From contig NZ_JAGDXI010000047.1 in assembly GCF_023256325.1 (NCBI RefSeq), forward strand, positions 1-38,103: DNA of 38,103 nucleotides, given 5' to 3'. A program made the position numbers and the translations under genes. Numbering within the stretch: position 1 is the first letter of the stretch; each line of letters begins with the position of its first letter. Below the pieces are notes generated by a model. The model was not told the DNA's origin. It saw nothing but the letters and a program-made list of their open reading frames with translations, and ran no database searches. Of the stretch, positions 1 to 38,103 are shown one piece after another. The stretch is from Caldisphaera sp. (GTDB lineage Archaea > Thermoproteota > Thermoprotei_A > Sulfolobales > Acidilobaceae).

Positions 1-1
1 T

Positions 2-145
2 AAAGCTGTTGAGCAGGGATTTGCTAGGAAAACAACAACATACAAAGAAGAACTCCAAAATGCAACAGAAATAATATTATTATCTAGGAAAAAATTAGAA
101 ACTATCTTGGAAAAGAATCTGATAAAGGATCCTCTATCAAAGTAA
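2..145 (+). CDS. 3' end of an unidentified gene (partial)
   Basis: The frame beginning at base 2 is open for 47 codons and stops with TAA at 143-145, so this is the C-terminal tail of a gene that begins before the window. The peptide is charged and helical-looking (for example KKLETILEKNLIKDP near its end). It resembles the helical tails seen on many enzymes, but I cannot assign a family from 47 residues. The next gene starts about 40 nt downstream on the same strand with its own TATA-like box, so the two are probably separate transcription units. Confidence 0.55.
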   Translation, partial: KAVEQGFARKTTTYKEELQNATEIILLSRKKLETILEKNLIKDPLSK

Positions 146-157
146 AAATATTAGGGC

Positions 158-168
158 TTTAATAAATA
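158..168 (+). promoter_or_regulatory. TATA-like box of the DtxR-family gene
   Basis: The sequence TTTAATAAATA lies about 24 nt upstream of the ATG at 187, the usual distance between an archaeal TATA box and the transcription start. This favours a leaderless message beginning at or next to ATG 187 rather than at ATG 172. Confidence 0.5.
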
Positions 169-186
169 TTAATGCTGGGATTAATA

Positions 187-591
187 ATGTCTGTTCACAT
201 AAAAAGAAAAGGAATTTCAATAAGCTTAGAGGAATATTTAACTACAATTTTTAAAGAAGGCGGAGACAAAAGTTGGATAAAGTTCGGAAAAATAGCCAGT
301 TATTTAGGGACAACGCAGGCTAGTGTTACAGAAGCAATGCAAAAACTTGCAAAGGACGGTTATCTGTACTATTTTCCATATAGAGGAGTGAGATTAACTG
401 AAAAAGGTATAGAATTAGCATCATCGATTGTTAATAAAGAAAATGAAATAAGGGACTTTTTAATATCAATAGGAATTGATGAGAAGGAGGCCGAGGAATT
501 AGCATGTATTCTAGAACATAAAATTAGTGATAGTGCTATTAAAAAGATCAGAGAATTCATTAATAATTGCGCGTCAAACAAAAATTATTAA
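187..591 (+). CDS. DtxR/MntR-family metal-dependent transcriptional regulator
   Basis: A 134-residue regulator. The N-terminal ~65 residues form a winged helix (SLEEYLTTIF, then the recognition region TTQASVTEAMQKL and the wing YRGVRLTEKG). The C-terminal part has the DtxR dimerisation and metal-site signature in ACILEHKIS, where the Cys, Glu and His sit where MntR/IdeR proteins hold metal ligands. There is no SH3-like third domain, so it is MntR-like in size. Family members repress metal-uptake genes when Mn or Fe is bound; the metal here cannot be read from sequence. ATG 187 is preferred to the in-frame ATG 172 because a TATA-like box lies 24 nt upstream. A NikR-like regulator follows 36 nt downstream. 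Confidence 0.85.
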   Translation: MSVHIKRKGISISLEEYLTTIFKEGGDKSWIKFGKIASYLGTTQASVTEAMQKLAKDGYLYYFPYRGVRLTEKGIELASSIVNKENEIRDFLISIGIDEKEAEELACILEHKISDSAIKKIREFINNCASNKNY

Positions 592-627
592 TTTTTAAAT
601 ACAATATAGAAATAGGCGATATGTGTA

Positions 628-1035
628 TTGACCAAAAAAAGATTTGGTATAAGTATACCAGATAACTTATATGATGATCTGAACAAATTATCTGAACAAC
701 TAGAAACTAATAGAAGTGATCTAGTTGAGCAAGCAGTTAAAACTTTTATAAATGATTATAAGCATTATTTAATTCCACATACTTGCACTGGCATAATGAT
801 AGTTTCATGTAAAGATGAAAAAGCAGTGAAAGAAATTATTGATAAGTTTCAAGATATTGCCAAAACTTATATTCATACACACGAAAATAACACGTGTATC
901 GAACTAATGTTTGTATCCGGCCCTTCAGAAAAAATAGCATTATTACAAAAGAGTCTGCAAAAAGATGGCAAGTGTAACCCAAGATATGTACCGATAATAG
1001 GATTAAACGAATCTAAATCTTCGGAATCTCGATAA
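628..1035 (+). CDS. NikR-like ribbon-helix-helix regulator
   Basis: A 135-residue protein with an N-terminal ribbon-helix-helix DNA-binding domain (KRFGISIPDNLYDDLNKL, then RSDLVEQAVKTFI, residues about 4-42) and a C-terminal ACT-like domain as in NikR nickel repressors. His83, His85 and Cys90 match the NikR HxH...C nickel site, but the spacing to the Cys is one residue shorter than in E. coli NikR, and no His sits where E. coli His76 would be. It may therefore bind nickel differently or sense another metal. The start is TTG 628; the nearby ATG 621 is out of frame. An AT-rich TATA-like stretch lies about 30 nt upstream. The 3' end overlaps the 3' end of trpS by 23 nt, tail to tail. Confidence 0.8.
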   Translation: MTKKRFGISIPDNLYDDLNKLSEQLETNRSDLVEQAVKTFINDYKHYLIPHTCTGIMIVSCKDEKAVKEIIDKFQDIAKTYIHTHENNTCIELMFVSGPSEKIALLQKSLQKDGKCNPRYVPIIGLNESKSSESR

Positions 1036-2143
1036 TAGACCACGCTCTATCTATAGCTTTCTCGAGCTTCTTTTGATGCTCTTCTAAGAACTTTTCTAAA
1101 CGAGAGAACCCAAAAATTTTACATTCTCCACATAGCAATGAGCCAGACTTACACCTATTATAGATATTAACTAATTCGTTATCATCTTGTATTAAATGAT
1201 ATAAATATAAATCATATACTGGACACTTATCAGGCTCTCCTCCTAATTTTCTTTGTTCTTCGGCCGTATTTCTACCTCCTGTTAAAGATGACATAAATTT
1301 CTTTTTCGCAATGTCTATTGGATCTGTTAGAAATATTGTTACATCTGGTTTACTGCTACTCATTTTCCCTCCATCCAAACCTCTTATGAGCCTGTGATAA
1401 ATAGATGCAGGAGGTTCTAATTCTATTTCACCCTTGAACCTTCCTGCTAAGTCTCTTGTCAATCTTAAATGAGGATCCTGATCAGCACCTACTGGAACTA
1501 CAACATGTTTGTATTCCCCATACTCTGGTAATTGTGGGTGCAATATATCAGCTGCTTGAGTCAACGCAGATATAATTTTACCTGGAGTTATTTCGCCGTA
1601 AATAGCTTCGAGCTCATTATAAGAAATTTTTGACGCAAACAATTGTATTAATGAATGGTATGAACCCTTTCTGTTTGTCTGGAAGTAAAAATCAGTTTTG
1701 CTTGGATCTAAACCAAGTGCTATTAAGTTAGCAACATATTCTTCTATACCTATTTTTATTATATCTTTTCTTGATATATGCCTTACTGCATATGCCTCTG
1801 CATCGGCAAGCCCTACAAATATTTTAAAGCCCAGCTTTTGAAAGTATATTAGTTCTAAACCAGTCATCATATGACCAAAATGGAATCTTCCACTCGGCAT
1901 AAACCCAGTCATAGCAGCAGCTCTTTCTTTATTTTCAATGGCCTTTAATATTACATTATCAAAATCTCTATGACCAAATATTATCCCCCTTTTCATAAAG
2001 GGGCTTAATTCGATACCGTCACTTTTCATTCTATTAATTAATTCACCAAAAGGCTTAATTCCAAACACTTCATAAAGTCTGTTATAATCTTTTATTTCAG
2101 GTCTTCCCCATGGATCCAATTTAATTTCGTTTTCCTCTGGCAT
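1013..2143 (-). CDS. trpS: Tryptophanyl-tRNA synthetase
   Basis: A class I aminoacyl-tRNA synthetase that charges tRNA-Trp in the cytosol. The HIGH-type motif is PSGRFHFGHM (residues 83-92) and the KMSKS loop is KMSSSKP near residue 260. The opening DPWGRPEIKDY and the 376-residue length are typical of archaeal/eukaryotic-type TrpRS. A cysteine pair, CGEC, lies near the C-terminus. The ATG is preceded by AGGTG about 8 nt upstream. The gene stands alone, converging on the NikR-like gene and diverging from the gene at 2256. Confidence 0.95.
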   Translation of the reverse strand: MPEENEIKLDPWGRPEIKDYNRLYEVFGIKPFGELINRMKSDGIELSPFMKRGIIFGHRDFDNVILKAIENKERAAAMTGFMPSGRFHFGHMMTGLELIYFQKLGFKIFVGLADAEAYAVRHISRKDIIKIGIEEYVANLIALGLDPSKTDFYFQTNRKGSYHSLIQLFASKISYNELEAIYGEITPGKIISALTQAADILHPQLPEYGEYKHVVVPVGADQDPHLRLTRDLAGRFKGEIELEPPASIYHRLIRGLDGGKMSSSKPDVTIFLTDPIDIAKKKFMSSLTGGRNTAEEQRKLGGEPDKCPVYDLYLYHLIQDDNELVNIYNRCKSGSLLCGECKIFGFSRLEKFLEEHQKKLEKAIDRAWSIIEIPKI

Positions 2144-2255
2144 TCAATGCACCTACCTATAATATTAGTTTGAAAATTAAATATTTAGGTATTATTGATA
2201 AGGAAATAATTAAAAATTATAGCCTTTAGATACAACTGTTTTTTATGGTGAAAGT

Positions 2256-3203
2256 TTGGAAGAATTAGATGAAATCGACTTTGAGCTATATGATATAATT
2301 AAAGAGTATATGCCAATAACTTTATCTGAGCTTGCTAGAAACTTAGGCCATAGCAAGAGTATGATATATAGAAGAGTTAAAAAGTTAGAAAATTCAGGTC
2401 TCATAAAGGTATCTTATCAGGGAGGCGTTTCTATAATAACCGCTAATCAAAAAAATGATTCTATAATAACTATAGGAATTCTTAGAGCTAGCGAATATCC
2501 ATATATAATAAAATTTGCTAAAAAATTGGAAAATATTTTTAATCATGTTAAGATAGTTGTTTACGATGAAGCATACAAGGAAGCCTTAGACTTATCAATA
2601 GGAAAATTAAAGTTAGCTATGAACCCAGCAGTTTCCTTATTAGCTATACATAGGATAAGCAGGGGTCAAGTCCATATAATTGGAGGAGGTAGTGGTGGAG
2701 GTAGTGGAATAATTAACAATTTAAACGGTAAAAATGGCCATTCGACATCTATCATGTCATCAATGGAACTATGCGCTGATATGAACAAGCTAGAGATGCC
2801 CAGAATATATGGCAATAGCGGTCAAGAGATTTTAAACAAGGTCTTAAAAGGTGAAGTTAGGCAAGGAGTTATTTGGGAACCTTTTTTATCAATAGCATCA
2901 AAAAACAATTTAAAAATAACTTCTTGCGAACTAGATACCTGTTGCCTCTTAGGAGCGCATTCATCCCTATATGATAAATATGATAAAATATCAAAAGCTT
3001 TTTCAGATGCCATATCTAGCGATATCTCAGATCTGGAAGGTTATGCAAACATAATTAATATGCCGTTAGATGTAGTAAAATTATCAGTAAAGAGCTATAA
3101 TTTCTTTGAAGAGCCAGATAAGAATTATTTGAAAAGTATAATTAACAATTTAAGAAATACAATATTGCCTAGCGATATCATAGAAAGATCAGTTATTATC
3201 TAG
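2256..3203 (+). CDS. Winged-helix regulator fused to a substrate-binding-protein-like domain
   Basis: A 315-residue protein. Residues about 8-55 are a winged helix (LSELARNLGHSKSMIYRRVKKLENSGLI). The remainder resembles the NMT1/ThiY-type periplasmic-binding fold: a GIL strand near 74, NPAVSLLAI near 123-131, an RISRGQVHIIGGG turn near 133-145, and VIWEPFLS in the second lobe. There is no signal peptide, so the binding domain would act in the cytoplasm as a ligand sensor. A glycine-rich loop, GGGSGGGSG, occupies 143-151. It may belong to the DUF3834-like archaeal regulators; that name is from memory. Start TTG 2256 has GGTGA at 2247-2251. Its 3' end overlaps the neighbouring kinase gene tail to tail by 15 nt. 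Ligand unknown. Confidence 0.6.
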   Translation: MEELDEIDFELYDIIKEYMPITLSELARNLGHSKSMIYRRVKKLENSGLIKVSYQGGVSIITANQKNDSIITIGILRASEYPYIIKFAKKLENIFNHVKIVVYDEAYKEALDLSIGKLKLAMNPAVSLLAIHRISRGQVHIIGGGSGGGSGIINNLNGKNGHSTSIMSSMELCADMNKLEMPRIYGNSGQEILNKVLKGEVRQGVIWEPFLSIASKNNLKITSCELDTCCLLGAHSSLYDKYDKISKAFSDAISSDISDLEGYANIINMPLDVVKLSVKSYNFFEEPDKNYLKSIINNLRNTILPSDIIERSVII

Positions 3204-4583
3204 ATCTTTTAAAGCTAATCTAAGTTCTGCTAGTAAATTTGGCAGAGGAGTCATTAATGCTGTTAGATGAGGTCCTTTTATATAACTTAAAACTTTTTTC
3301 CATTCTTCTTTAGGCCTTGATTCTACATAAGATTTTAACGTCTCTTTTACAAGCCTAGGATTTGCTTGAAATGTTCTTGCGTATGCAAAAAATACTGCTA
3401 AATCCCATGCTGCTTTTTTGTGAGTATAATTACTTACTTGCTCAGCATCTATAAGGGCCATATTATCATTATCTATCATGACAAAATTTCCTGGATTAGG
3501 ATCCCCTAAAGTCCTATTATGATTATGTATTAATGCTAAGCTCTTTCCCATATTATACCAAGCATAGGGATTCTTGCTCTTTAATACGACCTCTCCATCT
3601 AGGAATTCTCTAACCATCTTATACTCATATTTCTCTGAACATAAACTTAAAATTTTTGGGGTATTAATTATTTTCCTTAAATCTAATAGAGATTTATATT
3701 CATTAACTAACCTTGATAATGGAGTCTCTTTAAACGGAAATATGGATGCTGAAACAGCTCCTGCCATGAACCACTTTAATGTGCCATAGATATACTCTTT
3801 TATTACTATTTTCATCTCATCATTTTCACAAATCTGGCTTGAAGATAATATTCCAGGCCTCTTACATCTATAATCTTTACCTAAAATTTTTTTAATATAA
3901 CCATCATAATCACTACAACTCTTAAATATTATACCTTCTGGAATAGAAATCACACTGTACGGATTTTTTATTAATTCTATTGGCTCACACGACTTTCCGG
4001 TATTAACGTTAGTATTAGAATATAATGTTAAAAAACCGAGTATCACATTTTTTCCTATATTACCCATTATTTTATTTGCCCCAATAGTTAGCGTGTTAAA
4101 ATTTAAATTTATATTACCATTATCAATGCTTCCTATGTTTTTTATGTAAGCTTCGTAATCGTCCCTTAAACCTTTAAGGCCTACTTTATTAATGACTTCA
4201 TTATATATGCACGAATAAACATCTTTAAGATCAGACATTTTAGACAAGGGTATAAACTCTATAGGTATCTTAAAATAGTTTGCAAGTTTTCCATATCTTT
4301 GCATAAATTCATAAGCTTGTTCTATGGTTACTCTTATCTTATAATATTCAATTAAATCTTTAAAATTTTCATCATACTCAACTGGAGGAACTAATAGGCC
4401 AGAAACTATATCACCCAATGTACCTAATTTTACATCTGCAGACAGAACCATATCACCCACTATTAATTTGTTATTTTCTTCAAATGATGGCAATTTAAAG
4501 CCATTAACAACTTTTATTGTATAATTAATACCTCTTATTTCACCTTCCATTATTAAAGCCCCTTTTCCATAAAACCTTTCCAT
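3189..4583 (-). CDS. Kinase-fold protein with a large uncharacterised N-terminal domain
   Basis: A 464-residue protein. The last ~230 residues carry protein-kinase/aminoglycoside-kinase fold marks: a VAIK-like lysine in IVIKEY (Lys262), a helix-C glutamate candidate in RLVNEYKSL, a catalytic loop GDPNPGN (Asp361, Asn366) and a DFG-equivalent IDAE (Asp379). The His or Arg that normally precedes the catalytic GD is Leu. The RIO/Bud32/lipopolysaccharide-kinase group is the nearest relation by motif. Residues 1-230 match nothing I recognise. It follows the DUF504 gene in the same direction and overlaps it. ATG 4550 (residue 12) is an alternative start that cuts the overlap to about 11 nt and follows a GGGG stretch. 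Substrate unknown. Confidence 0.6.
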   Translation of the reverse strand: MERFYGKGALIMEGEIRGINYTIKVVNGFKLPSFEENNKLIVGDMVLSADVKLGTLGDIVSGLLVPPVEYDENFKDLIEYYKIRVTIEQAYEFMQRYGKLANYFKIPIEFIPLSKMSDLKDVYSCIYNEVINKVGLKGLRDDYEAYIKNIGSIDNGNINLNFNTLTIGANKIMGNIGKNVILGFLTLYSNTNVNTGKSCEPIELIKNPYSVISIPEGIIFKSCSDYDGYIKKILGKDYRCKRPGILSSSQICENDEMKIVIKEYIYGTLKWFMAGAVSASIFPFKETPLSRLVNEYKSLLDLRKIINTPKILSLCSEKYEYKMVREFLDGEVVLKSKNPYAWYNMGKSLALIHNHNRTLGDPNPGNFVMIDNDNMALIDAEQVSNYTHKKAAWDLAVFFAYARTFQANPRLVKETLKSYVESRPKEEWKKVLSYIKGPHLTALMTPLPNLLAELRLALKDLDNN

Positions 4584-4812
4584 CTTTTTTTCTTATCTCT
4601 ACAATTCTATGTATAGGTATAACGGTTTCATTATCGCTTAATGTTATGGCCCAATTACTAACTGCTATAATATCATTTGTAGATAATTGCAAAAGCCTAT
4701 TGCCATGCTCAGGTGTCCTATCAATATATATAATTATATACTCTTCCCTTTTGTCAAATGAGTTTATAGCTTTACCAATAATATTTTTTATCGTACTCCT
4801 CTTTTTAGACAT
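4540..4812 (-). CDS. DUF504 / MJ1316-domain protein (UPF0248)
   Basis: A 90-residue protein with the family signature: an N-terminal IKNIIGKAI segment, a central YIIIYIDRTPEHGNR hairpin, and a C-terminal IPIHRIVEIRKKDGKVLWKRG block. The MJ1316/DUF504 domain is described as recognising RNA cyclic-phosphate ends, so an RNA-processing role is plausible from the family. The ATG has GGTG just upstream, and a TATA-like sequence near 4835 sits on its promoter side, shared with the divergent HIT gene. It is probably the first gene of a two-gene operon with the kinase-fold gene. Confidence 0.75.
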   Translation of the reverse strand: MSKKRSTIKNIIGKAINSFDKREEYIIIYIDRTPEHGNRLLQLSTNDIIAVSNWAITLSDNETVIPIHRIVEIRKKDGKVLWKRGFNNGR

Positions 4813-4869
4813 GCCGCACCATTATCTAATTATATAACTAGATTAATATATTTGTTATAGGACTTTAAC

Positions 4870-5322
4870 ATGGTGATAAAATTGACGTGTGTATTTTGTG
4901 AAATATCAAGAAAAGAAAAACCGGCTCACATAATTTATGAAGATAAAGATATAATGGTCATACTTGATATAAATCCAATTTCTAAGGGTCATTTATTAGT
5001 AATCCCTAAAGAACATCATGAGGCAATTCAAGACACTCCGGTAAAAACTCTAGTTAAAACATGGGTAATAGCTTCAGCTTTTGCGAAAATCTATAGAGAT
5101 AAATTAAAAGCTCCTGGAGTTAATGTTATAACTAACAGCGGTTCTCCAGCTGGGCAAGTTGTTTTCCATTTTCACGTTCACGTAATACCAAGGTGGGAAC
5201 AAGATGGTTTTAAGAAAGGGGGAAGACATGTTTTAAGTGAAGAAGAAGCCAGTGAAGTAACTAGTATGCTTACAGATTATTTAGATATAGTAAAATCTTA
5301 CTTAAATGAAATTTCTATATAA
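4870..5322 (+). CDS. HIT-family nucleotide hydrolase
   Basis: The histidine triad HFHVHVIPRW near residues 98-107 gives the H-x-H-x-H active site, and CVFCEI at the N-terminus is the usual HIT opening. Such enzymes hydrolyse nucleoside phosphoramidates or dinucleoside polyphosphates. The length (150 residues) is typical. ATG 4870 would be nearly leaderless from a TATA-like box at about 4843-4851. TTG 4882, four codons on, has GGTGA at 4872-4876 and would put CVFC right at the N-terminus, so it is an equally good start. The 3' end overlaps the TusA-like gene by 8 nt. Confidence 0.9.
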   Translation: MVIKLTCVFCEISRKEKPAHIIYEDKDIMVILDINPISKGHLLVIPKEHHEAIQDTPVKTLVKTWVIASAFAKIYRDKLKAPGVNVITNSGSPAGQVVFHFHVHVIPRWEQDGFKKGGRHVLSEEEASEVTSMLTDYLDIVKSYLNEISI

Positions 5323-5557
5323 TACTTCTAAAATCTCTAAGCTTTATAACGCGCAACCTATATATCCCATTAGAATCATTCATTATTGTTACTAAAGCAT
5401 TTCCGCTATTTTTAATTAGCTTATAAGAATTATATGCACAAACTTCATTATCCATTATGAATTCCACTTCTTCTCCTTGGCTCATTTTTCCAAACTCTCT
5501 GTAAGCTAAAAACATAGGTTCGGGACAATCTAAATTAGTTAAATCTACTCTCCTCAA
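5315..5557 (-). CDS. TusA/SirA-like sulfur-carrier protein
   Basis: An 80-residue protein beginning RRVDLTNLDCPEPM, which contains the CPxP signature of TusA/YedF proteins; Cys11 would carry the persulfide. The following helix FLAYREFGKMSQGEE and the strand VEFIMDN also fit the fold. I chose TTG 5557 because GAGGTGAT lies 4 nt upstream (5562-5569) and it falls after the stop of the previous gene; an in-frame ATG at 5587 would overlap that gene. It is the last gene of an operon with acylphosphatase and a SelD-like protein. In bacteria, TusA-like YedF and SelD are often linked in selenium metabolism, so sulfur or selenium transfer is a reasonable inference. Confidence 0.8.
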   Translation of the reverse strand: MRRVDLTNLDCPEPMFLAYREFGKMSQGEEVEFIMDNEVCAYNSYKLIKNSGNALVTIMNDSNGIYRLRVIKLRDFRSII

Positions 5558-5567
5558 TACTATCACC

Positions 5568-5831
5568 TCAAAGCTTTCTAAAATCATTAAAATAACAATT
5601 ATCCAATTTTTCTGTTTTTATATTATCTACCTCGAAATAGCTATTTTTTATTATTTCCAATAGTTTATTTATGGATTCGTTATTTCCATTAGCAATTATT
5701 TCAACACTTCCATCAGAAAGATTTTTAGCGTAACCTTTTATGTTAAGCTTTTTTGCATTAGACCAAATAAAATGCCTAAATCCTACTCCTTGGACATGCC
5801 CATTAACAAGAATCTTTAAACATATATCCAT
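5568..5831 (-). CDS. acyP: Acylphosphatase
   Basis: An 87-residue small alpha/beta enzyme that hydrolyses acyl phosphates. The signature VQGVGFRHF contains the phosphate-cradle Arg19, and [13 protein letters not shown] supplies Asn37, the catalytic pair of the family. Length is normal. It starts 9 nt after the SelD-like gene ends and stops 10 nt before the TusA-like start, so the three are almost certainly co-transcribed. Its natural substrate in this context is unknown; a phosphorylated intermediate of the SelD-like enzyme is only a guess. Confidence 0.93.
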
Positions 5832-5840
5832 TAAATCACC

Positions 5841-7268
5841 TCAATATAAATTAAACTTGCTCAAAACTTCTTGATCTAATATATACTTTGTTATATTTTT
5901 TGGAGCGTCAACTTCTTTCTTTCCTTTTTCAACAATTTCTCCTATTACATAAGGATCGTAACCCTTATATTTTAGGTCTCTGATAACATCTTCGTAAATT
6001 TCTTCTGGAGATATTATAATAAATCCACCATTAGTGCCTGCTGTAGCATTTGGCATCAAGAAATTTTCTGTTGCAAACTCTGATATTTCAGGGAAAAGCA
6101 ATGGAAAGTCATATAGCTTTATATGAGTATTTGTTAAATTCGCCTGTTCCCAAACAACCAATATTCCTGGTCCAGTAACATCTGTTGCTGAAACTATGTG
6201 TTTTTCTTTAGAAAAGTCTTCATTCAAATCTGGTAAATATTTTGCTATAACTTCCCCCATGGCTTTGTTCGGTGTTGAGATTATATTGACAGCTTTTTCT
6301 TTAATTTTTTCCAACATATCTAAATCTATTCCTTTCTTTTCAAGTTCATCTATAATGCTCTCATCAATAGCTGTTGATAAATATGTTGTTATTGGAGATA
6401 ATTCGCCTAAAGGCCTAGTAGTTATTATTTTCATACCAATATCTGCCTTATCATGAAACATTGGCGGTTTCTTGTCACTAGATGCAATTACTGTTGCTCC
6501 TAATAAAAGCCTTCCCTTTTTAGGTTGTTCTATGTCTAATAGTTTAGCACCTATTTCGTTAGCAAACCTTTTTGAGTTTTTGTATAGTTCTTCTCTTAGT
6601 TCTTCTGTTGGGCCATTTAATACAGGAGCTATCTTAAGATCTTTATAAGCACCAACTACAAACAAGTCATTTAGTGAGTTTGATATAGATCCTGAGACTT
6701 GTCTATAGTCCGACGGAAGACTAGTTGGATCTATAATGTGCATAGTATCATTATTAGCAGCTATGAGCTCCTCCCCTTTGTTATATGATATTAAATCAGC
6801 CAACATAAATTCATCTTCTCTAAATGGCGTTACTATAGAATGTCCTTTTCCTACATTAATTACGGGTGCGCATTCACAAAGGCTCTCATATGCAGGCATG
6901 ACTTTTTTAATAAACTTATCTGCCTCATTTGCTGCTAGCTGATAAACCTGTACTAAAATAATAGCTCTGATTTCGCTTTCATTTTTATAATTTAAATTAA
7001 CTTTTTCTCCTAAAGGTAATATTTTTCTATTAATTTCTATAGAATCCGAATCTGCATAAAATATATCGGCATCTTCTCTTTCTGCAATTCTTAAATTCTT
7101 TGATTGAAGATATGGTCTAATTTTTTCCATGGCTGGATAAACTATTCTTAATAAATCAACTTTAACAGCGCATCCTGTTGCAAGAGATAACGGATCTGCT
7201 CCCAAATTCCTATAATATGAAAGTCTATGTCTAATATTATTAAGCAACTCAACCTTTTTTTCCTTCAT
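5841..7268 (-). CDS. SelD-like (selenophosphate synthetase-related) AIRS-family ATPase
   Basis: A 475-residue AIRS/SelD superfamily protein. TGCAVKVDL (Cys33, Lys36) keeps the Cys-x-x-Lys spacing of the SelD active site (E. coli Cys17 and Lys20). SNSLNDLFVVGA matches the SelD ANALSDVYAMG segment, DVTGPGILVVWEQ matches DVTGFGLLGHL, and TAGTNGGF matches the C-terminal glycine-rich element. It is much longer than SelD (about 345) and has extra sequence between the N-terminal loop and the core. SelD makes selenophosphate from selenide and ATP; no Sec machinery is visible here, so phosphorylation of selenide, sulfide or a persulfide-derived species are all open. First gene of the operon with acyP and the TusA-like gene. 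Confidence 0.7.
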   Translation of the reverse strand: MKEKKVELLNNIRHRLSYYRNLGADPLSLATGCAVKVDLLRIVYPAMEKIRPYLQSKNLRIAEREDADIFYADSDSIEINRKILPLGEKVNLNYKNESEIRAIILVQVYQLAANEADKFIKKVMPAYESLCECAPVINVGKGHSIVTPFREDEFMLADLISYNKGEELIAANNDTMHIIDPTSLPSDYRQVSGSISNSLNDLFVVGAYKDLKIAPVLNGPTEELREELYKNSKRFANEIGAKLLDIEQPKKGRLLLGATVIASSDKKPPMFHDKADIGMKIITTRPLGELSPITTYLSTAIDESIIDELEKKGIDLDMLEKIKEKAVNIISTPNKAMGEVIAKYLPDLNEDFSKEKHIVSATDVTGPGILVVWEQANLTNTHIKLYDFPLLFPEISEFATENFLMPNATAGTNGGFIIISPEEIYEDVIRDLKYKGYDPYVIGEIVEKGKKEVDAPKNITKYILDQEVLSKFNLY

Positions 7269-7427
7269 ATCTATCCCTTATTCTACATATCTACGGACAG
7301 TTTTTAAATATTTCCTATATAGAGAATACTTTAGATTATATAAAAATTCCTACATAATAACCAGTTCCATTAAAATAATAAACCAAATTTTAAAATCCAA
7401 ATTTATATGTAGAAATCGGGGGAAAAT
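7269..7427. promoter_or_regulatory. Divergent promoter region with four ATGTAG-type motifs
   Basis: This 159-nt gap separates the SelD-like operon from the sulfhydrylase gene. TATA-like boxes are TATTTAAAAA on the minus strand (7301-7310) and TTTTAAAAT on the plus strand (7388-7396). A perfect 10-nt inverted repeat, TTCTACATAT (7281-7290) and ATATGTAGAA (7405-7414), lies symmetrically 13-14 nt from each start codon, between TATA box and expected transcription start. Related copies occur at 7317-7328 (ATATAGAGAATA, plus) and 7345-7355 (ATGTAGGAATT, minus). The layout suggests a common regulator of both directions. Confidence 0.5.
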
Positions 7428-8600
7428 TTGGTAAAAATCAAAGAAATCGACTCGATAAAATCTGATAAACTAGATATGAAAACAATTATAAATAAAATAA
7501 AGGAAATCTTAAACAGTGGTTATCAAGAAGAAGCCATAGTTGTTAAAGATAATAATGTAATTAAAAAACATGAAATATATTGGGCATTAAAATACTTAGG
7601 CACGAAATTTATTGCAGTATCTAATGAGGAAGAAAATGTAAAGGTATCTTTAGATTTCTTAGGTTTTTACGATGAAGTTTCTGACCCAGGTATCAGGGTT
7701 TATAATAACACTATAGAACTAATAGAAAGGGATAGACCAACTCCATTAGTAAAGTTAAATGGTATAATAAATGACAAGAAAATAGGTATATGGGCAAAAT
7801 TAGAATGGTATAATCCTTTTAGCCTTAGTATAAAAGATAGAACAGCGTGGTATATAATTTATAATAATCTAGATAAATTAAGTGACAAAGAAAAAATTTT
7901 TGAAGCTACGTCAGCAAATACTGGAATAGCTATTGCTGCTATATCATCTATATTAGGCAAAAAAACAAGGGTTTTCATGCCAGAAACTTCTCCGGATTAT
8001 GCAAGTAAACTATTAAAAATTTATGGATCTGATGTAGTTAGAGAAGGCAATACTACTAATGAGTTAATAGAAAAAGTTAAAATATATGCTGAAAAAGAAA
8101 ATGCTTTTGTTCCAAATCAATTTTCTAATATTTTCAATTTATTAGTTCATTTAAGATATACAGCAAAAGAGATAGACTATCAAACAATATATGGAAAACT
8201 TAAGCTTAATGGAATTTTTGCATCTATGGGAACCGGAGGGCATATAGCCGGATTAACCTTTTATTTCCATAACAAAAATAAAGCAGTAAAAATATTTGGA
8301 ATTCAACCCGAAGAAAATGGCACAATTCCTGGAATAAAAAAGCAAGACTTTAAAAATTGGTGGAATATAAATGATTCTCCAGATGACATTTATTCTGTTA
8401 GTCTAGAAGAATCTATAGATGTTTTAATCACAACAGCAAGGACTAATGGAATCTTACCAGGCATTAGCGGTGGAGCAGTTTTAGCCGGATTAAAAAAGGC
8501 TTATAATAATGGAGATCTTGACGAAGGAGATTATGTTTGCATAATACCTGATAACGGTATTAAATATCTTGATGAAATATACAATGAAAGGGTATTATAA
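7428..8600 (+). CDS. O-phosphoserine sulfhydrylase-like PLP enzyme (cysteine synthase family)
   Basis: A 390-residue fold-type II PLP enzyme. Lys136 in SIKDRTAW is the Schiff-base lysine, TSANTG (161-166) contacts PLP, MGTGGH (267-272) is the phosphate loop, and GISGGA lies near the C-terminus. An N-terminal extension of about 95 residues precedes the catalytic part, as in the crenarchaeal O-phosphoserine sulfhydrylase of Aeropyrum pernix, and the length matches. In that enzyme an arginine (Arg297) recognises the substrate phosphate; here the region reads PGIKKQD with lysines, so substrate choice could differ. It probably makes cysteine from O-phosphoserine and sulfide. Start TTG 7428 follows a GGGGG stretch and a TATA-like box. 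Confidence 0.8.
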   Translation: MVKIKEIDSIKSDKLDMKTIINKIKEILNSGYQEEAIVVKDNNVIKKHEIYWALKYLGTKFIAVSNEEENVKVSLDFLGFYDEVSDPGIRVYNNTIELIERDRPTPLVKLNGIINDKKIGIWAKLEWYNPFSLSIKDRTAWYIIYNNLDKLSDKEKIFEATSANTGIAIAAISSILGKKTRVFMPETSPDYASKLLKIYGSDVVREGNTTNELIEKVKIYAEKENAFVPNQFSNIFNLLVHLRYTAKEIDYQTIYGKLKLNGIFASMGTGGHIAGLTFYFHNKNKAVKIFGIQPEENGTIPGIKKQDFKNWWNINDSPDDIYSVSLEESIDVLITTARTNGILPGISGGAVLAGLKKAYNNGDLDEGDYVCIIPDNGIKYLDEIYNERVL

Positions 8601-8684
8601 TCAATTATATTTTATTAATCATCATTGTAATTTATATAAGATTGAAACATTATAAAAATTAAATCGTAAAAAGTAAAATTAAAT

Positions 8685-9593
8685 ATGGGTATAAACATGT
8701 ACAAAAAAAGTAATGAGTTTCTTAAAAGCGCCTCAAAGGCTATTGAAATATTAAAAAAGAAAAGTATATTCGAGAAAAATGTTAGCAACTATCCAATAGC
8801 TGTTATAGGTGATATACACGGTTATATGAAAAGCATAAATAATTTTAAGAAGATCATAGAGCAAACATCTCCTAATAAGATAATATTTCTAGGTGATTAT
8901 GTAGATAGAGGCTATGAGGGAGTTGAAGTATTAAATGAAATATTTAATTTATTAATCAATTACGAAGATAAGGTTATCTTAATAAGAGGTAACCACGAAG
9001 ATCTAAACATGAATCAAGATTACGGTTTTTTTGAAGAACTTGTATCAAAAATTGGTAAGGAAGGAATAAAATTGATTGAATTGTTTTATTCTAATTTACC
9101 AATATCCGCGTCGTTAAACAATATATTCTTTGTACATGGAGGGATACCCTTTATTAAGATAAATAACGAACATATTCCATTAAAACTAGATGAACTGTAT
9201 CAACTAAACAAAATTAAAGGAAACAAGGAATATTTAGAATTCGAAAACAATATATTGTTTCAGATGGCATGGAACGATCCTGATGGATACATCGATTGGT
9301 TTGAACCAAACTATATGAGAGGTGATGGAGTATTCTATTATGGGAAAAAAGCGTGGAATGAATTCATGGATGTTAATGGTATAAACTTTATGGTTAGGGG
9401 ACATGAAATAGTTGATGGTATCCATATATGGAATAATGATGGAACTTTTATAAATAAAATTAAAAATCATCAGAAAATTTATATAGATCAACTGTATAAG
9501 AGCGTAATAACAGTATTTTCAAGTAGGTACCATATAGGTAGAGCTGGTTCCATAATAATATACAGAGATGAAATAGAGTTTGTTGAAATATGA
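8685..9593 (+). CDS. PPP-family serine/threonine protein phosphatase
   Basis: All PPP signatures are present in order: GDIHG (residues 42-46), GDYVDRG (70-76), RGNHE (about 104), VHGG and RGHE near the C-terminus, giving a complete two-metal site. At 302 residues it is close to the catalytic-core size of archaeal PP1-type enzymes, with a ~35-residue N-terminal lead. ATG 8685 is about 25 nt from a TATA-like stretch TAAAAATTAAAT and may be leaderless; ATG 8697 is an alternative. It ends one base before the convergent glycosyltransferase gene. Its target is unknown; the kinase-fold protein at 3189-4583 lies several genes away and there is no direct link. Confidence 0.92.
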   Translation: MGINMYKKSNEFLKSASKAIEILKKKSIFEKNVSNYPIAVIGDIHGYMKSINNFKKIIEQTSPNKIIFLGDYVDRGYEGVEVLNEIFNLLINYEDKVILIRGNHEDLNMNQDYGFFEELVSKIGKEGIKLIELFYSNLPISASLNNIFFVHGGIPFIKINNEHIPLKLDELYQLNKIKGNKEYLEFENNILFQMAWNDPDGYIDWFEPNYMRGDGVFYYGKKAWNEFMDVNGINFMVRGHEIVDGIHIWNNDGTFINKIKNHQKIYIDQLYKSVITVFSSRYHIGRAGSIIIYRDEIEFVEI

Positions 9594-9594
9594 T

Positions 9595-10713
9595 CTAGAT
9601 CTTATATAATTCTCCTTTCCATTTAACCCCTTTATATTTAACATTAATTATGCTTATAACTAGAAAGTAAGCTGGAATAAAGTAAAAAATACTAAAAGGT
9701 AGTTTAATTCTATTTGTTAGTCCACCCAGGTAATAAAATATGTTCTCAACAAAATATGCTGAAAAAAATAAAAAAGATAATAAATATCTTTTTAATATTA
9801 GTAATGGAATCCATGCTAATGGTAGATAAAATAATAATATTAATGCAAGGGCTAATAAATAAACATAAAATGTAGAACTCAAATTTTTCTCATAATCATA
9901 AAATATCCTTGAAAGCAAATTTTTTATATCATCAGAATTATTCCATGATTTAGTTTTTATAAAGTTCCTTGCATCGACAGGTATAATATTTACTCCCATT
10001 TGCTTTGCTCTAGTTGCTAAATTTTTATCCTCAACTAATTCATTTTTTACAGAAGCGTGACCACCTATTTCATGATACGTATAAGGTGATATAGACCAAC
10101 AACAACCAAACATTAGTCCATAATTTTCCTTCTTATTAACAGTTTTATCATACCCAAAATATCCATGAAGAATAGATGACAAAAATGATTGAGATACCTT
10201 AGATACAAAATTATCACATTCAAAATAAGGTAAATAAGCGTATATTTGACCCTCTTTAATATTTGATGTTATATCTATAATTCGTTGCATATCTCCTTTT
10301 ACATCAGCGTCTAAAAATAAAACAGCATTTTTAAAACCAACGTATTTCATTCCTTCATACAATCCAAACGATTTTGGAATCCAGTCTTTATTAACGTTTT
10401 TAATGTTTATCAGTTGTATTCTTTTATCTATATTCATGTATTCTTTTACTATTTTTTCAGTATTATCAGTACTCCTATCATTTATAATTATGATTTTATT
10501 TAATTTGTCATCGACTATTATTAAGTTTTTAAGCAATTCAACAATATTTTTCTCTTCGTTTCTTGCAGGTATTATAACTGTAACTTTTTTATTTCCGGAC
10601 CATTTTATTGCTTTAAATGAGTTCATACTTTTAATTAAAGATCTTATACCATAAATTGTTATTACAATTATTCCAAACGATATTATTATCATTAAGGCAT
10701 CTATTAATATCAT
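9595..10713 (-). CDS. Membrane-anchored family 2 glycosyltransferase
   Basis: A 372-residue protein with one N-terminal membrane segment (about residues 3-25), a cytoplasmic GT-A domain and three or so C-terminal membrane segments (from about 280). GT2 marks are VTVIIPARNEEKNI, INDRSTDNT (nucleotide binding), FLDADV (DxD metal site) and the acceptor-side GGHASVKNELVEDKNLA, with ED the likely catalytic pair. No QxxRW motif was found, so it is unlikely to be a processive synthase. The layout resembles CrtQ-like lipid or carotenoid glycosyltransferases; the acceptor is unknown. Confidence 0.85.
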   Translation of the reverse strand: MILIDALMIIISFGIIVITIYGIRSLIKSMNSFKAIKWSGNKKVTVIIPARNEEKNIVELLKNLIIVDDKLNKIIIINDRSTDNTEKIVKEYMNIDKRIQLINIKNVNKDWIPKSFGLYEGMKYVGFKNAVLFLDADVKGDMQRIIDITSNIKEGQIYAYLPYFECDNFVSKVSQSFLSSILHGYFGYDKTVNKKENYGLMFGCCWSISPYTYHEIGGHASVKNELVEDKNLATRAKQMGVNIIPVDARNFIKTKSWNNSDDIKNLLSRIFYDYEKNLSSTFYVYLLALALILLFYLPLAWIPLLILKRYLLSFLFFSAYFVENIFYYLGGLTNRIKLPFSIFYFIPAYFLVISIINVKYKGVKWKGELYKI

Positions 10714-10740
10714 TTTTCCTCAGCAAATTAAATATTTAAT

Positions 10741-10752
10741 GCGCTATTAAAG
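10741..10752 (-). promoter_or_regulatory. TATA/GCGC promoter motif upstream of the glycosyltransferase
   Basis: Read on the minus strand this is CTTTAATAGCGC, a TATA-like TTTAATA followed at once by GCGC, about 35 nt upstream of the ATG. Closely similar TATA-plus-GCGC sequences stand in front of the two following genes (10825-10850 and 11690-11703). Confidence 0.4.
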
Positions 10753-10824
10753 CATATAGTATATATAATAAAATAATTTCTTCGATTCAATGAAATATTG
10801 CATTGACTTAATACATTAAAAGAT

Positions 10825-10850
10825 ATTAAATAGGCGCTATACTATTTAAT
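10825..10850 (+). promoter_or_regulatory. Perfect palindrome over the promoter of the 10864 gene
   Basis: Two perfect 9-nt arms, ATTAAATAG (10825-10833) and CTATTTAAT (10842-10850), flank an 8-nt spacer GCGCTATA. The element lies 14-39 nt upstream of the ATG, where the TATA box and transcription start should be, so it could be an operator that blocks or recruits the basal machinery. Confidence 0.5.
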
Positions 10851-10863
10851 TGGTTGATAGGAT

Positions 10864-11463
10864 ATGACTAAAGAACAAAAAACAAAAGAACATAAATACA
10901 AAGTAACAATCCAGTGGTTTAAAAGGGACATGATAGACTTAAATGATGTTTCATTTCAAGTGTATAAGCTAACTAGCAAGGAAGAAAACGAGGGTAAGGG
11001 AGATCCTTTAAATGCTTTATATAATTTAGCTGAAGAGGAAAAAAATAAAAGAAATAAAGGAGACTTTTTTATAATAACGATTGAATCAATTGAAACAAAA
11101 TATGTTATTGCAGATGGTATAAAGGATAGAAGTACGAGACTTCTTTATAATATACCAACCAAGTTAAACAAAGTAGGCTTAGTAAGCAAAGATAAATTAA
11201 AATTGGGACCAGAAGGTTATTTTATACTAAAAAATAATGATATAAAATGGATAGATATTAACGAAGAGTTATATGTTTATGATGGCCCATTGAAGTCTAA
11301 TGAAGATGTTGAACTGATAATTTTTGATACAGATAAGGATAGAAGAGTTATAAAAACTCAACATCTTTCGACGATGAAGCTATCCTTTCAGATTCCTCAA
11401 CAACAGAATCAATCAGATCTTGATAATGAGAACGCATTAAATGAAGATAATAACCTTTCTTAG
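10864..11463 (+). CDS. Hypothetical protein, family not recognised
   Basis: A 199-residue soluble, highly charged protein with no signal peptide or membrane segment. A beta-rich core (VTIQWFKRDMIDL, FFIITIESIETKYVIADGI, ELYVYDGPL, VELIIFDTDKDRRVI) is followed by a polar tail rich in Gln, Asn and Asp from about residue 172. I recognise no motif. The ATG follows GATAGG. The last 38 codons overlap, antisense, the 3' end of the zinc-finger gene by 116 nt. A palindromic promoter element lies just upstream. Confidence 0.7.
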   Translation: MTKEQKTKEHKYKVTIQWFKRDMIDLNDVSFQVYKLTSKEENEGKGDPLNALYNLAEEEKNKRNKGDFFIITIESIETKYVIADGIKDRSTRLLYNIPTKLNKVGLVSKDKLKLGPEGYFILKNNDIKWIDINEELYVYDGPLKSNEDVELIIFDTDKDRRVIKTQHLSTMKLSFQIPQQQNQSDLDNENALNEDNNLS

Positions 11464-11662
11464 TAAAAGGACCTTTATTACAAAAGTAGCAAAAAAGAAC
11501 TCCATCTTTAGTTGTGTGCAAATTGGAACCTACTTTTTTAATTGCTTCTATTACATGAGATGCCAATATTGAGGTGTTAAAATCTTCAGCTTTTTCTAAA
11601 TCACTTGCTATTCTAGCTACATTATCTGCTATTAGAGATTCAAATACTTTTTTTCTTGACAA
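11348..11662 (-). CDS. Small C2H2 zinc-finger protein
   Basis: A 104-residue protein with one classical C2H2 finger: Cys58 and Cys61 in CYFC, then His74 and His79 in HLMRSH, spacing C-x2-C-x12-H-x4-H. A helical N-terminal half (residues 5-45) precedes the finger. Single-finger proteins of this size are known in archaea as nucleic-acid or protein-binding factors; the partner is unknown. Start TTG 11662, with a TATA-like box on the minus strand at about 11697-11703. The segment encoding both zinc-binding histidines lies antisense to the tail of the 10864 gene. Confidence 0.7.
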   Translation of the reverse strand: MSRKKVFESLIADNVARIASDLEKAEDFNTSILASHVIEAIKKVGSNLHTTKDGVLFCYFCNKGPFTKKGYYLHLMRSHYQDLIDSVVEESERIASSSKDVEFL

Positions 11663-11689
11663 AATCCATTCCCTTTTTTATTTATCATC

Positions 11690-11703
11690 AGCGCCTATTA
11701 AAA
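11690..11703 (-). promoter_or_regulatory. TATA/GCGC promoter motif upstream of the zinc-finger gene
   Basis: On the minus strand this reads TTTTAATAGGCGCT, nearly the same as ATTAAATAGGCGCT in the palindrome at 10825-10850. It lies about 28-41 nt upstream of the TTG start, consistent with the TATA box of this gene. Confidence 0.4.
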
Positions 11704-11733
11704 TTTATCTAATATATTTATAAAACATTGAAA

Positions 11734-12075
11734 CTATTTTTTAAATAATTCCTTATACAAATTTGAAGCAACTTTTCTTCCTTCTTTGCTTAAATCGTAA
11801 TATATACCTTGAGGTTTATGTTTCATTTCCTTAGATTTAACTTTAAGCCAGGGCTTTATTGATGAAGTTACCTTCATTTTTAATTCACCTTTATAAACAA
11901 CTAGCAAACCATCATCTTTTAATACTTTACAATATTTTTCTAATTCATCAGGATCATATTTTGTTGTATATCCATAATTACCTAATAGCCTATGAGCCAT
12001 TAGCCAAGGTGTATCCGGGCCAAACTTATATATGTGCACTAAGATATATTTTTCTATAGCACTAAGCTCTCTCAT
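11734..12075 (-). CDS. Small winged-helix-like protein
   Basis: A 113-residue basic protein. The N-terminal half (LSAIEKYILVHIYKFG, then TPWLMAHRLLG, then YCKVLKDDGLLVVYKGEL) has the helix-helix-helix-wing pattern of a winged-helix domain, and the end (IYYDLSKEGRKVASNLYKEL) looks like the STKEGR segment that closes many archaeal winged-helix proteins. It could be a DNA-binding regulator; no ligand-binding part is present. It stands alone, 71 nt upstream of the zinc-finger gene on the same strand and divergent from the aldehyde dehydrogenase gene. Confidence 0.6.
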   Translation of the reverse strand: MRELSAIEKYILVHIYKFGPDTPWLMAHRLLGNYGYTTKYDPDELEKYCKVLKDDGLLVVYKGELKMKVTSSIKPWLKVKSKEMKHKPQGIYYDLSKEGRKVASNLYKELFKK

Positions 12076-12206
12076 TTTTATCTATAAAATTTGTGTTTTA
12101 TTGACTAAATAAAAATTTTGCTTTTTGACAACAAATGATCAATATATCATATAATGAGCAAATATTTTAAGGCTATAAGAGTTAATATAAAAAAGGTGAA
12201 GCATAA

Positions 12207-13655
12207 ATGAAAGGTCTACTTATTGAAGGAAAAGAAATTGAAACAGAAAACAGGGTAAAAGTTAGATCTCCATCAAATCCAGACAATATTATTGATGAAG
12301 TAAGCTTTGCTGATAGAGAAACGACTAAAAGGGCAATAGATGTTGCTTTGGAAGGATTCCATAAAATTTCCAGTATTCCTCTGAAAGATAGGGCAAAAAT
12401 AATTAAGAAAGCGTCGATTTTGATAGAGGAGAGAAAGGAAATTTTATCTAGATTACTTTCTTTAGAAAGTGGTAAACCTTTGAAAGATTCTAGAGTTGAA
12501 ATGCTAAGGGCAATTCAATTATTTAGCATTGCAGCTGAGGAGGCTAGATTTATTCTAGAAGGGAAATACCATAGAGTTGATTCATATGAATACCCACCAG
12601 GTAATGAATACAGAATGGTTATAGAAACGAGAGAACCAATAGGCGTAGTAGCAGCAATTCTACCTTTCAATTTTCCAGCAAATTCATTTGCTCATAAAGT
12701 AGCTCCAAATATAATGGCTGGAAATTCCGTTATAGTTAAACCTTCTCCTTATACTCCTTTAACGGCTTTAGAACTAGGCAAAATTCTTTATGAATCAGGG
12801 CTTCCTTTTGAATCTTTAAGCGTTCTGCCAGGTGACGTTGATGTAGGAGATGAGCTAGTGACCAATAAAAAAGTTTCCGGAATCACATTTACTGGTTCAA
12901 CAAATACAGGTATTAGTATAGCCAGCAAAGCTGTTCAATCTGCAAAAAAACTTATGATCGAAATGGGAGGATCTGATCCAATAATAGTTTTAGATGATGC
13001 AAATTTGGATGCCGCTATTAATGTCTCAATTAAAGCTCGGTATGAATATGCTGGACAAAACTGCAATGCTGGCAAAAGGATTTTAGTCCATGAAAAAATT
13101 TATGAAAAATTCGTTAGCCAATTTATTGAGAAGGCTAGAAAACTAATAGTTGGAGACCCATTAGAAGAGAGCTCTGATTTAGGGCCATTGATATCAAAGG
13201 AAGCATTAGAAAAGATGGATAATTATGTTGAAGATGCTCTTAACAATGGCGGTATAATAAAACTGGGTGGTAATAGATTAAATTTAAAGGGTTATTTCTA
13301 CTCTCCAACTGTAATCAGTGAAGCAAACACTAATATGAAACTATCGAAAGAAGAGGTATTCGGACCAATAGCTCCTATATTTAAATTTAGCGATGATAAT
13401 GAAGCATTAGAAATAGCGAATTCTTCCCCATTTGGACTTCAAGCATCAATTTTTACAAATGATTTAAAAAGAGGTTTACGTTTAGCCAAAGAATTAAAAG
13501 TTGGAGGAGTCATGATTAATGATTCTCCAAGGCTAAGATGGGATGCTTTGCCTTTTGGAGGAGTAAAGTTAAGTGGTATTGGGGCAAGAGAAGGAGTAAG
13601 ATCTACAATAGAAGGCTTAACAGAAATTAAATTAATTTCAATAAATATTTCATAA
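12207..13655 (+). CDS. NAD(P)-dependent aldehyde dehydrogenase
   Basis: A 482-residue ALDH-superfamily enzyme. Catalytic residues are all visible: Asn in PFNFPANS, Glu252 in EMGGSDP and nucleophile Cys286 in GQNCNAGKR; the cofactor-binding GSTNTG and the late EVFGPIAPIF motif are also present. Oxidises an aldehyde to an acid with NAD or NADP. The substrate is not readable: succinate semialdehyde, lactaldehyde and glyceraldehyde/GAP-type enzymes are all possible in crenarchaea. The ATG follows AGGTGA with an 8-nt spacing. Ends 31 nt before the convergent PHP gene. Confidence 0.9.
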   Translation: MKGLLIEGKEIETENRVKVRSPSNPDNIIDEVSFADRETTKRAIDVALEGFHKISSIPLKDRAKIIKKASILIEERKEILSRLLSLESGKPLKDSRVEMLRAIQLFSIAAEEARFILEGKYHRVDSYEYPPGNEYRMVIETREPIGVVAAILPFNFPANSFAHKVAPNIMAGNSVIVKPSPYTPLTALELGKILYESGLPFESLSVLPGDVDVGDELVTNKKVSGITFTGSTNTGISIASKAVQSAKKLMIEMGGSDPIIVLDDANLDAAINVSIKARYEYAGQNCNAGKRILVHEKIYEKFVSQFIEKARKLIVGDPLEESSDLGPLISKEALEKMDNYVEDALNNGGIIKLGGNRLNLKGYFYSPTVISEANTNMKLSKEEVFGPIAPIFKFSDDNEALEIANSSPFGLQASIFTNDLKRGLRLAKELKVGGVMINDSPRLRWDALPFGGVKLSGIGAREGVRSTIEGLTEIKLISINIS

Positions 13656-13686
13656 GCGACTAATAGCATATTGATTTTAAAAAATA

Positions 13687-14361
13687 TTATATTCTTCTTT
13701 TAATACTCCATTTTAATACATTAAACATAGTAGATATTTTCATGTAACTCTTGGTGGGTTCACATTTACCTTTTCTTATAGCATCTAATATACTATACAA
13801 ATCACATTCATTACTTTCTATCTTCGTTGGGGAAGTGCCTAATTCTTGCAATACATGTGCATCACTGCCACTAGTTTTCGGCTTAAAATATTTTTCTGCC
13901 AATTTCATGGCTGGTTTATTTAGAAAAGGAATTCCTCTAGGATTCCATACCTCAATAGCATCAAAATCCTTGGGATTGTTCTTTAAATATCTCCCAACGC
14001 TTTTTCTACCTATATGAAACGGATGAGCAGCTATAGTTATACAATTATTCGATATAGCCCATTCATGAAGCTCATTTGGAATTTTTGGAGGTTCTTCATA
14101 TGGAATCCTTTCGCATAAAACCAATACATCTCCTCTTATCGTTCTTACCTCATTAGCCGGAATTACAGTTATGTTTAGATCTAGTTTTTTAGCTGATTCT
14201 ATAGCTATTGCTGATCCTCTGAATGTATTATGGTCAGAAACCGCTATTGCAGAGAGACCCAAATATACTGCCCTTAAAACTATTTCTTCTGGAGTTGATT
14301 TTCCATCACTTACTGTGCTATGCGAATGAAGTTCAGCTAAGCATTGCATTTTCTGCCCCAT
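13687..14361 (-). CDS. PHP-domain metal-dependent phosphoesterase
   Basis: A 224-residue PHP protein. Metal ligands appear in order: HSH (residues 12-14), SDGK, SDHNT, the Glu of ANEVR, AAHPFH, and the C-terminal SGSDAH. This is the stand-alone PHP type (YciV/polymerase-X-like phosphoesterases), which cleaves phosphate esters such as nucleotides or histidinol phosphate; the substrate is not known. ATG 14361 is used; Met5 is an alternative. Monocistronic. Confidence 0.85.
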   Translation of the reverse strand: MGQKMQCLAELHSHSTVSDGKSTPEEIVLRAVYLGLSAIAVSDHNTFRGSAIAIESAKKLDLNITVIPANEVRTIRGDVLVLCERIPYEEPPKIPNELHEWAISNNCITIAAHPFHIGRKSVGRYLKNNPKDFDAIEVWNPRGIPFLNKPAMKLAEKYFKPKTSGSDAHVLQELGTSPTKIESNECDLYSILDAIRKGKCEPTKSYMKISTMFNVLKWSIKRRI

Positions 14362-14808
14362 AATATGTTATGCTAATAAGACTTATTTTATCTTTAATAA
14401 ATATGAACAAAGTTAAACAGTCAATACTAATATTTAATTAAGCTTATTTACTTTAATTAGAATTATATTATTTGTGATGTAAAGCAATTGCTGAGCAAGA
14501 GCTATGAAGAAGGACACGATTGCTGAAAACAATATAAAGTAATAAATTAATAATACTGATTTTTTATAAAAATTGAAATCTTATTATTTAATAAAATAAA
14601 CTAAGGACTAATCAAAGGAATTTTGTTTTATAATAATTACTTTTTAATATTTTAGAATCAATTTAATAATAGAAAATTAACTAAAAAATGCAATATATTA
14701 ATTTTAATTTAATTTAATGAAATATTTAGAATTAATAATGCCCACCATAATTAACTATTAACAGAAAAGTATAATATTATATATTAGTTAATTTATATAT
14801 GTATTTAA
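14362..14808. other. 447-nt gap without protein gene; holds an sRNA candidate
   Basis: The gap between the divergent PHP and aminotransferase genes is very AT-rich with stops in all frames. It contains one recognisable element, the C/D-box sRNA candidate at 14474-14526. A TATA-like TTAATTTATATA at 14787-14798 near the right edge serves the aminotransferase. I see nothing else structured. Confidence 0.6.
14474..14526 (+). ncRNA. C/D-box sRNA candidate (2'-O-methylation guide)
   Basis: The order C, D', C', D is present: box C GTGATGT (14474-14480), D' CTGA (14491-14494), C' ATGAAGA (14504-14510), box D CTGA (14523-14526). Boxes C and C' each differ from RUGAUGA by one base. The guide before D' is 10 nt (14481-14490) and the guide before D is 12 nt (AGGACACGATTG, 14511-14522), right for archaeal C/D sRNAs of about 55 nt that direct 2'-O-methylation of rRNA or tRNA by fibrillarin, Nop5 and L7Ae. 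By the box-plus-five rule the D guide would modify the C in CAAUCGUGUCCU and the D' guide the second U of CAAUUGCUUU. Targets are not identified. The D'-C' gap of 9 nt is on the long side. Confidence 0.7.
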
Positions 14809-14820
14809 ATGGTGAAACAA

Positions 14821-16035
14821 ATGGCAATTAATCCACCCGTATTAGATATGCAACCCAATATCTATCTTATAGAAGGAGAAAGCGCGTTTAGTTATCTTCC
14901 TATAATAAGGAAACTACAAAATCAAGGGAAAAAAGTTATAAGTTTTGGTATTGGACAACCTGACTTTCCAACACCAGACCATATCAAATCTGCCGCAAAA
15001 GCAGCCCTAGATGATAATTTTACAGGATATACTGAAACACAAGGTATTCCTGAACTAAGAGAGGCAATTGCTAATTATTTGAACACAAGGTATCAATCAG
15101 ATGTAAAAAGCGATGAAGTTATTGTAACTCCTGGAACAAAAACGGCAATATTTATGGCTGCTTCGTCATATATAAGGCCAAATGACGAGGCAATAATTAT
15201 TGAACCCAGCTATTATGCATATGCCCAAGTAGTAAAACTATTTGGTGGCATACCTAAATTTGTATCACTTGATTTTAATCCACAAAAAGGATTTAGTTTA
15301 AATGTTGAAAAGATTGAATCTCAAATAACTAATAGGACAAGAATGATATTTATAAATAATCCACATAATCCTACAGGCGCTGTATTTTCCAGAAAACAAC
15401 TAGACCAATTAGTTGAGTTGACTAAAAAGAAAAACATAATAATCGTTGCAGATGAAATATATGATAATTTTGTATACAGTGGAAACTTTAAGAGCCTAAT
15501 AGAATATCCTGATTGGAGAGATAATCTAATATATATAAATGGATTTTCAAAAACTTTCTCCATGACAGGTTGGAGACTTGGCTATATTGTTGCACGCAGA
15601 GAAACAATGCCTAGATTCAATGATTTAGCTGTATCATTATATAGCTGTGCTACATCATTCGTACAAAAAGCAGGTGTTATTGCTTTAAAAGGTGATTGGG
15701 CTCCTGTCAAAAATATGGTTAATGAGTTTAATAGAAGAGCTAAAGTCTTATATGATATTTTGAAAAAAGCACCAGGTTTTGAACCATACATGCCTGAAGG
15801 GGCATTTTACATGTTTCCAAGAATATCTTCCATATTAAATAGGACTAATCTTACTGTAAAGTTATTTGTAAATGATCTACTAGAAAAAACTGGAGTATTA
15901 GTTTTACCTGGGGATACATTCCCTGATAAAGCAGGTAGGGAGTTTGTAAGGTTCAGCTATGCTACAGACATGGAGTCAATAAAAGAAGGTGCGCAAAGAA
16001 TAGTAGAGTATTCTGAAAAAATATTTAATAGCTAA
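14821..16035 (+). CDS. Class I/II pyridoxal-phosphate aminotransferase (AspC-like)
   Basis: A fold-type I aminotransferase of about 404 residues. FSKTFSMTGWRLGY contains the PLP lysine and the phosphate-binding Arg; NNPHNPTGA, ADEIYDNFVY and the late VRFSYA (carboxylate-binding Arg) are all present. It resembles aspartate/alanine-type transaminases of archaea; donor and acceptor cannot be fixed. I prefer ATG 14821 over ATG 14809: GGTGA at 14811-14815 stands 5 nt before it, and a TATA-like TTAATTTATATA also places transcription start close by. A strong hairpin follows the stop. Confidence 0.9.
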   Translation: MAINPPVLDMQPNIYLIEGESAFSYLPIIRKLQNQGKKVISFGIGQPDFPTPDHIKSAAKAALDDNFTGYTETQGIPELREAIANYLNTRYQSDVKSDEVIVTPGTKTAIFMAASSYIRPNDEAIIIEPSYYAYAQVVKLFGGIPKFVSLDFNPQKGFSLNVEKIESQITNRTRMIFINNPHNPTGAVFSRKQLDQLVELTKKKNIIIVADEIYDNFVYSGNFKSLIEYPDWRDNLIYINGFSKTFSMTGWRLGYIVARRETMPRFNDLAVSLYSCATSFVQKAGVIALKGDWAPVKNMVNEFNRRAKVLYDILKKAPGFEPYMPEGAFYMFPRISSILNRTNLTVKLFVNDLLEKTGVLVLPGDTFPDKAGREFVRFSYATDMESIKEGAQRIVEYSEKIFNS

Positions 16036-16045
16036 TAAATAAGCT

Positions 16046-16066
16046 AACCCGCCTGATAGGCGGGTT
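16046..16066 (+). terminator. GC-rich hairpin between aminotransferase and SAM-hydrolase genes
   Basis: AACCCGCC (16046-16053) pairs perfectly with GGCGGGTT (16059-16066) around a 5-nt loop TGATA. An 8-bp GC-rich stem is conspicuous in such AT-rich DNA. It lies 10 nt after one stop and ends 4 nt before the GGTGA of the next gene. Only three T follow it, so it may act as an RNA-processing or stability element, or a weak terminator, rather than a classical one. Confidence 0.5.
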
Positions 16067-16079
16067 TACGGTGACATAA

Positions 16080-16892
16080 ATGAATATCGGTATAATAACT
16101 GATTTTGGGAATAATTTTTATGTTGGCATAATGAAAGGTATAATGAAGAAATTAAATAATGATGTAGAAATAATAGATATAGATAACAATGTTCCTAAAT
16201 TTTCTATATTATCTGGGTCATATATATTATTTAACTCATATAAATGGATGCCTAAAAATTCTATAATACTTTCAGTAGTAGATCCTGGAGTTGGAACCAA
16301 GAGAAAAGGTTTAATAGTAAAAACGAAAAATTACTATTTTGTCGGACCTGATAATGGTTTATTGTATGAAAGTGCTATAGAAGATGGAATTGCTTCAATT
16401 TATGAAATAATACCAGAAAAACTTAATGAATATTTAAAAAATAAGTATAATTTTAGTGTTTCTATATCTCAAACTTTTCATGGAAGAGATATTTTTGCGC
16501 CAACTGCAGCCTTGTTATCTATAAATGAAAACTTAAGCTATTTTACTAAAATATTAAAAAATAATGAGATGATAGAGCTTAAGCTATTTGATATTAAAGA
16601 GGAAGATAACAGATTATATCTAAAAGTTATTTATATTGATGATTTTGGTAATATTGTTTTAAGTTCTAAGTTTGATAATTTAGATATTAAATTCAAAAAC
16701 ACTAAAATAATTAAAGATGGTATCGAATTTAACATAAATGTAGGTAAAAAATTTGCTGACGTAGATGAAGGCCAACTACTTTTATACAAAAATAGCTTTG
16801 GATTCGCTGAGATCGCAGTGAATAAAGGTAATGCATCAAATCTACTCAATTCTAAAATTGGAAACACGTTATGTATTGTAAAAAATGAATAA
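16080..16892 (+). CDS. SAM hydroxide adenosyltransferase (DUF62 family)
   Basis: A 270-residue member of the family that hydrolyses S-adenosylmethionine to adenosine and methionine, related to SAM-dependent halogenases. Signatures: IITDFG at the N-terminus (Asp8), VVDPGVGT, GPDNGLL, and TFHGRDIFAP, the substrate-binding loops. The C-terminal beta domain with DDFGNI is also present. The ATG has GGTGA (16070-16074) 5 nt upstream. It lies 44 nt after the aminotransferase and may share its transcript, with a hairpin between them. Confidence 0.9.
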   Translation: MNIGIITDFGNNFYVGIMKGIMKKLNNDVEIIDIDNNVPKFSILSGSYILFNSYKWMPKNSIILSVVDPGVGTKRKGLIVKTKNYYFVGPDNGLLYESAIEDGIASIYEIIPEKLNEYLKNKYNFSVSISQTFHGRDIFAPTAALLSINENLSYFTKILKNNEMIELKLFDIKEEDNRLYLKVIYIDDFGNIVLSSKFDNLDIKFKNTKIIKDGIEFNINVGKKFADVDEGQLLLYKNSFGFAEIAVNKGNASNLLNSKIGNTLCIVKNE

Positions 16893-16913
16893 AAACTAAA
16901 TATTAAGAATCAT

Positions 16914-17942
16914 TCAAATATCCATGCATATATTATCAAATATTTCGACAATTTTTTTACATCCTTTTTTAAACCTTAAAGGGTCTAGATAATTAGGTTG
17001 TTCAATCTCGTCTTCTATAATTTTTACAAGAATTTCTGATAGACCTGCAGATAGAGTTAAACCTGCACCATTTAATCCGCTTAATACGTAATTATTATCA
17101 TTAATTTTTCCGACAATAGGATATCCATCGCATGTTGTTAAACATGGTGCTGACCATGAATTTATAGGATACATGTTAAGGGCTTCTTTATACTTTTTCG
17201 ACAATTTATTTAAAATATTATAGACTTCACTATTATCAGTTATAAAACCATCTTCAGGTCTATTCAGCAATACTCTTTTTCCATTACCAATTATTGCTCT
17301 ATAAGAAGATTCTGGCACATAATAAAATTCCATTATATCGTCTTCAATTATCTTGTTTATTTGTTTTCCTTCAACACTATGAGCTTGACATTTGTACTTT
17401 ATCAAACCTTTTAGTTGTATATTATTTTCTATCCAGGGACCATTTGTGTGGATAATTATATCATATTTTTTATTATGATCATAGTTACTGAGTATTCTTC
17501 CTCCTAAATCTACTATTTTTCTAGATAATTCATTAATCGCCTTACCAATATCTACGGTAGGTTGAGAAATGAGTAATCCTTTGCTACCTAATAAGAATCC
17601 ATCAATCTCGTCACCATTTATAATTTCAGCCTTAATTCCTTTTTCCTTTAAATACTTTGATATATTAAGAGCGCATTTATATTGTTCATCTCTTGGTATC
17701 CATATAGAATCATACCAATGCAATATATTATCTCCTAATGAATTATATAATTCCATTGATCTTAAAGATACATTTAATATTTTTTCAGGCAGCTGAAATG
17801 ATAATATTCCAGCGGCTTTACTGGATGCGCCATAGCCAAGATAATTTGTCTCTATTAAATCTACATCATATCCTCTCTTTAATGTTTGTATCGCTGTCCA
17901 GAGCCCTGAAAATCCTCCGCCAATTATCTCAACTTTCTCCAT
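16914..17942 (-). CDS. FAD-dependent oxidoreductase (DAO family)
   Basis: A 342-residue protein. The N-terminal Rossmann motif IIGGGFSGLWTA with Glu near residue 32 binds the FAD ADP part, YGASSKAAGIL is the family's second FAD contact, and GYPIVGKINDNNYVLSGLNGAGLTLSAG near the C-terminus closes the FAD site. The fold is that of D-amino acid, glycine or sarcosine oxidases and glycerol-3-phosphate dehydrogenase-like enzymes. The substrate is not clear. It converges on the SAM-hydrolase gene (21 nt apart) and lies 51 nt downstream of the thioredoxin-like gene on the same strand. Confidence 0.85.
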   Translation of the reverse strand: MEKVEIIGGGFSGLWTAIQTLKRGYDVDLIETNYLGYGASSKAAGILSFQLPEKILNVSLRSMELYNSLGDNILHWYDSIWIPRDEQYKCALNISKYLKEKGIKAEIINGDEIDGFLLGSKGLLISQPTVDIGKAINELSRKIVDLGGRILSNYDHNKKYDIIIHTNGPWIENNIQLKGLIKYKCQAHSVEGKQINKIIEDDIMEFYYVPESSYRAIIGNGKRVLLNRPEDGFITDNSEVYNILNKLSKKYKEALNMYPINSWSAPCLTTCDGYPIVGKINDNNYVLSGLNGAGLTLSAGLSEILVKIIEDEIEQPNYLDPLRFKKGCKKIVEIFDNICMDI

Positions 17943-17993
17943 TTTTACCCTTAAAGCATCTACTTTGTTTAGGTTAATTTATTTCTTTATGCT

Positions 17994-18488
17994 TTAATGG
18001 TAATTAGTTTGACTATTTTTTGCCAAATTTTCGTAAATTTTTATAGCTTGATTTAAAATTTCATATAAGAATTTTTCTTTAATATTTCCTTCAATGTAAT
18101 GTTTAATTATTTTATCTTTAAGCTTTATGATTATAACAATTGTTGGGGAAGCCTTAATATTAAAATACAAAAAGGCGCTTCTCGCACAGCTTGAATCACA
18201 ATTTTCTGTAAACCAATTACACAGAGCAACATAAAAGTATATGTTATCTTTCTTAGAGAATTTTTCTTCAACAAAAGGATACCATACTAAATTAAAAAGC
18301 CTGCATGCAGGGCAAAAATTATTGCTGAAATATACAAAATTAACTCCATCAAAAAATAAATTTAAATTAACCTCTTCACAGGCTAGAGGAAGCCAATTAA
18401 GTGTAGAAGAATCAAAAAAATAAAGACCATTTGATTTAAAGGATAAGTTTTTATTCATCACCATATTTATCACTAATATATCATCCAT
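17994..18488 (-). CDS. Thioredoxin-fold protein with CPAC motif
   Basis: A 164-residue protein with FCPACRLFNLVW (Cys59 and Cys62, the redox pair) and the cis-proline segment KASPTIVI (Pro115). An insertion between them carries three more cysteines, Cys90 and the C-x3-C pair Cys97/Cys101, which could form a second disulfide or bind metal. No signal peptide is evident. The start overlaps the stop of the DUF981 gene by 8 nt, so translational coupling is likely; a later ATG at Met11 is possible. A thiol-disulfide oxidoreductase role is inferred; the partner is unknown. Confidence 0.75.
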   Translation of the reverse strand: MDDILVINMVMNKNLSFKSNGLYFFDSSTLNWLPLACEEVNLNLFFDGVNFVYFSNNFCPACRLFNLVWYPFVEEKFSKKDNIYFYVALCNWFTENCDSSCARSAFLYFNIKASPTIVIIIKLKDKIIKHYIEGNIKEKFLYEILNQAIKIYENLAKNSQTNYH

Positions 18489-19074
18489 AAAATGGAGACC
18501 ATTTCATCCATCCTGCAGTATGTTCAAATGACGCTGAAATTCCAATGTATAATGCTAATATACCAGCCAATATCAATAATAATAAAGCTATATAGCTCCA
18601 ATATTTTTTAGCTTTTGTTTGCAATATTGGACTTAATAAACCATTAATCCCAATTAATAAATATAATGCTCCAGCTCCAGATGGAGAATTAGTTAAACCA
18701 AAATGAAGAATTACTAAACCATAAACAATAACTGGTATAGACAAGACAGAAATTCCTGCTAAAACTCCGAGCATTGGAACCTTATATGTATTTACTAAAC
18801 CAAGAGCTAATAATGCTATCCCATAAAGGCTCCATGGATCCGTTAAAACTAAGTTATATGAAGAAGGCAAAGGCCACACAAAGGTTCCCCACAATCCTGT
18901 TGCTAGCACATAAATACCTAATGCTAAGAACAAAAATCCAAAGCTTTTATTTATTTCCGTTAATTTTTGTTGGTCATAATTTAATGAAAAGTTTAGCAGA
19001 ACCCAATAAGCTATTAAGAAGAGACCCCCGCCTAACAACATTAATTCTATATCTAATATATCTACGAAGAGCAT
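18481..19074 (-). CDS. DUF981 membrane protein
   Basis: A 197-residue integral membrane protein with about six hydrophobic segments (roughly 8-29, 45-68, 82-100, 101-125, 133-152 and 162-182). The opening FVDILDIELMLLGGGLFLIAY is the DUF981 (COG3374) family start. Function unknown. The ATG follows GGTGA by 5 nt. It is the first gene of an operon with the thioredoxin-fold protein, so it could belong to a membrane redox system. Three tandem motif copies lie upstream (19099-19155). Confidence 0.75.
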   Translation of the reverse strand: MLFVDILDIELMLLGGGLFLIAYWVLLNFSLNYDQQKLTEINKSFGFLFLALGIYVLATGLWGTFVWPLPSSYNLVLTDPWSLYGIALLALGLVNTYKVPMLGVLAGISVLSIPVIVYGLVILHFGLTNSPSGAGALYLLIGINGLLSPILQTKAKKYWSYIALLLLILAGILALYIGISASFEHTAGWMKWSPFYG

Positions 19075-19098
19075 TTTTTCACCTATTAATTATTTACC

Positions 19099-19155
19099 AT
19101 GTAGAGAATTAATATTTTCTATATGAAGAGATTAATATTATTTATGTAGAGAATA
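19099..19155 (+). repeat. Three direct repeats upstream of the DUF981 operon
   Basis: Copies ATGTAGAGAATT (19099-19110), ATGAAGAGATTA (19123-19134) and ATGTAGAGAATA (19144-19155) occur in the same orientation at 24- and 21-nt steps, about two helical turns. They lie 25-81 nt upstream of the DUF981 start codon, over and beyond the expected TATA region of the minus-strand promoter. The third copy differs by one base from 7317-7328 in the SelD-like/sulfhydrylase gap. Confidence 0.5.
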
Positions 19156-19242
19156 TTTAAATACAAAGGTATTCATAAAATAATTAATTTTTTAGGCTAT
19201 TATTTGGAAATATAAAACTATTATTATATTGCTAATAAACGA

Positions 19243-20118
19243 TTATGGTTTTTGTTTAATTTCCTTAATGTATTCTAATAAATAATTTAGAACGTCATTA
19301 TTATAGACTGGTAATTGATCCTCGAGTAATGGTAAATCAATAGAAAACATGTAATTTGTTAATTGTATTATTTCCTGAGTTTTAATCATCCATGGTTTTC
19401 CATTAGATGTTAAAAGTTCTATAGCCTTTCTATACCTATTTCCATCAATAATCATAGCCTCACCTGGCGTCACAACTATAGCTAAATCAACAATACTGGA
19501 TAACGATGTTGGTGATGCAACATTAGAATTAGACTCTATTACAACTATTTCATGTCTTCCTTCGAGATAACTTAAGCATTTGTCTATTTCTCCAGATGCC
19601 CCGCCACTAATAATATTTAAAATGTAATCATCGTCAACTTTAGCAATATTTCCTAATACCGATATTAAATCTAATAGTTCATATTCCATGCTTTTTGATA
19701 TTCTATCCATAGCGTTCATATTTATTAGGTGCAAATTATGCACAGAGCTTATTGGGCATATTGTTAATCTTGATATAGCTAACCTCATGTTAGGCATATA
19801 AAGAGCATTATTAAAACTACTTAGTTTTCTTAGTTTTTCAGGTAGTATTGGTACCAATAGACCTCCGAATGGATTTATAATGCTTATAGGTTCCTTTTCT
19901 CTGGAAAATTTATGAAGAATTAGAGAGTCATTAGTTACAACCATTTTATATTTCTTAGATTCAGATAGAGCCTCTGGATGCTGCCATAATTCAGTCGCAC
20001 CTAATGGTTTAAAACCTATCGCATCATATCCTTGGTTTGTCAAAGAATTTATCAAACTCGAAGCTAATACTGTTTTCCCTGAATTTTCTTCTAATAAACC
20101 TGAAACTAATATTTTCAT
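19243..20118 (-). CDS. P-loop ATPase, dethiobiotin-synthetase-like
   Basis: A 291-residue protein starting KILVSGLLEENSGKTVLASSL, a variant Walker A (Lys15) of the SIMIBI/BioD-type class, followed by YDAIGFKPLGATELWQH, comparable to the KP.. region after the P-loop in BioD. VVIESNSNVASP and LAIVVTPGEAMIIDG fit the later strands and nucleotide-base contact region. No other biotin gene is nearby, so dethiobiotin synthesis is not supported by context. Archaeal predicted P-loop ATPases of this kind are uncharacterised. Monocistronic; ATG 20118. Confidence 0.55.
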   Translation of the reverse strand: MKILVSGLLEENSGKTVLASSLINSLTNQGYDAIGFKPLGATELWQHPEALSESKKYKMVVTNDSLILHKFSREKEPISIINPFGGLLVPILPEKLRKLSSFNNALYMPNMRLAISRLTICPISSVHNLHLINMNAMDRISKSMEYELLDLISVLGNIAKVDDDYILNIISGGASGEIDKCLSYLEGRHEIVVIESNSNVASPTSLSSIVDLAIVVTPGEAMIIDGNRYRKAIELLTSNGKPWMIKTQEIIQLTNYMFSIDLPLLEDQLPVYNNDVLNYLLEYIKEIKQKP

Positions 20119-20232
20119 TTTTATCCTTGTTCTATAACTTGTATTACAGGCTAAATTTCTTCATTTGAGATTAAGATATGAAAAGGATTAAAAATCTTTT
20201 TCATTATTATATAAATATGGCGATGAAGATAG

Positions 20233-20739
20233 TTGTGCCCGAATGAGGCTAAAAGCGATGATAATCTCTGGGGTATCGGAGCCTTTTCTTTACTAGATGA
20301 GATCACTTCAGAAAAAGGAGTATATCTAATAGTCTTTAAAATTATAAAAGGTTTTAATTGTATTATAAATAAAAAATTTTACATTTTCGATAAAGGATAT
20401 CTATTATATATAGGTTCAGCAGGAAATGGATTAAGAAATAGATTAAAAAGGCATATAAATAAAAAGGGAAAACTAAGGTGGCATATAGACTATATATCCC
20501 ATAGAAAGGAAACAGATGTAGTAGTTTTGTTTTATAAAGAAGGAAATTTTGGCGTAAAATTTGAGGATAAACTAAGCGAATACTTTTACTCAAAAATAAA
20601 ACATGTGGATTATTTAGGATCTACAGATTCATCAATGCCGCACCTTTATTACAGTAAAGAACCGAATATAATATTAGATATTATAGAAAAACTTGATGGA
20701 AAGATCATTTTCTTCTCAAAATTTTTTGAAAAAAATTAG
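20233..20739 (+). CDS. DUF123 GIY-YIG-fold protein
   Basis: A 168-residue protein. GVYLIVFKI, then GYLLYIGSAGNGLRNRLKRHINK and LRWHIDYI are the signature of the archaeal DUF123 branch of GIY-YIG nuclease folds, also found fused to endonuclease III in some archaea. A DNA-repair nuclease role is a family-based guess. TTG 20233 is used; it lies about 25 nt from a TATATAAATA box (leaderless). The out-of-frame ATG at 20217 opens only a nine-codon frame. The first ~25 residues are not family-like, so the true start could be further in. Confidence 0.75.
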   Translation: MCPNEAKSDDNLWGIGAFSLLDEITSEKGVYLIVFKIIKGFNCIINKKFYIFDKGYLLYIGSAGNGLRNRLKRHINKKGKLRWHIDYISHRKETDVVVLFYKEGNFGVKFEDKLSEYFYSKIKHVDYLGSTDSSMPHLYYSKEPNIILDIIEKLDGKIIFFSKFFEKN

Positions 20740-20809
20740 CACTAAAATTATTTATAATATGTTATAAAATATATTATTATGTTCTGTAATTTTAATAATA
20801 GGGATATAA

Positions 20810-21466
20810 GTGAAAAAAATAAAATTAGTTGTTTTTGATGTAGATGGTGTTTTGACAAAAGAAAAAAGCAGTTGGGAATTTATTCATAAATATTTTAATG
20901 TGGAAGATAAAGCGAAAATATATTTCGAAAAGTTTCAAAACGGAGAAATAAACTATTTAGAATGGATGAAATTAGATACTAGCCTTTGGATAGAAAAGAA
21001 TAATGGAAAACTTAAGAGAGAAAAACTTATTGAAATACTTAATAAAATAGAAATTAGACCGGAAGCAAAAGAAGTTTCTTATTGCTTACACAAAAATAAA
21101 AAACTCATCGCTCTTATAAGCGGAGGTATAGATCTATTAGTTTCAAGAGTTAGTGAAATAGTAGGTGCAGATTACTGGTTTTCAAACGAATTAGAGTTTG
21201 ACAAATATGGCTATCTAATCCCGGGTGGATATCCATTAGTCGGTACAAACAAAGAAAAACCATTAAAGATGATTTTTTTATCTGAGGGTATTAGCTCAGA
21301 AGAAACAATTTATGTAGGAGATTCTATATGGGATATGTCAGCTATGAAAAATGTAGGATATCCGGTACAATTTGGAGATGATAACTCATTATCTAATGTG
21401 GCAAAGTATAAAATAAATAATTTAAAAGAAATATGTGATTTAATTTACAAAATAGAAAGATTATGA
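20810..21466 (+). CDS. HAD-superfamily phosphatase, phosphoserine-phosphatase-like
   Basis: A 218-residue HAD enzyme with FDVDGVLT (Asp10 nucleophile, Asp12 acid/base), ISGGIDLLVSRV (motif II) and GDSIWDMSAM (motif IV); the helical cap between motifs I and II is SerB-like. The stretch from motif II through KPLKMI resembles phosphoserine phosphatases, but without the usual ARVS arginine set I cannot confirm the substrate. Start GTG 20810 follows AGGGAT. Its stop overlaps the 3' end of icd by 6 nt, tail to tail. Confidence 0.75.
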   Translation: MKKIKLVVFDVDGVLTKEKSSWEFIHKYFNVEDKAKIYFEKFQNGEINYLEWMKLDTSLWIEKNNGKLKREKLIEILNKIEIRPEAKEVSYCLHKNKKLIALISGGIDLLVSRVSEIVGADYWFSNELEFDKYGYLIPGGYPLVGTNKEKPLKMIFLSEGISSEETIYVGDSIWDMSAMKNVGYPVQFGDDNSLSNVAKYKINNLKEICDLIYKIERL

Positions 21467-22726
21467 TTGTTTGATGTAACCTATTATAACATCAGTGTAT
21501 TCTGTTGTTGATATAGGTGTAACTCCAGGCATTTCTCTTGCAAGATCATATGTAACTTGTTTATTCTTTATGGCATTTCTTATAGCATTTTCTATTAACT
21601 CTTTAACTTCTCTCCATCCCATATAATCTCCTATTAACACTGCAGCGCTTAGTATTTCAGCTGTTGGATTTATGACGTTTTTACCTGCATATTTAGGAGC
21701 TGTACCATGGACAGGTTCGGCAACCGCTATTCCATCTCCCATATCCATACCTGCTGCCATTCCTATGCCTCCAACCAATGCATTAGCTTCATCACTTATG
21801 TAATCTCCATTCAGATTTGGTGCAACTATTATGTTATATTCTCCTGGTCTCGTTATTATTTGTTGTAACATATTGTCTGCTATTCTATCATTAACAACTA
21901 TCTTGTCTTCTGGAGTTTTACCTCCAAATTTTGTATTTATCTCATCTTCAGTTACAACATAGTCTCTAAATTCTTTTACAGCTACCTCATAAGCCCATTC
22001 TCTAAATGCACCTTCAGTGTATTTCTGTATATTACCTTTATGTTGTATAGTTACGCGTTTAATGTTATTTCTTAATGCCCATTCCATAGCTCTTCTCATT
22101 AATCTTTGTGTACCAAATTTTGATATGGGCTTTATACCAATTCCAGCATCGGGTCTCAATTCAATTTTTAACTCTCTTTTGAAGAAATCCCTTATCTTAT
22201 TTGCCTCTTGAGAATCCCATGGGAATTCTATACCCATATATACGTCTTCTGTATTTTCCCTAAATATAACCCAATCAATCTTTTCTGGGTGACAATGAGG
22301 TGCTGGTTGTCCATACCATTTGACTGGTCTTATATTTGCGTACAAATCTAATGCAATTCTTATAGAGACATTTAAACTTCTAAAACCACTGCCTACTGGA
22401 GTCGTTAAAGGACCCTTTAAATTAATCCTAGCTCTCTTAAATGCCTCTAGTGTAGCCTCTGGTAATAAATTACCACATTCTTTTTGAGCTTCTTCACCTG
22501 CAGCTACTTGCCACCAAGTGATTTTCCTTTTACCACCGTATGCTTTGTAAACAGCGGCATCTACAATCTTAATTGCACTCTCAACTATTTCAGGTCCAAT
22601 CCCATCTCCTTTAAAGAAAGCAACAACAGGATTATCAGGAACAATCAATTTTCCATTTTCATACTTAGCAAATTTGCCTTCTGGAGGTGGTTTTAATTCA
22701 TCTGCTTTACACGGAATCTTCCCCAT
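21461..22726 (-). CDS. icd: Isocitrate dehydrogenase
   Basis: Oxidative decarboxylation of isocitrate to 2-oxoglutarate. GDGIGPEIV, the substrate-binding PVGSGFRSLNVSIR (Ser and Arg contacts), RENTEDVYMGIE, and the late EPVHGTAPKYAGKNVINPTA are intact, so the enzyme should be active. The NADP-linked form is usual for crenarchaea; the cofactor loop was not resolved. I prefer ATG 22726 over GTG 22735 because AGGTGAG (22731-22737) then sits 4-5 nt upstream as ribosome-binding site. A TATA-like TTTATAC lies about 30 nt further up. Confidence 0.95.
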   Translation of the reverse strand: MGKIPCKADELKPPPEGKFAKYENGKLIVPDNPVVAFFKGDGIGPEIVESAIKIVDAAVYKAYGGKRKITWWQVAAGEEAQKECGNLLPEATLEAFKRARINLKGPLTTPVGSGFRSLNVSIRIALDLYANIRPVKWYGQPAPHCHPEKIDWVIFRENTEDVYMGIEFPWDSQEANKIRDFFKRELKIELRPDAGIGIKPISKFGTQRLMRRAMEWALRNNIKRVTIQHKGNIQKYTEGAFREWAYEVAVKEFRDYVVTEDEINTKFGGKTPEDKIVVNDRIADNMLQQIITRPGEYNIIVAPNLNGDYISDEANALVGGIGMAAGMDMGDGIAVAEPVHGTAPKYAGKNVINPTAEILSAAVLIGDYMGWREVKELIENAIRNAIKNKQVTYDLAREMPGVTPISTTEYTDVIIGYIKQS

Positions 22727-22880
22727 CCAACTCACCTTTTAAATTTGCATATGTATAGAGTATAAATTTATTAATTTTGACCAGATTAAAAACAATCTAA
22801 TTGTCTTTTTAACTTAAAGTGCTTTATTACAAAACTTTTAATGTAATTTAATAATAGAACATCATCTATTAATATAAAAT

Positions 22881-22897
22881 AAAAAAACTTTTTTATT
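22881..22897 (-). terminator. T-rich candidate terminator after mtnA
   Basis: On the minus strand an AATAAAAAAG stretch runs into seven T followed by more AT, about 25-40 nt downstream of the mtnA stop. T-rich tracts end many archaeal transcripts. The small AAAAAA/TTTTTT dyad alone is weak evidence. Confidence 0.3.
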
Positions 22898-22922
22898 AGA
22901 CCCATATTTATTTATCTATAAT

Positions 22923-24017
22923 CTAATAACTATACATAATTGCTTTGAAATTATTTAAATATGGCTTTTTAACTATACCTTTTTCGGTTATAATACCCTC
23001 TATTAGCTCTGGAGGCGTTATATCAAAAGCAGGATTGAATGCGTGAGTTCCATCAACAGCTATAGTTAACTGGCCCATAATGTTTAGAACTTCGTTTGGT
23101 GATCTTTCCTCTATTACAATGTCATTCGGATTTTCCGTAGGCTGGACAGTACTAGTCGGAGCAGCTACATAGAAAGGCTTCTTGTGATAATTAGCCGCGA
23201 GTGCCAAGTTAAATGTACCTATTTTATTTGCAACATGCCCAGTTAAAGTAATTCTATCGGCACCAACTATTGCTAAATCAGCCATATTTTTACTAAATAA
23301 TAAACCAGACGCCCCATCAACAATTAAAGTAGAAGGTATTCCTTCTTTTTTCAATTCCCATATAGTTAATCTTGCACCCTGAAGCAATGGTCTTGTCTCA
23401 TCAGCATATACGTGAATATTTTTACCTTCATAAAATGCGTATCTTATAACTCCCAAAGCTGTGCCAAAACCAGCAGTTGCCAATGCCCCGGTATTACAAT
23501 GAGTAATTATTCTAAAATTGTTGTCTATTATTTTAGAGCCATGCTTACCCATTTCAATATTATTCTTTATATCTTCAATATAAATTTTATGCGCTTCATT
23601 TAACGTTTCTTCTTTCATAAATTCTACATCATTCTTTTCTGAGCTCTTCAAAATTACATTCCATAATCTATTCAATGCCCAAAACAAATTGTATGCAGTT
23701 GGCCTTGTTGAAGCTAAAACATTATATGCTTCTTTTGCATAATTTAATAAATCTTCAGGTTTATTAGCATTACTGTACTTTAGTGCTAAAGACATGCCGT
23801 ATGCGGCTGAAACACCAATAGCTGGAGCCCCTCTTATTTCCATTTCTTTTATTGCTTGTGCAACTCTTCTAAAATCCTTTGTATTTCTATATAGTTCTTT
23901 CCATGGTAAAAGTCTTGTATCTATCCATAAAAATTCGTTTTTATCAAAATCCCAATAAAGAGGTTTTATTTTTAGGTATTGCTCTAATTTATCTAATTCC
24001 TTCCTTATATCCTCCAT
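22923..24017 (-). CDS. mtnA: S-methyl-5-thioribose-1-phosphate isomerase (MtnA family)
   Basis: A 364-residue aldose-ketose isomerase. RGAPAIGVSAAYG (62-74), STRPTAYNLFWAL (103-115), catalytic Cys174 in THCNTGALAT and Asp254 in GADRI, and KIGTFNLALAA are the MtnA signatures. It converts methylthioribose-1-phosphate to methylthioribulose-1-phosphate in methionine salvage. The related ribose-1,5-bisphosphate isomerase has a similar fold but differs in the N-terminal region, so MtnA is favoured. ATG 24017 follows GGTGA by 5 nt. It may supply methionine salvage together with the SAM hydrolase at 16080, but the two are not linked. Confidence 0.9.
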   Translation of the reverse strand: MEDIRKELDKLEQYLKIKPLYWDFDKNEFLWIDTRLLPWKELYRNTKDFRRVAQAIKEMEIRGAPAIGVSAAYGMSLALKYSNANKPEDLLNYAKEAYNVLASTRPTAYNLFWALNRLWNVILKSSEKNDVEFMKEETLNEAHKIYIEDIKNNIEMGKHGSKIIDNNFRIITHCNTGALATAGFGTALGVIRYAFYEGKNIHVYADETRPLLQGARLTIWELKKEGIPSTLIVDGASGLLFSKNMADLAIVGADRITLTGHVANKIGTFNLALAANYHKKPFYVAAPTSTVQPTENPNDIVIEERSPNEVLNIMGQLTIAVDGTHAFNPAFDITPPELIEGIITEKGIVKKPYLNNFKAIMYSY

Positions 24018-24151
24018 GCTTTCACCTTATATTTTATTTATGTATATTTGTACTTTTTAAACTATAATTATTAAATTGGAATTAATATATATGATTTATG
24101 AAAAAGAAAAGTATTTTAAAATTATTTTTAAACTAATAATGGGTGTATTAA

Positions 24152-24649
24152 GTGAGTCTTAAAGAAGAAATAATAAGATGGCTTAAAGAAGAAAATCTTG
24201 AAGTTTCGGAAATACCAATTCCAAAAGAAGCACCAATAGAATGGGCTATAAATGCCATGGTTACTGCGCCATTTAGAGTTTCTATATCAATACAAAGACC
24301 TAAAGGAAAAACTGAAAAATTAGCATGTACAATGGGTGTTAAAATAGCTGATCAGCATAAGGAAAAAATAATTAAACTATCTGAACAAGAAAAAGCTTCA
24401 ATGATAGGAGAGCTCTTAAAGAGTTTATATTTTATTTGCCCAACATGTGTAATAATTATTCAACCAGATTTAATTAATCCAGACAACATAATAGTAACAA
24501 AAATCATATATAGCGATAAAATTAGCGCTAGTGAAATAACTGATTCTGTTAGACTACTTTCAAATTCATATGGTTTAATCGTTACTCATTTTACAGTTAA
24601 GTTGGGAGGATCTTTCAAACAAGGAGAGCAAACAATGATGCACATTTGA
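24152..24649 (+). CDS. DUF2299-family protein
   Basis: A 165-residue soluble protein with the features I associate with archaeal DUF2299: an N-terminal helix (EEIIRWLKEENLEV), a strand-rich middle (FRVSISIQRPKGKTEKLACTMGV), and the paired strands CVIIIQ and IIVTKIIYSD. Function unknown in all members I know. Start GTG 24152. The next gene begins 4 nt after its stop, so both probably act together. Confidence 0.6.
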   Translation: MSLKEEIIRWLKEENLEVSEIPIPKEAPIEWAINAMVTAPFRVSISIQRPKGKTEKLACTMGVKIADQHKEKIIKLSEQEKASMIGELLKSLYFICPTCVIIIQPDLINPDNIIVTKIIYSDKISASEITDSVRLLSNSYGLIVTHFTVKLGGSFKQGEQTMMHI

Positions 24650-24653
24650 AAGA

Positions 24654-25130
24654 GTGATTGATTTGAATTTACTTAATCCTGCTGGAATCCTTGCAAAATC
24701 AAATTGTTTTTACATAGCAGCGCCTATAGTAGATGCACCTTGGAATGCAAATAAAAATGTTGAAAATGCTATTTCAGATATTATTGATGGCTTAAAATCT
24801 TGGGATATAAACAACTACAATTTAAATAAAATTGAAAAAATATTATGGTATGCAACTGTTTATGGAGGACTCGTTCTGGTTTACGCTTGCGATCCTATAG
24901 TCCCAATAAGCAGAGTACATGTAGACGTAGGTCTATCATTTATTTCAGAAGAAAACGATAAACCCAAAGAATTAAATGATTTAGACCTAATTAAAGCATG
25001 GGCAGAAATATTTGATGGAAACGAAATAGAAGGACTCAACATGTTGGCAGGAGGTATGGTATATCCAGAAAAATTCAGTTGGAGAACAGGAGGTAAATAT
25101 AAAATAGCAGCAAGAGGAATAAAATATTGA
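24654..25130 (+). CDS. Hypothetical protein in operon with DUF2299
   Basis: A 158-residue protein, not recognised. It starts at GTG 24654, 4 nt after the DUF2299 stop. Visible features: a hydrophobic segment KILWYATVYGGLVLVYACD (about 59-77), too polar to be a sure membrane helix; a strand with RVHVDVGLSFIS; and a Gly-rich end, MLAGGMVYPEKF. No catalytic motif stands out. It ends 18 nt before the convergent radical SAM gene. Confidence 0.65.
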   Translation: MIDLNLLNPAGILAKSNCFYIAAPIVDAPWNANKNVENAISDIIDGLKSWDINNYNLNKIEKILWYATVYGGLVLVYACDPIVPISRVHVDVGLSFISEENDKPKELNDLDLIKAWAEIFDGNEIEGLNMLAGGMVYPEKFSWRTGGKYKIAARGIKY

Positions 25131-25148
25131 TTCCATAATTAACGCACT

Positions 25149-26366
25149 TTATAAGTTGTTTTCTAAGCAATATTTCCTTATTTTGGATATATTAATGTAG
25201 AAATTTTTCATGATTAAATTGGCTATATATTTTCCATAATCTGTTAAAACTATTTTGTCGTTCTCATATTTAATTGCTTTTATAAAAGCTAGTAATGATA
25301 ATTCATTTCTCATATAATTTTCTATATCAATGCCAAATAATTCTTCAAAGATCTTTTTATTAAATTCTAGAGAATAAAACTTGTAAATGAACTCAAGATA
25401 AACTTGTTCTCTTAATGACAATTTTTTGCTTAGCACAACTGGCATGTTATTATTATATATCATTTTTTCATATTTATTAATATCAAATGAGTTAACATAA
25501 TATTTTCCATTTATATAACTCATTGCACCAGTACCAATGCCAGCAAAAAATGGATGATCTACTATGTATTCGTCAGTTATGGAATCGTGATTTTTTGTAA
25601 ATGTCCATGCATTTGATTGTATAAAATCTGAATTTAAAAAGCTCTTTAATATATAATAATAAAATGGTCTTTCGTTCCTTTCATCTGGTTCTTTAAACAA
25701 CTCGCTATTCCTTATAGATGGCATTATAGGGTAAAAAGTAATTTGATTGGCTTTTGATTCTTTGGCCCTATTGATTTCATATCCTAAATCTTTAATTGTT
25801 TGATGAGGCAAATTAAACAAAATATCAACATTTAATGTACTTATAGAAGAGGCGATTTCTATTTTATTCATAATTTCTTCATCGTCCAATTGAGGTCTTC
25901 CTATATCTTTTTGAGTTGCTGATTGAAAAGACTCTATCCCTAAAGAGAGTCTTGTTATGCCAACGTTTTTAAGCATATCTATTTTCTCTTCATTAATATC
26001 ATATATAGAACCTTCAATCGATACATCTTTTATATTAAGGTATTGTTTAATATAATCTATTAAATCGCATACTTCATATGTTGTTAATGTTGGTGTTCCA
26101 CCGCCAATATATATAGAATCAAAATTATAATTATTTTCAATATAATTTGTTATTTCCTTTTTTAAAGAAGCAAAATAATCCTTTACTAAATTCTTTCTAT
26201 ATAACATGCTATGAAAAATGCAAAATGGACACAAAGAACTACAAAAAGGAACATGTATATACAAAGCTTTGCACTCTTTGCACTCTTCTGGTTTTTCTCT
26301 TAAATCGTTGTTTAGATGCCAATCGTAATTACCAAAAATATATTTTAGTATACGTTCTGTTATCAA
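25149..26366 (-). CDS. HemN/HemW-like radical SAM protein
   Basis: A 405-residue radical SAM protein with the CSSLCPFC cluster motif (Cys42, Cys46, Cys49; C-x3-C-x2-C), then IYIGGGTPT, VSIEG, RLSLGIESFQ and DILFNLPHQT, which follow HemN/HemW closely. True coproporphyrinogen oxidase needs an N-terminal part and residues that are not evident, so a HemW-like haem chaperone or another reaction is equally possible. An extra C-x2-C (Cys29, Cys32) sits just before the cluster motif. The C-terminal winged-helix-like end (SLREQVYLEFIYKF) is also HemN-like. TTG 26366 lies about 22 nt from a TTTATATATT box. Confidence 0.8.
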   Translation of the reverse strand: MITERILKYIFGNYDWHLNNDLREKPEECKECKALYIHVPFCSSLCPFCIFHSMLYRKNLVKDYFASLKKEITNYIENNYNFDSIYIGGGTPTLTTYEVCDLIDYIKQYLNIKDVSIEGSIYDINEEKIDMLKNVGITRLSLGIESFQSATQKDIGRPQLDDEEIMNKIEIASSISTLNVDILFNLPHQTIKDLGYEINRAKESKANQITFYPIMPSIRNSELFKEPDERNERPFYYYILKSFLNSDFIQSNAWTFTKNHDSITDEYIVDHPFFAGIGTGAMSYINGKYYVNSFDINKYEKMIYNNNMPVVLSKKLSLREQVYLEFIYKFYSLEFNKKIFEELFGIDIENYMRNELSLLAFIKAIKYENDKIVLTDYGKYIANLIMKNFYINISKIRKYCLENNL

Positions 26367-26404
26367 ATTTATCCCAAATCAATATATAAAAAACAAAACA
26401 TATA

Positions 26405-26442
26405 AAGTTAACATTGAAAAGGAATATATATTTTGTTAACTT
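26405..26442. promoter_or_regulatory. Inverted repeat between the radical SAM and polB genes
   Basis: AAGTTAACA (26405-26413) and TGTTAACTT (26434-26442) are perfect 9-nt inverted copies, 20 nt apart, each containing the palindrome GTTAAC. They lie upstream of the radical SAM TATA-like box and far from polB, so an upstream regulator site for the radical SAM gene is most likely. A 12-nt direct repeat, AACATTGAAAAG, occurs at 26410-26421 and 26494-26505. Confidence 0.4.
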
Positions 26443-26557
26443 AATTAGTTCTTTATTCGACACAATAATAAATTTTAAAATTAATTTTAAAAAAACATTG
26501 AAAAGTAGCATTACTGCTTAAGGATTTTAGAACACTAAATAATAGTGGGGCACTAGT

Positions 26558-28954
26558 ATGGAAAGTACATTGAATTTTCAGCTCCTAGATGTAAGCTATG
26601 AGATAGTCAATAATACGCCAATTATTAATTTATGGGGAAGGGATTTAAATAATAAAAAAGTGTTGCTAATAGACACAACATTTAGGCCTTATTTCTATTT
26701 ATTGCTTGACAAGGATTCTAATTCAGAGAAAATTAAACAAGAAATATTAAGCAGATCAAAGACAAAAAGCCCGATAATTAATATTGAAGAAGTAAATATG
26801 AGCTATATAGGTAGACCTGCAAAGGCTATCAAAGTAACAACAACCATACCTGAAAGTGTTAGAGAATATAGAGAAACTCTTTCAAGTATTGAAGGAGTTA
26901 AAGATGCCTTAGAGGCAGATATAAGGTTTTCATTTAGATATACGTTAGATAAAAATCTGTATCCCATGAGGTGGTATAAAGTAAATGTAAAACCTTTGGA
27001 GAAAAAAACTAACTATAGAGTTGATGAGATGTATGAAATTAATGGAGAAATTACTGAAGATGAAAACAGAGTAAATGTTAATCCATTAGATGGATTAAAA
27101 ATTATGGCGTTTGATATAGAAGTTTATAATCCGCAAAGAACTCCTGACCCTTCTAAAGATCCCATAATTTTAATAAGTATAAAATTTAATGATAATAATG
27201 ATACAATATTATTAGAAGCAAAAGGTCATGATGATAGTGAAATCATACACAAATTCATAGAATTGATTAGAAAAGAAGATCCAGATATTATTATAGGCTA
27301 TAATCAAAACAAATTTGATTGGCCATATTTAATAGAAAGGTCTAAATTATATAAAATAAAATTAGATGTTGGTAGAAAAGTTGATTCTGTACCAAACCCA
27401 AGCGTATTCGGTCATTATTCTATACAAGGAAGATTAAATGTTGATCTTTACGATTTCGCTGAAGAACTACAAGAAATCAAAGTGAAATCACTCGATGAGG
27501 TTGCAGACTACTTAGGTGTAAAACCCAAAGATAAAAGAGTTAACATAGATTGGTGGCTAATAGCACAGTATTGGGATGATATAGAAAAAAGAAATACATT
27601 AAAACAATATTCTATAGATGATGTAGAATCAACTCTAGGATTAGCATACAAATTCTTGCCCTTTGGAGCACAATTAAGCATTATAAGCGGACTACCTATG
27701 GATCAAGTTGTTGCTGCAAGCGTAGCATTTAGACTCGAAGCAAGACTTATGAGAGAAGCAAAGAAAAAAAGCGAACTTATGCCAAATAGAATAGAAAGAA
27801 ATATAGAATCATATACAGGAGCAGTAGTGTTAAAACCAGAACCTGGAATACATGAAAATGTAGCAGTGCTTGATTTTGCAAGTATGTATCCGAGCATTAT
27901 GGTTAAATACAATGTGGGTCCTGACACTCTGTTAAAAGATGGAGATGCATGTAAAGTAAGAAATAAAGCTCCTGAAGTTAATCATGAATTTTGTGCTGAT
28001 AATCCAGCTTTTATGAGACTAGTTTTAGAAAGATTTCTAAAATGGAGAAGTGAAATTAAGAAAGCCATGAAATTATATAAAGAAGGAAGTTCTGAATACA
28101 ATTTATTAAATGAAAGACAAAAAGCTATTAAAGTATTAGCCAATGCTAGTTATGGCTACCTAGGATGGGGGGCTGCTAGATGGTATTGCAGGAGCTGTGC
28201 AGAAGCAATAACTGCATGGGGAAGGGATCTTATATCACAATCGATAAATTTTGCAAAATCAATAGGATTAAAAGTATATTATGGAGACACTGATAGCATA
28301 TTTGTTGACAATAACAAAGAAAAAATAGAACAAGTAATAAACTGGATAACTAAAGTTTTGGAATTTGATATAAAGATAGACAAAATTTATAAAAGAGTCT
28401 TTTTCACCGAAGCTAAGAAAAGATATGCCGGATTATTAGAAGATGGTAAAATAGACATAGTTGGATTTGAGGCTGTAAGAGGGGATTGGAGCGAATTGGC
28501 AAAAGAAGTCCAATCAAATATTGCTGAACTAATATTAAAGACAGGAAATCCAAAAAAAGCGATAGAGTATGTTAAAGCAGTGATAGAAGATCTTAAAAAT
28601 GGAAAAATAGTCCTTGATAAATTAATTATATGGAAAACTTTGACCAAAGAAATCGAACAATATGAAGCTGAGACCCCCCATGCATATGCAGCAAAATTAA
28701 TGGAAAAATATGGTTATAAGGTTACAGCTGGTAGTAAAATAGGGTTCGTAATAATAAAAGGTCCTGGATCTATTTCTAAAAAAGCTAGACCTTATTTTAT
28801 GGTGAAGGAATCCGATATAGATACAAATTATTACATAGATAAACAAATAATACCTTCTGCATTAAGAATCCTTAGCTATTTCGGAATAACAGAAAAAGAT
28901 TTGAAGGTTGGTTCAAAGCAACCTTCTCTCTTTGATTTTTTGGATTCAAGTTAA
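26558..28954 (+). CDS. polB: Family-B DNA polymerase
   Basis: A 798-residue B-family polymerase with active proofreading and synthesis sites. Exonuclease motifs: FDIEVY (about 184), YNQNKFDWPYL (about 249) and YSIDDVEST (about 352). Polymerase motifs: DFASMYPSI (about 438), KVLANASYGYLG (about 524), YGDTDS (about 575) and the KKRYAG lysine motif (about 620). All metal-binding acids are present. The length is shorter than crenarchaeal PolB1 (about 880 or more) and closer to the PolB2/B3-size class, so which paralogue it is remains unclear. Replication or repair synthesis with dnaG, whose gene converges on it and overlaps by 9 nt. ATG 26558 is preceded by no clear GGTGA. Confidence 0.95.
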   Translation: MESTLNFQLLDVSYEIVNNTPIINLWGRDLNNKKVLLIDTTFRPYFYLLLDKDSNSEKIKQEILSRSKTKSPIINIEEVNMSYIGRPAKAIKVTTTIPESVREYRETLSSIEGVKDALEADIRFSFRYTLDKNLYPMRWYKVNVKPLEKKTNYRVDEMYEINGEITEDENRVNVNPLDGLKIMAFDIEVYNPQRTPDPSKDPIILISIKFNDNNDTILLEAKGHDDSEIIHKFIELIRKEDPDIIIGYNQNKFDWPYLIERSKLYKIKLDVGRKVDSVPNPSVFGHYSIQGRLNVDLYDFAEELQEIKVKSLDEVADYLGVKPKDKRVNIDWWLIAQYWDDIEKRNTLKQYSIDDVESTLGLAYKFLPFGAQLSIISGLPMDQVVAASVAFRLEARLMREAKKKSELMPNRIERNIESYTGAVVLKPEPGIHENVAVLDFASMYPSIMVKYNVGPDTLLKDGDACKVRNKAPEVNHEFCADNPAFMRLVLERFLKWRSEIKKAMKLYKEGSSEYNLLNERQKAIKVLANASYGYLGWGAARWYCRSCAEAITAWGRDLISQSINFAKSIGLKVYYGDTDSIFVDNNKEKIEQVINWITKVLEFDIKIDKIYKRVFFTEAKKRYAGLLEDGKIDIVGFEAVRGDWSELAKEVQSNIAELILKTGNPKKAIEYVKAVIEDLKNGKIVLDKLIIWKTLTKEIEQYEAETPHAYAAKLMEKYGYKVTAGSKIGFVIIKGPGSISKKARPYFMVKESDIDTNYYIDKQIIPSALRILSYFGITEKDLKVGSKQPSLFDFLDSS

Positions 28955-30238
28955 ATCACTAAAGGTAGCAAACTTAACATCTCCTCTTTTGGATGATATT
29001 TTGCTACCCATCCTTGCTCCAATTAATAGAACTATTCCTTTGTCTCCTGCTAAATCTAATATTCTTTGGGTGATAATTCCGTCAAATATTATTGCATAAG
29101 CAGAATTCGGTTGAGCTGTATCAAGCCATGTAAACAAATCTCTAACCTTTATCCTTGTTATTTCCTTCCAGTCTCTGTCATAAATTATTGCTTCTAAGGT
29201 ACCTTTAATGTTTTTGATGTTATCTATGACTTGCTTTGGAACTACTAATTGAGAAATAGATTCTGACTTTTGTTCTCCCTTTGCAATTTCTTGTAAAACT
29301 TGTTGATTAGAGACTTCCTGAGCAATTTCTTCTTTCTTTTCTTCTGCTTTTTCTTCTGCTGTTTGAACTTCTGGCAAAGTCTGTTCATGGGCTGCTTCTG
29401 CTTCTTCTTTTGTTTCCTTTATGCTTAATAATTGTTGTTTAACCGCCTCTGCTGGCATCATTTGCGACAAGGATCTTGCTATCTCTTTTCCTGTTAATTG
29501 TTCAACTTCCATCCCTTTTGGTGCCCTGGCTACATAATCGACATGTACTTGATCCAATAAATTTTTGAGAATTAAATCTCCTCCTCTATCTCCATCAACA
29601 AACGCTATAACTTTTTTGTTTTTAGCTAATTCGACTATTGTTTTTGGAACTTTTTCTCTTGCACCTTCTAATGCTACTGTATTAGTATATCCATACTTCA
29701 TTAAGTTTATGACATCAGCTCTACCTTCAACTATGATAATCGTATCAGCTTTCTCTACATCTGGTCCAGCTGGTAATTTCTCTTCTCCTATTTCTATCAC
29801 TTTTGGCTGTACTTCGGGCTTTTGAGAAATTTGTCTTAAAATTTCCTTTATATCAGGTTCTTGTTCTTTAACCCTTTGCAAAAGCTGTCTTGCTCTTTCG
29901 ACTATCTTTTGTAATTTTTCTATTCTTAAATCTTGAATATCATCTATGTTAATTCTTGAATTATATGGTCCAACTCTGTCTACACTTTCTATCATAGCTG
30001 CGAGTAAAACAGTTTCAACCCTATCTAAATTGCTAGGTATTTGCAATATTCCAACAGATTTTGTCCCTTGGTATTTCATATCTATGTGAACTCTTCCTAT
30101 TTTGTCTTTGTTTTGTAGTTGTTCCAAATTGAAATCACTGCCTAATAGACCCTCTGTTTGGCCAAATACAGCCCCTATTACATCATGTTTATCTACTCTA
30201 CCATCAACCTCGAATGAAGCTTTAATTAAATACTTCAA
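28946..30238 (-). CDS. dnaG: Archaeal DnaG-type primase / exosome subunit
   Basis: A 430-residue archaeal DnaG. The TOPRIM domain shows IIIVEGRADVINL (Glu) and FVDGDRGGD (the two Asp), near residues 168-220, preceded by GPDVEKADT. The N-terminal domain has the SVDRVGPYNSRINIDDIQD segment found in archaeal DnaG. A charged, Glu/Lys-rich linker (about 280-330) joins a C-terminal domain with LEAIIYDRDWKEI. Archaeal DnaG is linked to the RNA exosome as well as primase activity. TTG 30238. An inverted repeat surrounds the TATA-like box upstream. Confidence 0.95.
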   Translation of the reverse strand: MKYLIKASFEVDGRVDKHDVIGAVFGQTEGLLGSDFNLEQLQNKDKIGRVHIDMKYQGTKSVGILQIPSNLDRVETVLLAAMIESVDRVGPYNSRINIDDIQDLRIEKLQKIVERARQLLQRVKEQEPDIKEILRQISQKPEVQPKVIEIGEEKLPAGPDVEKADTIIIVEGRADVINLMKYGYTNTVALEGAREKVPKTIVELAKNKKVIAFVDGDRGGDLILKNLLDQVHVDYVARAPKGMEVEQLTGKEIARSLSQMMPAEAVKQQLLSIKETKEEAEAAHEQTLPEVQTAEEKAEEKKEEIAQEVSNQQVLQEIAKGEQKSESISQLVVPKQVIDNIKNIKGTLEAIIYDRDWKEITRIKVRDLFTWLDTAQPNSAYAIIFDGIITQRILDLAGDKGIVLLIGARMGSKISSKRGDVKFATFSDLT

Positions 30239-30259
30239 TTCTTACACCCTTTTTATTGA

Positions 30260-30295
30260 GAGGTATACCGAAATTGTTTATATCTGGCATACCTC
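30260..30295 (-). promoter_or_regulatory. Inverted repeat flanking the dnaG TATA box
   Basis: Arms GAGGTATACC (30260-30269) and GGCATACCTC (30286-30295) are inverted copies with one mismatch, 16 nt apart. On the minus strand the spacer reads AGATATAAACAATTTC, containing a TATA-like GATATAAAC centred near 30279, about 40 nt before the TTG. A repeat bracketing a TATA box is a plausible operator. Confidence 0.5.
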
Positions 30296-30376
30296 ATTAA
30301 TTAGGCTCTCGCCCTTCTCTAAATATTGACGTTTTTGTCAGAGCATATAAATTTATTAAAAATTTTAATTAAAAAA

Positions 30377-31501
30377 TTACCTAGTAATCCCCTTCAAGAT
30401 TTCTTTAGCTAACTCCTTGGTTTCTTCTTTTTCAAATATTTTCCTTACAGGCCTCAGCATTTCTATTAAGGAATTTATTGTTGCATTTTTTAAGTCCATC
30501 GGATGAACTTTTCCATCAACATAAGCATTTTCCAATTCTTCATAGCTTTCAAAAACAACTGTTCCGCCGTATTTTTCAGGTCTTTCTAGAACTAACTTAA
30601 AGTTTTCTCTTGCAAATAAGAGATATTTGTTTATTTCTAATATAGGATTAAACTCAGCTTGCTTTGGAGGACAATAAGCATTTAATATTTTTTCTTTTAT
30701 ATTATTTTCGCTATCATTTACAAATATAGCTGTGTTTGGTTTCGACTTTGACATTTTATGGCTTGCTGCTTGCTCATCTATTTCTCCAAAGCTCATTCTT
30801 TCTCCTCCATCAAGGCTTGTTAGTATTGGCGTGTGCAGAGCAATCGGCTTTTTAACATTTATTTTTTCAGACACTTCCCTTGCCAAAATATGCGCTTTCC
30901 TTTGATCTAAACCACCCAATGCTATATCTAAATCCATGTAAATTATATCACTAACTTGCATCGCTGGATAAATTAGCTTTGAAGTATCTAAATCTGCCTC
31001 ATCCATGCTCCTTCCCATTATTGTTAAGGCTCTCTTCATTCTAGCTAGACTTGTCATCTTCATAACTTTAATAACTAGGGCCCAATAATCTTTATCTTGG
31101 GCCATTTCTTCTGCATCTACGAAATTTATCTTTTCGGTAGGTATATCTAAAGCTTTCATTACCTCTCTAGTTAACCTTGCCGCCTTTCTAATTAGATCCA
31201 TATTGCCTCCTAATTTATCATTTATCATTGCATGCCATGTTGCTTCTAATAAATTAAACTCTACTCCTGCATTTATCAAGTCTTTTACTTTGTTCATCCA
31301 TATTAGCCAACCTAAATGAGCTAAACCACTTGGTTCAAAACCTAAATAACCTTTAATTTTATCTCCATGTTCTATTTTCTCCATTAATTCTTTTTCAGTT
31401 ATAATCTCTACCAAATTTTTTTTAATCAGCTCGAGTTTCTCATTTGTATCCAATAATTTTTCCACCTCACATCTTATCATTTCTAATTTTAATGTTTTCA
31501 A
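30377..31501 (-). CDS. tyrS: Tyrosyl-tRNA synthetase
   Basis: A class I synthetase charging tRNA-Tyr. FEPSGLAHLGW is the HIGH-type motif (second His replaced by Trp), YPAMQVSDIIYMDLDIALGGLDQRK is split over the tyrosine-binding site, and KMSKSKP is the exact signature loop. The 350-374 residue size and lack of a C-terminal RNA-binding domain are archaeal. The start is uncertain: ATG 31501, ATG 31480 (residue 8) and TTG 31453 (residue 17, with GAGGTGG at 31462-31468) are all possible. Located 11 nt downstream of the UbiD gene and probably co-transcribed. Confidence 0.93.
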   Translation of the reverse strand: MKTLKLEMIRCEVEKLLDTNEKLELIKKNLVEIITEKELMEKIEHGDKIKGYLGFEPSGLAHLGWLIWMNKVKDLINAGVEFNLLEATWHAMINDKLGGNMDLIRKAARLTREVMKALDIPTEKINFVDAEEMAQDKDYWALVIKVMKMTSLARMKRALTIMGRSMDEADLDTSKLIYPAMQVSDIIYMDLDIALGGLDQRKAHILAREVSEKINVKKPIALHTPILTSLDGGERMSFGEIDEQAASHKMSKSKPNTAIFVNDSENNIKEKILNAYCPPKQAEFNPILEINKYLLFARENFKLVLERPEKYGGTVVFESYEELENAYVDGKVHPMDLKNATINSLIEMLRPVRKIFEKEETKELAKEILKGITR

Positions 31502-31512
31502 TATAAAAATTT

Positions 31513-32769
31513 TTAAGGTATTTTTGCTCTTTCATATTCAAATCCTGCATTTAATGGCTTAGTTGCATCTATCCCTATTTTAGATGTAAGACCATCTTTA
31601 GCGCTAGGATCAAGGGTTGATCCTCTTGCATTATTTATTATTATTAAATCTCTATCTGCCTGAAATCTTGTTGCAATGGCCCATTCAACATCATTTATGT
31701 CATATATATTAACATCAGGATCAACAACAATTACATGCTTAAGGCTTGGATGAGCAGAAAAAGCGGCTAAAATTGCATTTTTTGAATCACCATCATGATT
31801 TTTATCTATGGAAATGATTGCATGCAACCAGCCTCCGCTGTTTAATGTTAAATGAACTCCGTGAACTTTCGGAACAACCTTAGATACTGCATTGTATATG
31901 CTTGCCTCCCTTGGAAATCCCATAAGCATAGCATGTTCATACCCACCGGGTAAAATTACATGAGTGGTCTCATCTGAATTAAGATAAACCTTTTCTGCTT
32001 TTAGAACTGGTTGTTTTCTTATTTTATCATAACCCCCCATAGCCTCAACAAAAGGACCTTCATCTACCTGTTTTTCTGTTATGAAACCTTCTATAATTGC
32101 TGCTGCACCTAATGGTATAGGGTTTTTATGTATAGGCGAATTGTATATCTCAAGGTTACCAAGTATATTCGCTGCTGCATTTAATTCAAAATATCCTAGC
32201 TGTGGGGAACTTGATGCGGCTAAAATGATAGCTGGATGAATTCCTATAATAACAGAAACAGGAAGAATCTCATTATTTTTTAATGCCTCTTTATATAGAT
32301 AATATAGGTGTCTTGGAACTATTCTAACTGCAGCTTCTTTATCGTTTAGCATCATTATCCTATGTATACTTGCATTGCATATATTTTTATAGCATGCTAT
32401 TATTAATGAACTTGTTAAATAATAACCTCCATCTTTTTCATAGAATTTAACAAAAGGCAAATCTTTTAAGTTTCCTTCTTTTAGTTTTGGTTCTCCAACC
32501 TTTACCATTTTCCCTTCTCGCGAAAAGGAGTCTAATAGCTTATTGTATGCATCTTCTAAAGTATTTACAGACAAGGATTCTAAAATTTTTCTTTTTGAAT
32601 CAACAACATTCCCTGAACTTATTTGACTTATATCATCAACATTAAATACTTGAATTTTTTCGGTTCCTTGTTTAGATTTTAATAACCTAGAAACCTCATA
32701 GTCCCTTGACAATTTTCCAGAATACTCGCCGCCTATTTTATCAATGAATTTAGTCAATGATCCATCCAA
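31513..32769 (-). CDS. UbiD-family decarboxylase (anhydromevalonate phosphate decarboxylase-like)
   Basis: A 418-residue prenyl-FMN-dependent decarboxylase. The IGIHPAIILAASSS segment, GPFVEAMGGYD (catalytic Glu region) and the Arg of RIVPRHLYY match UbiD enzymes. In Aeropyrum pernix a UbiD homologue decarboxylates anhydromevalonate phosphate in the modified archaeal mevalonate route, and a similar role is the best guess here; a UbiX partner is not seen in the window. TTG 32769 is used; TTG 32757 would overlap the upstream stop as TTGA, an efficient coupling arrangement, and is a good alternative. Partner upstream is the RuvC-like protein. Confidence 0.85.
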   Translation of the reverse strand: MDGSLTKFIDKIGGEYSGKLSRDYEVSRLLKSKQGTEKIQVFNVDDISQISSGNVVDSKRKILESLSVNTLEDAYNKLLDSFSREGKMVKVGEPKLKEGNLKDLPFVKFYEKDGGYYLTSSLIIACYKNICNASIHRIMMLNDKEAAVRIVPRHLYYLYKEALKNNEILPVSVIIGIHPAIILAASSSPQLGYFELNAAANILGNLEIYNSPIHKNPIPLGAAAIIEGFITEKQVDEGPFVEAMGGYDKIRKQPVLKAEKVYLNSDETTHVILPGGYEHAMLMGFPREASIYNAVSKVVPKVHGVHLTLNSGGWLHAIISIDKNHDGDSKNAILAAFSAHPSLKHVIVVDPDVNIYDINDVEWAIATRFQADRDLIIINNARGSTLDPSAKDGLTSKIGIDATKPLNAGFEYERAKIP

Positions 32770-33386
32770 TTTCTGCTCCCTCTTAGTGCAATAGCCATTG
32801 CAGATCTTACATCTTTATCCTTAAATATTTTGAAGATAGGTGTTTTTGGCATAAATTTTGCTACTTCATCTTCTCTAATCATTTTATAGGGCAGACCATT
32901 ATTTATCAATGAAACTCCAGCTGTAGTCCACCCTTCACCAGTACCTAATATAACTTCCTTGCTTTTGTAGGGTATTTTATTTAATTCTTCTTTGATCACG
33001 TTTCCTATTTTATTGCAATCTATTTTCCCCGAATTTATAACAATTCCATCTCCCATTATTATATATCCACATAATCTTCCTGGATCTATTCCAATCAATA
33101 TGTGAGAAAAGTCTAATTTAGGATATGCAATAGCTTTAAACAAAGCTATATCCGGATCGTCCTCGTATATAACATTGTTAAGATTTTTAATATTATCATG
33201 ATAAATTTCATATTCTGGAGTGTTTTTTAATGGAGATATAATAACATCTGGTTTAGTATCTATATAATCATTTAAAATTATTATACCTTGTTTTTCTAAA
33301 ATGTCTTTCTTATTCTTTATTGTTTTTATTGCATTATAGTCAGCCCTTAAGCAAACTATTACTTTAGCCGAACCGTTCCACCTCAA
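32754..33386 (-). CDS. RuvC/RNase H-fold protein of unknown role
   Basis: A 210-residue protein. The middle of the sequence carries a RuvC-like strand pair: ILIGIDPGRLCGYIIMGDG (first acidic residue in IDPG), then EVILGTGEG, and near the C-terminus DKDVRSAMAIALRG, which resembles the last aspartate helix of RuvC-type nucleases. The first ~90 residues (VIVCLRADYNAIKTI and DVIISPLKN) look like a separate alpha/beta domain. I do not know a named family. TTG 33386. It overlaps the UbiD gene, so it belongs to that operon. Nuclease activity is an inference only. Confidence 0.55.
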   Translation of the reverse strand: MRWNGSAKVIVCLRADYNAIKTIKNKKDILEKQGIIILNDYIDTKPDVIISPLKNTPEYEIYHDNIKNLNNVIYEDDPDIALFKAIAYPKLDFSHILIGIDPGRLCGYIIMGDGIVINSGKIDCNKIGNVIKEELNKIPYKSKEVILGTGEGWTTAGVSLINNGLPYKMIREDEVAKFMPKTPIFKIFKDKDVRSAMAIALRGSRNWMDH

Positions 33387-33461
33387 TACACTTAATTAAT
33401 TAAATAATATAAGAAGTTAATTAATCTTTATATAAAAATGCGTTAAGAATGAAAGTGAACT

Positions 33462-34421
33462 TTATTTTAAAATATTAAACTTTTTAATAGTTATAGGTGG
33501 ATTAATTGCTATGCTCGCCGCACCATATAATACTTGATCATCACCAAAACTACACATTTTAATTTCAGGTACTCCAAGAGCGCTATATTTTGGTATGTAT
33601 TTCAATAAGTATGGCTTTATTAAGTCTTCATTATATAAATAAATGCTACCTCCAATATAAATGACTTCTGGATCGTATGCGGCTATTAAAGTTGATATAC
33701 CAGCAGCATGAACAATATTTAATAAGTCAACTAATGATTTCGAAAACTCATCATTTTTCCTAGCAAGATCGTAGAGTTTCTCCGGTGTTAAATCACCATT
33801 AATAGCCAAATTATATCCTTGAGTTTTTTCTCCTTTCCATTCCTTTGCCATCTCATAAGCTACTTTAGGTATATTTTTTCCTCCTGCATATGCTTCCCAA
33901 TGACCTAATCTACCGCATCCGCATATAAAATTGGAATCGAATTTTACAACTGCGTGTCCTAGCTCATGAGCATTTCCTCTTCTTCCAACCATTAAATTAC
34001 CATCAACTATTGCCCCTACTCCTATACCAGAACTCATAGTAATGTATGCTAAGTCATCTTTGTCTTTTCCATCACCAAGAGTTTTTTCAGCCCATACTGC
34101 TGCCATTGCGTCATTTGCTATATATACTTCCTTTCTAAATTCTTCATATATAGGATCTTTTAAAGGGATATTTTTAAGTCCAAGATTTGGCGCTAATTCT
34201 ATAATGCCTTTTTTTAAATCTAATGGACCTATAGATCCAATTCCTATTGAATTAAAATCTCTATCAGGAGAAAGCTCATAAATCATGTTTATAATAGATT
34301 TTGAAAGAAAACTAGGATTATCCTTAGGTGTTTGTATTTTAAGTTCTTTAGTTTTTTTATTATCTTTAAACAATGCGACTCTTAAATTTGTAGCCCCAAT
34401 ATCAACGGCTATTATGTTCAT
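33462..34421 (-). CDS. ROK-family sugar kinase (hexokinase/glucokinase-like)
   Basis: A 319-residue ROK kinase. VDIGATNLRVALF binds phosphate, Asp104 in ANDAMAAV is the catalytic base, SSGIGVGAIVDG is the second phosphate motif, and the zinc-site region GHAVVKFDSNFICGCGRLGHWE has the archaeal form with His in place of the last Cys. Such proteins in crenarchaea phosphorylate glucose, mannose or similar hexoses with ATP, feeding glycolysis. ATG 34421. Monocistronic, divergent from the acetyl-CoA synthetase-like gene. Confidence 0.9.
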   Translation of the reverse strand: MNIIAVDIGATNLRVALFKDNKKTKELKIQTPKDNPSFLSKSIINMIYELSPDRDFNSIGIGSIGPLDLKKGIIELAPNLGLKNIPLKDPIYEEFRKEVYIANDAMAAVWAEKTLGDGKDKDDLAYITMSSGIGVGAIVDGNLMVGRRGNAHELGHAVVKFDSNFICGCGRLGHWEAYAGGKNIPKVAYEMAKEWKGEKTQGYNLAINGDLTPEKLYDLARKNDEFSKSLVDLLNIVHAAGISTLIAAYDPEVIYIGGSIYLYNEDLIKPYLLKYIPKYSALGVPEIKMCSFGDDQVLYGAASIAINPPITIKKFNILK

Positions 34422-34544
34422 GCGTTCCCCTTTTATTAATAAGTTAAATACCCATTATAAATAGATTTGCAAAATTTTCTAATTATTTAAAATTATTAGT
34501 ATATTAAATATTTTTAATATATACATTTGAAAATTAAAGCTTAA

Positions 34545-34562
34545 GTATTCAAAAAAGAATAC
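34545..34562 (+). repeat. Short inverted repeat upstream of the acyl-CoA synthetase gene
   Basis: GTATTC (34545-34550) and GAATAC (34557-34562) are perfect inverted copies around AAAAAA, 36-53 nt upstream of the ATG. It could be a small operator or a leader hairpin. The arms are short. Confidence 0.3.
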
Positions 34563-34597
34563 ATATTGGTGGAAAAAAAGTGGTATAGGTGAACTAT

Positions 34598-36559
34598 ATG
34601 TCAGAAGGAATGGGAGAATTAGTTTTGATTCCTCCGTATGTTAAATATTTAACAGAATTAGCTAAAAAAGATCCAATAAGCTTTTGGGAAAAAATTGCTA
34701 TAGAAAACATGAAATACATTTATTGGAAAAAAACATGGGATAAAACATTTGAATGGGGTAAAAATGGAGAACCGTATAAGTGGTTTATTGGAGGGATTAC
34801 AAATACCGAATACAGTCATATTGATTTCCAAATAGAAAAGGGTTATGGAAATAAAGCAGTTTACATATATGAAAACCCTGAAATAGGAGTTTCAAAAACT
34901 TATACTTTTGCTCAATATAAGAACATTGTAGATAAATATGCTTCGGCAATGAGAGGTATGGGAGTTAAGAAAGGCGATAGAGTTTTAACATATATGCCTA
35001 CAAGGCCAGAATCGGTTGCAATACTACATGCAGCTGCAAGAATCGGGGCAATACATTCAAGCGTTTATGCTGGTTTTTCTGCAAAAGCTTTAGCTGATAG
35101 AATAGATGGAGTTGAAGCTGAATGGATATTTGTACAAGATTATAATTTAAGAAGAGGAAAAGTATCTAATTTAAAGCAAGTTGTTGATGATTCATTAAAG
35201 TTGGTGAAGACTAAGGTTAAAAAAGTTGTTGTACTAAAATCAGGATATTTTAATCAAGATGTAAATATGGAAAAAGGGAGAGATATCTATTGGGAAGAAT
35301 TTTTAGACTTTTCTAAAAGCGGATCAAGTGAAGTAGAATGGATGGAATCCAATGAGCCAGTCTTTATCACTCCTACATCAGGCACTACGGCAAAACCAAA
35401 ACCTGTTGTACATAAGCATGGAAGTTTCCAAAACCATGTTGTAACCATGGCCCGTTGGATCTATGATTTAAAGCCAACCGATACTTGGTTTATAACAAGT
35501 GATGTTGGATGGCAAGCAGGGATCAGCTATATGGTTTGGGGTGTTCCAATATTTGGTATACCAAGCATATTATATGATGGAGTTCCTGATTACCCAAAGC
35601 CTGATATGTGGTGGGAAGTTATAGAAAGAAATAAAGTAACTAAGGTCTGGTTTTCACCTACAGCAATTAGACTTTTGATGAAATATGGAACAGACTATGC
35701 CAAAAAGCATGATTTATCAAGCTTAGAAGTAGTGTTTAGCGCAGGAGAGCCATTAAATCCAACACCATTAAAATGGTTGATGTATGATGTGTTTGAAAAC
35801 AGAGTACCCGTTATAGATCATTATTGGCAAACTGAAACTGCAGGACCAATAGTAGGAAACACTTATGGAATTAAGATGTTACCCATAAAGATTGGTAGTG
35901 CAGGTATACCATTACCCGGTATTATTGGAGAAGTCGTCGATGAAAATACTGGGAAACCAGTAAAACCTGGTGAAAAAGGTGTGCTTGTTATAAAACATCC
36001 GTTTCCAGGATTTACTTCAGAGTTATGGAAAGATCAAGATAGATATTGGAAATCATATTGGGAAGCGAATCCAAACCTTAAAGGGATGATATATACAGGA
36101 GATGCTGCAACTATTGATGAACATGGCTACATATGGTTTATGGGAAGAGCCGATGATGTAATAAAGATATCAGCTCATAGAATTGGTACATTTGAGCTCG
36201 AAAGCGCGTTAGTATCCCATCCTGCTGTTGCAGAAGCTGCAGTCGTTGGAGTACCTGATCCAGTAAGGGGAGAAGTTGCAATGGGATTTGTCATACTAAA
36301 GGAAGGATATAAACCCAGCGAAGAACTCAAAAACGAACTTATCGAACATGCCAAGAAAACATTCGGACCTATAGCGGTATTTAAAGGAATTGAAATAGTT
36401 AAAGCCTTGCCAAAAACAAGAAGTGGAAAAATTATGAGGAGGGTAATTAGAGCAGTTTATTTAGATCAACCAATGGGAGACATATCTACTCTGGAAGATG
36501 AAGCTTCAGTTGAAGAAATTAAAAAAGCAGTTGAAGAATTCAAGAAAGAAATAAAATGA
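34598..36559 (+). CDS. acs: Acetyl-CoA synthetase-like acyl-CoA ligase (AMP-forming)
   Basis: A 653-residue AMP-forming ligase making acyl-CoA from a short carboxylate, ATP and CoA. The adenylation core has DHYWQTETAG, where the Trp that limits acyl size in acetyl-CoA synthetase is kept; IYTGDAATIDEHGYIWF and the hinge GRADDVIKISAHRIG follow; the C-terminal KTRSGKIMRR contains the catalytic Lys. The phosphate loop is TSGTTAKPKP instead of the usual TSGSTGKPKG, which is odd. ATG 34598 is preferred over the in-frame GTG 34589 because AGGTGA (34587-34592) then lies 5 nt upstream. Acetate or propionate is the likely substrate. Confidence 0.9.
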   Translation: MSEGMGELVLIPPYVKYLTELAKKDPISFWEKIAIENMKYIYWKKTWDKTFEWGKNGEPYKWFIGGITNTEYSHIDFQIEKGYGNKAVYIYENPEIGVSKTYTFAQYKNIVDKYASAMRGMGVKKGDRVLTYMPTRPESVAILHAAARIGAIHSSVYAGFSAKALADRIDGVEAEWIFVQDYNLRRGKVSNLKQVVDDSLKLVKTKVKKVVVLKSGYFNQDVNMEKGRDIYWEEFLDFSKSGSSEVEWMESNEPVFITPTSGTTAKPKPVVHKHGSFQNHVVTMARWIYDLKPTDTWFITSDVGWQAGISYMVWGVPIFGIPSILYDGVPDYPKPDMWWEVIERNKVTKVWFSPTAIRLLMKYGTDYAKKHDLSSLEVVFSAGEPLNPTPLKWLMYDVFENRVPVIDHYWQTETAGPIVGNTYGIKMLPIKIGSAGIPLPGIIGEVVDENTGKPVKPGEKGVLVIKHPFPGFTSELWKDQDRYWKSYWEANPNLKGMIYTGDAATIDEHGYIWFMGRADDVIKISAHRIGTFELESALVSHPAVAEAAVVGVPDPVRGEVAMGFVILKEGYKPSEELKNELIEHAKKTFGPIAVFKGIEIVKALPKTRSGKIMRRVIRAVYLDQPMGDISTLEDEASVEEIKKAVEEFKKEIK

Positions 36560-36849
36560 ATGTATAAATTAATTGTTTTACTTTTAAATTTATAATTAGA
36601 TTTATCTTTTCTATTATTTCTATTTATCAATCTTCATTTTAGACAATTCGATACCTCATATAGACAATCTCAAAGTTTAATACAAATTTAAACTTTTGTC
36701 TTAAAGCAATTTATTTTATTGTTTTTTCATTATTTATTATTAATAAGTAATATAATCTGAAATTGAATAGTATTTAATTTCTCTTTACTAATTTAAAGAA
36801 TAAAAATTTTAACCCTATAGTTCATTAATAATTAGGGCTGATATTAAAT
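36560..36849. other. 290-nt gap, very AT-rich, no feature found
   Basis: Between the acyl-CoA synthetase and trmO genes I see no open frame of note, no sRNA boxes, no tRNA and no clear hairpin. A TATA-like TTAATAATTA at about 36825-36834 would serve a leaderless trmO message. Confidence 0.4.
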
Positions 36850-37386
36850 TTGCCTAATAAACAAATTTTATTAAAACCTATTGGCGAAGTTTTAACAGAT
36901 TTTAGTGATGATGAAATTAGAAACTCTTTTAACGGAGTTAGAGGGAAAATACTTATATATGATAAATATAAGGATGGAATTTGCTGTTTAGATGGATTTT
37001 CCCATCTTTTAGTTATTGGATATGCAGATAAGGCAAGAGAAAATTCTCAAGCAACATTAAAGGTCAAATTTAGAAAAATAGAAAGGCTCTATAATATAAA
37101 AACACCTGAAGTCGGGGTATTTGCATCAGGTTCTCCAGATAGGCCTAATTTGCTCATAGTAAGCATATTAAAGTTAATGGGAATAAAAGATAACATCCTA
37201 GAAGTAGATAACCTTGATATGTTTAATGGAACTCCAATATTAGATATAAGACCTTTTACCGTAGAAAGGATCCCTAAAGAAAAAATAGAAACACCTGATT
37301 GGTATAAGAGAATTTGGACTGACTTCCTCCCTGCCCTGAAGGGCGAGGGTTCCCCTCATCGATTCGGATTTACATCTTTCATTTGA
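36850..37386 (+). CDS. trmO: TrmO/TsaA-family tRNA methyltransferase with 3' end replaced by IS sequence
   Basis: A TrmO (YaeB/TsaA) family protein, which in bacteria N6-methylates threonylcarbamoyladenosine 37 of tRNA using [17 protein letters not shown], the [13 protein letters not shown] loop and [13 protein letters not shown] are the family signatures. Archaeal members are about 140-160 residues; this one runs to 178. From about residue 157 ([15 protein letters not shown]) the sequence is the translated right end of an IS200/IS605 element, so the natural C-terminus was cut or the stop was lost by insertion. Start TTG 36850. It overlaps the tnpB 3' end by 31 nt. Confidence 0.8.
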
Positions 37387-37420
37387 GGGGCAGCCGAGAG
37401 GGTCAGAGACCCCCTCCTAT
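37301..37420 (-). ncRNA. Possible TnpB guide (omega/reRNA) region at the element's right end
   Basis: TnpB proteins use an RNA made from the tnpB 3' end and right-end sequence, whose last ~16-20 nt are copied from the flanking DNA. Here that RNA would run on the minus strand through the end of tnpB and the hairpin at 37329-37349, and its guide would be the trmO sequence at about 37301-37320. The boundaries are inferred; no transcript evidence exists in the sequence. Confidence 0.4.
37329..37349. repeat. Right-end hairpin of the IS200/IS605-type element
   Basis: CCCTGCCCT (37329-37337) pairs with AGGGC and AGGG (37340-37349) around a GA loop, with one bulged G at 37345. This imperfect palindrome is the type of subterminal hairpin that IS200/IS605 transposases recognise and that forms the 3' scaffold of TnpB guide RNAs. 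Confidence 0.65.
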
Positions 37421-38103
37421 TAAGATTCATGATTGCAATAACGTCACGATCATTCTCATAACCACAAGAAGTACATTTAAACCAACGATAACCAACTTCA
37501 ACCATCTTTTTACCACACTTAGGGCATGAAACAGAAGAGTACTTTGGATTAACGTATTGAATTAGAATACCTTGTTTCCTAACCTGCCAAGAAATCCAGT
37601 ACTGCAAATGACGGTATTGCATCAGATAAAGTTTATCCCTAAACTCCTTAGGTAGCTTATCTACATTCTTAATGAGGTTCCTTAGGTTCTCGAGCTTAAT
37701 GACGTTGGCACCCATAATTCTTGCAACCTCAACAACCCACTTCCCCACTTTCCTAGCGAAATCCTCCATAACTCTCCTAGCCTTTAGGTGGAAATAATGA
37801 ATCCTGTGAAGGATTCTCTTGTTGTCCCTCCACCTCTTTGGGTATTTCTTTTGTAGACTTTCAGCCAATGACTTCCAGTGATGAGCCTCGTTCAAACGAG
37901 TTGGAATCCTAATATAATTAATATCGTCCTTTCCTACAACAACCTCATTCATATTAATATCAACAGCAATACTTTCCTTTGGCTCTACATTCTCTTCTTC
38001 CTCTTTCTCAAAAACCACTTTTAGGAAAGCCTTCCCATTCTTAACCATTAACCTAGCCTCTTTCATCCTCAAGTTTGCATACTCCCTCAAGTTCCTAGGA
38101 TGA
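37356..38103 (-). CDS. tnpB: TnpB RNA-guided nuclease (IS605 OrfB), N-terminus outside the window
   Basis: The frame is open to the window edge, giving 248 residues; a full TnpB is about 370-420. The RuvC domain is complete: [12 protein letters not shown] (first Asp), [10 protein letters not shown] (Glu) and [16 protein letters not shown] (last Asp), with the zinc ribbon CPKCG...CTSCG between the last two. The catalytic triad is intact, so the nuclease may be active. The TTG at 38090 is not a likely start, since the frame continues through HPRN to the edge. The C-terminal end [13 protein letters not shown] is typical of archaeal IS605 OrfB proteins. Confidence 0.9.

Follow-up and report, generated by a model that had tools for sequence, protein, structure and literature searches.

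A box C/D sRNA of Caldisphaera that may have been retuned toward the precursor of tRNA-Pro(CGG)

A 53-base element upstream of a PHP-domain protein gene in Caldisphaera is, almost certainly to judge from its sequence, an archaeal box C/D sRNA gene, predicted to be transcribed and assembled into an RNP. The RNA is of an ordinary kind, with an unusual target history. It has probably been retuned to guide 2'-O-methylation of C34 (Cm34) on pre-tRNA-Pro(CGG), where it would act before splicing. A wider account, whose chances we judge to be about even, is that a free-standing C/D sRNA present throughout the order docks through its D' guide on the tRNA-Pro(CGG) intron and through its D guide places the methylation on wobble C34, that these guides coevolve with the intron, and that the window's genus gave up the dual use of tRNA-Leu and tRNA-Pro in favor of tRNA-Pro(CGG) alone.

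Results

Anatomy of the element

The window, the whole stretch of DNA that was analyzed, comprises the 38-kb contig C26 from the 1.52-Mb genome G000 and has a G+C content of about 31%. The preliminary description had placed a C/D-box sRNA in the gap at 14362–14808 and had found no protein gene there; the gap measures 447 nt and contains no open reading frame of 80 aa or more. The C, D', C', and D boxes are read from the sequence in that order at 14474–14526, and their spacing, with guides of 10 and 12 nt, is exactly as had been described. The features of the locus are as follows.

13687–14361, minus strand: PHP-domain protein gene (Pfam PHP and PHP_C), the divergent syntenic neighbor, not part of the RNA
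14463–14473, plus strand: 5' strand of the terminal stem (TTATATTATTT), 10 of 11 Watson–Crick pairs with 14527–14537
14474–14480, plus strand: C box GTGATGT (RUGAUGA with the final base altered)
14481–14490, plus strand: D' guide AAAGCAATTG, 10 nt, with no target above shuffles; drifts among congeners
14491–14494, plus strand: D' box CTGA, conserved
14495–14503, plus strand: D'–C' spacer, 9 nt, a mini-stem (GC-AAGA-GC) together with a single base belonging to the C'/D' kink-turn bulge
14504–14510, plus strand: C' box ATGAAGA, the same in three congeneric genomes
14511–14522, plus strand: D guide AGGACACGATTG, 12 nt, proposed target the intron–exon 2 junction of pre-tRNA-Pro(CGG) with N5 opposite C34
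14523–14526, plus strand: D box CTGA, invariant across every aligned homologue
14527–14537, plus strand: 3' strand of the terminal stem (AAACAATATAA), partner of 14463–14473

The 12-nt D guide, the 10-nt D' guide, and the 9-nt spacer agree with the guide spacing near 12 nt and the short D'–C' spacer of box C/D RNAs. The C box is conserved at the L048 and L047 loci and reads TGAKGA in most of 16 other genomes. A scan of both strands of the window for the full architecture (C and C' boxes with at most one mismatch each, D' and D boxes, normal spacing) returns exactly one site, the 14474–14526 element; the same scan returns no site in 100 Markov-resampled windows and 3000 resampled gaps.

The element is enclosed by an A+U terminal stem that is absent from the preliminary description. 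Its 10 of 11 Watson–Crick pairs are matched by 0.04% (0.0004) of random flanks of the same composition. The stem is clear in the window and is not clear in G003 or G004. The spacer GC-AAGA-GC corresponds to a two-pair closing stem of the C'/D' kink-turn. Across 16 homologues, 88.9% of the cells of the equivalent stem are paired and each of the three pairs has undergone changes on both sides; none of 500 shuffles across these 16 genomes yields as high a fraction of paired cells. The terminal stem of the window and the covarying C'/D' stem across the order are those expected of a kink-turn or K-loop.

An order-wide family of syntenic sRNAs

A check of conservation upstream of the aminotransferase, the gene to the right of the gap, had been suggested. 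The sRNA is indeed conserved but the aminotransferase is not, its place being taken by a glycosyltransferase in both congeneric genomes; the conserved neighbor is the PHP-domain gene. Upstream of that gene the sRNA is found in G000, G003, G004, G013, G022, G030, and G061. BLAST with the 91-nt element finds matches in the two congeneric genomes only, at the same site and divergent from the PHP-domain gene; to go beyond congeners to the order took a sequence model. When the same locus was inspected in other genera, Acidilobus-type genomes were seen to have C/D sRNAs upstream of the PHP gene; syntenic homologues are carried by four Acidilobus-like genomes and the two congeneric ones. In what follows, Caldisphaera-type refers to G000 (the window genome), G003, and G004, and Acidilobus-type to G013, G022, and G030.

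The first sequence model, built from six syntenic sRNAs, gives strong matches across the order, mostly one per genome, and at least 30 genomes of that order carry the family. The family matches that were read are all C/D sRNAs; their D guide (GGTCTTGAG) hardly varies, and most of their D' guides contain CTCGG. A further model, R2, contains 16 family members and leaves out the window's genus; its sole match in 67 kb is the window site (15.5 bits, E = 0.0011). This match makes the window sRNA an ortholog of the order-wide family, and by both homology and synteny it falls within the tRNA-Leu(CAA) Cm34 guide family of alignment A3. Syntenic conservation, this homology, and the covarying C'/D' stem bear out the identification of the element as a C/D sRNA. 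Alignment A3 (L149–L168, L195–L211) is of an order-wide C/D family with a near-invariant D guide, GGTCTTGAGT, directed at C34 of tRNA-Leu(CAA); Rfam contains no family or model that matches the window copy.

Targets of the family outside the window's genus

In other members of the order the D guide (GGGTCTTGAGTG) matches the tRNA-Leu(CAA) anticodon loop and is aimed at C34. Positions N2–N12 of the Acidilobus-type D guide pair with this loop, with C34 at N+5, when the tRNA gene is taken from the window genome rather than from Acidilobus. The same guide also pairs with the intron–exon junction of pre-tRNA-Pro(CGG), again with C34 at N+5, through 8 Watson–Crick and 2 wobble pairs in N2–N12.

The partner of the family's D' guide is very probably the pre-tRNA-Pro(CGG) intron, located near position 32/33. 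Complementarity amounts to 12 Watson–Crick pairs in G030, 11 in G013, and 10 in G022, and for each of these guides 0 of 1500 shuffles reach the fit to its own intron. The three genomes differ in the four guide bases closest to the D' box; these match 4 of 4 in their own intron and 1–3 of 4 in swapped introns. The diagonal of the guide–intron swap matrix is highest for all three. The guide RNA and the tRNA-Pro precursor appear to change together between species. Several further archaeal tRNA-Pro(CGG) genes have introns with GCCGAG, the complement of the D' guide motif; with introns of this kind two more D' guides form 10 pairs plus wobbles, guide and intron coming from different records.

The D' guide of G022 (L053 / L150) also fits the 23S rRNA of G003 (L076) at CAATGCCGGGC about equally well, over 11 positions with one wobble; this may be a coincidence.

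Changes in the window's genus

In Caldisphaera-type genomes tRNA-Pro(CGG) has a shorter intron, one that does not contain GCCGAG; this intron motif and the guide motif CTCGGC are both lost in all three Caldisphaera-type genomes. Pairing of the genus's D' guide with the intron is weak, in the window no better than that of shuffles; pairing above that level is seen in the three Acidilobus-type genomes. The D' guide of the window probably has no functional target in this species.

The D guide has changed differently. The intron end GAC has become GAA (last base C to A) and N3 of the guide has gone from G to T, a substitution that restores the pair with tRNA-Pro and breaks the pair with tRNA-Leu. 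Further pairs with pre-tRNA-Pro(CGG) are gained by the Caldisphaera-type guide at N6 and N9, and at N7 as well in G003 and G004. The window guide finds its best site at the intron–exon junction, where it forms 9 of 10 pairs, with one mismatch in N2–N11 and with N5 opposite C34; the unpaired position is N7 in the window and N8 in G003 and G004. Among the three species the guide is conserved at N2–N6 and N9–N11, and exactly those positions pair with pre-tRNA-Pro(CGG). No site but the junction, in 13 kb of stable RNA, can pair with all genus-conserved guide positions; this is to be read beside the roughly 10% of shuffled conserved-letter patterns that likewise match some site of the pool.

With the anticodon loop of tRNA-Leu(CAA) (CUCAAGA) the window D guide makes scattered pairs only, and the tRNA-Leu guide pattern GGTCTTGAGNNCTGA does not occur in G000 or G003. 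The match to GGTCTTGAGNNCTGA in G004 has one mismatch, is not preceded by a C' box, and lies outside any C/D frame; one-mismatch matches to the pattern in G001, G002, and G004 seem to be due to chance, since no C' box stands before them. The three Caldisphaera-type genomes appear to be without an order-type guide for C34 of tRNA-Leu(CAA), and the tRNA itself is unchanged where it was read.

Strength of the target scans

Exact targets in mature rRNA or tRNA had been predicted for both guides. They did not materialize: in a pool made up of the genome's 42 tRNA genes and partial rRNA operon, with full-length 16S and 23S rRNAs from the close relative G003, neither guide of any of the three species gives a match above shuffled guides, and an exact search of the genome for one predicted target, CAATCGTGTCCT, returns only the sRNA itself. 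The positive controls were detected, with 12 pairs to 23S rRNA for a second C/D sRNA of the genus and 11 to tRNA-Leu(CAA) for the Acidilobus D guide. This second sRNA (L192, L193, and L194 in G001, G002, and G003) has the D' guide TTTGCCGAGT, which forms its 12 pairs with 23S rRNA at AACTCGGCAAAC/T.

When the whole stable-RNA pool is considered, the score of the D-guide duplex with pre-tRNA-Pro(CGG) is likewise not above that of shuffled guides; against pre-tRNA-Pro(CGG) alone, shuffled guides reach it in about 0.5–2% of cases. Each species of the genus has one internal mismatch in the duplex, and because the three guides are homologous their agreement is not independent. The argument for this target is built on the placement of C34 at N+5, the pattern of conserved positions, and the covariation with the intron.

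Two further observations may be recorded. An archaeal model matches the own 16S gene (L002 500–1800, contig C27 of G000) over 1142 bases with gaps, and intron-like inserts appear to interrupt it; no 5' part of the gene was found on this contig, and that region was covered by the rRNA of G003, whose 16S is uninterrupted at 1501 nt. A 94-nt tRNA gene is identical in two species (L031, G000 C29:54957–55050, and L139, G003). It reads as tRNA-Thr(TGT) with a D-arm insert, and ARAGORN reports it as Pro(GGG) with an anticodon intron.

Discussion

The observations suggest a mechanism in which the sRNA would fold into a two-site guide RNA with C/D and C'/D' kink-turns, and fibrillarin would act on the target by methylating the nucleotide that is paired five bases upstream of the D box. 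In the ancestral sRNA, the D guide would have fitted C34 of tRNA-Leu(CAA) and, more weakly, C34 of pre-tRNA-Pro(CGG), while the D' guide would have base-paired with the intron of the latter. In the window's genus the intron has become shorter and no longer offers the D' site, the D' guide is without its matching sequence, and the D guide has shifted to fit the intron–exon junction of pre-tRNA-Pro(CGG). A D guide fitted to that junction implies that the window sRNA would direct 2'-O-methylation of C34 on tRNA-Pro(CGG) while it is still unspliced.

It is possible, though rather unlikely, that the RNA is a genuine C/D sRNA whose guides have been orphaned in this genus, that it is kept for protein binding or for an unknown target, and that its pairing with pre-tRNA-Pro(CGG) is a relic or accidental. 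The literature contains many orphan guides, and also tRNA-targeting sRNAs in which one guide is without a target (PMC7994747); such a state would agree with the unconserved D' guide and with the lack of an above-chance target in tRNA and 16S/23S rRNA. It is harder to reconcile with a D guide that is kept at N2–N6 and N9–N11, exactly the positions paired with pre-tRNA-Pro(CGG) at C34, and with the covariation of N3 with the intron. A normal target outside the pool, whether 5S rRNA, SRP RNA, RNase P RNA, an mRNA, or the absent region of the own 16S, seems improbable. Those RNAs did lie outside the scan, as did the 5' part of the own 16S, but the complete 16S and 23S rRNAs of G003 were scanned with the guides of three species and gave nothing above shuffles.

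Loss of both ancestral guides, together with a C box lacking its last A, might instead mark the window copy as a pseudogene that has degenerated from the ancestral guide sRNA for tRNA-Leu(CAA). This we regard as very improbable, because three species share identical D', C', and D boxes despite flanking DNA that aligns poorly, the D guide is conserved, and the terminal stem is intact in the window.

Pyrococcus is known to have guides that address C34 of tRNA-Leu(CAA) (PMC7994747). With archaeal wobble-34 C/D guides the sRNA shares its box architecture and, for the proposed target, would share the N+5 rule and C34 as the nucleotide addressed; its order-wide relatives share the specificity for tRNA-Leu(CAA). 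The window copy, in contrast, has no tRNA-Leu(CAA) fit, and its proposed target is pre-tRNA-Pro(CGG) across the intron–exon boundary. A box C/D RNA resides within the pre-tRNA-Trp intron in Haloferax and in Pyrococcus (sR50), and C34 is methylated there on the intron-containing pre-tRNA (PMC7994747, PMC4090602). The methylation proposed here would also fall on C34 of an intron-containing precursor. In the tRNA-Trp system, however, the intron is the guide, whereas here the guide has a separate gene and the intron is the pairing partner. Like the dual-guide C/D sRNAs of rRNA, the relatives have D' and D guides that both pair with one RNA, pre-tRNA-Pro(CGG); unlike them, they address a tRNA precursor, in which an intron that is discarded contains one of the sites. 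The Pyrobaculum C/D catalogue of Lui et al. 2018 (cited in PMC7994747) is, to our knowledge, the most comprehensive one published for crenarchaea, and intron-pairing guides may already have been noted in it.

Introns of tRNA genes are usually regarded as passive. If the present account is true, a trans-acting guide that covaries with a tRNA intron would confer a function on the intron and set modification ahead of splicing. It would also afford a stepwise view of a methylation guide changing its target, one that can be tested in culturable relatives.
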